From contig NZ_SJOP01000011.1 in assembly GCF_004331415.1 (NCBI RefSeq), positions 1 to 64,000 on the forward strand: DNA of 64,000 nucleotides, in the 5' to 3' direction. This document shows, piece after piece, positions 1-64,000 of this stretch. Position numbers and translations under genes: made by a program. The first letter of the stretch is position 1; every line of letters starts with the position of its first letter. Below the pieces are notes generated by a model. It was given only the letters and a program-made list of their open reading frames with translations, ran no database searches and was not told where the DNA came from. The stretch comes from Kosakonia quasisacchari (GTDB lineage Bacteria > Pseudomonadota > Gammaproteobacteria > Enterobacterales > Enterobacteriaceae).

Positions 1-512
1 TCGCGATACTCGTCTGGTGCCAGGCTGGCATGGAACAAGGGTTCACCGGCGAACTGCCCCATCGCGATTCCGTGGTGGGTTCCGCTGGTGAACATTAACA
101 CGCTACCCGCATGGCTATGTTCAGCAAAACGATCGAACATGCTGCGTTGATCCTCATGCGCCAGGTGAAAAAAACTGTCCCAGGCCAGAAGCCCATCGAA
201 AGTTTCCCCGAGCGATAGCTGCCGCATATCTTGCTGGATCCAGCGCCGAGTGGGAAACTGCTGACGCGCGCGTTCCAGCATTGCGCTTGCGCCATCCACG
301 CCGGTGAGCTGAAAACCCTGGCGGATAAGCCAGCCCGCAATCGGCTGCCCGTTACCACAACCGATATCGATAATATTGCCTTTATCAGGAAGCTGGTGTG
401 CAAACTTCTCCAGCCAGCTTTTTTCAAAGAGCGCCTGGGAGCGCTGCTCAGCAAATGTCTGGGCGTGGCGTTGATAGATTGAAAGAATATTTTGTGCGGC
501 GCTGTTGCTCAT
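1..512 (-). CDS. SAM-dependent methyltransferase, class I (partial, 3' end outside window)
   Basis: The reverse strand reads open from an ATG at 512 to the window edge, giving about 170 residues with no stop, so the C-terminus lies outside. The protein starts MSNSAAQNILSIYQRHA. It carries a class I methyltransferase motif I near residues 47-53 (IDIGCGNG), an acidic end of strand beta2 (TGVDGAS) and a motif resembling post II/III (DGLLAWDSFFHLAHEDQ). Together these indicate a cytoplasmic SAM-binding Rossmann methyltransferase of the Methyltransf_11/25 kind. The substrate cannot be told. It is the first gene of the minus-strand run here, and the next gene (Nudix) also reads leftwards. Confidence 0.85.
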   Translation of the reverse strand, partial: MSNSAAQNILSIYQRHAQTFAEQRSQALFEKSWLEKFAHQLPDKGNIIDIGCGNGQPIAGWLIRQGFQLTGVDGASAMLERARQQFPTRRWIQQDMRQLSLGETFDGLLAWDSFFHLAHEDQRSMFDRFAEHSHAGSVLMFTSGTHHGIAMGQFAGEPLFHASLAPDEYR

Positions 513-576
513 GTTTATCTCGCTTAAACCCAGAGATTAGGCGCATACGGCTGTGATGTGATGCAAGATAGCTGCG

Positions 577-1119
577 CTATTCCAGCATGCCTTTTAGCTT
601 TGCCAGCAAATACGCGGTAACTGAGGTCGCGTCGCTGATCTTTCCTGCGGAAATCAAGGTCTCAAACTCTCTCAGGGTAATTTTGCGCGTCGTCAGACCA
701 AACTCTTCGGGGTCCAGTTCCTGCTGCTGATGTACCAACTCTTGCGCGAGGAAGATATGGTAACCTTGGCTGGAGTAGCCTTGCGCCAGTTTCTGATACC
801 CCACATAGCGTATCTTTCCCGCCACCAGCCCAGTTTCCTCACGAAGTTCACCGGCTGCAACATGCAGCGGATCCGCCTCTGGCGCGCATTCCCATGCGCC
901 TTGCGGTAGCTCAATGGTGTGCTTGCCAAGCGGATAGCGAAATTGCTCAACCACATACAGGCTGTCGCCTTCACGGGCGATAATCACGACAAAATCGGCT
1001 TTCTCAACAACGGAGTAAATGCCTTCGTTACCATCAGCCCGCAGGATTTTGTCTTCGCGCAGACGCATCCACTTGTTGCGGTACACTTCAGTTGTAGCAA
1101 GCGTTTTAATCGCCGACAT
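577..1119 (-). CDS. Nudix hydrolase, ADP-ribose pyrophosphatase-like
   Basis: This 180-residue protein has a recognisable Nudix box, from PQGAW through GELREETGL. The catalytic EE pair is intact, but the usual Arg before the REU glutamate is Gly, and there is one extra residue on each side of the first conserved Glu. That variant is known in ADP-sugar pyrophosphatase-like Nudix proteins. The expected reaction is hydrolysis of a nucleoside diphosphate linked to another moiety, with Mg2+. I chose the ATG at 1119 over a GTG one codon upstream because AGGGAG lies 7 bases before it. Substrate assignment is only a family-level inference. Confidence 0.85.
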   Translation of the reverse strand: MSAIKTLATTEVYRNKWMRLREDKILRADGNEGIYSVVEKADFVVIIAREGDSLYVVEQFRYPLGKHTIELPQGAWECAPEADPLHVAAGELREETGLVAGKIRYVGYQKLAQGYSSQGYHIFLAQELVHQQQELDPEEFGLTTRKITLREFETLISAGKISDATSVTAYLLAKLKGMLE

Positions 1120-1271
1120 CACAGCTCTCCCTGTAGAACCTTAGGCGTGAAGAGTAACATGTGAATATCGCAAACGGGGGGATCTATTTGGCAGGGAAAT
1201 GGGTTTCAGAGGAATCGGCGGTGACGAAATTCAGGGGATATTAAAATTAATATCCCCTTTGCGATGTCGAC

Positions 1272-1445
1272 TTATGGCACGCCATCGCAATTACAGGCTG
1301 CACCGCCCTCGCCCGCCTGGCACAGGATCTGGCACATGCAGTTCCAGTCCATCTCGCCATTTACTTCACACTCAGTCTGGCTGGCAGCGAAGACATTCAT
1401 TGATAAACCAAATAATAAAATGGAAAGTAATGCACGGATTTTCAT
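1272..1445 (-). CDS. Small secreted cysteine-rich protein, unknown function
   Basis: This 57-residue protein starts MKIRALLSILLFGLSMNVFA and has a clear Sec signal peptide with likely cleavage after VFA-AS. The mature part is only about 36 residues and holds six cysteines in the segment CEVNGEMDWNCMCQ...CQ...CNC, which suggests three disulfides or metal binding in the periplasm. An AGGGAC ribosome site lies 6 bases upstream of the chosen ATG; a longer in-frame start at 1472 has poorer support. I do not recognise the family. The flanking DNA is AT-rich compared with its neighbours. Confidence 0.65.
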   Translation of the reverse strand: MKIRALLSILLFGLSMNVFAASQTECEVNGEMDWNCMCQILCQAGEGGAACNCDGVP

Positions 1446-1599
1446 AAAAAGTCCCTTTATGTGATGAATCATGAAATAACGCCACGCGATAGCGCAGCGT
1501 TATTATTATAGGACGATATTTTATGATGAAGTGTTAAGTAACCTGTTTATTTTAATAGGAATTTTCTTCACATCAATCCGTATGATAAATAAAAATATT

Positions 1600-2082
1600 T
1601 TATTTATCAGTGAAGAAATTATATTCCATTTCAATACAGCGTAATTCCGCGCGCGCCAGCGCAGAGGGGTGAACACTTTCCTGCAATATTATAAATCCTT
1701 GTTTTTGGTAGAACGTACAGGCGTTAGGCGTTGATGCCAGCGTGATTCGCGCCAAACCTCGTTTTGCCGCCTCCTGTTTAATGGCGTCTATTATCTGCGT
1801 CGCCAGCCCCTTTCCTTCCCACTCCGGCAACGTGAAAATAGCCTCCACGCTGGCGTTGGCGAGATCGAGAAAACCCGTGGCAACCGGCTGATCTTTTAAC
1901 GTTGTTGCGACATAAAAGGGATTATTAGCAATCATAGTACGCTGGCTTTCCGGCATTTTATCCGGTGTCCAGGCCGCGATAACGCTGTCTTCATAGACGC
2001 CTTTACAACCGTGGCGGATAGCCTGGTTACGAATCTGCCATATCACTTCGGCCTCTGCGGGCCGAGCCAGTCTGAGTTGCAT
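1600..2082 (-). CDS. GNAT family N-acetyltransferase
   Basis: This 160-residue single-domain GNAT protein contains the acetyl-CoA-binding motif A region (TLPEWEGKGLATQIIDAIKQEA, key residues E-G-K-G-L-A) and motif B (TLASTPNACTFYQKQGFIIL), typical of the fold. It would transfer acetyl groups from acetyl-CoA to an unknown amine. The ATG at 2082 has AAGGTG 6 bases upstream and is preferred to a GTG three codons earlier. It stands alone between the Cys-rich small protein and the long intergenic region before the response regulator. The specific acceptor cannot be predicted. Confidence 0.82.
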   Translation of the reverse strand: MQLRLARPAEAEVIWQIRNQAIRHGCKGVYEDSVIAAWTPDKMPESQRTMIANNPFYVATTLKDQPVATGFLDLANASVEAIFTLPEWEGKGLATQIIDAIKQEAAKRGLARITLASTPNACTFYQKQGFIILQESVHPSALARAELRCIEMEYNFFTDK

Positions 2083-2428
2083 CGTTATCACCTTTTCTCA
2101 TGATAAAAATGGGAAAGCACGTTCGAAAAGTTCTGAATTTTTAGTCTTAACTTGTCAACCCGCTGCTGTTTTTTCGGTTGACGGGATGAGCGACATAAAA
2201 ACATGCGATTAAAATTCATACGGCATTCAAACTCTTATCGTGCATAAAATACGCTTCGCCGTTGTGATTTCTCACATCAAACATAATGTATGCGGCCGGA
2301 TAAAAAGCCCACATTAGCTGTGGAAATGTCAATTATTTCATCCAGTTAAAATTTGTGTTATCTGTATGTTATGCACTGATTTCGGCGAGCTTTACCGGCA
2401 TGCCGTTCCCTACCGAGGCTGATAGATA
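2083..2428. other. 346-bp non-coding region with an inverted repeat
   Basis: No credible coding sequence was found. The region separates the divergent GNAT gene and the FixJ-like regulator and should contain both promoters. The clearest structure is a perfect inverted repeat TGTGA-TTTC-TCACA at 2263-2276. It resembles a CRP half-site pair, but the arms are 4 rather than 6 bases apart. AT-rich -10-like stretches occur around 2320-2370 ahead of the regulator. Confidence 0.5.
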
Positions 2429-3049
2429 ATGGAACCTATCGTATATGTTGTCGACGATGATAATGCCGTCAGACGATCAATTGTCCGGCTGCTGGCAGCA
2501 GAAGGTTACCGCGCCATTGATTTCGCCTCGGCGGAATCCTTTCTTACTCACCCGCTGGTTTCCGTACCCTCTTGTTTGATTCTGGATTTGAATATGCCCG
2601 TCGCGGACGGTTTCGATGTCGCCAGCGCATTAAAAGATCGCGGACGCGAACTGCCGATAATCTTTCTCACCGGCTATGGCACCATCCCGCTGACTGTGCG
2701 CGCAATGAAAGCGGGTGCGCGTGAATTCTTAACGAAACCTGTGGAGTCTGAACGCCTGCTGTCGGCGGTAGCGGACGCGCTGACTGTTGCAGCGCAAGAT
2801 TTCGAACAACAACAGGAAAATTTTGCGCTCAAGCAGCGCCACTTATCCCTGACGCCGCGTGAGCAGGAAGTGTTTGAGCTGGCGATCAGTGGCTTGCTTA
2901 ACAAGCAGATTGCCGCGGAGCTGGGAGTCAGCGAAATCACCGTTAAAGTGCATCGCCGCCGGGTGATGGATAAAATGCAGGCCCGCTCGCTGGCGGATCT
3001 GGTGCATGCCGCAAGCCACCTGCACATCGCCAAATCCCGCAGCCGCTAA
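2429..3049 (+). CDS. FixJ/NarL-type response regulator (receiver + LuxR HTH)
   Basis: This 206-residue protein has an N-terminal receiver domain (about 1-120) and a C-terminal LuxR-type HTH (about 140-200). The acidic pocket is D9-D11, the phospho-acceptor is D53 (ILDLNMP), the switch Thr is T81 and the conserved Lys is K103 (FLTKP). The HTH segment is LTPREQEVFELAISGLLNKQ followed by IAAELGVSEITVKVHR, as in FixJ, TtrR and TodT regulators. It converges tail to tail, with a 4-bp overlap, on the giant histidine-kinase gene, which is its probable partner because that kinase ends in a FixL-like transmitter. Its target genes are unknown. Confidence 0.93.
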   Translation: MEPIVYVVDDDNAVRRSIVRLLAAEGYRAIDFASAESFLTHPLVSVPSCLILDLNMPVADGFDVASALKDRGRELPIIFLTGYGTIPLTVRAMKAGAREFLTKPVESERLLSAVADALTVAAQDFEQQQENFALKQRHLSLTPREQEVFELAISGLLNKQIAAELGVSEITVKVHRRRVMDKMQARSLADLVHAASHLHIAKSRSR

Positions 3050-6000
3050 TCTGCCGCCACTGGCAAGGTAAAAGCCAACACGCTGCCGAAAGGCAACCTG
3101 GACATCGCCGTTAGCTTGCCTTTATGCCGCTCAATAATGGCATAGCTGATCGTCAGCCCCATCCCCATGCCCTGTACTTTGGTGGTATAGAACGACTCAA
3201 ACAGACGAGCCTGCACATCGGGACTCATTCCACTCCCGGTATCTGCTATCTGGCAAATCACCTCTTGTGGATCCTGAGTTAGCGTCGAGAGCGTTAACAC
3301 GCGCGGGCGTGAGTCAATGTCTGCCATTGCTTCAACAGCATTCATCACCAGGTTAAGCAGCACCTGCTGGATCTGCACGCTATCGCCATGAATAAAGCTG
3401 TTATGCGCATCAAGTGCATAGTCGACGGCGATCTGCCGCCGCGCCAGTTCGCTGCGGGAGAGCGTCATGATATGGCGCAGTAAGAAATGCAGATCGATGC
3501 GCTCGAACACTGGCTCCTGTCTGCGCGTCAGCGATTGCAGACTACGGATCACCTCTCCGGCGCGCTGCCCTTCGCTGATAATCTCCTCCAGCCCGACGCG
3601 CACATTATCAACCGGAATCGGAGAACGATTGAGCCAGCGCAGGCTGGCTCCTGCGTTAGAGACAATCGACATCAGCGGTTGGTTGATTTCATGGGCGATC
3701 GACGAGGTCAGTTGCCCGACGGTGGTGGCTCGCGATACTCGCGCCAGCTCGGCCTGGGCGACGCGCGCAGCATCTTCACTTTGCCGCTGAGCGGTAATAT
3801 CGGTGATGGTGCCAAAATATTCGTGTACCTCATCACCGGATGAAACCGGATCGCCGATGCCAAGGATATAACGGCACTCGCCATCGGTGCGGATAATGCG
3901 AAACTCCGCCTGCATGGTGAGCCCCTGCGCAACGCTGCGGGTGACCAGCGCACTGATATGCGGATGATCGTCCGGGTGAACAAAGGTTAAAAACTCGGCC
4001 ATCGAGATAAGTTTGCGCTTCCCATCTATCCCCAGAATGCGCGCATACTCATCCGACATGTGCATCAAATCCTGCTCCAGCTCCCAGCGCCAGGTTCCGG
4101 TGTGGCTGATTTGCTCCCCCAACATGAGCGAGGTTTGGCTTGCGCGCAGTTCTTTCTCGACGCGCCGACGCTGAAGGTTCTCTTCCACCAGCTTGGCATA
4201 CAACCGTGCGGTTTCCAGCGAAACCGCTGCATGCGCGCCAAGCAGGTTCACGACGCGTGACTGGCCGGCGGTAAACATCTCCGGCATCAGGCGGTTTTCC
4301 AGATATAACACTCCTACCAGCCGCGCCTGCTTGAACATCGGCACACACATCACCGCTGCTCCCGAAGAGACAAGATAGGGATCCTGGCTAAACGGGCTGT
4401 ACTCTTCTGGTCGGCCAGTGCGGATCTCCTGCCCGGTGCGGATCACCGCCGCCAGCACGGACAACGGCATATCTGTCGCCAAAGGCATCTCTTTTATCAC
4501 CCGCACCAGTACGCCTTCTTTACTGGTGTGGGCGCTGGCTTCGATTTCCGCAATGTTGTCGTCAAGCACGCGAATAAGTAAACCGCGCTGCGCACCGGCA
4601 CGCTCCAGTAACATGGTCATCAGGATCTGAATCAACCGTTCAAGATTGATCTCCTCAGATAAAGCGCGGGAGGCTTTGATAATGCTCTGCAGATCGCGGA
4701 TTTCATCGTTCTGGGCAAAGGAGATAGTGTCATAGGGCGTACTTTCCACTGGCGTGAAAAGATGAGGATGCTCCTGTTGTAAATGGCGAACTTTGGCCTG
4801 CGCCCCGGTGCGCCCCCATGCGGCCATCGCGCCGCGAAAATAAGCATCTGCTGCGGTCTGGTACCCGCAGGAGAGCGCAAAACGCCCGGCCAGTTCATGC
4901 GCCAGTGCATTGATGGGGTTAAAACCCGCTTCACGAGAAAGCGTAATTGCCTTCTCATACTGTTCCAGCGCGATGCTGTTCATTCCGTCGAGGCGCACGA
5001 TTTCCGCGTACACCAGCGCTTCTTTATCGCTGAAGGTTTCCGGATTGACCTGCGCCCAGCGGGCTATTTTGTTGTAGTGCTGGTTTAGTCGCTGACGGTG
5101 CCCGGCGGAAAACGTCGCGGGTGTAAGCTGCATCGACAGTGCGAGCGCGCTATAGAGATGATAATCCAGCAGACTAATATGTCCGGGTGCGGACCAGGCA
5201 TGTTTCCCCGCCTCTTTCAGACACGATTCCGCGCGGGAATAAGCCCCGGTGAAAAAGTGCGCCAGCCCGCGATAGAGCCAGAACCAGAACAGCATCGTGG
5301 CGGGTGGTGTCGGTGGCAGCAGCGATCTGGGTAGTATCTCTTTGCCGCTTACCATGCTGTCTGGCTGCCTTAAATACTCGACAAAGTGACGTTGTAACAG
5401 CAGCAGAGAGTCCATATCCGAATACTGTGTTTCGCGGATAAAAGCCAGACCGCGATCGATATGGCTTAATACCGTGTCGAGGTGATCGCCGCGACTCATG
5501 GCGTTGATCACCTGGCGAAAAGCAGCAAAACAGGCAATCGTCAGATCCCCATGCGCAACGGCCGCGGTAAAACAGGCGTTAGCGCACTCCACGCTTCGCG
5601 ATAGCGGTTGTGTCCAGACACAGCTACGACCCAGCGGAACCAGGGCTTTTGCGGCAAATTCATGTAAACCGTGGCGCGTCACCAGCTCCTGCGCAAGTAC
5701 GCTGTAACGATAGCCCAGTTCATACTCTTCGTAGCGTTCGCCGATCAGCACACCAAACCACGCCAGTGCTGAGGTGGATGCGCCAGTCAGCCCGCGTTCG
5801 AGTGTCAATTGCAGCATCTGGCACAGCAACAGGAAATGCAGGCGCGGGCAATTAAAACTGGCATACAAACTGGCGCTCGCCAGCAGGTTCATTAGCGCAT
5901 CGGTTTCCTGATGATTCATGCGCGGCAGTGCCGTAAATAGCCGCGCGGGGTTGTCGCCAATACGCGTGTGCATCTCCTGCCATGCGTGATCACAGGCTGC

Positions 6001-8589
6001 ATCGTCGGGATAACGGCTGAGGTGAATACCAAACACGGTCAACCAGCTGAGCGTTGTTTCCAGCGCAAGCTGATAACCAGACTGGCGAATATGCACTTCT
6101 GCCAGCAACGTCGCGGCCTGCGCCTTTTCCGTCAGCCCGCCGGGCGATGCCAGTAACCGTTCGCACAGGCCGCGCGCGGTTGAAAGGTTACCGAGCAAAA
6201 ACTCACAGGCGGTCTCCTCCAGCGAGAGAGCAAAGTCATGCCCCGTTTCGGTACGAAGGCGTCGGGCGAGGTGTAAATAGCTCAAAGCGGATGTGTAGTC
6301 GCCGGTGTGTTTTGCGCGCCTGGCGGCAAGCAGACTGAGTTCACTGAAGCGCTGGCGTTGCGGCAGCAAAACGTCGTCGGCAGCCGCATTGATGTGGTGG
6401 ATGGCGCGAAACAGCAGCTCATTGCCCGGGGCTTCGGCCGCCGTTTGCGCCAGCAGCGTGGCCGTGGTCAGATGCAACTGGCGGCAATATGCAGACTCCA
6501 GCAGTGCGCAGGCTGCCTCGTGGATCCGTTCATGGGTAAACGTGTACTCGGCGGCGTTAAGCGTGACCAGTTGTACCGTGAGCGCAGGATGCAGGCGGTA
6601 ATGCACCTCGCCGGCTGAAAGGTTCAGCACACGACTTATTAATGTGATATCGCCTGCGCTGCCAAGACAGGCCATGCTCCCAAGCAGGTTTCGGGTTTCA
6701 GGCGGCATTTGTGCCAGTTGCTGAAGCAGCAAATCGGGTACGTTTTCGCGGTGGTAACGGGTGCTAATCGCCGCCAGGTCATACTGCCATTTTCCCTGAT
6801 AGCTGTTATGGCTCACCAGGCCATCTTCGGTAATGCGCTTAAAGAACTCATGCACGAACAGCGGGTTGCCACCGGTTTTTTCATGGATCAGTTTCGCCAG
6901 CTCGACGGTAGATGCCGGGCGCGTCTGAAAAATGGTCGCCAGCCAGCGTGAGATGGCTTTCGCCGAACGCGGCTGCGGCACACACTCCATAACGCGGCTC
7001 GCCGCGCTGCGCAAGCGGGCCAGCGCGGTGGCAAACGCCGGATCGTCTAACGAGGCTAAGTCGCGATGTGAAACCACCATCAACAGCGGCAATGCATGGC
7101 TGTGCTGTAACAGGTATTCCAGTAAATGCAGACTGGCGTCATCAATCCAGTGCAGGTTATCGATAAGGATAATCAGCGGGCAACCTGGTGCAGCAAAGAC
7201 ATTCACCAGGCGCAGCACCATATAGTTGAACCGCGCGCGTGAATCGAGCGACAAGGTATCGATAAACGGCACCGGTTTACTGTCAATCAGCAGCCCCAGT
7301 TCCGGCGCGAGGCTCACCGCCAGCGCTTCATAACCTGTCAACGCGCTGCTGAGCCGTGACTTCCAGCGCGCCACTTCCTCTGCGGGCAAACCCAGCAAAT
7401 GCAGCGCCAGCGAGCGGAAAGCTGCGGTGAGGACACCCAGCGGCAAAATCGAGGAATTTTGTTCTACCTTCCCGAGCGCAATAAGCGACGGGCGACTCTG
7501 AAAGACCTTTAACGACGAGGCCATCAGCGAAGATTTTCCCATCCCGATGGGGCCGCTGATGGTGACCAGCGTTTGCGTACTGCTTTGCACCACCGCATCC
7601 AGCGCATCCGCCAGCACTTTGGCCTGCGGATGAGCGCGATACAACGTGTTAGCAAAATGCAGTGCCGGTGAGCGATCCTGCAAACCTGGCGTAAAGTGGG
7701 CTATCTCGCCATCGGTCGTTAACGTCGCTTGGCAGCGACGCAAATCTGCCATCAGACCATCGACCGTCTGGTAACGTTTTTCTGGCGACTTTGCCAGCAG
7801 CTTCAGCACAATGGTTGACAGCATCTCCGGCACCCCGTCGCGCAGGTTATGCGGCGGCGAAGGTTCAGACGCAATGTGGTGTAACACCCATTCCGCCTGC
7901 CCGCCTTCGCTGAGATCGAACGGCAACGTGCCGGTCAATAGCTCATAAAAGACAATGCCCAGGCTGTAGAGATCGCTGCGGTTGTCCACGGCGTGATGGG
8001 TGCGCGTTGAGTGTTCCGGCGACATGTAGGCCAGCGTACCACCGGAGAGCGGCAGCCAGTTCTGCGCCGGTTCCCCGACGGTACTGGTCGACAGGCCAAA
8101 CCCGCCCAACCGGCAGCCTTCATCGGTGAGAAAAATATTGCCGGGTTTAATGTCGCCATGGATCAGATTGCTGTGGTGCATCTGGCGCAGCGGCGTGCAG
8201 ATGCACAGGGTCAGTTCAAGCCAACTGGCGATACACGCCATCGGCTGGCTGGTCAGACGGGTGAGTGGTTTAAAGGCGAATGTGGGATAAACCAGCGCGA
8301 CGCGGCCGTGATATTGCGTGCTGGCTACGGGTTTTACCGCCCAGCGGCTATCAAGTTGCTGGCGCAACGCTAATTCGTTGTTCAGCAACTGGCTGGCGCG
8401 CGGCTCAGCATCGTCGCTTACCGCCGTGGCGAGAATAAAGGCATCGCTCGCCCATGGGTAATGTGCATTCATCCAGACAATGCAGCCCTCCTGCGCCAGC
8501 GGTGTGTAGATGGCATCATCCTGGAGCGTAAACGGTTGGTTTTCGGCCACCATCTGCGGCCACGGCGGTGATTTTGCGTTTCCGGTCAT
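3046..8589 (-). CDS. Giant hybrid sensor: kinase-like domain, AAA ATPase, GAF, PAS, histidine kinase
   Basis: This is an 1847-residue signalling protein. Residues about 30-290 form a Ser/Thr kinase-like domain with HGDIKPGN at 144-151 and an APE-like SPE at 190-192. A STAND/AAA ATPase follows, with Walker A GPIGMGKS at 346-353 and Walker B-like LIILIDNLHWID at about 472-483. A long helical-repeat region runs to about 1280, then a GAF domain, a PAS domain, and a FixL-like transmitter with phospho-acceptor H1633 (IAHEINQPL), N box N1750 and glycine boxes DTGSG and GMGMGL. The kinase domain lacks a glycine loop, has no evident VAIK Lys, and has GFG (163-165) in place of DFG. No membrane segment is evident, so it is probably a cytoplasmic sensor. 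It is coupled to the upstream receiver gene by a 4-nt overlap. Confidence 0.93.
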   Translation of the reverse strand: MTGNAKSPPWPQMVAENQPFTLQDDAIYTPLAQEGCIVWMNAHYPWASDAFILATAVSDDAEPRASQLLNNELALRQQLDSRWAVKPVASTQYHGRVALVYPTFAFKPLTRLTSQPMACIASWLELTLCICTPLRQMHHSNLIHGDIKPGNIFLTDEGCRLGGFGLSTSTVGEPAQNWLPLSGGTLAYMSPEHSTRTHHAVDNRSDLYSLGIVFYELLTGTLPFDLSEGGQAEWVLHHIASEPSPPHNLRDGVPEMLSTIVLKLLAKSPEKRYQTVDGLMADLRRCQATLTTDGEIAHFTPGLQDRSPALHFANTLYRAHPQAKVLADALDAVVQSSTQTLVTISGPIGMGKSSLMASSLKVFQSRPSLIALGKVEQNSSILPLGVLTAAFRSLALHLLGLPAEEVARWKSRLSSALTGYEALAVSLAPELGLLIDSKPVPFIDTLSLDSRARFNYMVLRLVNVFAAPGCPLIILIDNLHWIDDASLHLLEYLLQHSHALPLLMVVSHRDLASLDDPAFATALARLRSAASRVMECVPQPRSAKAISRWLATIFQTRPASTVELAKLIHEKTGGNPLFVHEFFKRITEDGLVSHNSYQGKWQYDLAAISTRYHRENVPDLLLQQLAQMPPETRNLLGSMACLGSAGDITLISRVLNLSAGEVHYRLHPALTVQLVTLNAAEYTFTHERIHEAACALLESAYCRQLHLTTATLLAQTAAEAPGNELLFRAIHHINAAADDVLLPQRQRFSELSLLAARRAKHTGDYTSALSYLHLARRLRTETGHDFALSLEETACEFLLGNLSTARGLCERLLASPGGLTEKAQAATLLAEVHIRQSGYQLALETTLSWLTVFGIHLSRYPDDAACDHAWQEMHTRIGDNPARLFTALPRMNHQETDALMNLLASASLYASFNCPRLHFLLLCQMLQLTLERGLTGASTSALAWFGVLIGERYEEYELGYRYSVLAQELVTRHGLHEFAAKALVPLGRSCVWTQPLSRSVECANACFTAAVAHGDLTIACFAAFRQVINAMSRGDHLDTVLSHIDRGLAFIRETQYSDMDSLLLLQRHFVEYLRQPDSMVSGKEILPRSLLPPTPPATMLFWFWLYRGLAHFFTGAYSRAESCLKEAGKHAWSAPGHISLLDYHLYSALALSMQLTPATFSAGHRQRLNQHYNKIARWAQVNPETFSDKEALVYAEIVRLDGMNSIALEQYEKAITLSREAGFNPINALAHELAGRFALSCGYQTAADAYFRGAMAAWGRTGAQAKVRHLQQEHPHLFTPVESTPYDTISFAQNDEIRDLQSIIKASRALSEEINLERLIQILMTMLLERAGAQRGLLIRVLDDNIAEIEASAHTSKEGVLVRVIKEMPLATDMPLSVLAAVIRTGQEIRTGRPEEYSPFSQDPYLVSSGAAVMCVPMFKQARLVGVLYLENRLMPEMFTAGQSRVVNLLGAHAAVSLETARLYAKLVEENLQRRRVEKELRASQTSLMLGEQISHTGTWRWELEQDLMHMSDEYARILGIDGKRKLISMAEFLTFVHPDDHPHISALVTRSVAQGLTMQAEFRIIRTDGECRYILGIGDPVSSGDEVHEYFGTITDITAQRQSEDAARVAQAELARVSRATTVGQLTSSIAHEINQPLMSIVSNAGASLRWLNRSPIPVDNVRVGLEEIISEGQRAGEVIRSLQSLTRRQEPVFERIDLHFLLRHIMTLSRSELARRQIAVDYALDAHNSFIHGDSVQIQQVLLNLVMNAVEAMADIDSRPRVLTLSTLTQDPQEVICQIADTGSGMSPDVQARLFESFYTTKVQGMGMGLTISYAIIERHKGKLTAMSRLPFGSVLAFTLPVAAD

Positions 8590-8972
8590 GGCGTCTCTTC
8601 CCCTCCCGCCAGCACGCGCGAAATATGGTCAAGCAGCATGTCGATATCGATCGGTTTATGTAAAAAAGCAACGGCACCGGGTTGCCCCGCGAACCGCTGC
8701 CAGGTTTCATCGTCATGACCGGAAATAAATATCAACGGCGGCGGGCACGGGCTAAGTTGCAGTTTTTCGAACAGTGCCGCCCCGCTCATGCCTTTGAGTT
8801 TAATGTCTGCAATCACCAGTGCCGATTGACGCTGCGCGGAACCATCGTTAAGAAAGGCCTCGGCGGACGCGAAGGTCAGCGTGGCGTACCCCGCCGATTG
8901 CAGCAAATTACTTAACCCGCTACGCACGGACGGTTCATCATCAACAATGGCAATACGCAGGGTGTGCGTCAT
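8586..8972 (-). CDS. Stand-alone response-regulator receiver protein
   Basis: This 128-residue protein is a receiver domain only, beginning MTHTLRIAIVDDEPSVRSGL. It shows the DDE acidic pocket, an Asp acceptor in VIADIKLKGMSG, a switch Ser in FISGHDD and the Lys in FLHKPID. The ATG at 8972 is preceded by GAGGAT; longer in-frame starts add only an Arg-rich tail without homology. Its stop overlaps the start of the giant sensor gene by 4 nt, so the two are probably translated together. With no output domain it probably acts as a phospho-relay or brake for that sensor, alongside the FixJ-like regulator. Confidence 0.9.
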   Translation of the reverse strand: MTHTLRIAIVDDEPSVRSGLSNLLQSAGYATLTFASAEAFLNDGSAQRQSALVIADIKLKGMSGAALFEKLQLSPCPPPLIFISGHDDETWQRFAGQPGAVAFLHKPIDIDMLLDHISRVLAGGEETP

Positions 8973-8988
8973 GGTTATCCTCGGGGCA

Positions 8989-9252
8989 TTAATCCCGGCG
9001 CGGCGGTGCGTCCGGCGGTTCAGGTTGCGGCGTACCGCTAATCTTTGGCACACACTCATGGCGAAACCATGCCATGGTTAACGGTTGCCGGGCAAGTAAC
9101 CGACGGGTAATCGGAACAAGTTGCTCCCCTACCAGCATGCCGAACAACCCCAGTAAGGCCATTACCGGTGGCGCGGGGGAACGCGTTCCCAGTAAAGCAT
9201 AAATACCGCCAGCCAGAAGACCGACCAGGAGGGAAAGGATCCAGAATTTCAT
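8989..9252 (-). CDS. XapX domain (DUF1427-like) small membrane protein
   Basis: This 87-residue protein has a first membrane helix (WILSLLVGLLAGGIYALL), then the XapX signature RSPAPPVMALLGLFGMLVGEQ, which includes the second helix, and a polar Pro-rich tail of about 40 residues. XapX-domain proteins are small inner-membrane proteins of unknown function, often next to hydrolase and amidohydrolase genes as here. It is 4 bases downstream of the second XapX gene and reads into the receiver gene 16 bases further on, so these genes may share a transcript with the giant sensor. Confidence 0.8.
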   Translation of the reverse strand: MKFWILSLLVGLLAGGIYALLGTRSPAPPVMALLGLFGMLVGEQLVPITRRLLARQPLTMAWFRHECVPKISGTPQPEPPDAPPRRD

Positions 9253-9256
9253 AGGC

Positions 9257-9427
9257 TCACCCCGCAGCAGCTTGTGAGATCAGTGCGCTGACGAGCTGTT
9301 CGCCCATCAACATGCCAAGCAACCCAACCAGCGCAATCGCCGGTGGCGCAGGCGATCGCACCTTTAGCAACGCGTACATCACGCCAATCAACACGCCTGC
9401 GGCGAAAGAGATAAGTCCGATACTCAT
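9257..9427 (-). CDS. XapX domain small membrane protein (paralogue)
   Basis: This 56-residue protein starts MSIGLISFAAGVLIGVMYAL and has the signature VRSPAPPAIALVGLLGMLMGEQ, so it is a two-helix membrane protein and a clear paralogue of the next gene without the polar tail. The ATG at 9427 has GCAGGAG upstream; a longer in-frame start would add about 46 residues that lack homology and overlap the region after the hydrolase stop. Tandem XapX genes placed after an isochorismatase-like hydrolase suggest membrane proteins linked to the same, unknown, pathway. Confidence 0.82.
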   Translation of the reverse strand: MSIGLISFAAGVLIGVMYALLKVRSPAPPAIALVGLLGMLMGEQLVSALISQAAAG

Positions 9428-9485
9428 GGCATTCTCCTGCCGTGGAAGAGACGAGCTGACCGGCGTTAACCGGCCAGCAAAAGGC

Positions 9486-10172
9486 TTATTTCGCCGGAAC
9501 CGGTGCCAGTGTGCGATGGCCCGCTTTCGCGCGTGAAGGTGCTTTGTGCACCATGGTGTAGGCATAATCGACGCCCATGCCGTATGCGCCGGAATGCTCT
9601 CTCACAATATTCATTACCGCGTCGTACGTTTCGCGGTGCGCCCAGTCACGCTGCCATTCCAGCATCACCTGCTGCCAGGTAACCGGAATCACACCCGCCT
9701 GAATCATGCGCTGCATGGCGTAATCATGCGCCTCTTTCGACGTGCCGCCGGACGCATCCGCCACCATATAGATTTCGTAGTCGCCTTCCAGCATGGCGCA
9801 CAGTGCGAAGGTGTTGTTACACACTTCGGTCCACAAACCGGAAACAACGACTTTACGCTTGCCGTTCGCTGCCAGCGCATCACGCACTTTCTGGTCGTCC
9901 CAGGAGTTCATTGAAGTACGTTCCAGAATATCTTTCTCCGGGAACACATCCAGCAGCTCAGGATAGGTGTTGCCGGAGAAACTTTCGGTCTCTACGGTGG
10001 TGAAGATCGTCGGAATATTGAACACCTTGGCGGCTTTTGCCAGCGCGACGGTGTTGTTTTTCAGCACCTGGCGGTCAATAGACTGCACGCCAAACGCCAT
10101 CTGCGGCTGGTGATCGATAAAGATTAACTGACAGTTCGCCGGGGTCAGAACTTCAAGCTTCGCGGTAGTCAT
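9486..10172 (-). CDS. Isochorismatase-family (YcaC-like) cysteine hydrolase
   Basis: This 228-residue cytoplasmic hydrolase of the isochorismatase superfamily carries the catalytic Asp in IFIDHQPQMAFG, the conserved Lys in the NGKRKVVVSG segment, and the nucleophilic Cys in GLWTEVCNNTFA with the expected preceding cis-peptide region. It resembles YcaC of E. coli with a C-terminal extension. The start at 10172 (MTTAKLEVLTPAN) has AAGGATG upstream; a longer reading from 10238 would run into the divergent regulatory region. It is divergent from the amidohydrolase cluster and shares a palindrome-rich promoter region with it. The substrate is unknown. Confidence 0.88.
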   Translation of the reverse strand: MTTAKLEVLTPANCQLIFIDHQPQMAFGVQSIDRQVLKNNTVALAKAAKVFNIPTIFTTVETESFSGNTYPELLDVFPEKDILERTSMNSWDDQKVRDALAANGKRKVVVSGLWTEVCNNTFALCAMLEGDYEIYMVADASGGTSKEAHDYAMQRMIQAGVIPVTWQQVMLEWQRDWAHRETYDAVMNIVREHSGAYGMGVDYAYTMVHKAPSRAKAGHRTLAPVPAK

Positions 10173-10290
10173 ATAAGCATCCTTAGAGGTTAAAGTGAGG
10201 AGTGTTACGTTACGTTCAGACAGCAACTCACGCGCCATCGCTATCGTGGGCTGTATGTTAGGTATCCCTCCCCGGCATAACTATTATCTG

Positions 10291-10332
10291 AAGGTATAAC
10301 TATCCTTTCGTATACCTATACGTTCGTATAAC
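10291..10332. promoter_or_regulatory. Palindromic operator cluster between divergent hydrolase genes
   Basis: The 238-bp divergent region holds a perfect inverted repeat CGTATA-CC-TATACG (10309-10322), a wider pair GGTATA...TATACC (10293-10316) and a directly repeated TTCGTATA (10307-10314 and 10323-10330). The repeats overlap within about 40 bp, as expected for a transcription factor controlling both the isochorismatase-like gene and the amidohydrolase operon. No regulator gene lies beside it, so the binding protein is unknown. Confidence 0.6.
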
Positions 10333-10410
10333 TGTTCATTCTTTCCCAACGCTTAGCATAATCCGCCCAGACGCTTATCCGGCCCATGAGGCCGCCAGAC
10401 TGGAGGAAGT

Positions 10411-12285
10411 ATGGATTCGTTCGTACATGCAGAACTGATATTGCTTAATGGTCAGTTTCATACGGTTGATCGGGAAAACCCGTTCGCCGAAGCGGTGGCT
10501 GTCCGCGACGGAAAATTTGTCCAGGTGGGGACCGAGGCCGAGGTGATGGCTTACCGTGGTGAACGCACAAAAGTGGTGGATCTGAAAGGTCATACGGCGA
10601 TCCCGGGGCTGAATGACTCGCACCTGCACCTGATCCGCGGCGGGCTTAATTACAACCTGGAGCTGCGTTGGGAAGGTGTACCGTCGCTGGCGGATGCCCT
10701 GCGCATGCTAAAAGAACAAGCGCTGCGCACGCCGTCTCCGCAGTGGGTACGCGTGGTGGGCGGCTGGACAGAGTTCCAGTTCGCTGAGCGGCGTATGCCA
10801 ACGCTGGATGAAATTAACGAAGCTGCGCCGGACACGCCGGTGTTTATTCTGCATCTGTACGACCGCGCCCTGCTCAACCGCGCGGCGCTCAAAGTGGTGG
10901 GTTACACCAAAGACACGCCTAACCCGCCGGGCGGCGAAATTCAGCGCGACAGCAACGGCAACCCGACCGGGATGCTGATTGCGCGGCCAAACGCGATGAT
11001 CCTCTACGCGACGCTGGCGAAAGGGCCAAAATTGCCGCTGGAACAGCAGGTCAACTCCACGCGCCAGTTTATGCGTGAGTTGAATCGTCTGGGTCTGACC
11101 AGCGCCATTGATGCGGGCGGCGGTTTCCAGAATTACCCGGAAGATTACGAAGTGATCGCCGAATTACACAGCAAACAGCAGATGACGATTCGTATCGCCT
11201 ATAACCTGTTTACCCAGCGTCCGGGACATGAACTGGAAGATTTCGAAAAATGGACCGACATGTTAACACCGGGCCAGGGCAGTGACTTTTTCCGCCACAA
11301 TGGTGCGGGTGAAATGCTGGTCTTTTCCGCCGCCGACTTCGAAGATTTCCTCGAACCGCGCCCGGATCTGGCGTCCGGTATGGAAGATGAACTGGAGCGC
11401 GTAGTGCGCCACCTGGTTGAGCATCGCTGGCCGTTCCGCCTGCACGCTACCTATAACGAATCGATCAGCCGCATGCTGGATGTGTTCGAAAAAGTGAACT
11501 GCGACATTCCGTTTAACGGTCTGCACTGGTTCTTTGACCATGCGGAAACCATCACCGAAGCCAATATCGAGCGCGTAAAAGCGCTTGGCGGCGGGATTGC
11601 GGTTCAGCACCGCATGGCCTTCCAGGGCGAATATTTCGCCGAGCGCTACGGCCAGCAAGCGACCAAACAGACGCCACCGGTGGCGAAAATGCTGGAAGCC
11701 GGTTTGCCGGTTGGTCTGGGCACCGACGCCACGCGCGTTGCCAGCTACAACCCGTGGACGGCGCTCTACTGGCTGGTTTCCGGGCGAACGGTTGGCGGCA
11801 TGCAAATGTATGATCACAGCGCGCGTCTCGATCGCGACACCGCCCTGCTGCTGTGGACGCAAGGCAGCGCCTAGTTCTCCAGCGAACAAGGGAAAAAAGG
11901 CCAGATTAAAGTCGGTCAACTGGCCGATCTCGCCATCCTCAGCAAGGATTACTTCCGGGTGCCGGAAGAAGAGATCAAAGGCATTGAGTCCGTACTGACA
12001 GTGGTGGGCGGTGAGATTGTTTATGCCGCGGGCGCGTTTGGCCCGCTGGCGCCACCGGCGATCCCGGTATTGCCAGATTGGTCGCCGGTAGTAAATGTGC
12101 CAGGTCATTACCGCAGCGCGCCGCCGCAGGCCGCTCGCGTCGGCCAGGCGTCGGGTGTACACCACTGCTCCGGTCCATGCGGTGTACATATTCATCAGCA
12201 CGATGTTGCACGCGGTTCCGCTATGCCGGTTTCCGATGAGAACGCCTTCTGGGGCGCGCTCGGTTGCAGCTGCTTTGCGTTCTGA
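10411..12285 (+). pseudogene. YtcJ-like amidohydrolase interrupted by an in-frame amber codon
   Basis: The reading frame from ATG 10411 encodes an amidohydrolase of about 624 codons, but codon 488 (11872-11874) is TAG. The same frame then stays open to TGA at 12285 and continues the family sequence (FSSEQGKKGQIKVGQLADLA, later PEEEIKGIESVLTVVGGE). In relatives as I remember them the position is Trp (GSAWFS), so a single TGG to TAG change explains it. Metal-site motifs are visible: SHLHL near residue 72 and GLGTDATR before the stop. The truncated product lacks the end of the barrel and the closing beta domain. It heads an apparent operon with doxX and an MFS gene 4 bp downstream. Nonsense mutation, sequencing error or suppression are all possible. 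Confidence 0.85.
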
Positions 12286-12289
12286 CATC

Positions 12290-12706
12290 ATGAAAACATC
12301 CCCTTTCTCAGCTATTTCGCCCCGCGTTGATGCGGGGCTGTTCTTCCTGCGCCTGACCGGCAGCCTGCTGTTGTTGTATGTGCATGGTCTGCCGAAGGTA
12401 CTGCATTTCAGTAACGAACTGGCGCATATCGAAGATCCGTTTGGTTTTGGCCCGTGGATGAGTCTGCTACCGGCGATTTTCGCCGAAGTGGTTTGCCCGC
12501 TGCTGATCATTGCCGGTGTCGCCACACGGCTGGCCTGTATCCCGATTATCGTGGTGCTGCTGGTCGCGATGCTGGTGGTACATGCAGACTGGTCGCTCGC
12601 CGAGGGGCAATTTGGCTGGTTGTTGCTGATTATCTTCACCACCTTGCTGTTAACCGGGCCGGGAAATTGGCGGCTGCGCGTGGCGGCGAAAGGAGCGCTG
12701 GCATGA
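12290..12706 (+). CDS. DoxX family membrane protein
   Basis: This 138-residue protein has four predicted membrane helices (for example FFLRLTGSLLLLYVHGLPK and SLLPAIFAEVVCPLLIIAGV). It shows DoxX-family features: GLPKVLHF after helix 1, the E-V-V-C-P-L helix and the ATRLACIP turn. DoxX proteins are small quinol-oxidase-associated or redox-related inner-membrane proteins. The ATG at 12290 lies 4 bases after the amidohydrolase stop; longer readings would overlap that gene. Its stop overlaps the MFS start by 4 nt (ATGA), indicating translational coupling. Confidence 0.85.
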   Translation: MKTSPFSAISPRVDAGLFFLRLTGSLLLLYVHGLPKVLHFSNELAHIEDPFGFGPWMSLLPAIFAEVVCPLLIIAGVATRLACIPIIVVLLVAMLVVHADWSLAEGQFGWLLLIIFTTLLLTGPGNWRLRVAAKGALA

Positions 12707-14337
12707 CGCAACAAAACGAACTGCACGCAGCGGTGACAGTGTCACCTGATATCGATGCTGCTCCAGCCGCTTCTGCCTGGCAGCCGCTGCGCCAGCGCGT
12801 TTTCCGCATGTTATGGATAGCGACAGTGGTATCGAATGTTGGCTCATGGATGAGCGACATCGGCGTGAACTGGACGATGCTCTCACTGAGCGCCGATCCG
12901 CTGGCGGTCGCGCTGGTGCAGGCGGCCAGCAGCCTGCCGATGTTCCTGTTCGTGTTGCCTGCTGGCGTGCTGGCGGACATCGTTGAGCGGCGCAAGATCC
13001 TGCTCTTTTCTCAAGCCTGGACGTTCTGCGCGGCAGCCGGTCTGGCATTGCTCTCGTTTACCGGCAATGTCACGCCGGAGGTGCTGCTGGCGGCGACATT
13101 TTTACTCAGTACCGGCGCGGCGCTTAGCTCACCGGCTTTTCAGGCGGTGGTGCCGGATCTGGTTGAAAAACGGGAACTGAGCCCGGCAATTGCCCTTAAT
13201 TCACTGGGCATCAATATCAGCCGCGCGATTGGCCCGGCGCTGGGCGGGCTGCTGCTCTCTTTCGCCGGACCGTGGATGGTCTTTTTCCTGAACGCCCTGT
13301 CGGTGCTGGGCGTGGCGTTTGTGCTCTATCGCTGGCAGCCGCAGGTGACCATTCAGCGTTTGCCGCCGGAACACTTCTTTACCGCGATCCGCGGTGGGTT
13401 GCGCTATGTTCACGCTGCACCGGTGCTGCGCAATGTGCTGGCGCGTACCGTGGCGTTTTTCCTGTTTGGCAGCGCCGGATGGGCCATGTTGCCGCTGGTG
13501 GCGCGCCGCGAGCTGGGTCTGGGACCTGGCGGTTATGGCCTCATGTTGGCCTGTATCGGTTTTGGCGCGATTTGCGGCGCGGTGTTGCTGCCAAAATTGC
13601 GTAAGCGGCTGAATGCCGACCAGATGATGGTAGCTGCCAGTTTGCTGTTTGCTTTGACCATGGTGGCGCTGGCGTTTATTCGCCATGTCTGGCTGCTCAA
13701 CGCGTTTGAATTTTTTACCGGCTTCGCGTGGATTGCCGTGCTTTCAACGCTTAACGTCGGCGCGCAGCGCAGTGCTGCTCGCTGGGTAAAAGCGCGCGCG
13801 CTGGCGGTCTACTTGACGGTGTTCTTCGGTTCAATGACGGTTGGCAGCGCTATCTGGGGGAAACTGGCGTCGGAATTTGGCGTGACGTTGGCGCTTTGTG
13901 TCGCAACAGTGGGCATGGTGCTGGGAACTGCTACAGTTTTACGTTGGCGCCTGGAAAAAGACGCCGCGCTGGATCTCGATATGATTGACCCGGCGGGCGT
14001 CGCTGCCGAAACCGAGATTCCCCATGAGCGCGGGCCGGTGATGGTCAGTTGCGAATATCGGGTCTCACCGCAAGATGCGCATGATTTTGTCTGCGCGATG
14101 CAGGAGATGCGCCGCGTACGGCGACGTACAGGTGCGATGGGCTGGGCGGTGTATGAGGATGCCCACCATCCGGGGATGTTTGTGGAAACCTGGGTGATGG
14201 GTTCGTGGATCGAACATTTGCGCCAGCATGAGCGCCACACGGTGAATGACAAGCTGATTAAAGAGCGTGTGCTGGCCTTTCATCAAGGTGATGAGCCGCC
14301 GGTTGTCCGGCATCTTATCGCACCCGCGCAGCGATAA
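12703..14337 (+). CDS. MFS exporter (EntS/DHA3-like) with C-terminal ABM-type domain
   Basis: This 544-residue protein begins MTQQNELHAA. Residues about 20-430 make a 12-helix major facilitator with the motif A-like loop LPAGVLADIVERRK and the SSPAFQAVVPDLVEK region typical of the EntS/DHA3 group. Residues about 440-544 form a soluble domain (VMVSCEYRVSPQDAHDFVCA, later VYEDAHHPGMFVETWVMGSW) resembling dimeric alpha-beta barrel (antibiotic-biosynthesis-monooxygenase) proteins. The start overlaps doxX by 4 nt. The transported compound is unknown; context suggests export of a product or toxic substrate of the neighbouring hydrolases. Confidence 0.85.
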   Translation: MTQQNELHAAVTVSPDIDAAPAASAWQPLRQRVFRMLWIATVVSNVGSWMSDIGVNWTMLSLSADPLAVALVQAASSLPMFLFVLPAGVLADIVERRKILLFSQAWTFCAAAGLALLSFTGNVTPEVLLAATFLLSTGAALSSPAFQAVVPDLVEKRELSPAIALNSLGINISRAIGPALGGLLLSFAGPWMVFFLNALSVLGVAFVLYRWQPQVTIQRLPPEHFFTAIRGGLRYVHAAPVLRNVLARTVAFFLFGSAGWAMLPLVARRELGLGPGGYGLMLACIGFGAICGAVLLPKLRKRLNADQMMVAASLLFALTMVALAFIRHVWLLNAFEFFTGFAWIAVLSTLNVGAQRSAARWVKARALAVYLTVFFGSMTVGSAIWGKLASEFGVTLALCVATVGMVLGTATVLRWRLEKDAALDLDMIDPAGVAAETEIPHERGPVMVSCEYRVSPQDAHDFVCAMQEMRRVRRRTGAMGWAVYEDAHHPGMFVETWVMGSWIEHLRQHERHTVNDKLIKERVLAFHQGDEPPVVRHLIAPAQR

Positions 14338-14381
14338 GCGTTATGCAGTAAAAAACCACAACACAACAACGAGGTAAACAC

Positions 14382-15203
14382 ATGAGCACAATCAAAACGC
14401 AGGATGGTACTCAGATCTATTACAAAGACTGGGGTGCGGGTAAGCCGGTTCTCTTCAGTCATGGCTGGCCGTTAGATGGCGATATGTGGGACAGCCAACT
14501 GAATTTCCTTGCTGAGCGCGGCTACCGTGTGATTGCGTTCGACCGTCGCGGTTTTGGTCGCTCCGATCAACCGTGGAATGGCTACAACTACGACACTTTT
14601 GCTTCTGATATTAACGATCTCATCACCGCGCTGGATCTACACGATGTGACGCTGGTCGGCTTCTCAATGGGTGGCGGCGATGTCACCCGTTATATCGGTC
14701 GCAACGGCAGCGCGCGCGTCGCCGGTCTGGTGCTGCTCGGCGCGGTAACACCGATTTTTGGCAAAACCGACGATCATCCGCAGGGTGTTGATAAAAGTGT
14801 GTTCGACGGAATTAAAGCCGGTCTGCTGAAGGATCGCGCGCAGTTTATCAGCGATTTCGCCACGCCGTTTTATGGCCTGAACGCCGGACAGAAAGTCTCT
14901 GACGGTGTGCTGACGCAGACGCTGAATATTGCCCTGCTGGCCTCACTGAAAGGTACTCTCGACTGCGTAACCGCATTTGCGGAAACGGACTTCCGCCCGG
15001 ATGTGGCGAAAGTGGATGTACCGACGCTGGTGATCCACGGCAGTAATGACCAGATCGTGCCGTTTGAAGCGACCGGTAAATTATCGGCTGAACTGATTAA
15101 AGGCGCGGAACTGAAAGTCTATGAGAATGGCCCGCACGGCTTTGCGGTCACGCATCAGGATCAGTTGAACGACGATCTGCTCGCGTTTCTGAACAAACTC
15201 TAA
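14382..15203 (+). CDS. Alpha/beta hydrolase, non-haem chloroperoxidase-like
   Basis: This 273-residue alpha/beta-hydrolase has nucleophile elbow GFSMGG with S95, acid D223 (HGSNDQIVPFE) and H252 (GPHGFAVTH), which form the full triad. The oxyanion segment SHGWPLDGDMW and the GRSDQPWNGYNYDTFA loop are those of the cofactor-free haloperoxidase/esterase group. It may act as an esterase, lactonase or perhydrolase; true halogenation is generally artefactual in this group. It follows the MFS gene by 44 bases, is preceded by an AACGAGG ribosome site, and ends the operon before a strong terminator. Confidence 0.9.
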   Translation: MSTIKTQDGTQIYYKDWGAGKPVLFSHGWPLDGDMWDSQLNFLAERGYRVIAFDRRGFGRSDQPWNGYNYDTFASDINDLITALDLHDVTLVGFSMGGGDVTRYIGRNGSARVAGLVLLGAVTPIFGKTDDHPQGVDKSVFDGIKAGLLKDRAQFISDFATPFYGLNAGQKVSDGVLTQTLNIALLASLKGTLDCVTAFAETDFRPDVAKVDVPTLVIHGSNDQIVPFEATGKLSAELIKGAELKVYENGPHGFAVTHQDQLNDDLLAFLNKL

Positions 15204-15223
15204 CGGTGTCTGATGTTGCATCA

Positions 15224-15254
15224 GCCCGGTACGCTATGCGCACCGGGCTTTTTT
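15224..15254 (+). terminator. Rho-independent terminator after chloroperoxidase gene
   Basis: A 7-bp perfect stem GCCCGGT/ACCGGGC with an 11-base loop is followed by six T residues. It sits 20 bases after the hydrolase stop and just before the convergent ThDP-enzyme stop. Confidence 0.9.
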
Positions 15255-15255
15255 A

Positions 15256-17034
15256 TCACTTCTTATGGAACAACTGGCTGGCGGTATCGCTCAGTACCTG
15301 AACCGCACCGCGATCCCCTTTCACCATTGACGCCATAAACGCTTTCGCCTGTTTGAACGTAATATGCGGCGGCAACGGCGCGACTTCCGGGTCGGTTTTC
15401 ACTTCCAATACCACCGGGCGATCGGCCTGCAAGGCTTGCTGCCATGCGCCAGACAAGGCCTCTGGCGTATCGACAAAAATGCCCTGTAACCCCAGCGATT
15501 TTGCAAACTCGGCATACTTCACATCGGGCAGTTGCTGCGTGGCTTCAAAGCGAGGGTCGCCCTCCATCACTCGCTGCTCCCAGGTGACCTGGTTTAAATC
15601 CTGATTATTGAACACGCAGATGATTAAGCGGGGATCCCGCCACTGCTGCCAGTATTTCTGAATAGTGATGAGTTCGGCCATATTGTTCATTTGCATGGCA
15701 CCATCGCCCACCAGCGCAACGACCGGTTTTTCCGGTGCGGCAAATTTTGCGGCAATCGCGTACGGCACCGCAGCGCCCATACAGGCCAGCCCGCCGGAAA
15801 GCGAGGCGCGCTGCCCCTGCTTAACGCGATAGTCGCGGGCGAACCAGTTCGCGCAGGAACCGGAATCAGAGGTGACAATCGCATTGTCTGGCAGCAGCGG
15901 CGACATCTCCCAGACCACGCGTTGTGGATTGACCGGTTTGGCCGGTGCCATCGCGCGCTGCTCCATCAGTTGCCACCAGTCGCGCACCTGGCGGGCAATC
16001 TCCTCCTGCCAGCTTCGGTCGCTTTTATGCGTCAGTAACGGGATTAACGCGCGCAACGTTTCTGCTGCATCACCGTGTAAATTGACTTCGCAGGGATAGC
16101 GCAAGCCAAGCATCGCCGGGTCAATATCAATCTGCACAGCGCGCGCCTTGCCTTCCGGCGGCAGAAATTCCGTCCACGGAAAACCGCTCCCGATCATCAA
16201 TAACGTGTCGCACTCTTGCATCAGTTTCCATGACGGTTCCGTGCCCAGCAGGCCAATGGAGCCGGTGACAAATGGCGCATCATCGGGCAGCACATCTTTG
16301 CCAAGCAAGGCTTTCGCCACCCCCGCGCCCAGTAAATTTGCCGTTTGTACCACTTCCACCGCCGCGTTGCGGGCACCTGCGCCAATCAATATCGCCACCT
16401 TTTTCCCGGCGTTGAGTACCTCCGCAGCGCGTTGCAGATCGGCATCGTGTGGGATCACGCGCGGTCGCTGGTAACCTGAACCTGAATGGGTAAATCCGTG
16501 GGTGTGCTGGGGCGGTTGCCAGGCTTCATCCTGCACATCTTTGGGGATGATCACCACGCCAACGCCGTTTTGCGCCATTGCCACACGAACGCCGCGATCG
16601 ACCAGATGCCGGACTTGTGCGGGCGATGCCGCTTCCTGCACGAAGTTTGCGACATCGGCGAAAACGCGATCCAGATTCATCTCCTGCTGATAGCTGGCAC
16701 CGCGCGCGGTGGTTTCCGCTTGCCCGGTAATCGCCAGCACCGGCGCGTGGTCCATTTTGGCGTCATACAAGCCGGTGAGCAGATGCGTGGCACCCGGGCC
16801 GCCTGTCGATAAACAGACCCCCAGTTCGCCGGTGAACTTCGCATGGCCGACCGCCATAAACGCGGCCATCTCTTCATGGCGAACCTGGATAAACTCAATC
16901 CCATCGCCCGCTTTGTTGGCTCGCTGGATGGCGCCCAGCACACCGTTGATACCATCGCCCGGATAACCGTAAATGCGCGTCACGCCCCATTCTTTCAGAC
17001 GCTGAACAAAGAAATCACTGGTTTTGATGCTCAC
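15256..17034 (-). CDS. Thiamine-diphosphate-dependent enzyme, pyruvate oxidase/acetolactate synthase-like
   Basis: This 592-residue ThDP enzyme has the PYR domain with catalytic Glu at 54-55 (QVRHEEMAAFM), a central transhydrogenase-like domain with GAGARNA, and the PP domain with the GDG...NN cofactor motif (VGDGAMQMNN to FNNQDLNQVTWEQ, about 443-480). It resembles PoxB-type pyruvate oxidases and the generic thiamine-pyrophosphate-requiring proteins of enterobacteria. The C-terminus lacks an obvious PoxB-like lipid-binding amphipathic peptide. The likely reaction is decarboxylation of a 2-oxo acid; the exact substrate is not established. It is a single gene, preceded on its strand by a GGAGAAAG ribosome site. 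Confidence 0.88.
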   Translation of the reverse strand: MSIKTSDFFVQRLKEWGVTRIYGYPGDGINGVLGAIQRANKAGDGIEFIQVRHEEMAAFMAVGHAKFTGELGVCLSTGGPGATHLLTGLYDAKMDHAPVLAITGQAETTARGASYQQEMNLDRVFADVANFVQEAASPAQVRHLVDRGVRVAMAQNGVGVVIIPKDVQDEAWQPPQHTHGFTHSGSGYQRPRVIPHDADLQRAAEVLNAGKKVAILIGAGARNAAVEVVQTANLLGAGVAKALLGKDVLPDDAPFVTGSIGLLGTEPSWKLMQECDTLLMIGSGFPWTEFLPPEGKARAVQIDIDPAMLGLRYPCEVNLHGDAAETLRALIPLLTHKSDRSWQEEIARQVRDWWQLMEQRAMAPAKPVNPQRVVWEMSPLLPDNAIVTSDSGSCANWFARDYRVKQGQRASLSGGLACMGAAVPYAIAAKFAAPEKPVVALVGDGAMQMNNMAELITIQKYWQQWRDPRLIICVFNNQDLNQVTWEQRVMEGDPRFEATQQLPDVKYAEFAKSLGLQGIFVDTPEALSGAWQQALQADRPVVLEVKTDPEVAPLPPHITFKQAKAFMASMVKGDRGAVQVLSDTASQLFHKK

Positions 17035-17138
17035 TGTACTTTCTCCTTACGAATGGGTAACAGACTTTAAGGGTAGACGACGCTCGCCGCTGACCGACCT
17101 GTTATCATTCTGATAAATACAACGAGGAGAAGAGAGAA

Positions 17139-17558
17139 ATGGCGCTGATAGTGACACACGAAGTGACCGCGCAGGATCAGGAAGAACTCTTTACCGGCTT
17201 GCGCCGCTACAATCAGCAATTTATTAATCTCAGCGAATGGGCGCATCTGGGGGTCTATTTTCGCGATGAGAAAGGTGTCATGCAGGGTGGTCTGATTGCC
17301 CGCCAGGAAGGCGGATGGCTGAATATCCACTATTTATGGGTTCACGAGGATCGGCGTGGCAGCGGGCTTGGCAAAGAACTGATGCAGCGCGCAGCACAGG
17401 AAGCGGTAACGCTGGGTTGCCACCATGCGCTGGTGGATACCTTCAGTTTTCAGGCGCTGCCTTTCTATCAAAAGCTCGGTTATGCACTGCAAATGTCGCT
17501 GCCGGATTATCCGCACACCGGTATGCAGCGCCACTATTTAACGAAATCCCTGCGCTGA
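17139..17558 (+). CDS. GNAT family N-acetyltransferase
   Basis: This 139-residue GNAT protein has acetyl-CoA motif [19 protein letters not shown] (R/Q-x-x-G-x-G/A form) and the C-terminal [12 protein letters not shown] beta-bulge motif. The ATG at 17139 is preceded by GAGGAGAAGAG. It is divergent from the ThDP enzyme and ends 3 bases before the convergent diguanylate cyclase stop. The acceptor is unknown; the family includes small-molecule and antibiotic acetyltransferases. Confidence 0.85.
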
Positions 17559-17561
17559 TAT

Positions 17562-19136
17562 TCACTCCGGTTGCCGTAACAGCTCTTCTGTCGCGGCAAC
17601 CGCGCGGTCGCGCCCTTCTATTTTGGCCTGGTAAAGTGCTTTATCTGCACCCTCTTTCAGCCGGATGGCATCGTCAAAATTCGCATCGGCAATCAGGCTG
17701 TAGCAGCCTGCGCTGATGGTGACAACATTGTCTTGTCCGCTGGTTTTGGTGTGCGGAATTTTGGCGCTGCGCACTAACGCGACCGCCTGGCGCGCGACAA
17801 ACAGCGCACCTTCCGGGCCGGTATCGGGCAGAATAATGGCAAACTCTTCGCCGCCGTAACGGGCAATCAAATCGTGGCTGCGCATTTTCAGTTTCGCAAT
17901 AATTTCCCCGACCATTCGCAGACAGTTATCGCCGGCAACGTGGCCATAAAAATCGTTATAACGCTTGAAATAGTCGATATCGAGCATGATGAGCGATACG
18001 GGTTTTTGCGTCAGCGCGGAGGCTTTCAAACTTTTGGCCAGAAACAGATCGAACTGGCGACGGTTGGCAAGCCCGGTCAACCCGTCGGCTAACGCCATCA
18101 GTTGTAAGGTGTGGTTGATGCTGGTTAGCTCATCACGCAGGACGGCAAGTTCCGTCTGGTTGCGCACATTGAGCCTGACCTGGCGGAAGATAATCGCCCC
18201 CATCAGCAACGTGCCCAGTAGCAGCATGGCGTTAAGCACCAGATCCGGCAGGCTGTCTTTGAGCCAGCCCTGCCACAACGCGGGTTTGTCATAACCCGCT
18301 GCCACCACCAGCGGATAGCGCTCCAGCCGGGCGAATCCATAAATGCGCTCAATATGATCCAGCGCGGAAACCCAGGTGCCGTTCCCTCGGTCTTTTTTCG
18401 CCAGTTCGCGGGTAAATAACGGGCTGGCAGAAAGGTTACGATTAATGCTTTCATCACCATAAGGACGCACATACACGGCGGATCCGTCAGTGTTTACCAG
18501 CGCCAGCATGTCGCGGCTTTGCAGCTCAAAATAGCCATAGAAGTGGCGGAAATAGTCGATGTTTACCGTGGCCAGCAAAACACCGGCAAAACCGCCGGAA
18601 CTGTCGCTGATGCGCAGCGACACCGGAATCACCAGATCGCCGGTTGAGCGGCTGCGAATAACATGCCCGATGTGAATACTGCCGTGGCCGTTACGGCGAT
18701 GGTAAATAAAGTATTCGCGGTCACTGTTGTTGGACAGCACCGGAATTTTGCCAAACGAGGTGGCTTTCATATTACCCTGGGTGTCGTAAACCATCAGCCC
18801 ATGCAACTGCGGTAATCGATCTTTGAGCTCTGCGAGATAACTGCCGAACTGGCTGACATCAATGCCTTCGATGCTGTCCGTTGGCAGGTTGCGGCGAATG
18901 TCCCGCAGCACCAGTTCGGTTTGTAAAAACGTATCTTCGGCCTGGCGCGCCTGCGAAACTGAAAGGTTAATCGCATCCCGTTCGGTGTCTTCAACGACGC
19001 GTTCCCATGCGCGCGATAAGGTCCATGCGCTGGTCGCGCTGCCTGCCAGTAACAGACCAACCATAAAAAAAGTGATACTGCGACCGAGGGAGGAATGGAG
19101 CGCCAGCGCTCGCGCAACACGTCTTTTGAGTTTCAT
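17562..19136 (-). CDS. Membrane diguanylate cyclase (dCache sensor + GGDEF)
   Basis: This 524-residue inner-membrane protein has a helix at about 20-40 (ITFFMVGLLLAGSATSAW), a periplasmic double-Cache sensor of about 250 residues, a second helix at about 300-320 (LVLNAMLLLGTLLMGAIIF) and a C-terminal GGDEF domain. The active-site motif is GGEEF (RYGGEEFAIILPD), the catalytic variant, with the ADGLTGLANRRQFD start and DIDYFK metal motif intact. It should make cyclic di-GMP in response to a periplasmic ligand. No RxxD inhibitory site is evident before GGEEF. I chose the ATG at 19136 (MKLKRRVARA) after GGGGAAT over a GTG seven codons upstream. Confidence 0.93.
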   Translation of the reverse strand: MKLKRRVARALALHSSLGRSITFFMVGLLLAGSATSAWTLSRAWERVVEDTERDAINLSVSQARQAEDTFLQTELVLRDIRRNLPTDSIEGIDVSQFGSYLAELKDRLPQLHGLMVYDTQGNMKATSFGKIPVLSNNSDREYFIYHRRNGHGSIHIGHVIRSRSTGDLVIPVSLRISDSSGGFAGVLLATVNIDYFRHFYGYFELQSRDMLALVNTDGSAVYVRPYGDESINRNLSASPLFTRELAKKDRGNGTWVSALDHIERIYGFARLERYPLVVAAGYDKPALWQGWLKDSLPDLVLNAMLLLGTLLMGAIIFRQVRLNVRNQTELAVLRDELTSINHTLQLMALADGLTGLANRRQFDLFLAKSLKASALTQKPVSLIMLDIDYFKRYNDFYGHVAGDNCLRMVGEIIAKLKMRSHDLIARYGGEEFAIILPDTGPEGALFVARQAVALVRSAKIPHTKTSGQDNVVTISAGCYSLIADANFDDAIRLKEGADKALYQAKIEGRDRAVAATEELLRQPE

Positions 19137-19250
19137 TATTCCCCGCAACACATCCACTGTAATTCAATTAAGCATAGTAGAACGATGATTTATAAGCCAA
19201 ATAACGCTGGAGTTTGCGCTATTTCTCGCGTAATACGCACGGCAGCAGGC

Positions 19251-19278
19251 AAAAAGGAGAATCCCATGCGGATTCTCC
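19251..19278 (-). terminator. Rho-independent terminator after the BLUF-EAL gene
   Basis: On the minus strand a 9-bp perfect stem GGAGAATCC/GGATTCTCC with a 5-base loop is followed by TTTTT. It starts 26 bases past the BLUF-EAL stop. Confidence 0.85.
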
Positions 19279-19303
19279 TTATCAGTGAGCTTTGCCGGAA
19301 AGA

Positions 19304-20524
19304 TTAGAGTTTGTGAAGGATTCGCTGTGGCCAGTTAATTGCCGAGACACCATTAATCACCGGGCGTGCAAACAAGAACCCCTGGAAACGCTGAATGCCA
19401 ACGGCCTCCAGCCAGCACCACTCTTCCACCTTTTCAACCCCTTCGGCAACGACGGTAATTTGCAGTTCGGCGCAGCAATCGATAATCGCTTTCACAATCG
19501 CCTGTTTCGGGCCGTGCAGATGAATGTCAGTGACGATGGTACGGTCGATTTTGAGTTTATCTGGCTGGAATTTCGCCAGCAATGACAGCCCGGCAAAACC
19601 GGAACCAAAGTCGTCAATGGCAAGGCCAATTCCGGCGGCGCGCAGTTGGCGAATGGCCCAGGTGAACTCTTCGTAGCCAGAAATCACTTCATCTTCTGTC
19701 ACTTCGACGATAATCTGCCCAGGATTCAGATGGTTACGGGTGATGTGATTAAGCAAAATGTCCACTGCACCGGGGATTTTGACCAGCGACATTGGCAGTA
19801 AATTAATGGCGACTTTGTGATTCCCAATGCCCAGGCGACGCGCCGTTGCCAGCGCCCAGCCTTTTGATGCCAGGTCAGCTTCATGCAGCTTGTTTGGCGC
19901 AATCGTTGAGAAATATTCCTGCGGGCTGCCGCCGTCCGGCCCACGGATCAGGGCTTCCAGTGACGAAATATTGCCGCGCAACGGTTCAATAATGGGCTGA
20001 AAGGCAAACTGGCACGGCTGCTCATGAAATACAGGGGTATCACTGGCGAAAGGTGATGTTTTTATGGCGAAACGCCACTGTTCGGGCGATGTGTTGCGCA
20101 CCCCGCCATTGGTGTTGGGCGAGGCGATAAAGGTGCGAATAAATTTGTAGACCCGATCATTGCTGGCCACTTTATATTTCAGTGTGCCAAAGCGGAGGAT
20201 CGCGCGTAGCACGACGGCGGGTCTCATCACTCGCAGGTCGAACAACACCATCCCTCGGTCAACAAAGCGGCGGCGCGGCGCGAAATCACGCAGCAGCTCG
20301 ACCACGTTACCGTGACGGGGATCTTTGCCAATCAGCTCATACACCGCGTTAACCGATGCCAGCGGTCCCTCAAGAACCTGTAAAAAATGCTCGCCGTCGA
20401 ACAGTAAAATTCCCGTTACCTGCAATTGCGCGTTGCGAAGGCTTGCTCGTTCGACAAGGCCTGCCAGTTGAGAGGGATCTAATGTTCGATTCAGTCGGCT
20501 ACGGTAAATCAAAGTCGCTAACAC
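19304..20524 (-). CDS. bluF: BLUF-EAL blue-light-responsive protein (BluF/YcgF-like)
   Basis: This 406-residue protein has an N-terminal BLUF domain (1-95) with flavin and photocycle residues Y7, N31 and Q49, followed by an EAL domain (about 160-400). It resembles E. coli BluF (YcgF), a 403-residue blue-light antirepressor whose EAL domain is degenerate. Here the EAL signature (LEALIRG), the Asn in AINLLP, VEVTEDE, IDDFGSGFAGL, LKID and VAEGVE all look intact, so c-di-GMP hydrolysis may be retained. It lies next to a diguanylate cyclase, giving a local make/break pair for c-di-GMP, and has its own terminator. Confidence 0.9.
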   Translation of the reverse strand: MLATLIYRSRLNRTLDPSQLAGLVERASLRNAQLQVTGILLFDGEHFLQVLEGPLASVNAVYELIGKDPRHGNVVELLRDFAPRRRFVDRGMVLFDLRVMRPAVVLRAILRFGTLKYKVASNDRVYKFIRTFIASPNTNGGVRNTSPEQWRFAIKTSPFASDTPVFHEQPCQFAFQPIIEPLRGNISSLEALIRGPDGGSPQEYFSTIAPNKLHEADLASKGWALATARRLGIGNHKVAINLLPMSLVKIPGAVDILLNHITRNHLNPGQIIVEVTEDEVISGYEEFTWAIRQLRAAGIGLAIDDFGSGFAGLSLLAKFQPDKLKIDRTIVTDIHLHGPKQAIVKAIIDCCAELQITVVAEGVEKVEEWCWLEAVGIQRFQGFLFARPVINGVSAINWPQRILHKL

Positions 20525-20629
20525 GAAATGCTACCCTCAGAATGCCCACAGAAAGCCCGATTAAAATTACGCCATTTCGGAGTCTATCAGCGGTCGAGGA
20601 TTTCCGTCCGTCAAATAAGGGGCATTCTG

Positions 20630-21277
20630 TTAGCGTTCTCGCTGGCTTAAAATGGTCAAACGTGCGCGATAGCCGTGACGAATATGCTCACAGGCGATTT
20701 CCTGCGCTGCGGCACTGTCACGGCGCGCCAGCGCATCAACAATGGCCTGGTGTTCGCGTTTGGACTCTTCGGTACGCTCTTTCAGTTCGTAGGTGGTGCT
20801 GCGCAATAACGACAAATGGATGCGTAAATTGTCGAGCATTTCATTGAGATAGGGATTATGTGTTGCGCGGTAGATTTGGCGGTGGAACATGCGGTTGTGA
20901 TCGTGAAGTGCTTTACTGTCGGTGAGTGAGGCTTCGGCGTGAACTATCTCCTGTAGCAGAGCTATCTCTGCGTCAGAGGCGGCATTCACTGCCAGCGCCA
21001 TCGCCAGCCGTTCAAGCCCCTCGCGCACATCAAACAACTGACGCAGACGCTCGTAACTGATATGGGCGATGATCAACCCGCGTTGCGGTCCCGGTTCGGC
21101 AAGCCCAAGCGTTTCCAGGCGGTGAAGCGCTTCACGTATCGGCGTTCGGCTAAGACCGAACTGCTCTGCCAGCCGTGTCTCCTGTAAACGCTCTCCCGGC
21201 AGCAACTCCCCCGCTTCAATGGCGGAAATAAGAATTTCAAACGGCGTTAAGCCCGCATCGCGACCCGTCGATTTCAC
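20630..21277 (-). CDS. GntR-family (FadR/FCD) transcriptional regulator
   Basis: This 215-residue regulator has an N-terminal winged helix (about 10-72; RLAEQFGLSRTPIREALHRLE) and an all-helical FCD ligand domain (about 75-210) with the metal/ligand motif N128-x-x-F-H132. FCD regulators bind organic acids. It is divergent from the MmgE/PrpD-TauE-ABC operon, and a GntR-type palindrome TTGTATACAA lies in the shared promoter region, so it probably represses that operon and is released by a pathway metabolite. The start at 21277 has AAAGGAGC upstream. Confidence 0.92.
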   Translation of the reverse strand: MKSTGRDAGLTPFEILISAIEAGELLPGERLQETRLAEQFGLSRTPIREALHRLETLGLAEPGPQRGLIIAHISYERLRQLFDVREGLERLAMALAVNAASDAEIALLQEIVHAEASLTDSKALHDHNRMFHRQIYRATHNPYLNEMLDNLRIHLSLLRSTTYELKERTEESKREHQAIVDALARRDSAAAQEIACEHIRHGYRARLTILSQRER

Positions 21278-21403
21278 GTTTTAGCTCCTTTCGTATGTAC
21301 TGATGATGGCTTTGCAAAGTCTGCACCCTGCCGTCGCTCATCTTGCCACAGTAACGGGGACGCTTTTGCATTTTTTATTCTTTGCTTATTTAAAAAACAT
21401 CTT

Positions 21404-21459
21404 TTGACGTTTACGAAATCGCTGCTATGTTTATTTTAAGTTCATTGTATACAAATGAA
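21404..21459 (+). promoter_or_regulatory. Promoter and GntR-type operator for the MmgE/PrpD operon
   Basis: A -35-like TTGACG (21404-21409), a 16-base spacer and a -10-like TATGTT (21426-21431) precede a palindrome TTGTATACAA (21445-21454). The palindrome is flanked by TTCATT and AATGAA, and would sit near the transcription start. The TNGTATACNA form is a usual FCD/VanR-subfamily operator core, and the position fits simple repression by the divergent regulator. Confidence 0.65.
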
Positions 21460-21548
21460 TCCAATTAAACACAAAACGAATATTTGCTTTTTATTTTGTT
21501 AGCCAACACCGTATTTGCAAGTCAACACCAGGGAAAACTTGTTTTACC

Positions 21549-22913
21549 ATGACAACGAAAGCAGAAACTGCATTAACCCGTGGAGAACAGCTAAGCCATT
21601 TTATCAGCCATGCTAATCAACTCGTTGTGCCACCCGCCGTACGGCACGAAGCCAAACGCGCATTAATTGATTATCTCGGCGTAGCGCTCGGCGCCGTTAA
21701 TGACGATGCCGTTAACGCGGTTCGCCAGGTGGCGAAAAAATGGAACGCCGCCGGTGATGCGCAAATTTTCCTTTCTACCACTACCACCCCTGCTCTTGCC
21801 GCATTAGTGAACGCCACCATGGCGCATGCAGCCGATTACGACGACACGCATCCTGCAGGCGCGGGTCATCCCGGCGGCCCGTGCTGGTCAACGGCGCTGG
21901 CAATGGCGCAGGCGCATCCGGTTGCGGAGGAACACGTTCTGCTGGCCTTCATCACCGGTTTTGAAGTGATGGCGAAACTGGGCGGCGGCTGGGTTCCGGG
22001 CGTTGGACGTAACCTGCAACGTCGTGGTTTCCACCCTACTTCTGTTGTCGGTCGCGCCGGCGCGGCAGCCGTTGCTGCGGCGATTTTGCAACTTTCCGAA
22101 GAACAAGTTCGCAACGCGCTGGGCGCGGCGGCAACCATGATGGGCGGTTTGCAGAAATCTTCTGGCACTCACGGAAAACCATTCCATGCCGGGAAAGCGG
22201 CAATGGACGGTATTCTGGCGGCTGAACTGGCCGCAGAAAATTTTGTCGGTGCCCACCATTTTTATGAAGCTGACGGCTGGGTAAAAATCTTTATCCAGGA
22301 CGGCAGCGCGGAAATTCCCCCGCTTGATTTCGGCGAAAGCTGGGAATTACTCACCAACGGTTACAAGCTATATGCCAGTTGCCGTGGTACGCATGCTTCC
22401 ATTGAAACCGCACGTAAACTTTACCCACAATTGCAGGGGCGCACTATCACCCGAATTTCGGCAAAAGTGCATCCGATGGGAATGGTTAACGCAGGAATCA
22501 TGGATCCGCGTACGCCGCTGGAGAGTAAATTCAGCATTCCTCACTGTATCACCCTCGCCTTAAGCGGCTACGCGCTGACAGATACTGATTTCACTCAGGC
22601 GACGGTTGATGATCCGCGCCCGCGCGCGCTGCTGCCGCTGCTGGAAGTGGAAGCGGTTGAGGGGCAGTCCGCCAGTTCCGCCTTTATTGATGTCTGGCTG
22701 GATGATGGCAGCGTGTTGCATGCGCATACGGATGTCTATCGCGGACACGCGCAAAATCCACTGAGCGATGACGAGTTGCGCGCTAAATTTGACGCCCTCA
22801 CCGTTCCTGTTCTTGGCGCGGCGCGAAGCGCACAGTTATATGACGCCGCCCTGCACTTTGAGCGCCCGGGTTCACTGGCGCGCATCACCGGGTTACTTGC
22901 CGGCGACCACTAA
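21549..22913 (+). CDS. MmgE/PrpD family protein
   Basis: This 454-residue protein of the MmgE/PrpD fold is a mostly helical lyase/epimerase family that includes 2-methylcitrate dehydratase, cis-aconitate decarboxylase and iminodisuccinate epimerase. Family features include YLGVALGA near the start, THPAGAGHPGGP, GFHPTSVVGRAGAAA, SSGTHGKPFHAGKAAMDG and LYASCRGTHASIETA. Enzymes of this family act on small di- or tricarboxylates, so a substrate of that type is likely but unproven. It is the first gene of the operon, 27 bases ahead of a second family member. Confidence 0.88.
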   Translation: MTTKAETALTRGEQLSHFISHANQLVVPPAVRHEAKRALIDYLGVALGAVNDDAVNAVRQVAKKWNAAGDAQIFLSTTTTPALAALVNATMAHAADYDDTHPAGAGHPGGPCWSTALAMAQAHPVAEEHVLLAFITGFEVMAKLGGGWVPGVGRNLQRRGFHPTSVVGRAGAAAVAAAILQLSEEQVRNALGAAATMMGGLQKSSGTHGKPFHAGKAAMDGILAAELAAENFVGAHHFYEADGWVKIFIQDGSAEIPPLDFGESWELLTNGYKLYASCRGTHASIETARKLYPQLQGRTITRISAKVHPMGMVNAGIMDPRTPLESKFSIPHCITLALSGYALTDTDFTQATVDDPRPRALLPLLEVEAVEGQSASSAFIDVWLDDGSVLHAHTDVYRGHAQNPLSDDELRAKFDALTVPVLGAARSAQLYDAALHFERPGSLARITGLLAGDH

Positions 22914-22940
22914 TTCTTTTTTTGTACAGGAAATCTGTTC

Positions 22941-24263
22941 ATGACCATTGCCCGACAACTTGCCGGTAATTTACTGGCGTTCTCCCGGCAGGCTTTCCCG
23001 CAGGCCGCGTACGCCCTGGCACGTACCGCGATAATCGATACGTTAGGCGTGACGCTTGCTGGCGGTGTGCAGGATGGCTCGCGCAAACTGCGTGCGGTAA
23101 TCGCCCCTTCTGCCGCGACCGGCAGCAGTCGCGTGTTCGGCACCGATCTCACGTTGAACGCGCTGGATGCCGCCCTGTTAAATGGCGTCTCTTCGCACCT
23201 GCTTGATTTTGATGATTCCAACTCCTGGCTGCACGGCCATATTTCTGTCGCCGTTTTGCCCGCGCTGCTGGCGCTGGCGGATGAGCTGGACATTAATGGC
23301 GAAGCAGTGTTACGCGCTTATATTACCGGCTATGAAACCGCCGTGCGCATGGGTAAAGCCGTGAGCCCGTTTCAGTACCGTCATGGCTGGCATCCGACCA
23401 CCACGGTCGGCGTTTTCGCCGGTGTGGCGGCCTGCGCGGTGGCACTCAATCTTAATGAAGAGCAAACCGCAACGGCGCTGGCCATGACCGCTTCACTCGC
23501 CAGCGGTATTAAATCGAACTTCGGCACGGAAACCAAAGCCCTGGCGGTCGGTCAGGCGGCGCGCAGCGCGGTGATGGCCTGCAAACTGGCAAAAGAGGGT
23601 TTTAGCGCAGGCCCCACCGCGTTTGAGCATCATCAGGGGTATTTCCACGTCTATAACGGCCAGGCGAATGTCGACCCTTTACCGTTAACAGAAAACTGGG
23701 ATGCAACGCCGTTTATTCTCGATACCGTGAAGAGTAACAATTACAAATACTTCCCATGCTGTTACGCTATTTTGTCGCCGCTGGATGGCGTGCTGGCGCT
23801 GCGTGAGGAAACCGGGTTGCAGCCGCATGAGATTGAACATATCGAGGTGAAAGTTCACCCGATCCGCTTCCCGCATATCAATATTCCGCAACCGGAAAAC
23901 CCGCTGGCGGGTAAATTCAGCCTGCATTATTGCGTGGCGCGTGCGTTTGTCACCGGCACTCTGACGCTGGATGATTTTATCGACGACGCGCGTTTTCAGG
24001 ATCCGGCGACACAGACCTTAATGCAGAAAGTGACGCTTGAGCGCCATGACGAAGAGATTACACACAGCGCCTTCGTCACGCTGGCGACCGTCGACGGGCG
24101 GCAGTTTGCCTTGCGGGTCGCCGGTGCGCGAGGTTCCAGCCCGGCAATCCCACTGCCGGATAACTTGATTGAACAGAAATTTCTTGATTGCGCCAGCCGT
24201 ATTCTGCCAGCGGCAGAGGCACAAGCGCTGTATCATCGCCTGCTGCAGGATGATTTTCGTTAA
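22941..24263 (+). CDS. MmgE/PrpD family protein (second, tandem)
   Basis: This 440-residue MmgE/PrpD-fold protein is a clear relative of the preceding gene but divergent. Visible family blocks are DTLGVTLAGGVQDG, LLDFDDSNSWLHGH, RHGWHPTTTVGVFAG, KSNFGTETKALAVGQAARS and KYFPCCYAILSPLDG. Two adjacent but non-identical members suggest consecutive steps, or epimerase and decarboxylase/dehydratase roles on one substrate. It is followed closely by the TauE-type gene, so transcription is shared. Confidence 0.88.
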   Translation: MTIARQLAGNLLAFSRQAFPQAAYALARTAIIDTLGVTLAGGVQDGSRKLRAVIAPSAATGSSRVFGTDLTLNALDAALLNGVSSHLLDFDDSNSWLHGHISVAVLPALLALADELDINGEAVLRAYITGYETAVRMGKAVSPFQYRHGWHPTTTVGVFAGVAACAVALNLNEEQTATALAMTASLASGIKSNFGTETKALAVGQAARSAVMACKLAKEGFSAGPTAFEHHQGYFHVYNGQANVDPLPLTENWDATPFILDTVKSNNYKYFPCCYAILSPLDGVLALREETGLQPHEIEHIEVKVHPIRFPHINIPQPENPLAGKFSLHYCVARAFVTGTLTLDDFIDDARFQDPATQTLMQKVTLERHDEEITHSAFVTLATVDGRQFALRVAGARGSSPAIPLPDNLIEQKFLDCASRILPAAEAQALYHRLLQDDFR

Positions 24264-24275
24264 ACGGATGTGAGC

Positions 24276-25037
24276 ATGACACTGACGTTGATTCCGCCGG
24301 AAATTTCCCCGTTATTTGCCGGGGTGATGGTGTTTTGCAGTTTTCTGACATCGGCGCTGACGGCCGCCATGGGCCTCGGCGGCGGCACGGCGCTGCTGGC
24401 GATTATGGGGCTGGGGATGCCGGTAAGTAGCCTGATGCCGGTACACGGCATGGTGCAGCTTGGCTCCAACTTCAGCCGGACGCTGATTCAACGTGTCCAC
24501 GTGGTGTGGCCGCTGGTGCTGTGGTTTTTACTGGGTAGCGCGGTCGGCATTGCCGTTGGCGCACCGGTTGCCGCGGTGATCCCGGACAGCATCGCCCGCA
24601 TTGCGCTGGGATTGTTTATTCTCTGGTCGGTGCTGCGTAAACGCGGGGAGCAGAAACCGCTGAGCCGTCCGTTGTTTATTCTTGGCGGCGCGGTAAGTAG
24701 TCTGGGGACGATGATTGTTGGCGCAACCGGGCCGATGGTCGCCGGGCTTATCAGTTCGCAAGGGCTTAAACGCCAGCCGCTGATTGCCACGCATGCAACC
24801 TGCATGGTGTTGCAACACGGGTTAAAGATCCTCGCTTTTGGGCTGATGGGCTTTGCCTGGGCCAACTGGTTACCCGTACTGGCGGCAATGATTATCAGCG
24901 GCGCGCTGGGCACCTGGCTGGGAACGCGGGTGCTGGATAACGTACCGGAGCGGCTATTCCGCATACTGTTTCGCATTACCATGATCCTGCTCAGCGCGCA
25001 GTTGCTGTGGCAGGGTGTGCAGGGATGGTTGCAATAA
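24276..25037 (+). CDS. TauE/SafE-family membrane transporter
   Basis: This 253-residue membrane protein has about eight helices and the internally repeated TauE/SafE pattern (LGGGTALLAIMGLGMPVSSLMPVHG, later TMIVGATGPMVAGLISSQGL). Members export or move sulfite, sulfoacetate or other small anions. The start is ATG at 24276; a GTG two codons upstream is also possible. It sits in the operon between the MmgE/PrpD pair and the ABC importer. Here it more likely moves an organic anion of the pathway; that is inference. Confidence 0.82.
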   Translation: MTLTLIPPEISPLFAGVMVFCSFLTSALTAAMGLGGGTALLAIMGLGMPVSSLMPVHGMVQLGSNFSRTLIQRVHVVWPLVLWFLLGSAVGIAVGAPVAAVIPDSIARIALGLFILWSVLRKRGEQKPLSRPLFILGGAVSSLGTMIVGATGPMVAGLISSQGLKRQPLIATHATCMVLQHGLKILAFGLMGFAWANWLPVLAAMIISGALGTWLGTRVLDNVPERLFRILFRITMILLSAQLLWQGVQGWLQ

Positions 25038-25190
25038 TTCGTTCGTCAGTTTCTGGATATGCTTTACTGAATTCGTTCTTTGCTAAAGAGGTCATGGATG
25101 AGGAACATGTGTGTACAAACGGATATGTTAGTGAAATCAGTAATAAATACAGTTAATTAATTGGATAGCAACTTTTAAAAAGGATCGGTC

Positions 25191-26237
25191 ATGCTCAAAA
25201 AATCTCACCTTGCCGCCTCAGCCTTGCTGCTGGCGCTTGGCAGCTTCCTTGCGCCTGCCCAGGCGGAAAATGCGCCTGCTGTTAATGGCGATACCGTGAA
25301 AAAAATCAAAGCGCGTGGTGAACTGGTGTGTGGCGTTCACCCTGCCCGTCACGGTTTTGCCGCGATCAACAGCAAAGGCCAGTGGGAAGGTCTCGATGTT
25401 GATTTCTGCCGTGCGCTGGCAACCGCAGTGCTGGGCGACGCGTCGAAAGTGCGCTTCACCCCGCTCTCTACCGCACAACGCTTTATGGCGCTGCAGTCTG
25501 GCGAAGTAGATGTGCTGTCACGCAATACCACCGCCACGCTGACCAATGACGTGTCGCTCGGCATCAGTTTTGCTCCGCCTAACTTTTACACCGGCACCGG
25601 CTTTATGGTGCGCGCCAACAGCGGCGTGAAAAAACTTGAAGATCTCGACGGCGCAACCGTTTGTGTCACGCCAAGCAGTACCGAACGTAACGTCGCGCAG
25701 ATTTTTGGCTCGCGCAATATTCACTACACGCCAGTGGTTATTGAAAACAACAAAGAGTACGTTGCGGCCTACCTCGCCGGTCGCTGTGATGTGATCGCCC
25801 GCGATAAAGTGGCGCTGCCCGGCATCCTGGCGTTCGATACCGACAAACCGCAGGATCATGTGATCCTGCCGGGTATGTACTCCAAAGAGCCGCTGGCGAT
25901 GGCGGTACGCAAAGGCGACAACCAGTGGTATGACATTGTGAAATGGGTGGTTTATGCCACCTTCGATGCCGAAGAGATGGATGTTAACCAGAGCAATGTC
26001 GATGAAAAACTGAAATCCACCGATCCGGATGTCCAGGGCCTGCTGGGTGTCACTGGCGGCTTCGGTCAGAAACTGGGGCTGGATGACAAATGGGTGTACA
26101 ACATCGTGAAACAGGTGGGCAACTATGGCGATATTTACAACCGCCACTTCGGCCCAAAAAGCGCTGAACCGCTGGATCGCGATTTGAATAATCAATGGAA
26201 CAAAGGTGGCCTGCTTTACGGTCTGCCGATCCGTTAA
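25191..26237 (+). CDS. Amino-acid ABC transporter substrate-binding protein (AapJ-like)
   Basis: This 348-residue periplasmic binding protein of solute-binding family 3 has a signal peptide MLKKSHLAASALLLALGSFL with likely cleavage after AQA. Family motifs are RGELVCGVHPARHGFAAI, GLDVDFCRALA, FMALQSGEVDVLSRNTT and DGATVCVTPSSTERN. Length and motifs match the AapJ/BztA group for general L-amino acids (Glu, Asp, Gln, Asn). An AAGGATC ribosome site precedes the ATG. It is 153 bases downstream of the TauE gene, and the gap includes a TGTGTACAAA element resembling the operator half-sites. Confidence 0.92.
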   Translation: MLKKSHLAASALLLALGSFLAPAQAENAPAVNGDTVKKIKARGELVCGVHPARHGFAAINSKGQWEGLDVDFCRALATAVLGDASKVRFTPLSTAQRFMALQSGEVDVLSRNTTATLTNDVSLGISFAPPNFYTGTGFMVRANSGVKKLEDLDGATVCVTPSSTERNVAQIFGSRNIHYTPVVIENNKEYVAAYLAGRCDVIARDKVALPGILAFDTDKPQDHVILPGMYSKEPLAMAVRKGDNQWYDIVKWVVYATFDAEEMDVNQSNVDEKLKSTDPDVQGLLGVTGGFGQKLGLDDKWVYNIVKQVGNYGDIYNRHFGPKSAEPLDRDLNNQWNKGGLLYGLPIR

Positions 26238-26242
26238 TCGCC

Positions 26243-26270
26243 GGGCCGCCTCCGTCTTGCGGGGCGGCCC
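26243..26270 (+). terminator. GC-rich hairpin between binding-protein and permease genes
   Basis: An 8-bp stem GGGCCGCC/GGCGGCCC with a loop of about 12 bases lies just after the binding-protein stop and is followed by TTCTCC, not a strong T run. Such hairpins commonly stabilise or partly terminate the transcript so the binding protein outnumbers the permeases. Confidence 0.65.
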
Positions 26271-26300
26271 TTCTCCACTCCTGCCACAGTCGTAATTTTA

Positions 26301-27515
26301 ATGATGAAACAGTCTGACAACTCCGGTGTTCTGGCGTCTGAAGCGACGCGCGAGGCCACCGCGTTTCGCCTTTTCACCTTTTTTGGCAGTAAGTCCGTGC
26401 GCAGCGCCTGCTACCAGCTGTTGCTGGCGGCGCTGCTTGTGGGTTTTGGCTACTGGCTTTATAGCAACGTGGTGGAAAACCTGCATGCACAACGTATCTC
26501 GACCGGTTTCGGTTTTCTGCACCAGCCTGCGCAGTTCGCCATCGGGGAAACATTAATTCCCTACACCGCGAACGACACCTACACTCGCGCGCTGGTGGTT
26601 GGGTTTCTGAACACACTTTATGTGACGCTGTGCGGCATTGTGCTGGCGACACTGCTCGGATTTTTGGTCGGTATTGGTCGGGTTTCCAAAAACTGGTTAT
26701 TGATGAAAGTGTGCGTCACTTACGTGGAGCTGCTGCGCAATGTCCCGGTGATCCTGCATGTGATCTTCTGGTCAATGGTGATCCGCAACCTGCCCGCGCC
26801 GCGCCAGGCGATAGAACTGCCGGGCGGTTTTCTCACCAACCGGGGGTTAACGTTCAGCGTTCCGGCGGCGCACAGCGGCTGGCTATGGACGTTGCTGGCG
26901 CTGCTGATTGGCTGTGTGTTAAGCCTGTTCGTTTCATTTCTGGCACGTTACTGGCGCGAGCGACACAGCAAAGTACTGCCAACAGGGCGTATTCGCCTCG
27001 CGTTGATTATCGCTCTGCCGCTACTGGTGTGGTGGTTGGCCGGGGCGCCTCATGCGCTGAACAGCCCGGAGCTGCGCGGGTTTAACTTTCGCGGCGGGTT
27101 TACCATCAGCCCGGAATTTACCGCATTGTTGCTGGGGATCTCGCTCTACTCGTCTGCCTATATCGCCGAAATTGTTCGCGCAGGCATTCAGTCCGTGCCA
27201 AAGGGGCAGCTTGAAGCGGCGCGTGCGCTGTCGTTTTCACCGTGGCATGTCATGCGCCATGTCGTTATTCCACAGGCGATGCGGGTGATGGTGCCGCCCC
27301 TGGCAAGCAAGTATGTGAGCCTGGCGAAAAACAGTTCAATAGCCGTGGTAATTGGTTATCCGGAACTGGCGAATATCAGTAACACCATGATGAGCCAGAC
27401 CGGCCAGGCACTGGAAGCTATTGCCATTATGATGGTGGTGTATCTGGTCATTAGCGGTACCACGTCGCTGTTGATGAACCTGTTTAACCGCTACGTCGCG
27501 ATTAAAGAGCGCTAA
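26301..27515 (+). CDS. Amino-acid ABC transporter permease (AapQ-like)
   Basis: This 404-residue inner-membrane permease has the HisMQ-type extra helices expected of AapQ and the permease EAA loop near the C-terminus (EIVRAGIQSVPKGQLEAARA then LSFSPWHVMRHVVIPQAM). A paired ATG ATG starts the gene; the second Met is equally possible. It pairs with the next permease to form the heteromeric channel of the importer. Confidence 0.92.
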   Translation: MMKQSDNSGVLASEATREATAFRLFTFFGSKSVRSACYQLLLAALLVGFGYWLYSNVVENLHAQRISTGFGFLHQPAQFAIGETLIPYTANDTYTRALVVGFLNTLYVTLCGIVLATLLGFLVGIGRVSKNWLLMKVCVTYVELLRNVPVILHVIFWSMVIRNLPAPRQAIELPGGFLTNRGLTFSVPAAHSGWLWTLLALLIGCVLSLFVSFLARYWRERHSKVLPTGRIRLALIIALPLLVWWLAGAPHALNSPELRGFNFRGGFTISPEFTALLLGISLYSSAYIAEIVRAGIQSVPKGQLEAARALSFSPWHVMRHVVIPQAMRVMVPPLASKYVSLAKNSSIAVVIGYPELANISNTMMSQTGQALEAIAIMMVVYLVISGTTSLLMNLFNRYVAIKER

Positions 27516-27524
27516 GGAACCGTT

Positions 27525-28591
27525 ATGCAAAACTCTGTGGTTTTTTGGCTGCGTCGCCATTTGTTTAGCAGCATTGCGCAAAGCGTGTTGACGCTGCTGT
27601 TGTTAATTGTGCTGGCGCTGGTGGGGTCAACGATCCTGCGCTGGGCGGTGATTGATGCAGTTGGTTTTAGTGGTACGGCAGAGCAATGCCGGGCGGCGGC
27701 CGGTGCCTGCTGGGCAGTGATAGGTGAGAAATATCGCCCGATCCTCTTTGGGCTCTATCCCTATGATGAGCAGTGGCGTGCCGCACTGGCGGTGCTGGTG
27801 TGGTTTGTCACCGTTGGTCTTTCTCTGTCGCCGATGTGCTGGCACTCGCGTCTGTTGTGGCCACTATGGATAGTCTCGCTGGTTGTCATGTCGGTGCTGA
27901 TGAGCGGTGGCGTATTCGGGCTGCCTGCTGTCTCTTCTGCGGACTGGGGTGGTTTGCCGCTAACGCTGCTGCTCTTTTCCGGGACGGTGATTATCGGCAT
28001 GCCGGTGTCGGTGGTGCTGGCACTGGGCCGCCGCTCCCCGCTGCCGTTTTTGCGCGGTTTGTCGGTAGTGTTTATTGAAGGGTTACGCGGCGTGCCGTTG
28101 ATCACGATCTTGTTTGTCGCCGTGAATGTCTTTCCGCTGTTTTTGCCGGCCGGGATGGAAGTCAACAAGCTGCTGCGGGTGATTATTGGTATCGCTCTGT
28201 TCTTTGCCTGCTACCAGGCTGAAGTGATCCGTGGCGGTTTGCAGGCCGTGCCGCGCGGCCAGTATGAAGCGGCGGCGGTGCTGAATCTGGGCTACTGGCA
28301 TACCACCACCAAAATTGTGTTGCCGCAGGCGCTGCGCATCTGTCTGCCGGCAGTGACCAACCATATTATTGCGGCGATGAAGAACTCATCATTCGTGATC
28401 ATTATCGGCTTGTTCGATGTGCTGACGGCCACCACCGCAGTGATGCAGGATCCCGTATGGCGTCGTTACTACATCGAAACCTACGTTTTTATCGCCTGCC
28501 TGTATTTACTGTTTGGCTTTTCGCTTTCCCGTTATGCGGTGTGGGTCGAAGGGCGTATCGATGAACGCCGCAACCCTGAAGGAGTATCCTG

Positions 28592-28592
<1 letters not shown>
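27525..28592 (+). CDS. Amino-acid ABC transporter permease (AapM-like)
   Basis: This 355-residue permease has an EAA loop in AEVIRGGLQAVPRGQYEAAA followed by VLNLGYWHTTTKIVLPQALR, and several membrane helices before it. It is 9 bases downstream of the AapQ-like gene and its TGA shares one base with the ATG of the ATPase gene, which argues for coupled synthesis of the channel and motor subunits. Confidence 0.92.
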
Positions 28593-29350
<758 letters not shown>

Positions 29351-29357
29351 TCGTTAT

Positions 29358-29375
29358 GCGGCGGGTTTCCGCCGC
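29358..29375 (+). terminator. GC hairpin after the ABC importer operon
   Basis: A 7-bp perfect stem GCGGCGG/CCGCCGC with loop GTTT begins 7 bases after the ATPase stop. There is no T run, so termination strength is doubtful; it may protect the 3' end. Confidence 0.5.
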
Positions 29376-29800
29376 CCTACTGCCCGCAATAAATATTCTG
29401 CACCATCGATAATAACCATAAATAGAATAATGTTATTGTCCTTTTCTTATACTTGAGACTTTATCTAAAAGTAAAAATGCTAGCCTGAGATGTTAATGTT
29501 TCTATTTTTGATCGTCTATTTATTCGCCTTTACTGCATCACCGGCTATTAATTTGACTTAAGAATGTACTTATAACTGGTTTGTTTTTATGTCGTCATTT
29601 TTCTTTCGCAAAATCATAACAATATTTATAAATTGAGTCGTAAGTATGACTAAAAAAATATTTAACGCAGCTACTTTCCGTTGCCGATAACTTTGTGGAG
29701 AATGCTCAGGTAATAACAAAAACTCACTGGCCGGTAAATTATAAAAACACCTATTACCGCGTCAGCAATTTATTGATCGCGGTACATTACGGGGTTTTTC
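29376..29800. other. AT-rich non-coding region upstream of the chemoreceptor
   Basis: No credible coding sequence lies in these 425 bases. They are noticeably AT-rich compared with the flanking genes. The right end carries the sigma-28-like promoter listed separately; the rest shows no clear repeat or hairpin. Confidence 0.5.
29663..29690 (+). promoter_or_regulatory. Sigma-28 (FliA)-like promoter for the Aer-like gene
   Basis: The 8-mer GCCGATAA at 29683-29690 matches the FliA -10 consensus exactly. A weak -35 element (TAACGCAG, 29663-29670, versus TAAAGTTT) lies 12 bases upstream rather than the usual 11. It sits about 110 bases before the chemoreceptor start, as expected for a class III flagellar/chemotaxis gene. 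Confidence 0.6.
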
Positions 29801-31339
29801 ATGAAGCGTAACACTCCTGTTACACAGAAAGAGTATTTGCTTAACGATGGGGCGACGTTGTTGTCGACCACAAATACGCACAGCCATATTACTTATGCCA
29901 ATACGGCATTTATTGACGCCAGCGGATTTACCGAAGATCAGTTGATGAGTGAAGCGCACAATATTATTCGCCATCCCGATATGCCTCCCGCCGCTTTTGG
30001 CGATATGTGGTTTACCATCCAACAAGGTGATAGCTGGACCGGGATGGTGAAGAACCGCCGGCAGAATGGCGATCACTACTGGGTGCGCGCCAACGTAACA
30101 CCTGTTTATCAGCAAGGAGCGTTGACCGGTTATATCTCGGTGCGGAATATTCCACAACGTGAAGAAATTGACGCCAGCGCTGCACTTTATGATCGGGTGA
30201 ATGAAAACAAACTTAAAGGCTTCCGTTTTTATAAAGGTTTAGTGGTTCGCCGAGGGTTATTTTCTTTCCTCTCACTTTTTCAGCGGATTAGTGTTTCAAA
30301 ACGCATTAATATGGGCACGATTATTACCGCTGCTCTCTTAGTGGTATTGCAGTTTGTTCCATTTAATGCTGCGGAAAAAGCCGGTGTGACAGTCATTATA
30401 TTGGGGTTGCTTTCCATTTTTTTGCAGAGCCAAATATCACGCCCGCTGAAGATAGTTTTGTCACAAATGCAAAAAGTAGTATCCGGACGCAAAGCCGACT
30501 ATCACCATTTTAACCGCGTGGATGAAATCGGTTTGTTGATGCGCCTGGTAAACCAGTCCGGGTTAAATCTTAACTCGCTGGTTGGCGATGTTTCCGCGCA
30601 AATAAAAGGGATTCGCGTTATTAGCGGACGCATTTCCAGCGAAGGCGACTCCCTGCGTCAACGCACGGAAGAGACCTCCGGCGATCTGCACCAGACCGCG
30701 GCGGCCGTTGAAGAGATCGCCAGTGCGGTCAGGCAAACGGCGGAAACCGCAACAGAAGCGATGACGCGCGCGGATGAGACCAGCGCCAGCGCGATGGAAA
30801 GCGGTGATGTGATGAAAAAGACCATTACCATGATGCAGGCTGTTTCGGCGGACAATAATAAAATCGTCGACATTATTGGCGTCATCGACAGTATCGCATT
30901 CCAGACCAATATTCTGGCGCTGAACGCGGCGGTGGAAGCGGCGCGTGCCGGTGAGTCCGGGCGCGGATTTGCAGTGGTAGCGGCGGAAGTGCGTAATCTT
31001 GCGCAACACTCCGCGTCTGCCGCGCGTGAAATTCAGACGCTTATCGAACACAACGTGGCTAACGTGAAGAGCGGTGTTGAGATGGTCGCGAACACCGAAA
31101 CGCACCTTACGGCGATGATCGACAGTGTGATCAATATGTCGGCGATGATCAAAGAGATCGGTATCGCCACCCATGAACAAACGCAGGCACTCGAGCTGAT
31201 TAACCAGTCCGTTTCGCGTATCGGCACCATGACGCACAACAACACCGGGATGGTGGAACATGTCACCAGCGCGGCGGAAGATCTCTCTGAACGCGCCGCC
31301 CGTCTGCATCGCGCGGTGCATGTTTTTGGCGGTAGCTGA
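29801..31339 (+). CDS. aer: Aer-like PAS-domain methyl-accepting chemotaxis protein
   Basis: This 512-residue receptor has an N-terminal cytoplasmic PAS domain (about 10-120; [28 protein letters not shown]), a membrane-anchoring hydrophobic segment at about 165-210 without a periplasmic domain, then HAMP and a signalling helical hairpin. The hairpin tip is [19 protein letters not shown] followed by [16 protein letters not shown]. This is the Aer layout: a FAD-binding redox/energy sensor feeding CheA/CheW for aerotaxis. There is no C-terminal CheR-docking pentapeptide. A FliA-type promoter precedes it. The aer symbol is given by architecture; enterobacteria often carry several Aer-like paralogues. 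Confidence 0.88.
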
Positions 31340-31396
31340 TTGCCCCAAACACCATGCTATAGTGCTGCTCCCCGATCGCGGAAAACAGGACATAGC

Positions 31397-32485
31397 ATGG
31401 TGTTTCTCAGAGCAGTGCTGATCTTCATCCTTTCGGCAGCAGCCCATGGCGCTGATAGCCTTTCTCCTCCCGCCGGGTTTATGCAACTGCCGGAACCCCA
31501 TCAGCAAACAGCAAAATCGGTTAACTGCCCCACTGCACCTGGCCCTTTTACTGGCGAGCTGGACTTTCACAGCAAATATGAAGGCTCCGACAGCGCGCGT
31601 GCCACGCTCAACCCTGAGGCAGATGCTGCTTTTCGCCAGCAAACAAAACCGATTACCGATATGGAACGCTTTGTCAGCCGCCTGGTCAGCGCCTGGGCGC
31701 AAAGTGGAAACCCATCGAATGTCGCCTGTGTGGTTAACGCCCTGGCGGACTGGGCCAGCGCGGGCGCGTTAACAGGCGATGCGAAAAACCATACCGGCAG
31801 ATCAATGCGTAAATGGGCGCTGGCCACCTTCTCTTCTGCCTGGCTGCAGTTGCAATATTCGCCTCAGCATCCACTGCGCGCGTATCCGGCTCAGCAGGCA
31901 AATATTGAGCGCTGGCTGAGTACACTGGGCGATTTAACGGTTAATGAGTGGCATGATTTACCGCTGGATAAAGTCAATAACCACAGCTACTGGGCGGCCT
32001 GGGCCATTATGGCAACGGCAGTAGTCACTCAGCGGCGCGATCTGTTTACTGACGCGCTGGATATTTACCGCACGGCGATGCAGCAAATTGATCAGGAAGG
32101 TTTTTTACCCAACGAACTGCGCCGTCGTCAGCGGGCGTTTTCTTACCACAATTACGCTATCCAGCCGCTGGTGATGATTGCGCTGTTCGCCCGTGCGAAC
32201 GGTGTCGATCCAAAGGCAGAAAATCACCACGCGCTGCGACGTCTGGGTGACCAGGTGATTAGTGGGTTAGCCGATGCGCAGCCGTTTGCGCAAAAAACGG
32301 GCGTTACGCAGGATGTGTCGTTTTTACAGCACCCGACCAATCTGGCCTGGCTTGAAGGTTGGTGCCAGCTTTATACCTGTGATGATGCGCTGCGCCAGCA
32401 TATTGTGCGCCTGCGCCCGCTGCAAAACACCCGTCTGGGCGGTGATCTGACCCATTTAATGGCCGCCACCGCCAGACAGGAGTAA
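31397..32485 (+). CDS. Alginate-lyase-like (PL5, AlgL-type) periplasmic protein
   Basis: This 362-residue protein has a signal peptide (MVFLRAVLIFILSAAAHG, cleavage near AHG-AD) and an alpha/alpha-barrel resembling family-5 polysaccharide lyases. The active-site pattern of AlgL is visible: N194-N195-H196 (NNHSYWAAW) and an Arg seven residues before Y250 (R243). Expected role: beta-elimination of mannuronate-containing polymer in the periplasm. No alginate synthesis genes lie nearby, so it may act on another uronate polymer or exogenous alginate. The chosen ATG has AGGA 6 bases upstream. It converges with the minus-strand cluster 6 bases away. Confidence 0.8.
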   Translation: MVFLRAVLIFILSAAAHGADSLSPPAGFMQLPEPHQQTAKSVNCPTAPGPFTGELDFHSKYEGSDSARATLNPEADAAFRQQTKPITDMERFVSRLVSAWAQSGNPSNVACVVNALADWASAGALTGDAKNHTGRSMRKWALATFSSAWLQLQYSPQHPLRAYPAQQANIERWLSTLGDLTVNEWHDLPLDKVNNHSYWAAWAIMATAVVTQRRDLFTDALDIYRTAMQQIDQEGFLPNELRRRQRAFSYHNYAIQPLVMIALFARANGVDPKAENHHALRRLGDQVISGLADAQPFAQKTGVTQDVSFLQHPTNLAWLEGWCQLYTCDDALRQHIVRLRPLQNTRLGGDLTHLMAATARQE

Positions 32486-32491
32486 GTGGAG

Positions 32492-33289
32492 TTAGCCTGC
32501 GTTTCCGGCTATCGCCAGATAGTCCGTGTAGAGCTGTGGCGCACCGGAAAACGAAGCGAGCGTGCGCCACTCGTCATACATGCGTTCCGTATCCTGATGC
32601 GCGGCGACAAAGGCCAGTGATTTTTCCGTGGACACATCCAGCCCCGGATGAAAGGCGTTCAGCGACGCCAGACTTTCGATTTCCAGCATCACCGCATACT
32701 GATCGAGGCGATTACCGCCCTGACCTTTCAGCATGTGGAATTTCCAGCCAGGGTAATCCTCGACGCGGTGGATATTATCGGTAATGAATTTTTCGAAGGT
32801 CTGCGGTAGTACACCCGCGCGCAGTGCGAGATTGTGGAAACCAACGACGCGCGACACCGTTTCTTGCCCGGCTTTGGCCTGGTAGTTTGGCCCGTCCGGC
32901 AGGGAGCTATTTCTATTTTCCGCTACCAGGGAGTAGGTGGTGAAAATGGTCGGCAGTTCGGCAAACGTTGCGAAGGTTTTCCATTCAGCAATCAGCGCCA
33001 GTGCCTGCGGGTGCTGCTGCCAGAAGCGTTGCGCTTCGGCGGTCTGTTCTCCACTGACCGTCACATAGCGGGCGTACTGCTCCGCATCTGGTGCTTCGTA
33101 CAGCATCAGATACTCGTTTTCTCGCTCGCCGCGCAAACCTTTAAGCAACGTCCAGCGCCAGCCCGGATACGCCGGGATCTGCGCGCCGCGCTCGCGGGCG
33201 AAGTGTTCAAAATCTCCTGCCGTTACCCCTTTTTTCAGGTTGAGGCCAATGTAATGCACGCTAAAAACAGCATGGGATGGGTTATTCAT
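32492..33289 (-). CDS. Tandem ferredoxin-like repeat protein A (unknown function)
   Basis: This 265-residue soluble protein is made of two homologous halves, about residues 8-122 and 148-262. Each half has the pattern YPGW[RK]xxxLKGxxGxRxxxYxxMxE and ends W[KR]TxAxFxxxPxxxTxY. The fold is probably a ferredoxin-like (dimeric alpha-beta barrel) module duplicated within one chain. I do not recognise a characterised relative. No signal peptide or membrane helix is seen. It is the last gene of the minus-strand cluster, 49 bases after the MFS stop, and has AAGGAGTC before the ATG. It is a paralogue of the product at 34494-35318. Confidence 0.75.
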   Translation of the reverse strand: MNNPSHAVFSVHYIGLNLKKGVTAGDFEHFARERGAQIPAYPGWRWTLLKGLRGERENEYLMLYEAPDAEQYARYVTVSGEQTAEAQRFWQQHPQALALIAEWKTFATFAELPTIFTTYSLVAENRNSSLPDGPNYQAKAGQETVSRVVGFHNLALRAGVLPQTFEKFITDNIHRVEDYPGWKFHMLKGQGGNRLDQYAVMLEIESLASLNAFHPGLDVSTEKSLAFVAAHQDTERMYDEWRTLASFSGAPQLYTDYLAIAGNAG

Positions 33290-33320
33290 AAAGACTCCTT
33301 TCTTCGTACCGTTGACATAA

Positions 33321-33336
33321 CACGGACACGTCCGTG
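33321..33336. promoter_or_regulatory. Perfect palindrome between MFS and repeat-protein A genes
   Basis: Arms CACGGAC and GTCCGTG separated by AC form a 16-bp inverted repeat in the 49-bp gap. It could be an operator for an internal promoter or an intra-operon mRNA hairpin. There is no T run on the minus strand, so simple termination is unlikely. Confidence 0.45.
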
Positions 33337-33338
33337 AA

Positions 33339-34490
33339 TTAGTGGATAATTTTGCGCGCCAGCAGGCTAACCAGCAGCAGGAGCGCAATGCCGGCGCTGA
33401 AAACCGCGCTCAGGCTGTAATGTTGAGCCATGGCGCCAATCAGCGCCGGGCCGCTTAACAACCCCGCATAGCCGAATAACGTGACGGCAGGAAGCGCAAA
33501 GTGCGACGGCACGCCGGGCTGGTTCCCTGCGCCTGAGAAGAGCACCGGTACAATGTTCGCCAGCCCCGCGCCGACCAGCACAAACCCGGCAAGCGAAAGC
33601 ATGGCGTTATGCAATGAAACAATGGTCAGCAACCCCGCAGCAGCACACACACCGCCGAAAATCAGCACACGCACGTTGCCATAAGTGTTAATAAGGCGAT
33701 CGCCATATAGCCGCCCCAGCGCGACGGCAATGGAATAGAGCGTAAAGCCCAAACCCGCCTGCTGCGCTGGCATCTGCCGTTCGCTGTGCAGAAATACGGC
33801 GGACCAGTCCAGCATTGCGCCTTCGATCAGAAAGATAAAAAAACAGACAATGGCGATGAAAAGCACACCCGGATGCGCCAGCGTTCGCAGCAGGCTCCCC
33901 TTCGCGCCACTCTGTTGCGGACGTCTGGCTAATAAATGGCTCGATGCGGCCAGCGCGATAACCAAAATCAGCAGCGCAATCAGCGAAATGGCGTGTCGCG
34001 GCGCGACATTTGCCCACAACAGCACGCTGACGCTTCCGGCACCCGCAATGCAACCCAGACTATAAAAGCTATGAAACCCGGCCATTCTTGTCTGCCCGGA
34101 TTCGCGCTCAACCACCACCGCCTGGCTGTTCATTGACACATCGAGCAGGCCATTCGCCGCGCCGAAAAAGAGCAGAACGCCGCCCATCACGACCGGGGAA
34201 TGGATAAGCAACATCAATGGCAGATCGAGACACAACACCAGTGCGCAGCAGAGGATCACCGCTCGACAGCCAAACCGGTTGATTAAACTGCCACTGAACG
34301 GCATCGCCAGCATTGACCCTGCGGCAATACAAAACAGCAGCAAACCGAGCGCGCCATCATCAACGTGCAACGTTGCTTTCACCAACGGGATTAGCGGTGC
34401 CCATGCGGAGACCGCCAGACCGGCGATGAAAAAAATCGCGCGCGTCGCATGCTGTGCCCCGGTGTTGGTTGTCGGGAATGGATTTGTCAT
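33339..34490 (-). CDS. MFS transporter (FucP/YbjJ-like)
   Basis: This 383-residue major facilitator has twelve predicted helices, starting MTNPFPTTNTGAQHATRAIF. Features of the YbjJ/FucP-type group include SAWAPLIPLVKATLHVDDGALGLLLF, MPFSGSLINRFGCR and ANGLLDVSMNSQAVVVE. It most likely exports or imports the product or substrate of the surrounding cluster. Its start is 3 bases after the repeat-protein B stop, so the two are probably translated from one message. Confidence 0.85.
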   Translation of the reverse strand: MTNPFPTTNTGAQHATRAIFFIAGLAVSAWAPLIPLVKATLHVDDGALGLLLFCIAAGSMLAMPFSGSLINRFGCRAVILCCALVLCLDLPLMLLIHSPVVMGGVLLFFGAANGLLDVSMNSQAVVVERESGQTRMAGFHSFYSLGCIAGAGSVSVLLWANVAPRHAISLIALLILVIALAASSHLLARRPQQSGAKGSLLRTLAHPGVLFIAIVCFFIFLIEGAMLDWSAVFLHSERQMPAQQAGLGFTLYSIAVALGRLYGDRLINTYGNVRVLIFGGVCAAAGLLTIVSLHNAMLSLAGFVLVGAGLANIVPVLFSGAGNQPGVPSHFALPAVTLFGYAGLLSGPALIGAMAQHYSLSAVFSAGIALLLLVSLLARKIIH

Positions 34491-34493
34491 TAC

Positions 34494-35318
34494 CTACACT
34501 CCTTTGCCGTCCCCGCAGCTCTGGCTTTCGGCCACGGCCAGATAATCGGTGTAGATTTGCGGCGAACCGGAGAAGGAAGCGAGCTGTTTCCACTCCTCAT
34601 ACATCTGCTTGGTGTCCCGGTGAGCCTTCGCGAAAATGGCTGCCTGGTCGGTGGCGATATCCGGTTCGGGATAAAAGACATCGAGCGCCGCAAGGCTTGC
34701 TATTTCCATCATCACCACATATTGATCCAACCGGTTGCCGCGCTCGCCTTTCAGCAAGCGGAATTTCCAGTCCGGGTAGTCTTCAATGCGTTGGTAATTT
34801 TCAGCGATAAAGGTCTCGAAGGTCGCAGCCTCGACATCCGGGCGTAGCGCCAGGTTATGAATGCCAATGACTCTGGCTTCCGGTGCTTCTCCCGGCCGTT
34901 CGCGATAGCGCGGCCCATCCGTCACGGTGCTTTTTTTGTTCTCCGCCAGCAGCCGATAATCGGTGTAGAGCGTCGGTAGCGCGCTGAATGTTCCCAATTG
35001 TTGCCATTCGCGCAGCAATGGTTGGGCGTGCGGGCGATCGCGCCAGAACTGACGCGCCAGCTCGGTAAGATTGCCGTCCTCGCGTTGATAACGATCGCGC
35101 ATTCCGGCGTTTTCGATTTCATACAACATCAGAAATTGCCCGGCGCGCTCTCCCCGCAGTCCACGCAGTAACGTCCAGCGCCAGCCGGGATAACAGGGGA
35201 GCAAGCACCCTTTCTCGCGAACAAACTGCTCAAATTGTTCATTGGTGACACCGGCTTCGGTGTCAATTGCGATGTAATAAAGGCTAAAAACCGGTGCGGA
35301 TGCGTCAGTGTGTTTCAT
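34494..35318 (-). CDS. Tandem ferredoxin-like repeat protein B (unknown function)
   Basis: This 274-residue paralogue of protein A has the same two-repeat plan: PCYPGWRWTLLRGLRGER in the first half and DYPDWKFRLLKGERGNRLDQY in the second, with W-x-x-L-[GA]-[ST]-F-S endings. The second repeat matches that of protein A more closely than the first repeats match each other, so the whole two-repeat gene was duplicated. The start overlaps the end of the radical SAM gene by 14 bases; GGAG lies 7 bases before the ATG. Possible roles include a binding scaffold or enzyme for the radical SAM product; none is established. Confidence 0.75.
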   Translation of the reverse strand: MKHTDASAPVFSLYYIAIDTEAGVTNEQFEQFVREKGCLLPCYPGWRWTLLRGLRGERAGQFLMLYEIENAGMRDRYQREDGNLTELARQFWRDRPHAQPLLREWQQLGTFSALPTLYTDYRLLAENKKSTVTDGPRYRERPGEAPEARVIGIHNLALRPDVEAATFETFIAENYQRIEDYPDWKFRLLKGERGNRLDQYVVMMEIASLAALDVFYPEPDIATDQAAIFAKAHRDTKQMYEEWKQLASFSGSPQIYTDYLAVAESQSCGDGKGV

Positions 35319-36744
35319 GCGCAAGCTCCATGGTGAATTGGGTATTAATGATCGCTTCCACTAACGTGACACCGTTTGGCGTGAGCGTGACGTCATCGCC
35401 ATTCACGGTGATGAGCGCTTTTTGCGTTAACGTCTCTAACGCGCGGTGAATCACCGGGTTGTTGAAAAAACTGCGACCATCAAAGCGCTGGCGGAATTCG
35501 CTATCGTTGACCGGACACAGGGTAGAGAGCGCCATTTTGAAGGCGTTAACTTCACGCAGGATGGGTGAAAAACCCCGCTGCGATTCAATGGGTAAGCGCC
35601 CTTCTTCCAGCGACTGGGAGTAGCGCTTGTAATCCGTGATGTTGATAGCCTCCGACTGCCTACATTTCGAACTGCCGCCAAGGCCAATCGCCACTTCCGG
35701 ATACTGCTTATCAAGGTCGGTAATCAACCCTTTCCACTTCTCCGCAGGCTGCATGCGCTGATGGAAATACATGGTGGGATGCTCGATGTAATCATCGGCG
35801 AAGTAGCGCTCTATCAGTTCACGCATCTGGTACTGCTTACCCAGCCCTGGAAAAGCGCTGTTCGCTCCTTTTTTTTGCCACAGGCTCTGGCGCTGCCCCG
35901 ATACACCGGTGCGCTGTTTCATAAATTCCGCCATATGCAGCTTTGTGCAGACGACATGAGAAAGCGCCAGTTCACGGCATTTCTCCATATCAAATTTCAC
36001 ATCATCGACACTTTGCCCAGGCAGGCCGTAGATTAGATCCACGCTTATCCAGTCGAAACCGACTTCGCGCGCGTTTGCTATCGTCTCTTCACAGGTTTCC
36101 GCGCTATGTTTACGTCCGCAGGCCTCGATAAGCTGGTTATTGAACGACTGGACGCCAAAACTGATTTTGCTGAAACCCAGCGTTTTGAGCAGTTGCAGAT
36201 AGGATTTTGTCAGCGTTGCGGGTTCCCCTTCAAAGCGCAACGTAGCGGCAGAAAAATTGAAATTCTGCTGGTAAAACGCAATCAGACGCCGAAGTTCCGC
36301 TTCCGGCAGCAACGACGGTGTGCCGCCGAAAACGTTAAATTCGCCCACTTCTGCGTGGGCAAGCGCGGGCACGTTTTGCAGCCACAATTTGGCTTCCTGA
36401 ATATTTTGATCCACGACCCGGTGAAAAACGGCCCGCGAGGGGGCGCTCTGCGGATTAATGATGATGGTCGGGAACTGGCAGAAATGGCAGCGGTAGCGAC
36501 ACGTTGGAATCGACGCCCAGAGATGGATCTGCGTTGCCTGTTTGATGTCGTGTTCCATCTCCCGGAAAAAGGCATCCTGCGGATGATCTTTGATGTCGCC
36601 AGGGAACACATGGCAACCAAAAGGATCCCGGTAGACATACTCCAGTAAGGTGCGGTTTTCTTGCGCCGCCAGAAAATCGAACACGCGCGGCACCGGGTAG
36701 TGCGGGTCGAGATCGTTCAATGAGTCCAGAAGAGCGTTGTTCAT
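35305..36744 (-). CDS. HemN/HemW-like radical SAM protein
   Basis: This 479-residue radical SAM enzyme has the 4Fe-4S cluster motif CX3CX2C at C82, C86 and C89 (CRYRCHFC). The SAM-binding GGTPS segment (FNVFGGTPSLLPEAE), FSKISFGVQSF and DLIYGLPGQS are diagnostic of the coproporphyrinogen-dehydrogenase-like group. It has a HemN-type C-terminal region with a winged-helix-like end (ITVNGDDVTLTPNG). Unlike HemN and HemW the motif reads CHFC, with Phe rather than Tyr before the last Cys, and the N-terminus is longer. True haem synthesis is unlikely given the context of two glycosyltransferases, an MFS and two repeat proteins. Its start overlaps the GT2 stop by 1 nt. Confidence 0.87.
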   Translation of the reverse strand: MNNALLDSLNDLDPHYPVPRVFDFLAAQENRTLLEYVYRDPFGCHVFPGDIKDHPQDAFFREMEHDIKQATQIHLWASIPTCRYRCHFCQFPTIIINPQSAPSRAVFHRVVDQNIQEAKLWLQNVPALAHAEVGEFNVFGGTPSLLPEAELRRLIAFYQQNFNFSAATLRFEGEPATLTKSYLQLLKTLGFSKISFGVQSFNNQLIEACGRKHSAETCEETIANAREVGFDWISVDLIYGLPGQSVDDVKFDMEKCRELALSHVVCTKLHMAEFMKQRTGVSGQRQSLWQKKGANSAFPGLGKQYQMRELIERYFADDYIEHPTMYFHQRMQPAEKWKGLITDLDKQYPEVAIGLGGSSKCRQSEAINITDYKRYSQSLEEGRLPIESQRGFSPILREVNAFKMALSTLCPVNDSEFRQRFDGRSFFNNPVIHRALETLTQKALITVNGDDVTLTPNGVTLVEAIINTQFTMELAHETH

Positions 36745-38018
36745 CAGAATACGCCCCCGTTGGCAAAGTAGTTATGCGCCATGCCGGACTCGCGATCCTC
36801 ACAGAAATAGCCAACGAAACGCTGGAAATCACTCTCCTTAACCTCGTCAAAACAGGCTGGCAGTGGCGGTGGAAAACCAATATCTTCGCCTATTGCGCGG
36901 CGCATGGCGCTGAAAATTTCGTCGCGAAACTCGAAATAGAGCCGGTAAGCGGGCGTTTTATAGGCGTGGATGGGCGTGAAATCGATAATGCGCGTTTCGT
37001 GTTTGATGGCCTCAATGCGCCGGAACAGACGATCGGCTACCACCGCACCGAAGAAGTCACGTACGGCCTCGCTATCCAACAGTAGGTGCGGGTTGAGCAA
37101 TACCGGCAGCACAATGTTTTTCGGCACGTAATCTTTGATGGAGTAGTGCCAGGCCTGTAATGACTGCGCTGGTGTCGTGTCGCTCAGCGAGATTTGCTGC
37201 CCCCCTTGCGGGCGGACATCTTTCATGATGATGATGCCATCTTGCCCGTAGGCGATACCGGTTATCACTTCCTGCAGAATGGTGTCCACGCGGCGGCTGT
37301 TGATTTCTACATGGGAGTCTCTGGCATACACCGGTTTTCCGCCTGCGGCGATCACCCGGATACCGAAATCCCAGTCGTCAGAAAGGTGCTCGACAAACCG
37401 CCTGTTATTGAGTTGATAAAAAATCTCAATGCCGCCAACTTTGTCGTACATCGCGCGCTCAACGGCAAAACCTTTGCCATCCGGGAAGCCGCCAAACAGC
37501 GAGAATGAGACATCGCGGCAGCGCAGCGTTTTCTGGATCTCCGCAAACAGATTCGGGCGCAGACGGAAGTCGTTTTCGTTGTAGTAGTAATTACAGGTGC
37601 CTAAGTCCCCTGCTTCCTCGATCATTTTTTCAATCAGCGTGTGCAGCCACCAGCTTTCCACGGTGCAGTCCGCATCGGCCGAAACGATATAGTGCTTTCG
37701 GTCTACGCCAAGGCGTTTGTCGCGCGCTTTTGAACGCAGCGATGCGTAGTCCATTCCGCATTTTCGCGCGGAGGAAACACCCTGCGTGATTTCCTTAATG
37801 ATATGAATATCCATTGTCGGATTGAGTTGATGAAAATCATGTATCTGCGCCACTGAATCATCGGTGGAATTATTATCCACCACGATTAGCTCCCAGTTAT
37901 CATGCGTCAGCATGTTGTTACGCGTTCTTTGATTAAGTAATGAGATAAGCACGGAATTAATTCTGTCGCTCTCGTTATAAACGGGTAAAACAATGGAAAC
38001 ATAAACATTGTTACGCAT
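36744..38018 (-). CDS. Family 2 glycosyltransferase
   Basis: This 424-residue GT-A glycosyltransferase starts MRNNVYVSIVLPVYNESDRI. It has the NDP-sugar region VVDNNSTDDSV and the metal-binding segment IVSADADCTVESWW (DAD in place of the usual DDD or DxD). Acidic acceptor-site residues such as EHLSDDWDFGIRV follow. No membrane helix is evident, so it is likely cytosolic or peripheral. GGGAGAG precedes the ATG. It sits between the GT4-like gene (22-base gap) and the radical SAM gene (1-nt overlap). Confidence 0.88.
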   Translation of the reverse strand: MRNNVYVSIVLPVYNESDRINSVLISLLNQRTRNNMLTHDNWELIVVDNNSTDDSVAQIHDFHQLNPTMDIHIIKEITQGVSSARKCGMDYASLRSKARDKRLGVDRKHYIVSADADCTVESWWLHTLIEKMIEEAGDLGTCNYYYNENDFRLRPNLFAEIQKTLRCRDVSFSLFGGFPDGKGFAVERAMYDKVGGIEIFYQLNNRRFVEHLSDDWDFGIRVIAAGGKPVYARDSHVEINSRRVDTILQEVITGIAYGQDGIIIMKDVRPQGGQQISLSDTTPAQSLQAWHYSIKDYVPKNIVLPVLLNPHLLLDSEAVRDFFGAVVADRLFRRIEAIKHETRIIDFTPIHAYKTPAYRLYFEFRDEIFSAMRRAIGEDIGFPPPLPACFDEVKESDFQRFVGYFCEDRESGMAHNYFANGGVF

Positions 38019-38040
38019 ATATACTCTCCCTGAGTATTCA

Positions 38041-39399
38041 TTAAGACTCAATGCTCTTACTGCTAAGTATTTTCTTACCAATAAGAAAGTTTTGATAAGC
38101 CATTTCTGACATTAACGTTTTGTTGGTGATGAGTTTATAAACACTGAGAATAAACTCATCGTCCGGCAAATCATCTTTCTCAGCTGAAATATCCATAATT
38201 GGCGCAAAGAATCCATATTGCCCATAGACTTCGTCATAATATTCGTACCGTGTGGAAATGTAACAGCGTCGATGACTGATCGCTTCACCGATTGGATTTC
38301 CATAACTGTCGTAATCCCACGACGTCAGAAAAGAGACGACATCACACGAGTAATATAAATCTTCAATGGTGTAGGTGTTCATGCCCGGTGGCATATAACC
38401 ATGTTGCAACCAACCAATAAAATGTATGAACGGTTCAGTCTGTAATTTCCTGGATAAGTCAACCAGCGAACGATAACACTCTGGTGCTTCATGGGGATCG
38501 CCTGCGATAACAAGAAATACTCGCCCCTCAAGACCGTGTTGCTGAAAAAGTCGGTTAAGCCTTGATACCAGGTAAATATCACGATCAAGCCGTTTTTGTG
38601 GGATAAGACGCGTGGTTCGGGCAATCAATATATCATTACAACCAATACCAAGGCTGCGTCTCATGTCACTATGGCTTCGCGCCTCGGTAAAATTATAAGC
38701 GTTCTTTTTAACTTTAATTTCAACGACATGGTCACACCACTCTTCAAGTTTCTCTTTCAAATCCTCATTAAGGGTAAAGTACGTTATATAGCGAGATTTT
38801 ATGGGTTTGATAGCATAAGGGTATGGATAAGCACCATACTTCATCACTGTTTTTTCGCTGTTCCACATTAAATCATGGTCGCGCCAGGTAACGAATTGCT
38901 CTAAATCATAGCGTTTTCCATATGCATCGATCGCAATATATAGAGATTTTGTATAAATAATATTTTCCGGAAGCGTACCGTTTTCAACGAAAACAGTGCC
39001 GATATTGAGTTGCTCCCACTGTCGCACGATTTTTTTGGCCAGTTGGCACGCAGTTTTATCAATAACAGACAGTATTCTTTCACGTTCCGTCGATGAAACA
39101 GATATTTTTTGGCTAATCAATACATTATGTGAGTACTCGATAAAACGGGTGTTGTAATCAGGTAGGCTGGTAATGTCATTTATTCGGACAAGTGTAAACC
39201 CACCTTTATATATCGCATTCTCCCATTCATATGGTTTATTGAACTTTCCCTTATCTATTTTGATGTCGTAACCAAGATCAAGATAAGGTTTAATTCCCTT
39301 GTGTACTAACTCTTGTGCCGTTTTGAATGCTTCAACAGTGATACCTGAAAAAGCAACAGCATCAAAAGAAATAAAAATCGCACCATTTCTAACGTCCAT
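38041..39399 (-). CDS. GT4-like glycosyltransferase (AT-rich)
   Basis: This 452-residue protein has a GT-B fold: an N-terminal acceptor half and a C-terminal half with DILIARTTRLIPQKRLDRDIY, LVIAGDPHEAPE, PFIHFIGWLQHGYMP and YSCDVVSFLTSWDYDSYGNPIGEAIS. The last carries the E-containing nucleotide-sugar site of group 1 glycosyltransferases. Base composition is distinctly more AT-rich than the rest of the window, and the codons are unlike those of downstream operon members, which suggests recent acquisition. It is the first gene of the six-gene minus-strand cluster. Confidence 0.82.
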   Translation of the reverse strand: MDVRNGAIFISFDAVAFSGITVEAFKTAQELVHKGIKPYLDLGYDIKIDKGKFNKPYEWENAIYKGGFTLVRINDITSLPDYNTRFIEYSHNVLISQKISVSSTERERILSVIDKTACQLAKKIVRQWEQLNIGTVFVENGTLPENIIYTKSLYIAIDAYGKRYDLEQFVTWRDHDLMWNSEKTVMKYGAYPYPYAIKPIKSRYITYFTLNEDLKEKLEEWCDHVVEIKVKKNAYNFTEARSHSDMRRSLGIGCNDILIARTTRLIPQKRLDRDIYLVSRLNRLFQQHGLEGRVFLVIAGDPHEAPECYRSLVDLSRKLQTEPFIHFIGWLQHGYMPPGMNTYTIEDLYYSCDVVSFLTSWDYDSYGNPIGEAISHRRCYISTRYEYYDEVYGQYGFFAPIMDISAEKDDLPDDEFILSVYKLITNKTLMSEMAYQNFLIGKKILSSKSIES

Positions 39400-39879
39400 G
39401 GAATTACCTCTTTCTCATTACGAAGATATTTTTTAATTATTCCATTGGTGCTAAGAAAAGCATATTACGGCCTGGGATTAAAGAGGTCGACATCGCAATA
39501 TTAAAGATAATCTCGTTTTTTTACTTTTCGTCACACAAAAAAGCGAAATGATGTTTCATCCTTAATATATCACTTTAATTATTGTAACCGTTGAGTAACT
39601 ACGCGATGGCGCTTAAGCTGAAGAATATTCTACTTTAATTGAGGTTGTTCGGAGTATTTACTCGCAAACCCTATGGTCTGCAGGAATTAAATCTGTTAGG
39701 GATGCTCTTATATTTATTGCTATAAAGCCTAAAGGTAACTTTTCTTATTGCACTTTGTGCTGTGATGTCCGAGGATAACAGTTCGGTATGTTTTTTGTAC
39801 CGCGCAATGATGAGATTGAATTTCGCCCGGTCAGTCGCCGGGCTTGTCCTTGAAACATGAACTGGATTAAGGAGTAAGC
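39400..39879. other. 480-bp AT-rich intergenic region, divergent promoters
   Basis: This region separates the glycosyltransferase cluster (leftward) from sra (rightward) and is AT-rich. It holds a CGGTA...TACCG hairpin (39784-39802) and a GCCCGG/CCGGGC hairpin (39825-39843) shortly before sra. On the minus strand an 18-codon ORF (39437-39493, MSTSLIPGRNMLFLAPME) ends 37 bases before the first glycosyltransferase but lacks a convincing ribosome site. No other coding sequence is credible. Confidence 0.55.
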
Positions 39880-40017
39880 ATGAAATCGAACCGTCAGGCA
39901 CGTCATCTAATGGGGCTGGATTACAAAGTGTCGAACACCCGTAAAGTTGTCACGAAAGACAACCAGGAAGAGACGGTGGTCACTCACCGTTCCGGGCGTC
40001 ATCGCCGCGCAGGCTGA
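39880..40017 (+). CDS. sra: Stationary-phase ribosome-associated protein Sra (RpsV/S22)
   Basis: This 45-residue very basic protein starts MKSNRQARHLMGLDYKVSNT and ends GRHRRAG, matching the E. coli Sra/S22 protein closely from memory. It binds the 30S subunit in stationary phase. AAGGAG lies 5 bases before the ATG. It is followed by a strong terminator and then maeA, the same order as in E. coli, which marks the return to conserved chromosome backbone. Confidence 0.95.
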   Translation: MKSNRQARHLMGLDYKVSNTRKVVTKDNQEETVVTHRSGRHRRAG

Positions 40018-40029
40018 TTTTTCCACCCT

Positions 40030-40055
40030 CACCACCCCATTCGGGGTGGTGTTTT
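40030..40055 (+). terminator. Rho-independent terminator after sra
   Basis: A 9-bp perfect stem CACCACCCC/GGGGTGGTG with loop ATTC is followed by TTTT, 12 bases after the sra stop. Confidence 0.92.
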
Positions 40056-40204
40056 GTCCCCCTCTCCTTGTTATTGCTAAAAATTCAATCAACGAATACT
40101 GCGATCAAGAAGTATTTGCTGAAGCGATGCTTTATACTTTCGCCCGCCGCTGTACCGGCCCGTGACTCACCCCCACGGGAGAAAGTTGATCAAGGAGCTG
40201 TAAG

Positions 40205-41908
40205 ATGAATGCAAAGCATAATAAAAACCGATCGTTATATATCCCTTACGCTGGACCTGTGTTGCTGGAATTTCCGTTGCTGAACAAAGGCAGCGCTTTC
40301 AGCATGGAAGAGCGCAGCAACTTCAACCTGCTTGGCCTGCTGCCAGAAGTGGTTGAAACCATTGAAGAACAAGCCGAACGCGCCTGGTTGCAGTATCAGG
40401 GTTTTAAAACCGATATCGATAAACACATTTATCTCCGCAATATTCAGGACACCAATGAAACCCTCTTCTATCGGCTGGTGGAAAACCATCTCGAGGAGAT
40501 GATGCCGGTGATCTACACCCCCACCGTTGGCTGGGCGTGTGAACGTTTCTCTGATATTTACCGCCGCGCTCGCGGTGTGTTCATCTCCTGGCAGAACCGC
40601 GCCAGCATGGACGACATCCTGCAAAACGTGCCTAACCACAACATCAAGGTGATCGTGGTGACCGACGGGGAACGTATCCTCGGTCTTGGCGATCAGGGCA
40701 TTGGCGGTATGGGCATTCCTATTGGCAAGCTGTCACTCTACACCTCATGTGGCGGAATCAGCCCTGCTTACACCCTGCCCGTGGTGCTCGATGTCGGCAC
40801 CAACAACCAGCAGTTGATTAATGATCCGCTCTATATGGGTTCGCGCCACCCGCGTATCACCGGCGATGAGTATTACGCTTTTGTGGATGAATTTATCCAG
40901 GCGGTGAAACAACGCTGGCCGGACGCGCTGTTGCAATTCGAAGACTTCGCGCAGAAAAATGCCATGCCGCTGCTGAACCGTTATCGCGATGAAATCTGCT
41001 GCTTTAACGATGACATCCAGGGCACGGCGGCAGTGACTGTTGGTACGCTGATCGCCGCCAGCCGCGCGGCTGGCAGCCAGCTTAGCCAGCAGAAAATCGT
41101 CTTCCTTGGTGCGGGTTCAGCCGGTTGCGGTATCGCTGAACAGATTATTGCCCAGACCCAACGTGAAGGGTTGAGCGAAGCGGATGCCCGCCAGAAGGTC
41201 TACATGGTTGACCGTTTCGGCCTGCTGACGGATGAAATGCCCAATTTGCTGCCGTTCCAGAGCAAGCTGGTGCAAAAACGCGAAAATCTGCAAAACTGGG
41301 ACACCGGCACGCAGAACGAAGCCCTTTCTCTGCTGGACGTGGTGCGTAATGTGAAGCCGGATATTCTGATCGGCGTCTCCGGTCAGACCGGGTTGTTCAC
41401 AGAAGAAATTATCCGCGAAATGCACAAACACTGCCCGCGTCCGATTGTTATGCCGCTGTCGAACCCGACTTCCCGCGTCGAAGCGACACCGCAGGATATT
41501 ATTAGCTGGACAGATGGCATGGCGCTGGTTGCCACCGGCAGCCCATTCTCTCCGGTGCAGTGGAAAGACAAAACCTACCCGATTGCCCAGTGCAACAACG
41601 CCTACATCTTCCCTGGGATCGGCCTTGGGGTTATCTCCAGTGGCGCGTCGCGCATTACCGATGAAATGCTGATGGCGGCAAGTGAGACGCTGGCGGAATA
41701 CTCCCCGCTGCTGCTGAATGGCGAAGGGCTGGTGCTGCCAGCGCTGAAAGATATTCAGCAAGTCTCGCGCGCGATAGCGTTTGCCGTTGGCAAAATGGCG
41801 CAACAACAAGGCCTGGCGGCAAAAACCTCGGCCGAAGCGTTGAAGCAATCCATCGACGAGAACTTCTGGGAGCCGAAGTACCGCAGCTACCGCCGTACCT
41901 CTATTTAA
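40205..41908 (+). CDS. maeA: NAD-dependent malic enzyme
   Basis: This 567-residue malic enzyme (malate + NAD+ to pyruvate + CO2 + NADH, divalent metal) is almost co-linear with E. coli MaeA/SfcA (565 residues). Signatures include YTPTVG (substrate Tyr), [20 protein letters not shown] with the metal-binding acidic residues, [12 protein letters not shown], the NAD-binding [11 protein letters not shown] and [13 protein letters not shown]. It is a cytoplasmic single gene downstream of sra. An AAGGAGC ribosome site precedes the ATG at 40205. Confidence 0.97.
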
Positions 41909-41916
41909 TCTCCTCT

Positions 41917-41938
41917 CCCGGCGCCGCTGTGCGCCGGG
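41917..41938 (+). terminator. GC hairpin downstream of maeA
   Basis: An 8-bp stem CCCGGCGC/GCGCCGGG with a 6-base loop starts 8 bases after the maeA stop. The downstream T run is poor (TGTCTCCC), so it may be a weak terminator. Confidence 0.55.
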
Positions 41939-42023
41939 TGTCTCCCTACTGGAAAAACATTCATTTCCCCGCTAAACTCCTTTTCACCCATTAACTTACT
42001 GAATATAAAAAAGGAGGCTACTT

Positions 42024-42107
42024 ATGCTGTATTGTGAATTGTTTGACTATTCACATGCATTTGGCGATCGCGCCAGCTCAAGCGTTATCGGTATCGTGCT
42101 GCGATAA
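42024..42107 (+). CDS. 27-residue leader peptide upstream of the ABC-F gene
   Basis: A short ORF of 27 codons, beginning MLYCELFDYSHAFGDRASSS and ending VIGIVLR, has an ideal Shine-Dalgarno AAAGGAGG 6 bases before its ATG. It ends 103 bases before the ABC-F start. The gap holds hairpins CTTCG...CGAAG (42108-42124) and AGGCACG-CT-CGTGCCT (42176-42191). Strong translation signals on a tiny ORF in front of a ribosome-protection-type ATPase suggest ribosome-mediated attenuation, or a real small protein. I do not recognise the peptide family with certainty. Confidence 0.55.
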   Translation: MLYCELFDYSHAFGDRASSSVIGIVLR

Positions 42108-42210
42108 CTTCGGCTTGAGCGAAGACAACAATCCCTTCCCTTGGGCTTACCAGGTTATCGTCAGCGATGTTTGACGAGGCACGCTCGTGCCTGTAACTCT
42201 TGAGTAAGCA

Positions 42211-43917
42211 ATGAGCACTTTATTATCTGCACAATCAATCCGTGTTGAAACGGCGTTTGGTCCGTTATTCTCCGATCTCTCCTTTACCCTGAAGAAAGGC
42301 GATCGTCTTGGGCTTATTGGCGACAATGGCTGTGGCAAAAGTACGCTGCTAAAAGTGCTGGACGGTTCACTGTCCCCGCTTTCCGGCAATGTGACGGTTG
42401 CGCACCAGTGCCTGCTGGCACGCGTCGAGCAACATCTGCCCGATGCCCTGTTATCCATGACGCTGCTTGATGCGGTACTGGCTCAGTTCCCTGCGATGGA
42501 GCGCGATAGCCAGCGCTGGCGCGGCGAAGCATTGTTGGCCAGCATGGGGCTGAGTCCGCAGGAAATCGCCTTAACGGCTGCCACGCTGAGCGGCGGGCAA
42601 CATACCCGCTTGCTGCTGGCGCGGGCGCTGATCCGCGAACCGGATCTGCTGCTACTGGATGAGCCCGGCAACCACCTCGATCTGCCCACGCTGCTGTGGC
42701 TGGAACAGTTTCTGCAAAGCTGGTCCGGCAGTTTCGTGATGGTATCGCACGATGCCGCGTTGCTGGATGCGGTGACCAACGGCAGTTGGATCCTACGTGA
42801 CCACACGCTGCACAGCTTCGCACTCCCCTGTAGCGCGGCGCGTCAGGCGCTGGAAGCGCGGGATGAGAGTGATGCCCTGCGTCACAAGGCGGAGCAAAAG
42901 GAGATAGACCGCGTCAGTACCAGCGCCAAACGGCTGGCCACATGGGGGCGCGTTTATGACAACGAAGATCTGGCGCGCAAAGCGAAACAGATGGAGCGCC
43001 AGGTCGAGCGCATGAAAGAAAGCCAGACCGAACTGACCGAGGGCAGTAAGTGGCGGCTGGCGCTGCATGGCGAGGAACTCAAGGCTGACCGTCTGCTGGA
43101 GATGGAACAGTTGGCGGTTCCGCCTGCGCCAGGATTACCCGACTTGTTTAAGGTGCCGGTTGCACGGCTGAAAAGTGGCGATCGCGTCGCCATTGTCGGG
43201 CGTAATGGCTGCGGGAAATCCTCGTTGCTGCGCCTTATCTGGCGTGCTTACCAGCAGGAAAGCGCGTCTGGGTTGCGTTTGCATCCCCGCCTGAACGCGG
43301 GTTACTACGACCAGACCCTGCACCAATTGCCGGACGACGCCACGCTGTTTGACGCGTTAGAACCGTTTGCCCCCACGCCGCAGGATCGCAAAATGGCGCT
43401 CATTAGCGCCGGTTTTACCTGGGTGCGCCACGGGCAACGTGTGGCGACACTGAGCGGCGGTGAGCGTTCGCGGCTGCTGTTTGTCGGTCTGTCGCTGGCG
43501 CGCTTTAATCTGCTGATGCTGGATGAACCGACCAACCATCTGGATATGGCGGGCAAAGAAGCGCTGGCGCAAACGTTGCAACAGTTCAGCGGCGGCGTGT
43601 TGCTGGTCAGCCACGATCGCGCGCTTATCAGCAATAGTTGTAACCGTTTCTGGCTGGTGGAAAACGGTGAACTGAGCGAATGGCATGATGCGGAGGCGGT
43701 GTTCGAGCGCCTGCGCGAAAGTGTCTGCCACGAGCAGGCCGCGCCGGTGGCGCTTAATACCGTCGCTGCGCCAGAGGACGCCGATGCCCTTCTGGCGCGG
43801 TTAATCTTGCTGGAAACTCAATTGGCAGACGATTTGGCGCGTAAAGCAAAGCACCAAAAACCGCAGCTTCAGGCGCAGTGGCGCGAGGAGATAGAACGCC
43901 TTCAACAAAGATTGTAG
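42211..43917 (+). CDS. ABC-F family ATPase (ribosome-associated)
   Basis: This 568-residue protein has two ABC domains in one chain and no membrane helices. Domain 1: GDNGCGKST, LSGGQHTRL and LLLLDEPGNHLD (Gly in place of the usual Thr). Domain 2: GRNGCGKSS, LSGGERSRL and LLMLDEPTNHLD. A charged linker (DLARKAKQMERQVERMKESQ) and a coiled C-terminal tail (LARKAKHQKPQLQAQW...) fit the ABC-F plan. Such proteins bind the ribosomal E site; some confer antibiotic resistance, others tune translation. A leader ORF lies upstream and a strong terminator downstream. Confidence 0.93.
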   Translation: MSTLLSAQSIRVETAFGPLFSDLSFTLKKGDRLGLIGDNGCGKSTLLKVLDGSLSPLSGNVTVAHQCLLARVEQHLPDALLSMTLLDAVLAQFPAMERDSQRWRGEALLASMGLSPQEIALTAATLSGGQHTRLLLARALIREPDLLLLDEPGNHLDLPTLLWLEQFLQSWSGSFVMVSHDAALLDAVTNGSWILRDHTLHSFALPCSAARQALEARDESDALRHKAEQKEIDRVSTSAKRLATWGRVYDNEDLARKAKQMERQVERMKESQTELTEGSKWRLALHGEELKADRLLEMEQLAVPPAPGLPDLFKVPVARLKSGDRVAIVGRNGCGKSSLLRLIWRAYQQESASGLRLHPRLNAGYYDQTLHQLPDDATLFDALEPFAPTPQDRKMALISAGFTWVRHGQRVATLSGGERSRLLFVGLSLARFNLLMLDEPTNHLDMAGKEALAQTLQQFSGGVLLVSHDRALISNSCNRFWLVENGELSEWHDAEAVFERLRESVCHEQAAPVALNTVAAPEDADALLARLILLETQLADDLARKAKHQKPQLQAQWREEIERLQQRL

Positions 43918-43929
43918 TGCCACAGCAAA

Positions 43930-43956
43930 CAGGCGCCGTAAGGCGCCTGTTTTTTT
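43930..43956 (+). terminator. Rho-independent terminator after the ABC-F gene
   Basis: An 8-bp stem CAGGCGCC/GGCGCCTG with loop GTAA is followed by seven T residues, 12 bases after the stop. Confidence 0.95.
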
Positions 43957-44094
43957 AAACACCACATCCTGTGGCGGTGGTCAGCAACAGGCTTTGGTTC
44001 ATTGTCTTCGGATTGATATCGTTCAGAACCGGCAAGGCCTTTTTAGTGATTACCCCCCTTCGGCGCGCAATTGCAACCTGCCTGGCAGGCGTTT

Positions 44095-44697
44095 TTACGG
44101 CTGCGGCTTTTTCGCTTTCCAGGCATCCCATGCCTGTTTGATTTCCTGCTTCGCAGTTGCGGCATCGTTAAAACCGTTCAGCTCCACTTTTTTCCGCCCG
44201 TCCGGCAACTGTTTGTAAACGCGGAAGAAAGCTTCCAGACGTTGCTGCTCAATTTTAGGCAAATCCGTGATGTTGTTGATGTCGTCATAGGTCGGGTCGA
44301 TTTTGCTGGCCGGTACGGCGACAATTTTGTCGTCCGTTTCGCCGCCATCAATCATTTTCAGCACGCCAATCGGGCGAAGTTTGATAAGCGTTCCCGGTGC
44401 CAGCGGCGCACGAGTGTAGAAAATCACATCCAGCGGATCGCCATCGCCCGCCAGCGACTGCGTGAGTGAGCCGTAGTTCGCCGGGTAAGCCACCGGCATT
44501 GACTGAAAACGATCAACCACGATAAAGCCAGTTTTGGCATCCGTTTCATACTTAATGATGCCACCCGCCGGGATTTCCGTTACAGCGTAGAACTCTTCCG
44601 GGTTATTTTCCGGCTGCGGAAATTCAAGAATATTGTGTGCCTGAACCGAGGCGGATAAGAGAACGCTGACGGCCAGCAGTTTTTTCACCAGATGCAT
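44095..44697 (-). CDS. Inorganic pyrophosphatase, exported
   Basis: This 200-residue family I soluble inorganic pyrophosphatase carries a Sec signal peptide (MHLVKKLLAVSVLLSASVQA), unlike the housekeeping cytosolic Ppa. Catalytic motifs are YPANYGSLTQS, the metal site GDGDPLDVIFY, and VAVPASKIDPTYDDI with KKVELNGF. It would hydrolyse PPi in the periplasm. The gene is divergent from adhP. Similar exported copies occur in some enterobacteria; the physiological need is unclear. Confidence 0.9.
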   Translation of the reverse strand: MHLVKKLLAVSVLLSASVQAHNILEFPQPENNPEEFYAVTEIPAGGIIKYETDAKTGFIVVDRFQSMPVAYPANYGSLTQSLAGDGDPLDVIFYTRAPLAPGTLIKLRPIGVLKMIDGGETDDKIVAVPASKIDPTYDDINNITDLPKIEQQRLEAFFRVYKQLPDGRKKVELNGFNDAATAKQEIKQAWDAWKAKKPQP

Positions 44698-44972
44698 TGT
44701 TAATCACTCTTTTGTTATAGAAAGCAACAATTTGGCGGCAAACAATGACAATAGCATGACATTCACCACCCGAACTTTATAACCTCATTAACAGTATGGT
44801 TACTGGTTATTTACCCTACCTAAACCAGGGGAAAGGCGCAGAAAGTATTACAGTATGTTGCCCTGCTCTTGAATGTCACTCCTAAACCATTAATTCTAAA
44901 GACGTATATTACGGATGAAGCCAGACGCCACACCCGGATCTCAGTTCCATGCCTCATAACAGGAGAAACACC

Positions 44973-45983
44973 ATGAAGGCTGCTGTTGTTACAAAAGATC
45001 ATCAGGTAGAAGTGACACAAAAAACGTTACGCCCGCTCAAACATGGCGAAGCATTACTGAAAATGGAATGCTGTGGCGTTTGCCATACGGATTTGCACGT
45101 GAAAAACGGCGATTTCGGCGACAAAACGGGGGTGATCCTCGGACACGAAGGCATTGGCATTGTCACCCAGGTGGCCGAAGGAGTTACTTCGCTGAAAGTG
45201 GGCGATCGCGCTTCTGTGGCGTGGTTTTTTCAGGGTTGTGGCCACTGCGAGTACTGCAACAGCGGCAATGAAACCTTGTGTCGTGAGGTCGTGAATGCCG
45301 GCTACACGGCGGATGGCGGCATGGCGGAAGAGTGCATCGTGGTTGCTGATTATGCGGTGAAAGTGCCGGACGGCCTCGATTCTGCCGCGGCCAGCAGCAT
45401 TACCTGCGCAGGCGTGACTACCTATAAAGCGGTGAAAGTCTCGCACATCAAACCGGGCCAGTGGATTGCTATTTACGGTCTCGGCGGGCTGGGTAATCTG
45501 GCGCTGCAATACGCCAAGAATGTCTTTAACGCCAAAGTGATCGCCATCGACGTCAATGATGAACAGCTTAAACTCGCTGCCAGCATGGGCGCGGACCTGA
45601 CCATTAACTCGCGCAGCGAAGATGCAGCGAAGGTGGTACATGAAAAAACCGGTGGTGCGCACGCCGCCGTGGTCACCGCGGTGGCGAAAGCGGCATTTAA
45701 TTCAGCCGTCGACGCTGTGCGCGCCGGTGGACGCGTGGTGGCCGTGGGTCTGCCACCAGAAGCGATGAGTCTCGATATTCCGCGCCTGGTGCTGGACGGC
45801 ATTCAGGTGGTAGGTTCTCTGGTGGGCACTCGTCAGGATCTGAACGAAGCCTTCCAGTTCGCCGCCGAAGGCAAAGTGGTACCGAAAGTGGCGTTGCGCC
45901 CGCTGGAAGATATCAACGCCATCTTTAAAGAGATGGAACAAGGCCAGATTCGCGGTCGTATGGTGATCGATCTCCGCCATTAA
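44973..45983 (+). CDS. adhP: Ethanol-active/propanol-preferring alcohol dehydrogenase
   Basis: This 336-residue zinc alcohol dehydrogenase is the same length as E. coli AdhP. Catalytic Zn residues are C37 and H58-E59 (CGVCHTD, GHEGIG). Structural Zn cysteines are C89, C92, C95 and C103. The NAD fold shows [14 protein letters not shown]. It reversibly oxidises primary alcohols with NAD+ in the cytoplasm. The ATG at 44973 follows CAGGAGAAA; a longer reading from 44949 adds eight residues not present in the family. A strong terminator follows. Confidence 0.96.
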
Positions 45984-46007
45984 TCGCCGGGCATTGCCTA
46001 TAATCAC

Positions 46008-46032
46008 GGGGGCGTTAATGCCCCCTTTTTTT
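46008..46032 (+). terminator. Rho-independent terminator after adhP
   Basis: A 6-bp stem GGGGGC/GCCCCC with a 6-base loop is followed by seven T residues, 24 bases after the adhP stop. Confidence 0.92.
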
Positions 46033-46049
46033 ATGACACTGAGGTGCTT

Positions 46050-46484
46050 ATGACCACCACGATCCCCGGGCTTGAAGTGCTGTTTATTGCCGGTTTTGGC
46101 CCTATTGTGCAAAACGTGGCCGACAGCCAGGCGTTTTACCAGCACACCCTTGGGCTGCCGTTGAAACCGATGGAGGGCGCGAGCGATTATCTGGTCGCCG
46201 ATCACGATGCGCTTGACGGCGCAAAACACTTTGCCCTGTGGCCGCTACACCACGCCGCCGCGTCATGCTTTGGCGCAGAAAAATGGCCGGATTCTCACCC
46301 CATTCCGCAAAGTTGGGTTGAATTTGAAGTGCAGGATTTAGCGATCGCCACCGATGTGCTGGTCAACAAAGGGTATCAATTGCTGATTGCCAACCGTCTG
46401 GAACCCTGGGGGCAGAGCGTCACGCGCCTGCTTTCGCCTGAAGGGATACTGGTCGGGCTGACCATTACGCCCTGGATGCGTTAA
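46050..46484 (+). CDS. VOC (glyoxalase/bleomycin-resistance) superfamily protein
   Basis: This 144-residue vicinal-oxygen-chelate protein starts MTTTIPGLEVLFIAGFGP. It carries two beta-alpha-beta-beta-beta units, seen as VQNVADSQAFYQHTLGLPL and VEFEVQDLAIATDVLVNKGY, and ends LLSPEGILVGLTITPW, a usual VOC finish. It could be a dioxygenase-like, glyoxalase-like or drug-binding protein. The chosen ATG at 46050 follows GAGG; an upstream GTG is less likely. It lies alone between two terminators. Confidence 0.8.
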   Translation: MTTTIPGLEVLFIAGFGPIVQNVADSQAFYQHTLGLPLKPMEGASDYLVADHDALDGAKHFALWPLHHAAASCFGAEKWPDSHPIPQSWVEFEVQDLAIATDVLVNKGYQLLIANRLEPWGQSVTRLLSPEGILVGLTITPWMR

Positions 46485-46495
46485 CACTCCGGATT

Positions 46496-46516
46496 ACCGG
46501 GGCATGCCCCGGTTTT
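46496..46516 (+). terminator. Terminator after the VOC gene
   Basis: An 18-bp perfect palindrome (arms ACCGGGGCA/TGCCCCGGT) runs into TTTT, 12 bases past the VOC stop. Confidence 0.85.
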
Positions 46517-46619
46517 GCGCTTTCCTGAAATGCTTATCTCAATTCCTTTGTTCCCTTGTCATAGCGCGCACCGGATGATGAATCCGACGTTAAGACAATA
46601 GATAACAAAGGAATTCACC

Positions 46620-48242
46620 ATGCACATCCCTTTTCGCTTACCGCTGCTGACGGCGCTGATAACGGCCGCTTCCGTTCAGAGCTGGGCGGCACAGACGCCG
46701 GTTAAAGGCGGCACGCTAATTTATCTTGAGCAGCAGGCGCACACCAATTTATACCCTCCTGCCGGGGGTTTTTACCCCAACGGCGGCATTCTTAACCAAA
46801 TCACCGACAAGCTGACCTGGCAGAACCCCAAAACATTGCAGGTGGAACCGTGGATTGCTGAAAGCTGGAGCACCGACGACGATAAGACCGAGTACACATT
46901 TAAAATTCGCCCGGGGGTGACCTTCTCCGACGGCACGCCGCTCGATGCCAACGCGGTAGCGAAAAACTTCGACACCTACGGCCTTGGCAACAAAGCGCAA
47001 CGCTTGCCGGTATCGGAAGTGATCAATAACTATGATCACAGCGAAGTGATTAATGCGCAGACCGTCAAATTCTACTTTAAGAAGCCGTCGCCGGGCTTCC
47101 TGCAAGGCACCGCCACCATTGGTTCTGGTCTGGTATCGCTCAGCACGTTACAGCGTAACTTTGAACAACTGGGCGACGCTCGCCAGATCATTGGCTCCGG
47201 GCCGTTTGTCGTCAGCGATGAAAAACTGGGGCGTGAAGTCACCCTTACCGCGCGTAAAGATTATCAGTGGGGGCCGAAAAACCTCGCTCAGCAAGGCCCG
47301 GCGAATCTCGATGGTATAAAAATTATTGTCACGCCGGAAGACAGCGTGCGCATCGGTGCGTTGCTGTCGGGTCAGGCGGGTTTTATTCGCCAGGTGCAGG
47401 CGTACGATGAAAAGCAGGCCACCGATCAGGGCTTCAAAATTTATGCCGCGCCGACACGCGGCGTGAACGACAGCATCAGTTTCCGCCCTGATAACCCGCT
47501 GGTTGCCGATGTGCGAGTCCGCCAGGCGCTGTTGCACGCCACCGACGCTAAACAAGTTGTGAATACCCTTTTCTCGCCTAATTATCCGCAGGCAACCTCT
47601 GTGATTGCCCATTCTGCCGCCGGTTATGTCAATCTGCGCGACAAACTGACATTCGATCCGGCGAAAGCGAAGCAACTGCTGGACGACGCGGGCTGGAAAA
47701 CAGGCGCGGACGGTATTCGCAGCAAAGACGGACAACGGTTGGCGCTGGCAGTGTATGAATCCTTGCCGCAGCCGCAAAACAAAGAGGTGCTGCAACTGGT
47801 GGCGCAGCAGTGGCGACAGGTCGGCGTGGCGTTGAGCGTAAAAGCCGGCGATGCGGGTAGCCACACACTGGATAACCTCGACCCGCTGAAAACACCGCTC
47901 ACCGTTTCCGAAGTCGGACGTGCTGATCCGGATGTGGTGAAAAGCATGTTCTACCCGGCAAACCGCGACGCTCTGCTGCAAAAAGGCGGCTCCAGCGACA
48001 AAGTAAAAAGTTTCCGCGACGACAAACTTAACGATTTGCTGGTGAGCATTTCCGCCGAGGTGGACGGGCAAAAACGTCTGCAACTCACCGGCGACGCGCA
48101 ACGCTATCTGCTGGATAACGCCTATGTGATCCCAATTTTTGAGGAACCGCAGGTGTTTGCCGGCGCGCAGTGGTTGAAAGGCGCAAGCTTTGAAGCCGTA
48201 GGTCGCCCGTCGTTTTACGGCGCGTGGATTGAAAAACACTGA
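46620..48242 (+). CDS. Peptide/nickel-type ABC substrate-binding protein
   Basis: This 540-residue solute-binding family 5 protein has a signal peptide (MHIPFRLPLLTALITAASVQ, cleavage near SWA-AQ). Family features are GGTLIYLEQQ at the start of the mature part, WIAESWSTDDDKTEYTFKIR, GVTFSDGTPLDANAVAKNFD and DVRVRQALLHATDAKQV. It begins an operon of permeases, a fused double ATPase, a flavin-dependent monooxygenase and an AhpD-like protein. From memory this matches the KPN_01854-type binding proteins found beside luciferase-like enzymes. The ligand is unknown. Confidence 0.9.
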   Translation: MHIPFRLPLLTALITAASVQSWAAQTPVKGGTLIYLEQQAHTNLYPPAGGFYPNGGILNQITDKLTWQNPKTLQVEPWIAESWSTDDDKTEYTFKIRPGVTFSDGTPLDANAVAKNFDTYGLGNKAQRLPVSEVINNYDHSEVINAQTVKFYFKKPSPGFLQGTATIGSGLVSLSTLQRNFEQLGDARQIIGSGPFVVSDEKLGREVTLTARKDYQWGPKNLAQQGPANLDGIKIIVTPEDSVRIGALLSGQAGFIRQVQAYDEKQATDQGFKIYAAPTRGVNDSISFRPDNPLVADVRVRQALLHATDAKQVVNTLFSPNYPQATSVIAHSAAGYVNLRDKLTFDPAKAKQLLDDAGWKTGADGIRSKDGQRLALAVYESLPQPQNKEVLQLVAQQWRQVGVALSVKAGDAGSHTLDNLDPLKTPLTVSEVGRADPDVVKSMFYPANRDALLQKGGSSDKVKSFRDDKLNDLLVSISAEVDGQKRLQLTGDAQRYLLDNAYVIPIFEEPQVFAGAQWLKGASFEAVGRPSFYGAWIEKH

Positions 48243-48253
48243 GGAGGCGGGCA

Positions 48254-49198
48254 ATGAGCCACTATCTTCTGCGGCGCGCCGGGCAAGGTCTGCTGGTGTT
48301 ATGGGCCGCGTTTACGCTCTCCTTCGTGCTGCTTCAGGTGCTGCCGGGCGACGCGGTGCTGATTAAATTCCAGAACCCGGATCTGGGTCTCAGCCCGGCG
48401 CAAATCGAAGAGATGCGCGTGACCTATGGCGCAAACAGCCCGCTCTGGCAGCAATATTTTCATACGCTGTTTGCCATGGTGCGCGGAGATTTTGGCTACT
48501 CGGTTCAAGCGGGTGTGCCGGTCAGCGAGCTTATTGCCAGCAATTTGCCGGACACGCTCCAGCTGGCGCTCCCTGCCTTTGCACTTGCGGTGGTACTGGC
48601 CTTCACGCTGGCCTTTGCTTCCCGACTTCCGGCGCTGCGCTGGCTAAGTAATGCGATTCAGTCTGTTCCTGTGCTGCTGATCTCCCTGCCGACATTCTGG
48701 CTGGGTATCGCGCTGATTCAGCTGTTCTCATTTCACTGGCGGTTGATCCCGGTTATTAACCCTTCGCCGCTACAGGGGCTGATCCTGCCGATTATTACCG
48801 TTGCCATTCCGATTAGTGCACCGCTGGCGCAAATTTTAATGCGCAGTATCGATCAGGTTGCCGCGCAACCCTTTGTTGCGGTAGCGCGCGCGAAAGGCTT
48901 TAGCGAAACCGGCGTGCTGTGGCGACATGTGACAGGCAACGCCCTGCTGCCGGTGCTGAACATTGCCGGGTTGTTGCTGGGCGAATTGATTGCCGGGGCG
49001 CTCATTACCGAAACGGTGTTTGGTCGTTCCGGGTTAGGTCAGCTCACTCAGCAGGCGGTAAATAACCAGGATATCGCGGTATTGCAGGCGGTGGTGATGA
49101 TCTCTGCGCTCGGATTTGTACTGATCAACCTGCTGGTCGATTTACTGATGCCGTGGTTTGACCCGCGGCTGCAAACCGTTACCGGAGGGGCGTTATGA
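48254..49198 (+). CDS. ABC permease, DppB-like
   Basis: This 314-residue permease of the oligopeptide type starts MSHYLLRRAGQGLLVLWAAF with the N-terminal helix usual for DppB/OppB. LPGDAVLIKFQNPDLG and the EAA loop (VARAKGFSETGVLWRHVTGN) follow. It partners the next permease, whose start overlaps its stop by 4 nt. It is part of the importer with the upstream binding protein. Confidence 0.93.
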   Translation: MSHYLLRRAGQGLLVLWAAFTLSFVLLQVLPGDAVLIKFQNPDLGLSPAQIEEMRVTYGANSPLWQQYFHTLFAMVRGDFGYSVQAGVPVSELIASNLPDTLQLALPAFALAVVLAFTLAFASRLPALRWLSNAIQSVPVLLISLPTFWLGIALIQLFSFHWRLIPVINPSPLQGLILPIITVAIPISAPLAQILMRSIDQVAAQPFVAVARAKGFSETGVLWRHVTGNALLPVLNIAGLLLGELIAGALITETVFGRSGLGQLTQQAVNNQDIAVLQAVVMISALGFVLINLLVDLLMPWFDPRLQTVTGGAL

Positions 49199-50046
49199 GT
49201 CTGGTTGATTATGCCATCGCCGCACGTAAGCGGGTTCCTGTCTGGGCGGGTCTACGCTGGCAGCCGGGATTATGGCTGGCGTGGACGGTGATTATTCTGG
49301 CGGTACTGGCCGCGTTATTCCCTGCGTTGTTTACCGCGTATAGCCCGGTAGAAGGTATCGCCGGAGCGCAGCGGTTGTCGCCACAAGCCGGTCACTGGCT
49401 GGGCACGGACCAACTAGGACGCGACCTGTATGCGCGCATTGTTTATGGTGCATCGCATTCCCTTTGCGCTGCGTTGGCGGCGGTGGCGATGGGATTGATT
49501 GTCGGCACGCTGACCGGCGTTGTCGCCGGGGCGCTTGCCGGGCGCGTCGAATCGGTATTGATGCGCCTGGTGGATGTTCTACTCTCGATTCCTTCGCTGT
49601 TGCTGTCGCTGACGGTCATTATTTTGCTTGGCTTTGGCACGGTGAACGCGGCAATTGCCGTCGGCGTGGCTTCGGTCGCCAGTTTTGCCCGCCTGTCGCG
49701 CGGTGAAGTAGTGCGCATTCGCCATACCGATTATGTCGAAGCGGCCAGAGGCAGCGGTGGCACCTTTCTGGCCGTACTGTGGCGGCACATTTTACCCAAC
49801 TCGCTCACGGCGGTGCTGGCGTTCGCCACGCTGCAATTCGGTCAGGCGATCCTCGCCCTTTCCACCCTCAGTTTCCTCGGTTACGGCACCCCGCCGCCGG
49901 TGCCGGAATGGGGCTTACTGATTGCGGAAGGACGCAATTATTTATCCACCGCCTGGTGGCTGACGACCTTCCCGGGCGTGGTGGTGGTTGTAGTGGTGCT
50001 GGCGGTAAACCGCATCAGCCGCCAGTTTAGCGGAGGTCGCGCATGA
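49195..50046 (+). CDS. ABC permease, DppC-like
   Basis: This 283-residue DppC/OppC-type permease has TDQLGRDLYARIVYGASHSL, an EAA loop (VEAARGSGGTFLAVLWRHIL PN region) and GYGTPPPVPEWGLLIAEG, the usual C-terminal family block. Both ends overlap neighbours by 4 nt (ATGA), so it is translationally coupled to DppB-like and ATPase genes. Confidence 0.93.
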   Translation: MSLVDYAIAARKRVPVWAGLRWQPGLWLAWTVIILAVLAALFPALFTAYSPVEGIAGAQRLSPQAGHWLGTDQLGRDLYARIVYGASHSLCAALAAVAMGLIVGTLTGVVAGALAGRVESVLMRLVDVLLSIPSLLLSLTVIILLGFGTVNAAIAVGVASVASFARLSRGEVVRIRHTDYVEAARGSGGTFLAVLWRHILPNSLTAVLAFATLQFGQAILALSTLSFLGYGTPPPVPEWGLLIAEGRNYLSTAWWLTTFPGVVVVVVVLAVNRISRQFSGGRA

Positions 50047-51650
50047 CAGTGTTATCGGTAGAAAATTTACGCGTCAGTTATCGCACCGGGCGAGAATGGC
50101 GCGAAGTGGTGCATCAGGTCAGTTTTACCCTCCAGCGTGGTGAAATGCTGGCATTTGTCGGCGAGTCCGGATCCGGTAAAACCACCACGGCGCAGGCGAT
50201 TATTGGCCTGCTCGCTGAGAATGCCCGGCGCGACAGCGGCAACATTGTGCTTAATGGCGAAGTGATAAGCCAGTGGTCAGCAAAGCGACTGAACAGCCTT
50301 CGCGGTGCGCGCATCAGCCTGGTGCCGCAGGATCCGGGCAATTCGCTCAACCCGGTCAAAACGATCGGTGCGCAGGTGGCGGAAGTGCTCCATCTGCACC
50401 GCAAACTCACTGCCCGACAGCGCGACGCACAGGTGCTGGCGCTGTTGAGCAAAGTGGGACTTAGCCATCCTGAACAACGCATCAAACAGTATCCGCACCA
50501 GCTTTCCGGCGGCATGAAACAGCGTGTGCTGATCGCCATGGCCATCGCTCTGCAACCGGATGTGATTATCGCCGACGAACCGACCAGCGCGCTGGATGTC
50601 ACCGTGCAGAAACGCATTCTCGATCTGCTGGACGTGCTGCGACGCGAATCCGGCACGGCGGTGCTGTTTGTCACGCATGATTTGGCGCTGGCAGCCGAGC
50701 GTGCCGACCGGCTGCTGGTTTTCCGTGACGGCGAAATTCAGGAACAGGGTGAAACGGCGGATATTTTGCGCGCGCCGCAGCATGCCTACACCCGCCAGTT
50801 GCTCAGCGATATGCACGGGCAATCACTGACTATCGCGCCGGTTTCCGGCCAGCCGCTCTCCTCACCAGCAATCCGTTTGCTGGATATCCATAAACGCTTT
50901 TCGCTCGGTAAAGACCACACGTTACAGGCGCTTGACGCCGTGAGCTTTGAGGTGCGTCGCGGCAGCACCCACGCGTTGGTGGGCGAATCGGGTTCCGGCA
51001 AAACCACGCTGGCGCGCATTCTGCTGGGTTTTGAACAGGCGGACAGCGGCAGAGTGATCATTGATGATATTGATGCCACGCAGTTGCGCCCGGAGGCGCA
51101 CCGGCAACTGCGGCGTAAAATCCAGTTCGTTTATCAGAACCCTTTTGCCTCACTCGATCCGCGCCAGACGCTGGCGCAGATTATCGAAGAGCCGTTAAAG
51201 AACTTTGAGCGCATTGAGAAAGCGGAACGCATGGCGCGCGTGGAGGCGGTTGCCCACCGGGTCGCGTTGCCGCTGTCGTTACTTGAACGCACGGCGCGGG
51301 AGCTTTCCGGCGGTCAACGTCAGCGTGTTGCTATTGCCCGCGCACTAATTCTTGACCCGAGCATTCTGGTGCTGGATGAAGCCACTTCCGCGCTGGATGT
51401 CACGGTACAGGCGCAGATCCTCGCCCTGCTTCAACAACTGCAGCAGCAACTGGGGCTGACTTATCTGTTTATTACCCACGATCTGGCGACCGTGCGCCGT
51501 ATTGGCCACAGTGTCACGGTGCTGCGCAATGGTCGTATTGTCGAACACGGTCCGGTTGAGCAACTGTTTGCCGCGCCGCAGCACGACTATACCCGCGAAT
51601 TAATCAACGCCATTCCCCATTTTTCACCCGCTACGGAGGAGTTCGCATGA
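50043..51650 (+). CDS. Fused double ABC ATPase (DppD-DppF/YejF-like)
   Basis: This 535-residue protein contains two ATPases. The first has GESGSGKTT, LSGGMKQRVLIAMAIAL and VIIADEPTSALD; the second has GESGSGKTT, LSGGQRQRVAIARALIL and ILVLDEATSALD. It thus provides both motor domains of the dipeptide-type importer. The stop overlaps the monooxygenase start by 4 nt. Confidence 0.94.
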   Translation: MTVLSVENLRVSYRTGREWREVVHQVSFTLQRGEMLAFVGESGSGKTTTAQAIIGLLAENARRDSGNIVLNGEVISQWSAKRLNSLRGARISLVPQDPGNSLNPVKTIGAQVAEVLHLHRKLTARQRDAQVLALLSKVGLSHPEQRIKQYPHQLSGGMKQRVLIAMAIALQPDVIIADEPTSALDVTVQKRILDLLDVLRRESGTAVLFVTHDLALAAERADRLLVFRDGEIQEQGETADILRAPQHAYTRQLLSDMHGQSLTIAPVSGQPLSSPAIRLLDIHKRFSLGKDHTLQALDAVSFEVRRGSTHALVGESGSGKTTLARILLGFEQADSGRVIIDDIDATQLRPEAHRQLRRKIQFVYQNPFASLDPRQTLAQIIEEPLKNFERIEKAERMARVEAVAHRVALPLSLLERTARELSGGQRQRVAIARALILDPSILVLDEATSALDVTVQAQILALLQQLQQQLGLTYLFITHDLATVRRIGHSVTVLRNGRIVEHGPVEQLFAAPQHDYTRELINAIPHFSPATEEFA

Positions 51651-52636
51651 CGCGAAAACGCCTTGGGTTTTTTACCCGCCTGCTCGATAACACCGTGCCA
51701 AAAGAGCGCTACCGGCTGGCGACGGAACAGATCCGCCATGCCGAGCGCCACGGTTTCGATACGGCGTGGATTGCGCAGCACCATTTCCATGAACACGAAG
51801 GCGGATTACCGTCGCCGCTGGTTTTTCTGGCGCACGTTGCCGCGCACACTGAACGCATTCGGCTCGGCACTGCCATCATCACCCTGCCGCTGGAAAACCC
51901 GCTGCGGGTGGCGGAAGACGCGGCAGTTCTGGACTTGCTCAGCGACGGACGGCTGGAAGTGGGCTTTGGCTCCGGCGGGACGCCGACATCCTTTCTGCCG
52001 TTTGGTCTGACGATTAACGAACGTGCGACAGCCTTTGCCGACGGACTGCATCTGATCCAGAGTGCGTGGCGCGGTGATTCGCTCACTCACCCGGATAACC
52101 ACCTCTACCCGCCTGCATCGCAACTTGCGGAGCGCGTGTGGATCGCCACATTCTCGGTGGAAGGTGCAATCCGTGCGGCGCAAGGCGGTCACGGATTGAT
52201 GCTGTCGCGCACACAGCCACGTCCGGGCGATGAACCCTTCTTGCCGCTGGATGCAATCCAGAACCCGATGATTGATGCTTACCTGGCCGCGCTGCCGTCC
52301 GGTGTTACACCGCGCATTCTTGCGTCGCGCACCGCGTTTGTCGCCGACAGCGTTGATTACGCGCTACAGGTCGCCGCACCGGGTCTTGCGAAGCAAGCGC
52401 AGCAGCACCGCGCGGCGGGTTATCGCGTAAATGGTGACAATATCACTGATTATATTCAGCAATTTGATGCTCATATTGGTGATGCGAAAACCGTACTGGA
52501 TTCGCTCGGCAAAGACAGCGTACTGGCGCGCGCCACTGATATCTCTTTCCAGGTGCATTCGGTCGAACCTTCGCACCAGGACACCCTGCGTTCCATCGAA
52601 CTGATCGCCGGGCAGATCGCCCCGCAGATTTTATAA
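51647..52636 (+). CDS. Luciferase-like FMN-dependent monooxygenase (LLM)
   Basis: This 329-residue bacterial-luciferase-like flavin protein shows the TIM-barrel family blocks GFDTAWIAQHHFHEHEGGLPS, LGTAIITLPLENPLRVAEDA and LDLLSDGRLEVGFGSGG. From memory it fits the KPN_01858-type putative FMN-dependent monooxygenases linked to the same ABC importer and AhpD-like genes. It probably oxidises the imported compound using reduced FMN and O2. It is coupled to the ATPase gene; the next gene starts 9 bases later. Confidence 0.9.
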   Translation: MTRKRLGFFTRLLDNTVPKERYRLATEQIRHAERHGFDTAWIAQHHFHEHEGGLPSPLVFLAHVAAHTERIRLGTAIITLPLENPLRVAEDAAVLDLLSDGRLEVGFGSGGTPTSFLPFGLTINERATAFADGLHLIQSAWRGDSLTHPDNHLYPPASQLAERVWIATFSVEGAIRAAQGGHGLMLSRTQPRPGDEPFLPLDAIQNPMIDAYLAALPSGVTPRILASRTAFVADSVDYALQVAAPGLAKQAQQHRAAGYRVNGDNITDYIQQFDAHIGDAKTVLDSLGKDSVLARATDISFQVHSVEPSHQDTLRSIELIAGQIAPQIL

Positions 52637-52645
52637 GGAGTCATT

Positions 52646-53737
52646 ATGGCGTTTACTCAGGACATTCTTGCCGAACTGGCGGAGATCGCCCCCGGTTCCC
52701 CTGTGGCTCAGGCGCGCGACACGCGTGATGCCGCAACGCAGCATGCGCAAGGCAGTTACCAGGCGCTGTTTGATGTTCAGGAAGACGCGTTCACTGCCGA
52801 TGAGCGCTATAGCGTGGCGGCGAAAGTGGCGAAGTGGCACAACGCCAATGAACTGGCGGCGCACTACGCCGGTTTTGGCCTCGCCGACCCAACATCGGCA
52901 CGCTTAACCCCGGCGCTGGAATTCGCCCGTTTACTGACTTTTTCGCCGGTGAAAGCGACGCCTCAGGCGCTCAATACGCTGGTTGCTGCGGGCTGGAAGA
53001 AAGAGAGCATTGTCACGCTGGCGCAACTGGTTGCGTTTGTCAGCTTCCAGAGCCGGTTACTGGCCGGGTTGCGGCTGTTAAACGGAAAAACGGTGGCTGA
53101 CAGCGATATTTCGGTGGTGGCCGGTGTCTGGCACACCGACGCGAAAACGCAAAGCGGCAAAGCCGCGCCGGTACAATTTACACAACAGGAATTAGGCTGG
53201 GAGCCGTGGCTGGCGGCAAAACCGCTGGCGGAATTTACGCCCGATGAACAGGCGATCCTGGCAAAATTTGGCCATACAGATTCCGACTATTTCCGCCTGC
53301 TGGGCCGTAACCTGCCGGTGCTGGAGCAGCGCACGTTAACCGATAAAGGCATTTTTTATACGCCGGGTGGCTTACCGCGTGCTGAGCGCGAGCTGGCGGC
53401 AACGGCGGCCAGTAAAATCAACGGCTGCATCTACTGCGCCTCGGTCCATGCGCGTAAAACCAGCCAGCTATCGAAGGATGATAATGCCGTGGAAACCTTG
53501 CTGGCCGTACAGCCCGGCGAGATTTTGAGCAAGGGGCAATCGGCGCGCTGGCAGGCAGAAATTGATGCCGCTGCTGCGCTATCGGTAACGCCGCCTGCGC
53601 TAACCGTGGCGCATCTGGAAAGACTCAATGCTCAAGGCCTGGATACCTTGCAGCAACTGGATCTTATCCAGTCCGCTGCGTTTTTCGCCTGGGCGAACCG
53701 CTTGATGCTAACGCTTGGCGAGCCGTATTTACCTTGA
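52646..53737 (+). CDS. Two-domain CMD/AhpD-like protein
   Basis: This 363-residue protein looks like a fusion of two carboxymuconolactone-decarboxylase-fold domains. The N-terminal one (about 1-175) has no CxxC. The C-terminal one (about 200-363) has the redox motif C261-x-x-C264-x3-H268 (INGCIYCASVHARKTSQ), as in AhpD. Separate families for these halves (CMD Avi_7170 and peroxidase Avi_7169 types, recalled, not searched) occur near such monooxygenases. It probably removes peroxide or peroxidised product made by the flavin enzyme. An AAGGAG ribosome site precedes it. Confidence 0.87.
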   Translation: MAFTQDILAELAEIAPGSPVAQARDTRDAATQHAQGSYQALFDVQEDAFTADERYSVAAKVAKWHNANELAAHYAGFGLADPTSARLTPALEFARLLTFSPVKATPQALNTLVAAGWKKESIVTLAQLVAFVSFQSRLLAGLRLLNGKTVADSDISVVAGVWHTDAKTQSGKAAPVQFTQQELGWEPWLAAKPLAEFTPDEQAILAKFGHTDSDYFRLLGRNLPVLEQRTLTDKGIFYTPGGLPRAERELAATAASKINGCIYCASVHARKTSQLSKDDNAVETLLAVQPGEILSKGQSARWQAEIDAAAALSVTPPALTVAHLERLNAQGLDTLQQLDLIQSAAFFAWANRLMLTLGEPYLP

Positions 53738-53744
53738 GCGTTTG

Positions 53745-53770
53745 ACCCGGTGGGCGCAGGCTCACCGGGT
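53745..53770. terminator. Hairpin between convergent AhpD-like and AraJ-like genes
   Basis: An 8-bp stem ACCCGGTG/CACCGGGT with a 10-base loop lies in the 39-bp gap between convergent stops. There is no T run on either strand; its role as a bidirectional terminator is likely but weakly supported. Confidence 0.5.
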
Positions 53771-53776
53771 GGCGGG

Positions 53777-54949
53777 TTAGTGCTGAACGACCTGTTCGGG
53801 TTGATATTTTGTTTTTCTGTGACCATAGATCAGAAGCGAAGTCATGGCGGCAAACGTCAGCACCGCCGCCGGTAACGTCAGGTAGCTGTACGTAAACCCA
53901 AACGCGATAATCAGCCCGCCAAACCACGCACCAACCGCATTGCCGAGGTTAAACGCCATTTGTCCACCCGCAGCGCCAAGCATCTCCCCGCCCTTTGCAT
54001 TTTGCAGCAGCATGATTTGCAGCGGCGCAGAGAGCGCGAACAGCCCGGCGCAGCACACAAAACCAAGCGACAACGCCCCCACTTTGCTTTCACCGGCGAC
54101 AAACAGCGCCAGCATCGCCAGCATAATCAATAATTCCGTCACCGCCGCAATGCGCACTGGGCTGAATTTCACCGAAAGCCGGCCGCTGAACATATTGCCA
54201 AGCACCATGCCGAGCCCCATCAGCATCATGATCAGCGTCATCGCGCTCTCGGTGAAACCGGAAACATTGACCATAAACGGCTTCACATAACTAAACCAGG
54301 CGAATACGCCCGCGTTACCAAACATGGTGGCGGCGAAAATCAGCCACGGTTCCGGTTTTTTCAGGAAGTGAAATTGCTCGCGCAGGCGGCTTTCGCTGGT
54401 ATCAAACAGCGACGGCACCCAGACAATCACCGAGACGATCACCAGTGCGAAAAAGACGGAGATCAGCAAGAAGGTGTAGCGCCAGCTGAACGCGTGACCG
54501 ATCCACGTGCCGAGCGGAATGCCAATCAGATTGGCGACGGTCATCCCGGCAATCATTCCGGCCACCGCCATGGTTACTTTTCCTGGCGGCGCGATTTTCG
54601 AAAGGATGATCGCCCCCACGCCAAAAATCGCCCCGTGCGGGAAACCGGAGATAAGACGGGCGATAATCAGCATGGTGTAGGAGCTGGAGAAGGTAAAAAT
54701 GGCGTTACCCACCAGACACAGCGCCACCAGAAACAGCAGCGTGTTTTTCAGCGAAAAGCGGTTTGAAAAAAGCGCCATGATCGGTGCGCCGATGACCACG
54801 CCAAACGCGTAAGCGGAGATCAAATGCCCCGCCGAAGGGATAGAAATGCCGACATTGTTCGCCAGTTCGGTTAACACACCCATAATGCCGAACTCCGCCA
54901 TACCCAGGCCAAAGGTCGCAAGTGCCAACGAAAAAACGGTTTTTTTCAT
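53777..54949 (-). CDS. araJ: AraJ-like MFS transporter
   Basis: This 390-residue 12-helix MFS protein starts MKKTVFSLALATFGLGMAEF and follows E. coli AraJ closely through ELANNVGISIPSAGHLISAY, SGFPHGAIFGVGAIILSKI, REQFHFLKKPEPWLIFAATM and CCAGLFALSAPLQIMLLQNA. AraJ is an arabinose-inducible efflux-type protein whose real substrate is unknown. The start was placed at this Met because it matches AraJ; a GTG four codons upstream is possible. It is a single gene, not next to arabinose genes. Confidence 0.85.
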   Translation of the reverse strand: MKKTVFSLALATFGLGMAEFGIMGVLTELANNVGISIPSAGHLISAYAFGVVIGAPIMALFSNRFSLKNTLLFLVALCLVGNAIFTFSSSYTMLIIARLISGFPHGAIFGVGAIILSKIAPPGKVTMAVAGMIAGMTVANLIGIPLGTWIGHAFSWRYTFLLISVFFALVIVSVIVWVPSLFDTSESRLREQFHFLKKPEPWLIFAATMFGNAGVFAWFSYVKPFMVNVSGFTESAMTLIMMLMGLGMVLGNMFSGRLSVKFSPVRIAAVTELLIMLAMLALFVAGESKVGALSLGFVCCAGLFALSAPLQIMLLQNAKGGEMLGAAGGQMAFNLGNAVGAWFGGLIIAFGFTYSYLTLPAAVLTFAAMTSLLIYGHRKTKYQPEQVVQH

Positions 54950-55091
54950 ACCACTAACCACTTGTTAAAAGTTTGCGACAGGCATTATTGACCATTCACT
55001 TCAGGCAGACCAGTTGAAATGCCCCGGCTAACCTATAAATCCATGGATACGGGCAGGTTTATGAATAAATGGGAACCGTGCTAATGAGGGA

Positions 55092-55127
55092 TTTAAAACC
55101 GCTCCGAACGGTTATCCGGAGCGGTTT
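55092..55127 (-). terminator. Rho-independent terminator after fdnI
   Basis: On the minus strand a 10-bp stem AAACCGCTCC/GGAGCGGTTT with a 12-base loop is followed by a short T-rich run, a few bases past the fdnI stop. Confidence 0.8.
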
Positions 55128-55132
55128 GACTA

Positions 55133-55789
55133 TTATTTAATACCTTCAGTGCTCTCTTTTTTCGCTTCCAGACGTTCCACATCACGATACCAGCGCGGGT
55201 GGTGTTTCTGCGCCCAGCGGCGGCTCACTTTCCCTTCGATCATGCCTTTGATGGAGCCTTTTACCCAGAACGCCATATACATATGGATCAGGATTGCGTG
55301 CAGCAAAATGATCGCCGAGGTGGCGTGCAACAGCAGGCTGTAGCGGATCACCTGAATCGGGAAGTAGTGCGCAAAGTACGGACGCCAGATAATCACCCCG
55401 GTCACCAGCAGCACCAGCATCATGCTCATGATGGTCCAGAACATCATTTTTTGTCCGGCATTGTATTTACCGACTTTCGCGACCTTGTGCTCGTTGCCTT
55501 TTAGCACTTCGACAATGTTTTTCAGCCATGGCAGATCTTTCTTGTCCGGGATGTTGTGATGCACAAAACGCACAAACATAAACATCAGCGCCAGGAAGAT
55601 AACGACGCCAAAGAACGGGTGCAGAATGCGCCCCATCTGCGGCGTGCCGAAGGTTTCCGTCAGCCATTGCAGCGTCGGGAAGAAAAACGAAATGCCGGAC
55701 AGCGCGACGAGGAAAAAGCAGACCACCACCGTCCAGTGACAGGCGCGGTCAATAAACTTGGTGCGCACAATCATTTTTGACTTACTCAT
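55133..55789 (-). CDS. fdnI: Formate dehydrogenase-N, cytochrome b556 subunit
   Basis: This 218-residue four-helix membrane subunit starts [19 protein letters not shown], matching E. coli FdnI (217 residues) with haem ligand H18 and further His in ILHPFFG, LLHATSA and [11 protein letters not shown]. It passes electrons from FdnH through two b haems to menaquinone on the cytoplasmic side. A longer reading to 55837 would overlap fdnH further; the chosen start overlaps it by 8 nt. It is the last gene of fdnGHI. Confidence 0.97.
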
Positions 55790-56666
55790 GATGCTCCTCT
55801 TCATCGTCGTCCACTTCTTTGTTCGGCCCGATGCCAATGTAGTGGTAAATCAGCCCGGCGAAGGTGGCGAGGAAACCTGCCGCCGACAATGGCTTCAGTA
55901 CCCCTTTCCACAGATTGACCGAGGTGTCGATCTGCGGATCTTTCGGCAAGTTGTGGTACAGACCCGGCTGATCGGCATGGTGCAACACATACATCACATG
56001 CGTGCCGCCCACGCCCTGCGGGTTATAGACTCCGGCGTTGGCGTAACCGCGCGCTTTGAGTTTCGCCACGCGCTGCTCGCCAAGCTCCAGCATCTCGGCT
56101 TTGGTGCCAAAATGGATCGCGCCGGTCGGGCAGGTTTTCACACAGGCCGGTTCCTGGCCGACGCTGACGCGATCGACACAGAGCGTGCATTTGTAGACCC
56201 GATTATCCTCTTTATTGAGACGCGGCACGTTGAACGGACATCCGGCGATGCAGTAGCCGCAGCCAATGCAGTTATCTTGCTGGAAATCGACAATGCCATT
56301 GGCGTACTGAATAATCGCCCCCGCTGACGGGCAGGCTTTCAGACAGCCCGGCTCCGCGCAGTGCATACAGCCATCTTTGCGGATCAGCCACTCCAGTTTG
56401 CCGTTCTGCTCGGTTTCGCTAAAACGCATCACTGTCCAGGATTTGGCGCTCAAATCGGCCGGATTATCGTAAACCCCGACGCAGTGCCCGACCTCATCAC
56501 GAATATCGTTCCACTCCGAACAGGCCACCTGGCAGGCTTTGCAGCCCACACAGGTGGAAACGTCGATAAGCTTGGCGACTTCCGCTTTGTCATCACGCGC
56601 CCGTGGGGGCGGCGTGATCGGGTTGGTGGCGGAGCGTTTTAGAATGTCTTGCGTTTCCATAGCCAT
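55782..56666 (-). CDS. fdnH: Formate dehydrogenase-N, iron-sulfur subunit
   Basis: This 294-residue protein, equal in length to E. coli FdnH, has four ferredoxin-type cysteine groups: [35 protein letters not shown] and [20 protein letters not shown]. Together they bind four 4Fe-4S clusters. A C-terminal membrane helix ([16 protein letters not shown]) anchors it, ending in an acidic tail. It carries electrons from FdnG in the periplasm to FdnI. Confidence 0.97.
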
Positions 56667-56678
56667 TAATTCGCTCCT

Positions 56679-59600
56679 TTACGCCTTCTCTATATTGACT
56701 AAAAACGCTTTGTATTCCGGCGTTTGCGAGTTTGCATCGCCGACGTTTGGTGTCAACGTATTGGCGATATAGCCTTTCTGCGCCACCCCTTCGAAGCCCC
56801 AGTGCAGCGGAATACCAATGGTTTCCACCTGCTGACCGTGTACCTGCAAAGTACGCAGACGACGCGTCACCACCGCAACCGCGCGAATAAAGCCGCGCTT
56901 GCTGCTTACCGTGACGCTGTCACCATTAGCAATGCCTTTTGCCGCCGCCAGCGTTTCGCTGATTTCGACAAACTGCTGCGGCTGGGCGATGGCGTTGAGG
57001 CGCGCATGCTTGGTCCAGGTGTGGAAATGCTCCGTCAGGCGGTAGGTCGTGCCGACATACGGGAACTGATCTTTTTTCCCCATCCGTTTGGCATCGTCCT
57101 CGAACAGACGCACAACCGGGCTGGATACCACATTCGGGTGCAGCGGGTTGGTGCCAAGCGGTGTTTCCATCGGTTCGTAATGTTCCGGGAACGGCCCTTC
57201 TGCCAGCTTGTCGAGTGCAAACAGCCGCCCCAGCCCTTCCTGCTGCATGATGAACGGCCCGGTATTGCTGCCCGGCGGTGCGGTGTTGTAGTCGGGAATA
57301 TCATTGCCGACCCACTTCGCCCCGTTCCACTGGATAAGCATCCGTTTCGCATCCCATGGTTTGCCCTGCACATCCGCCGACGCGCGGTTGTAAAGCACGC
57401 GGCGGTTCAGCGGCCACGCCCATGCCCAACCAAGCGTATTACCGAGCCCGGACGGATCGGCGTTATCGCGGTTCGCCATCTGGTTGCCCTGCTCCGTCCA
57501 GCTTCCGCTGTAGATCCAGCAAGACGAGGCCGTTGTGCCATCATCGCGCAGCAGCGCAAAGCTATTGAGTAGTTGCCCTTTTTTCGCCAGCAGTTGCCCG
57601 TTGGTGTCATAGAGATCCGCCAGCGCATAGCCGTTGTTCTCTTTCGCCACCTCTTCCGAGTGCGGGTTGTGCGGCTGGCTGTAGTTCCAGGACATCTTCA
57701 GCAGCGGTTCCGCGCCTTTGCCACCTTCGGTGCGGTACATCTCGCGCAAGCGGTGGAAAATTCCGGCGAGGATTTCGCCATCGTTCAGCGCTTCGCCCGG
57801 CGCATCCTGGCCTTTCCAGTGCCACTGTAACCAGCGACCGGAGTTGGCGATCGAGCCATCTTCCTCTGCAAAACAGGTTGATGGCAGACGGAACACTTCG
57901 GTGGCGATAGCCGCTGGATCAACATCGTTCATCTCGCCATGGTTCTGCCAGAAGGTGGAGGTTTCTGTCACCAGCGGATCGATAACCACCATGTACTTCA
58001 GTTTGCTCAGCGTACTGACAACTTTGTTTTTGTCCGGGAACGACGCCACCGGGTTAAAGCCCTGGCAGATATAGCCATTCACTTCGCCTTTCGACATCTT
58101 GTTGAAGTACTTGATCACATCCCAGGCCTGATCCCACTTCGGCAACCAGTCAAAGCCCCAGTTATTCTCTTTCTGCGCCGCGTCGCCATAGAACGACTTC
58201 ATCAGGCTGACAAAGAATTTGGGATAGTTGCTCCAGTAGTTCACCTGGTCCGGCAACAGCGCTTTTGGCGTATTCGCCGCCAGGTACTGCTGTAAATCGG
58301 TCTGTTTTTCCGATGGCAGGGTCAGGTAACCCGGCAGGCTGGTCGATAACAGCCCCAGATCCGTCAGCCCCTGAATGTTGGAGTGCCCGCGTAAAGCGTT
58401 CACCCCGCCACCCGCCATTCCCATATTGCCGAGCAGCAACTGGATCATCGCCATGGTTCGGATGTTCTGCGCACCCACGGTGTGTTGCGTCCAGCCCAGG
58501 GCGTACAGGAAGGTGGTGGTTCTGTCCACCGCGCTGGTTGAGGCCAGCACTTCGCACACTTTCAGGAAGTCCGCTTTGGGCGTGCCACAGATATCTTCCA
58601 CCGTTTCCGGCGTGTAGCGGGCAACGTGCTGTTTCAGCAAATTCCACACGCAGCGCGGATCGGTCAGCGTGTCATCGCGTTTGGCGTAGCCGTTTTCATC
58701 AAACTGGTAGTTCCACGAGGTTTTGTCGTACTGGCGTTTTTGCGCGTCGTAGCCGCTGAACAAGCCGTCTTCGAAGGCAAAATCATCCCGCACCAGCAAC
58801 CCGGCGTTAGTGTAGTGTTTGACGTATTCGGCGTTGATGTTGTTGTTTTCGATCAGGTAGCGCAGTACGCCGGAGAGGAAAGTGATGTCCGTCCCGGAAC
58901 GTATTGGCGCATAAATATCGGCAACTGACGCCGTGCGCGTAAAGCGCGGATCGACCACAATCAGCGTGGCGTCGTTATTGTTTTTGGCTTCCAGCGCCCA
59001 GCGGAAACCGACTGGGTGGGCTTCAGCGGCGTTACCGCCCATCACCATCACCACGTTGGCGTTTTTGATATCAACCCAGTGGTTGGTCATCGCACCGCGA
59101 CCAAATGTTGGAGCAAGACTTGCTACCGTTGGTCCGTGTCAGACGCGCGCCTGGTTATCTACCGCCAGCATGCCGAGTGACCGCACGAATTTTTGCGTCA
59201 GCATGCCGGTTTCATTACTCGCCGCCGAGGCGCACAACATACCGGTTGAGAGCCAGCGGTTAACTTTTACGCCTGCGGCGTTGCTTTCGACGAAGTTGGC
59301 ATCGCGGTCGTTTTTCATCAGCCGGGCGATGCGGCTAAAGGCTTCATCCCAACTGATACGCTGCCATTTGTCAGAGCCTGGCGCACGGTATTCCGGGTAG
59401 CGCAGGCGGTTTTCACTGTGTACGTAATCCAGCAGACCGGCCCCTTTCGGGCACAGCGCGCCGCGGCTGACCGGATGATCCGGATCGCCTTCGATATGAT
59501 AGATGGCCTCTTTCGCGTTTTTCGCACCATCACCCAGGCTATACATTAATAACCCGCACCCCACGGAGCAGTATGTACAGGAATTTCGCGTCTCTTTGGC

Positions 59601-59726
59601 GCGCAGTAATTTATAATTTCGCGCCTGCGCCAGCGCCATTTTGGGAGCAAATCCCAACGCGGCCGCTGTGGTTCCTGCCATTCCGCCCGCGCAGATTTTA
59701 AAAAATTGTCTGCGGCTGACGTCCAT
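56679..59726 (-). CDS. fdnG: Formate dehydrogenase-N, molybdopterin selenocysteine subunit
   Basis: This is a 1015-residue catalytic subunit (formate to CO2, nitrate-linked respiration). It has a twin-arginine signal (VSRRQFFKICAGG), an N-terminal 4Fe-4S motif CTYCSVGCGLL...CPKG, and selenocysteine at codon 196 encoded by TGA at 59139-59141 (context NQARV-Sec-HGPTVASLAP). The frame continues beyond the TGA with full homology to E. coli FdnG, and the expected SECIS hairpin lies just after it. The start at 59726 (MDVSRR) has GAGGAA upstream and reproduces Sec196 of E. coli. A FNR-like site lies upstream. Confidence 0.98.
59103..59141 (-). other. Selenocysteine UGA codon and SECIS element in fdnG
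   Basis: The TGA codon (59139-59141, minus strand) is followed by a sequence able to form the bacterial SECIS stem with upper helix GGTAGCAAG/CTTGCTCC and apical loop G-T-C-type bases, as in E. coli fdnG and fdhF. It recruits SelB to insert selenocysteine. This explains the apparent split of the gene into two frames. Confidence 0.93.
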
Positions 59727-59790
59727 TGCTTTCCTCAATTATTGTCTTCGACTGCGGCCGGAAAACTAAACATTTCACAGGGTGAATTAA

Positions 59791-59804
59791 TTGCGGTAAA
59801 TCAA
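59791..59804 (-). promoter_or_regulatory. FNR-like site in the fdnG promoter
   Basis: The minus strand reads TTGAT-TTAC-CGCAA, with a perfect left half and partial right half of the FNR consensus TTGAT-N4-ATCAA, 65 bases before the fdnG start codon. E. coli fdnG is activated by FNR anaerobically and by NarL with nitrate; a similar role is inferred. Confidence 0.6.
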
Positions 59805-59946
59805 TAACGCCGGGAGCTTGATACCTAATAGTTTTACACGTCGAATTTTCATCACACAAAAGTGGTAGATATTGCGCGGTGGATTTCGCTTAATTATTCA
59901 GCCGTGTTATAAGTTGAGGTTTTGTTTCAGGCGATTAAGTGCAGTA

Positions 59947-60831
59947 ATGAATAAAAAACGCGCAACGCTAATTGGTTTACTGGCGGTATTCCTCTGGAGC
60001 ACGATGGTGGGTTTTATTCGCGCCGTCAGTGAAGGTCTTGGCCCGGTTGGCGGCGCGGCGATGATCTATACCCTGAGCGGTTTGCTGCTGATGGTCATCG
60101 TCGGTATCCCGGATTTACGCCGTTTTTCAGTGCGTTATCTTATTGCCGGAAGTGTGCTGTTTGTCAGTTATGAACTTTGTCTGGCGCTGTCGCTGGGTTT
60201 TGCCGCGACGCGACAACAAGCGATAGAAGTGGGCATGGTTAACTATTTATGGCCGAGTCTGACTATTCTGTGCGCAATATTATTTAACGGTCAAAAATCC
60301 AGTTTGTGGGTTATTCCCGGTTTATTGTTGGCGATACTCGGTGTGAGCTGGGTGCTCGGCGGCGATAGCGGTCTTGATATCGCTGAAATCCAGCGAAACA
60401 TTATCTCCAGCCCGCTTAGCTATGCGCTGGCGTTTGCCGGGGCGTTTATTTGGGCGATTTATTGCACCGTCACCACCAAATACGCCAACGGCGCGAACGG
60501 TATTACGCTGTTTGTATTGCTGACGGCAGCGACGCTGTGGGTGAAATTCGCCGTCACACCGCAACCGGAAATGGTCTTTACGCTACCGGTGGTGATGAAA
60601 TTATTCATGACCGGCATTGCGCTCGGTCTTGGTTATGCCGCGTGGAATATTGGTATTTTGCACGGCAACGTCACGGTGCTGGCGGCGGCATCTTATTTCA
60701 CGCCGGTACTCTCTTCCGCGCTGGCGGCGGTGGTGTTAAGTGCCCCGCTCTCGTTCTCCTTCTGGCAGGGCGCGCTGATGGTGTGCGCCGGATCGCTACT
60801 CTGTTGGTGGTCAACCCGCCAGCGTGCGTGA
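59947..60831 (+). CDS. yddG: Aromatic amino acid / methyl viologen exporter YddG (DMT family)
   Basis: This 294-residue ten-helix drug/metabolite transporter starts MNKKRATLIGLLAVFLWSTM and follows E. coli YddG through EGLGPVGGAAMIYTLSGLLL, QAIEVGMVNYLWPSLTILCA and GILHGNVTVLAAASYFTPVL. YddG exports aromatic amino acids and paraquat-like compounds. The chosen start matches E. coli; a longer reading from 59872 runs into the promoter region and lacks homology. It is divergent from fdnGHI, as in E. coli. Confidence 0.95.
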   Translation: MNKKRATLIGLLAVFLWSTMVGFIRAVSEGLGPVGGAAMIYTLSGLLLMVIVGIPDLRRFSVRYLIAGSVLFVSYELCLALSLGFAATRQQAIEVGMVNYLWPSLTILCAILFNGQKSSLWVIPGLLLAILGVSWVLGGDSGLDIAEIQRNIISSPLSYALAFAGAFIWAIYCTVTTKYANGANGITLFVLLTAATLWVKFAVTPQPEMVFTLPVVMKLFMTGIALGLGYAAWNIGILHGNVTVLAAASYFTPVLSSALAAVVLSAPLSFSFWQGALMVCAGSLLCWWSTRQRA

Positions 60832-60843
60832 TCCGGCACAACG

Positions 60844-62331
60844 CTACTGTTTTTCCACTCGTGCCAGGCTAAACCAGATCCCCACCGCCAGTAGTATCAA
60901 CAGCGCGCCGGCGGTTCCCAATGCAACACTGTGTGAACTGATAAAGGCTGTTTTCGCCGCCGCGATGATCCCCTCGGCAACTGCGGGCGGTGCTTCCTGC
61001 GCCAGGCGGAATGCTTCACCAATGGACGATGACGCCTGCGCGGCGGTCTCGCTGCTTAACCCCTGTGGAAGCTGGATCGAGGCGGAGAAACTGCGGCTCA
61101 AAATCAACCCAAACACGGCAATGCCAAGACCGGCGCCCAGTTCGTACGACATCGCTTCAATCGCCCCGGCGGCTGCCGCTTTCTCTTTTGGCGCAGCGGC
61201 CATGATCGCCGCCGTAGAGGCCAGTAACGCGCTTGCCGCACTGAAGCCCAGCAGCGCCATCAATATTCCGGCCTGCCACGGCTGGGTGGCGAAGTTGGTC
61301 ACGGAAAGGCCCAGGAAACTCACCGCGCTGAGCGCCATCCCGCCAGCGGCGACGCGGCGTAATCCCAGTTTTGACACCAATATCCCGGCGATGGGCCCGC
61401 TAAATCCGCTCGCCAGCATCACCGGCAGCATAAAAACCCCGGCGGCAAACGGCGTGAAACCGTGAACAAATTGCAACTCCTGCGCCATCAGCAGCTCAAA
61501 ACCGACCAGCGTCACCATCGACGTTATCGCCATCAGCACACCGCTTAAAATCACGCGATGCGTAAACAGCCGCATGTCGATCATCGGGGTCGTGACGGCA
61601 AGCTGAATGCGCACAAAACCGGTCAGCAAGGTGGCACCCACGAGCAATGTACTCGCCACGATCCATAGCGGCTGCGTGCCTTTCATCGCCGTTTTTGCAC
61701 TCCACACCAGCAGCAAGATGGCGACAATCAAGCTCAATGCCTGATTCAGGTGTAACGGCTGCTCGGCGCGGCCTTGCTGGCGTGGCACGAAGCGCGCGGT
61801 CAGCGCCATCACGGCAATGACAATCGGCACATTGATCAGGAACACGGAACCCCAGTAGAAATGCTCCAGCAACATTCCGCCAATTAACGGACCAAATGCC
61901 GCGCCGCCGGAACCAATTGCCGCCCAGACGCCGAGCGCCGTATTGCGCTGCTGCGCCTGCGAAAAAGTGTTACGGATCCCGGCAAGTGTTGCCGGCACGA
62001 TCATTGCTGCACCGACTGCCAGCAGCGCGCGCGTGGCGATAAGCCAACTGGCGCTTGAGGCAAATGCCGCCAGCAACGAGGCCGCGCCAAACAGCCCGCT
62101 ACCGATCAGCAACAACCGCTTAAAACCGATTTTGTCGCCCAGCGCGCCCATCGGCAGCACCATTCCGGCCATCACCAGCGAGTAGATATCCATTATCCAT
62201 AACAGCTCATTTCCGCTGGCATTTAACACCGCGCTCAGTGTGGGCGCGGCGACATGCAGCACCGTCGCATCGATAGCGACCGGAATATAAACCAGCACAA
62301 TGATGACCAGCGTTAACCACTGACGAAACAT
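60844..62331 (-). CDS. smvA: SmvA-like MFS multidrug efflux pump
   Basis: This 495-residue 14-helix DHA2-type MFS pump starts MFRQWLTLVIIVLVYIPVAI, nearly identical to Salmonella SmvA as remembered, through ASGNELLWIMDIYSLVMAGM, VGSGGAAFGPLIGG-type motif C and LVGFELLMAQELQFVHG. SmvA exports methyl viologen, acriflavine and cationic biocides. The ATG at 62331 follows GGAGAG and reproduces the family N-terminus. It is divergent from smvR with operator-like palindromes in between. Confidence 0.93.
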   Translation of the reverse strand: MFRQWLTLVIIVLVYIPVAIDATVLHVAAPTLSAVLNASGNELLWIMDIYSLVMAGMVLPMGALGDKIGFKRLLLIGSGLFGAASLLAAFASSASWLIATRALLAVGAAMIVPATLAGIRNTFSQAQQRNTALGVWAAIGSGGAAFGPLIGGMLLEHFYWGSVFLINVPIVIAVMALTARFVPRQQGRAEQPLHLNQALSLIVAILLLVWSAKTAMKGTQPLWIVASTLLVGATLLTGFVRIQLAVTTPMIDMRLFTHRVILSGVLMAITSMVTLVGFELLMAQELQFVHGFTPFAAGVFMLPVMLASGFSGPIAGILVSKLGLRRVAAGGMALSAVSFLGLSVTNFATQPWQAGILMALLGFSAASALLASTAAIMAAAPKEKAAAAGAIEAMSYELGAGLGIAVFGLILSRSFSASIQLPQGLSSETAAQASSSIGEAFRLAQEAPPAVAEGIIAAAKTAFISSHSVALGTAGALLILLAVGIWFSLARVEKQ

Positions 62332-62354
62332 ACTTCTCTCCATCGTTTTCATTC

Positions 62355-62406
62355 CTGGACAGATGTCCAGAATGGCGATCCTACGGAAAGTTGAACGCAT
62401 GTCCAG
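62355..62406. promoter_or_regulatory. Two SmvR operator-like palindromes between smvA and smvR
   Basis: CTGGACA-GA-TGTCCAG (62355-62370) is a perfect inverted repeat. TTGAACGCATGTCCAG (62391-62406) matches it at 12 of 16 positions, 36 bases away. Both lie in the 118-bp divergent region, where a TetR-type repressor would block both promoters. Confidence 0.7.
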
Positions 62407-62449
62407 CTTTTTGTTACACTCCGTTTACCCCCTATTTAGCCGAGGTTTT

Positions 62450-63025
62450 ATGCGCTACCTGAACAAGGATGATCGCCGTGAAGTGATCCTCAAAGCCGCG
62501 ATGCGCGTAGCGCTGGAAGACGGTTTTTCCGCCATGACCGTTCGCCGGATCGCAAGTGTTGCCGGGGTGGCTACCGGCCAAGTTCACCACCACTTCACGT
62601 CGGGAAATGAATTAAAAGCGCAGGCGTTTATCCGCCTGATTGCTGAATTGCTGGAGGTTGAAGTGGTGCCCGCGACCGCGCCATGGCGCGAACAGTTACA
62701 CGCGATGTTGGGCAGCGACGAAGGCGGACTCGAACCCTATGTGCATTTGTGGCGGGAAGCATTACTGCTGGCGAGTAAAGAGCCGGAAATCAAAGGCGCC
62801 TATCTGCTGACGATGCAGATGTGGCACGTCAAAGTGGTGCAATTGATTGAGCAAGGTCGTGCGGCGGGTGAATTTACCTCTCACGATACGGCGGCAAACA
62901 TCGCCTGGCGACTGATTGCACTGGTATGTGGCCTGGACGGAATTTGCATGCTGGGGATGCCAGATGTTGACGAAGCTGCCTTCAATCGCCATCTGGCTGT
63001 TATGATCGAAAAAGAACTTTGTTAA
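62450..63025 (+). CDS. smvR: TetR-family regulator, SmvR-like
   Basis: This 191-residue TetR-type regulator has an N-terminal HTH at about 10-55 (DRREVILKAAMRVALEDGFS, then MTVRRIASVAGVATGQVHHHF) and a helical ligand-binding C-terminal domain (YLLTMQMWHVKVVQLIEQG). Its position divergent from smvA matches the SmvR repressor of smvA in Klebsiella and Salmonella. The ATG at 62450 follows GAGG; a longer reading would cover the operator region. It converges with nhoA, overlapping 4 bp. Confidence 0.9.
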   Translation: MRYLNKDDRREVILKAAMRVALEDGFSAMTVRRIASVAGVATGQVHHHFTSGNELKAQAFIRLIAELLEVEVVPATAPWREQLHAMLGSDEGGLEPYVHLWREALLLASKEPEIKGAYLLTMQMWHVKVVQLIEQGRAAGEFTSHDTAANIAWRLIALVCGLDGICMLGMPDVDEAAFNRHLAVMIEKELC

Positions 63026-63864
63026 GCTTTGTCGCCGTGCAAATCGAAACCGGCCATCACTGCTTCCAGTTGTTGCAGGCTAAAGCCGTGCTGTGCGTCG
63101 TTAACACCTAGCCCGAAGCGATTTTGCAGCGCGTCATACAGCGCCGGAACATCGGCAAAGGTCACCTCTTCCAGCGCCTGGCCGTTTTTCCAGTGAGTGA
63201 AGTGAAAGTTCGTTAATGTCAGCTTTACGCCGTCCGGCAGATGGCGGCACATCAACAAGTGATGGCGAAAATGGGATGCCGGCCAATGCGCGGAGTGAAA
63301 ATTTCCCATGACAAAATCGGCCTGATACTGTTGTCCCATCTCAAACTGATACATCGACTGCCAGCGCTCATGATGGCGGAACTGGAGCACCCAGTCTTCG
63401 CCTTTGCGCTGCAAACGGTAGAGGCCATGCGGCGTTTCCTGCTCAATATCTTCCTGCAAGCGGATCGGCGCGGTCAGCGTTTGCCCGCCAAAACCGACAT
63501 CGGCGATCCACAGCTCGCCCGCAAGCTGCACCAGCAGAATACGGTGCGTACGCGGCGGCATCTGCGGCGGATTAGCAAGCACCACCCGTCCTAACAGGCT
63601 GCGTACCGTAAATCCAACCTCTTTCAGCACACGCTCAAACAGCCCGTTCTGCTCAAAGCAGTAACCGCCGCGACGAGCGACCACCAGCTTATGGAAAATC
63701 GCCTCATCGCTGAGTTCAATCTCGCGCGGCAGCACTACATCAAGGTTTTCAAAAGGGATGGCGCCGTTGTGATGCAAATGCAACGCCCGTAGCGTTTCCA
63801 GTGAGATATCGGGCGTTTGCTCCCAGCCAATACGGGCCAGATAAGCGGTCAAAAAAGGGGACAT
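63022..63864 (-). CDS. nhoA: Arylamine N-acetyltransferase
   Basis: This 280-residue acetyl-CoA:arylamine N-acetyltransferase is one residue shorter than E. coli NhoA. The catalytic triad C69 (RRGGYCFEQNG), H107 (PPRTHRILLV) and D122 (WIADVGFGGQ) is complete. It transfers acetyl groups to arylamines or N-hydroxyarylamines by a ping-pong mechanism in the cytoplasm. GCAAGGAGC precedes the ATG. It overlaps the smvR stop by 4 bp. Confidence 0.97.
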   Translation of the reverse strand: MSPFLTAYLARIGWEQTPDISLETLRALHLHHNGAIPFENLDVVLPREIELSDEAIFHKLVVARRGGYCFEQNGLFERVLKEVGFTVRSLLGRVVLANPPQMPPRTHRILLVQLAGELWIADVGFGGQTLTAPIRLQEDIEQETPHGLYRLQRKGEDWVLQFRHHERWQSMYQFEMGQQYQADFVMGNFHSAHWPASHFRHHLLMCRHLPDGVKLTLTNFHFTHWKNGQALEEVTFADVPALYDALQNRFGLGVNDAQHGFSLQQLEAVMAGFDLHGDKA

Positions 63865-63939
63865 ACAGGCTCCTTGCGAATGGTGTCCCGTTGTTATAGC
63901 GCATTTTTTTCGCTTTACCGTCGATTTTGTGCCCTCGAT

Positions 63940-64000
63940 TTATCCCTTTGTGCTGCGTTGCATTATTCCAAGCGCGGTGAGCATCAACGCCAGCCCGGTG
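63940..64000 (-). CDS. 3' end of a membrane protein gene (partial)
   Basis: The last 19 codons and stop of a minus-strand gene are visible at the right edge (TGLALMLTALGIMQRSTKG). The hydrophobic stretch followed by a short basic tail suggests the last helix of an inner-membrane transporter. Too little is present for a family call; the gene continues outside the window. Confidence 0.5.
   Translation of the reverse strand, partial: TGLALMLTALGIMQRSTKG

Follow-up and report, generated by a model that had tools for sequence, protein, structure and literature searches.

Pathways of the validamycin type make trehalose-like pseudodisaccharides, and ordinary trehalose uptake, for which the PTS operon treB-treC codes, is not known to involve glycosyltransferase, radical SAM or ferredoxin-like (FR) genes. 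The operon described here lies in a 64-kb window (the whole stretch of DNA analysed) of a plant-associated Kosakonia and codes for two glycosyltransferases (GTB, GTA), a HemN-like radical SAM enzyme (RSAM), an MFS transporter and two FR proteins (FR1, FR2). It recalls both systems: treB-treC lies next to, or is combined with, parts of it in Duffyella, Pseudomonas and Pantoea; validamycin-type pathways share with it the proposed trehalose-shaped sugars, VldE is among the fold matches of GTB, and the Lonsdalea version comes with GT20 and trehalose-phosphatase homologues, although the window operon has no GT20. Another enzyme with a HemN-type radical SAM domain that serves biosynthesis is C10P cyclopropanase, from a natural-product pathway (PMC6050322); unlike RSAM, it is not said in the opening of that abstract to be paired with two glycosyltransferases. 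Lastly, the pair Bphy_7707-Bphy_7706 on pBPHY02 of Paraburkholderia phymatum resembles the operon in its fused GTB-GTA and in its RSAM (69% identical), differs in having no FR1, MFS or FR2, and appears in the excerpt of PMC8305402 as a line of an expression table. Among titles and abstract openings of the literature searched, no description of the operon or of its enzyme core was found; such titles and openings do cover trehalase inhibitors, HemN-like enzymes and trehalose, none of them the operon.

All six operon genes have intact frames on the minus strand (Table 1) and are separated, from GTB to FR2, by a 22-nt gap, a 1-nt overlap, a 14-nt overlap, a 3-nt gap and a 49-nt gap. A sequence-only reading of the window had named these spacings, which are exactly those given by the six gene coordinates, and its description of same-strand genes with short gaps or overlaps is thus confirmed. 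As to a presumed single transcript, promoter-like sites are not enriched in the operon (5 versus a shuffle mean of 8.3), and terminator-like sites are slightly above shuffles (15 versus a mean of 10.2, sd 3.6).

Table 1. Features of the operon in the window, in order of gene position from the first gene
Feature	Coordinates	Strand	Remark
GTB, GT-B glycosyltransferase, 452 aa	38041..39399	minus	first operon gene
GTA, family 2 (GT-A) glycosyltransferase	36744..38018	minus	ATG start taken
RSAM, HemN-like radical SAM enzyme, 479 aa	35305..36744	minus	
FR1, ferredoxin-like alpha/beta barrel protein	34494..35318	minus	
MFS transporter, 383 aa	33339..34490	minus	presumed exporter of product
FR2, FR1 paralogue	32492..33289	minus	ATG start taken
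AT-rich region upstream of GTB	39400..39840	minus	presumed operon promoter region

The same 8 of 198 genomes of the family carry RSAM, FR and GTB genes, and none carries any of the three singly at the thresholds used, which bears out both the co-occurrence expected by the sequence-only reading and its view of the six genes as one unit; as judged from these sequences, the operon genes are inherited together. The near search in E. coli gave no match. Across 59 related loci, a count that excludes four Streptomyces loci, the core trio with its two glycosyltransferases is always present (59/59), accompanied by all the other genes in 27 six-gene sets, by FR1 in 8, by all but FR2 in 1 and by none in 23; since one trio-only locus is a contig end (L030, in a genome that has FR genes) and another a decayed 5-kb contig (L081), 21 of these 23 are genuine. 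The MFS gene is missing from the three-gene and four-gene versions, and Pantoea has paired MFS and FR2 genes, including a lone pair on a Pantoea dispersa plasmid. In two Pantoea loci a second MFS gene lies directly upstream of GTB. GTB and GTA are fused into one polypeptide in 31 of the 59 loci, and three Kosakonia genomes (L005, L007, L028) have RSAM fused to FR1; the latter fusion was rejected as a general rule, being confined to these three. Two pairs of loci have identical DNA (L006 and L028; L004 and L027), and core genes are split in several carriers (e.g. L025, L046, L074, L080, L081), so that, together with the split frames in Pantoea wallisii, some of the evidence derives from copies in decay. 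Counts were taken from tblastn coordinates because the greedy ORF picker favours long antisense ORFs in GC-rich loci, an artefact that also accounts for neighbour family 3. Chemotaxis receptor genes found near 13 loci were disregarded, since they form a very large family linked through a shared domain. More distantly, Streptomyces has RSAM relatives (39-40% identical) that lie near GTB relatives (hhalign E 3.4e-10 and 3.5e-9 at the two loci tested) and near TauD-type dioxygenases. Carriers of the core include symbionts of root nodules, endophytes, endosymbionts of insects, and Pseudomonas associated with plants and mushrooms.

The GT-B and GT-A assignments of the sequence-only reading both hold, the former through predicted fold. 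The sequence of GTB matches Glycos_transf_1 (PF00534) weakly and below cut-off (0.012), and PDB sequence searches with GTB and FR1 returned no credible relative, the PPR matches to GTB being short. The AlphaFold2 model of GTB (pLDDT 87.9) is closest to GT4-type enzymes (Z 26-27.5), with HepE first (27.5), then BshA (26.9), PimA and others, and with TreT further down the list (Z about 22). WaaG and VldE are matched as well. GTB is therefore predicted to be a GT4-like GT-B enzyme, presumably of the retaining type; the GT4 enzymes matched by its fold act on many acceptors. GTA falls in GT2 by its match to Glycos_transf_2 in Pfam (80.5 bits against a cut-off of 23.3; 1.8e-22) and carries a DAD motif; its C-terminal tail, which ends in AHNYFANGGVF, is invariant. 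Searching phages with GTA produced a single partial match, 31% identical across 31% of the query. The MFS gene codes for a transporter domain (MFS_1 in Pfam, 1.4e-22).

By its Radical_SAM match (PF04055, 9.4e-22) and its cluster motif CRYRCHFC, with all three CxxxCxxC cysteines invariant in 10 of 10 aligned rows, RSAM belongs to the radical SAM superfamily. Its best NCBIfam matches are HemN-type models, yet among the best 25 of 30 matching models it passes no cut-off (bits/cut-off: hemN 120.4/324.95, STM4012 119.5/380, HemZ 106.6/321.4, HemW 105.4/205.4, HutW 100.9/400). Moreover, it has no Cys directly after CxxxCxxC, a residue that the HemN copies compared possess and that HemW also lacks. 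In a quick tree, to be read with a long-branch warning and built without L025 and without loci in which the best RSAM stretch has a coverage below 80%, 59 RSAM rows split from 9 HemN/HemW-type rows with support 100. Orthology to HemN or HemW, the outcome that would have told against the sequence-only reading, was rejected on the missed cut-offs and the separate clade. A role in anti-phage defence was likewise discarded: PADLOC gave weak RSAM matches only (PDC-M51A 32.6 bits, pVip 22.1 bits) and, for the other five operon proteins, no match at E 0.001.

FR1 and FR2 are paralogues (51% identical) with no Pfam or NCBIfam match above cut-off, the ABM sequence families included. The AlphaFold2 model of FR1 consists of two ferredoxin-like halves forming a fused barrel, and halves of the two window proteins align with the opposite halves in their relatives (identity about 29-37%), in agreement with the duplicated, tandem-repeat proteins recognized from the letters alone. 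The model is matched by 2pgc_A (Z 15.3), the anthrone oxidase-like 5f9p (12.2) and PenE 9kdp (12.0), and the higher matches (Z 11-15) are entries without assigned function or labelled oxygenase or monooxygenase; haem-binding barrels (HmoB, chlorite dismutase, HemQ) rank lower, at Z about 8-10. FR1 is thus predicted to be a fused two-domain ABM-type barrel, which it resembles in modelled fold and from which it differs in having no sequence family match and only 9-10% identity to 2pgc, 5f9p and 9kdp.

Trehalose genes occur at 17 of the 59 loci in six genera (11 tre, 4 ots, 2 thu), an association noticed post hoc and involving many close relatives (six Pseudomonas, four Lonsdalea and two near-identical Pseudochrobactrum loci). 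The genes sought were treB, treC, otsA, otsB and thuA; none of the five occurs in the 64-kb window, in the stretches searched at the other 42 loci or at the Streptomyces loci. Each full-length copy tested of treB/treC, present at 11 of the 59 loci, exceeds its NCBIfam cut-off. In Duffyella, treB-treC end 148 bases before GTB on the same strand; at six Pseudomonas loci the sole treC match of the genome sits within the locus (a comparison that left out L070 and L071); and Pantoea wallisii, in which the frames of both RSAM and MFS are split, has the gene run treB-treC-MFS-FR2. The four Lonsdalea loci have otsB-otsA-GMC oxidoreductase-aminotransferase-sulfotransferase directly before GTB. Their otsA is an extra GT20 gene, second and lower-scoring in each of the four genomes, divergent and just under the OtsA cut-off, and only at these loci does GT20 lie near the core. 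The Pseudochrobactrum loci have ThuA-type sugar genes.

In rhizobia, the core trio resides on beta-rhizobial symbiosis plasmids and is also found in alpha-rhizobia; none of the 14 genomes or 5 plasmid records searched has FR genes. In PMC8305402, Bphy_7707 and Bphy_7706 of P. phymatum are strongly NifA-dependent, with log2FC of -4.98 and -4.07 in nifA bean nodules, and nodule trehalose is reported to be unchanged in the nifA mutant; Bphy_7707 is reduced (-3.6) in rpoN nodules. This dependence concerns the three-gene version of P. phymatum and not the organism of the window. The scan for sites resembling sigma54 promoters (at least 10 of 11 matches) before GTB covered the window plus 41 of the 59 loci. 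Such sites occur at 5 of the 18 nodulator loci, where shuffles predict 0.21, and at 0 of 24 others (23 loci and the window), where shuffles predict 0.14; all five are Sinorhizobium/Ensifer loci from a single clade and therefore count as one event, and P. phymatum has no good site before GTB. NifA/sigma54 control of the window operon was rejected, as no such site lies in the 700 bases upstream of its GTB.

The operon probably produces and exports a small sugar compound, derived from trehalose or made beside it. The best reading, tentative and at close to even chances, is that this exported compound is a radically modified glycoside, a sugar-based secondary metabolite with trehalose as its scaffold or as the base of its scaffold, and that it serves association with a host. 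Trehalose or trehalose 6-phosphate would be supplied by treB/treC-type uptake, by otsBA or by the host niche; the retaining, GT4-like GTB and the inverting GT2 enzyme GTA would attach sugars to this or to something derived from it; RSAM may introduce a radical-based carbon change; FR1 and FR2, barrels resembling cofactor-free oxygenases, may perform, or help with, an oxidation or a rearrangement; and the MFS protein would export the product. Because the rhizobial versions end at the three-enzyme core, the molecule shared by all versions is probably what the core makes, and the FR and MFS genes would be there for finishing steps, for export or for a use beyond the nodule. The sequence-only reading proposed the synthesis and export (or uptake) of a small glycosylated, radically modified metabolite, which fits these predicted roles and is backed by the strict co-occurrence, the fusions and the sugar-tailoring neighbours; neither the link to trehalose nor the occurrence in rhizobia is visible in the window by itself. 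Its tetrapyrrole alternative is not supported, given an RSAM below the cut-offs shown, without the extra HemN-type Cys and in a clade of its own.

The loci devoid of the trehalose genes sought (42 of 59, the window and those of Streptomyces) favour a small exported glycoside not built on trehalose, next to which trehalose genes would lie because both serve the same host niches. This explanation is somewhat doubtful, considering that trehalose genes of three unrelated kinds (tre, ots and thu-type) recur in six genera, sometimes in apparent single operons, and that the Lonsdalea otsA is an extra copy. The flow could also run inwards, the MFS protein importing a trehalose glycoside made by the host or by neighbours, FR and RSAM opening or rearranging it and treBC burning the trehalose. 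The treB-treC-MFS-FR2 run of P. wallisii and the lone MFS-FR2 pair of P. dispersa accord with such uptake, which nonetheless appears quite unlikely in view of two glycosyltransferases in the core of every locus, no glycosidase in the operon, and rhizobia that retain the core without FR.

Envelope synthesis commonly employs GT4 and GT2 enzymes, and HepE, PimA and WaaG are among the fold matches of GTB, as expected if GTB and GTA were ordinary cell-envelope glycosyltransferases modifying a surface polysaccharide or lipid-linked glycan; family scans of the six genes, however, reveal no flippase, polymerase or lipid-carrier transferase, and the strict pairing of GTB with RSAM and FR makes this role improbable. 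Chemistry on tetrapyrroles or haem, with RSAM as a HemN-like tetrapyrrole enzyme and FR1/FR2 as haem barrels akin to HemQ and HmoB, draws on the HemN-type models and the haem-binding folds matched, and is very improbable: RSAM scores 120 bits versus 325 for hemN and forms a separate clade, the better FR1 matches have no assigned function or are labelled oxygenase or monooxygenase, the rhizobial trio has no FR, and the annotated recurrent neighbour families include no haem gene.

A bolder version of the trehalose-based reading, rather unlikely in our estimate, holds that the product is a secreted trehalose mimic, i.e. a pseudo- or amino-trehalose glycoside built by RSAM and acting as an inhibitor of the host's trehalase or as an imitation of the trehalose signal. 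If so, bacteria with trehalose uptake would keep host trehalose for themselves, and rhizobia would have acquired the core at least twice, beta-rhizobia onto their symbiosis plasmids, placing it in at least one rhizobium under the control of NifA to act on plant trehalose metabolism. The identity of the product would provide a new host-interaction metabolite and a radical SAM reaction probably occurring on a sugar, and would also test how rhizobia influence the trehalose metabolism of the plant.

The operon is a single unit, as the sequence-only reading had claimed: its six minus-strand genes have intact reading frames at the spacings described there, and comparison bears the claim out through co-occurrence across genomes and gene fusions. 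Specifically, profile searches of 198 family genomes with the HemN-like radical SAM enzyme (RSAM; E 1e-80), the ferredoxin-like repeat proteins (FR; 1e-10) and the GT-B glycosyltransferase (GTB; 1e-30) each returned 8 genomes, identical every time, and in a nearer draw the true RSAM, set apart from HemN/HemW-type matches at E < 1e-220, occurs in 9 of 58 genomes overall, among them 8/15 from the genus when the operon's own genome is counted. A scan at one genome per species with two short exact peptide patterns, which need not be complete, gave 56 loci; counts refer to 59 loci, comprising the scan loci and seven plasmid loci, with four Streptomyces loci left out. All six genes are present in 27, GTB, the family 2 glycosyltransferase (GTA), RSAM and FR1 in eight, all but FR2 in one, and the GTB-GTA-RSAM trio only in 23. 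GTB and GTA form a single open frame in 31 of the 59, and RSAM and FR1 do so in L005, L007 and L028 (whose DNA is identical to that of L006); by established practice, such fusions suggest that the partners are functionally tied.

In the 5.15-Mb host genome, an AT-rich gap lies upstream of the operon, with a malic enzyme gene beyond it on the opposite strand, and the small intervening frame (see table) may resemble the ribosome-associated protein Sra. The flanking genes (families 33-38) have counterparts in Kosakonia pseudosacchari and K. sacchari, which makes this very probably a Kosakonia genome; the closest RSAM among named relatives is that of K. pseudosacchari (91%), and other genomes in the genus reach 93-94%. 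In most other loci, too, GTB has the lowest GC content of the operon genes (for instance, 40 vs 52-60% in L027), with exceptions that include L040, L065 and L072.

Coordinates of features, in the window unless another record is named
Feature	Position	Strand	Remark
Alginate lyase gene	31340-32485		Convergent with FR2, 6 bp from its end; passes mannuronate-specific cut-off NF001467
GTA last eleven residues	36744-36779	minus	AHNYFANGGVF
GTB gene	38041-39399	minus	GC 39%; other five operon genes 51-58%
45-aa ORF	39880-40017	plus	Between operon and malic enzyme gene
MFS-FR2 pair	L084 (Pantoea dispersa plasmid) 8809-10792		60% and 67% identical
GT20 gene, K. sacchari	G235:C35:47025-48326		Second, divergent copy; outside operon loci examined
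GT20 gene, Enterobacter sp. Cy-643	G250:C12:538047-539327		Sole match, low-scoring; outside operon loci examined
treB/treC loci			Duffyella; six Pseudomonas; two Pantoea; two Arsenophonus (one decayed); tblastn

RSAM carries the motif CRYRCHFC, and its scores against the NCBIfam models shown all lie under their cut-offs. GTA belongs to family 2, and its tail is strictly conserved; the terminal residues are identical in 9/9 aligned proteins spanning alpha-, beta- and gammaproteobacteria, which is unusual for a C-terminus. Sequence comparison places GTB in almost no family, but by fold its predicted model (pLDDT 87.9) resembles GT4-type enzymes, HepE and BshA among them, at Z 26-27.5. FR1 is modelled (pLDDT 88.5) as a fused pair of ferredoxin-like domains whose closest fold is that of 2pgc, a metagenomic protein with no known function (Z 15.3; 191 residues aligned at rmsd 2.7), followed at about Z 12 by the anthrone oxidase-like 5f9p, PenE and sulfur oxygenase reductase, and lower down by haem-binding barrels (Z 8-10); such likeness of fold is no proof of activity.

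Carriers include Kosakonia, Duffyella, Pantoea, Ewingella, Serratia, Cedecea, Enterobacter, Lonsdalea and Arsenophonus, along with Pseudomonas (gingeri, fuscovaginae, entomophila, fragi, flavescens and more), Pseudoduganella, Pseudochrobactrum and strains of Paraburkholderia, Cupriavidus, Sinorhizobium/Ensifer and Rhizobium, genera holding nodulating bacteria. The core lies on plasmids named or described as symbiotic, namely pSYMBR3459, where nodU and cysC lie some 9-12 kb from the core, the pSym plasmid of C. necator UYPR2.512, and pBPHY02, and in R. jaguaris and S. garamanticum on plasmids without a symbiotic name. The trio stands alone in 19/19 rhizobial loci, and searches of 14 complete rhizobial genome sets and 5 entire plasmid records found no FR gene. 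In the RSAM tree, the rhizobial loci split into two clades, of 15 and 4 rows, and the Kosakonia loci also into two, pointing to repeated horizontal transfer. Kosakonia has probably gained the operon on two or more occasions: the K. cowanii copy (L070; RSAM 67-68% identical) groups with Cedecea/Enterobacter, and a further Kosakonia genome, G010, holds a copy at 67%. Two Arsenophonus endosymbiont copies (L074, L081) are decayed, with split frames, while GTB, GTA, RSAM and FR1 are still open in A. nasoniae (L069). In four Streptomyces loci RSAM is 39-40% identical; both loci examined hold GTB relatives (hhalign, L079 E 3.5e-9, L082 E 3.4e-10), beside a Gfo/Idh/MocA-type frame in L079 and two TauD-type dioxygenases in L082, an arrangement suggestive of a natural-product cluster.

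When neighbouring ORFs were clustered with no preset idea, treB (family 5) was the specific non-core gene that recurred most widely, in 10 loci; the two larger families were an antisense artefact (family 3) with 17 loci and the chemotaxis receptors (family 4) with 13. By tblastn, treB and/or treC occur in 11/59 loci. Full-length copies tested pass NCBIfam cut-offs, and a shortened Arsenophonus frame passes 1/2. In Duffyella, treB-treC end 148 bases before GTB, with treR divergent. A treC match was found in 21/24 genomes searched, exactly one in 19/21, and in six Pseudomonas loci the genome's sole match falls within the 21-kb locus; with a single treC in most genomes, a stretch of that length in a 5-Mb genome would contain it by chance in about 0.4% of cases. 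Pantoea wallisii holds GTB, GTA, a split RSAM, FR1 and a treB at one locus and, at a second, another treB with treC, MFS (frameshifted, overlapping treC) and FR2 on one strand beside a divergent LacI-type regulator. One Pantoea dispersa strain (L071) joins trio and FR1 to convergent treC-treB; plasmids of this species carry FR in eight records, and the one record examined (L084) has a lone MFS-FR2 pair, with no biosynthetic trio in the 20 kb seen around it, that may serve in uptake, immunity or finishing.

Other trehalose genes bring the total to 17/59 loci in six genera. Directly upstream in four Lonsdalea loci lie otsB and otsA, the latter split in L065, together with genes for a GMC oxidoreductase that weakly matches pyranose oxidase, a class III aminotransferase and a sulfotransferase; each genome has a better-scoring GT20 gene elsewhere, so the cluster otsA is an extra copy. 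An oxidase-aminotransferase pair is a known route to sugar amination in aminoglycoside pathways. In Pseudochrobactrum, the upstream genes are those of a sugar ABC transporter, of ThuA and of a Gfo/Idh/MocA protein, and its two loci are 99% alike there. The GT20 genes of K. sacchari and Cy-643 could be pathway partners located elsewhere in the genome.

In P. phymatum nodules, expression depends on NifA: Bphy_7707 (BPHY_RS38025; fused GTB-GTA) and Bphy_7706 (BPHY_RS38020; RSAM) are strongly down in a nifA mutant (log2FC -4.98 and -4.07; PMC8305402), and Bphy_7707 stands at -3.6 in rpoN nodules (PMC5979394). In the literature searched, these tags were met only in these two papers. The NifA table also lists the trehalose gene treS (-7.53), despite which nodule trehalose is reported there as unchanged (PMC8305402). 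The window's operon itself showed no site of the NifA or sigma54 type in the 700 bases upstream of GTB.

The main rival is a glycoside not based on trehalose. Several points speak against the trehalose link: treB, treC, otsA, otsB and thuA are missing from 42/59 loci and from the 64-kb window, the association was noticed post hoc, the 17 linked loci include many close relatives, and core genes are broken in some carriers. The component families are already known, and the literature searched (titles and abstract starts, few subscription journals) holds no description of the six-gene combination, which may have been described earlier. The data establish the unit, its fusions, its neighbouring genes and NifA dependence in P. 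phymatum, and the folds are predictions. We infer scaffold, chemical steps and transport direction tentatively, holding the trehalose-based scheme as a whole nearly as probable as not, a confidence lowered slightly by the broken P. wallisii genes and one duplicated fusion locus. On this trehalose-based reading, GTB and GTA would assemble a glycoside with trehalose, or one of its derivatives, as the base, RSAM would alter the carbon frame of this glycoside, the FR proteins may oxidize or rearrange the product, and MFS would export it.
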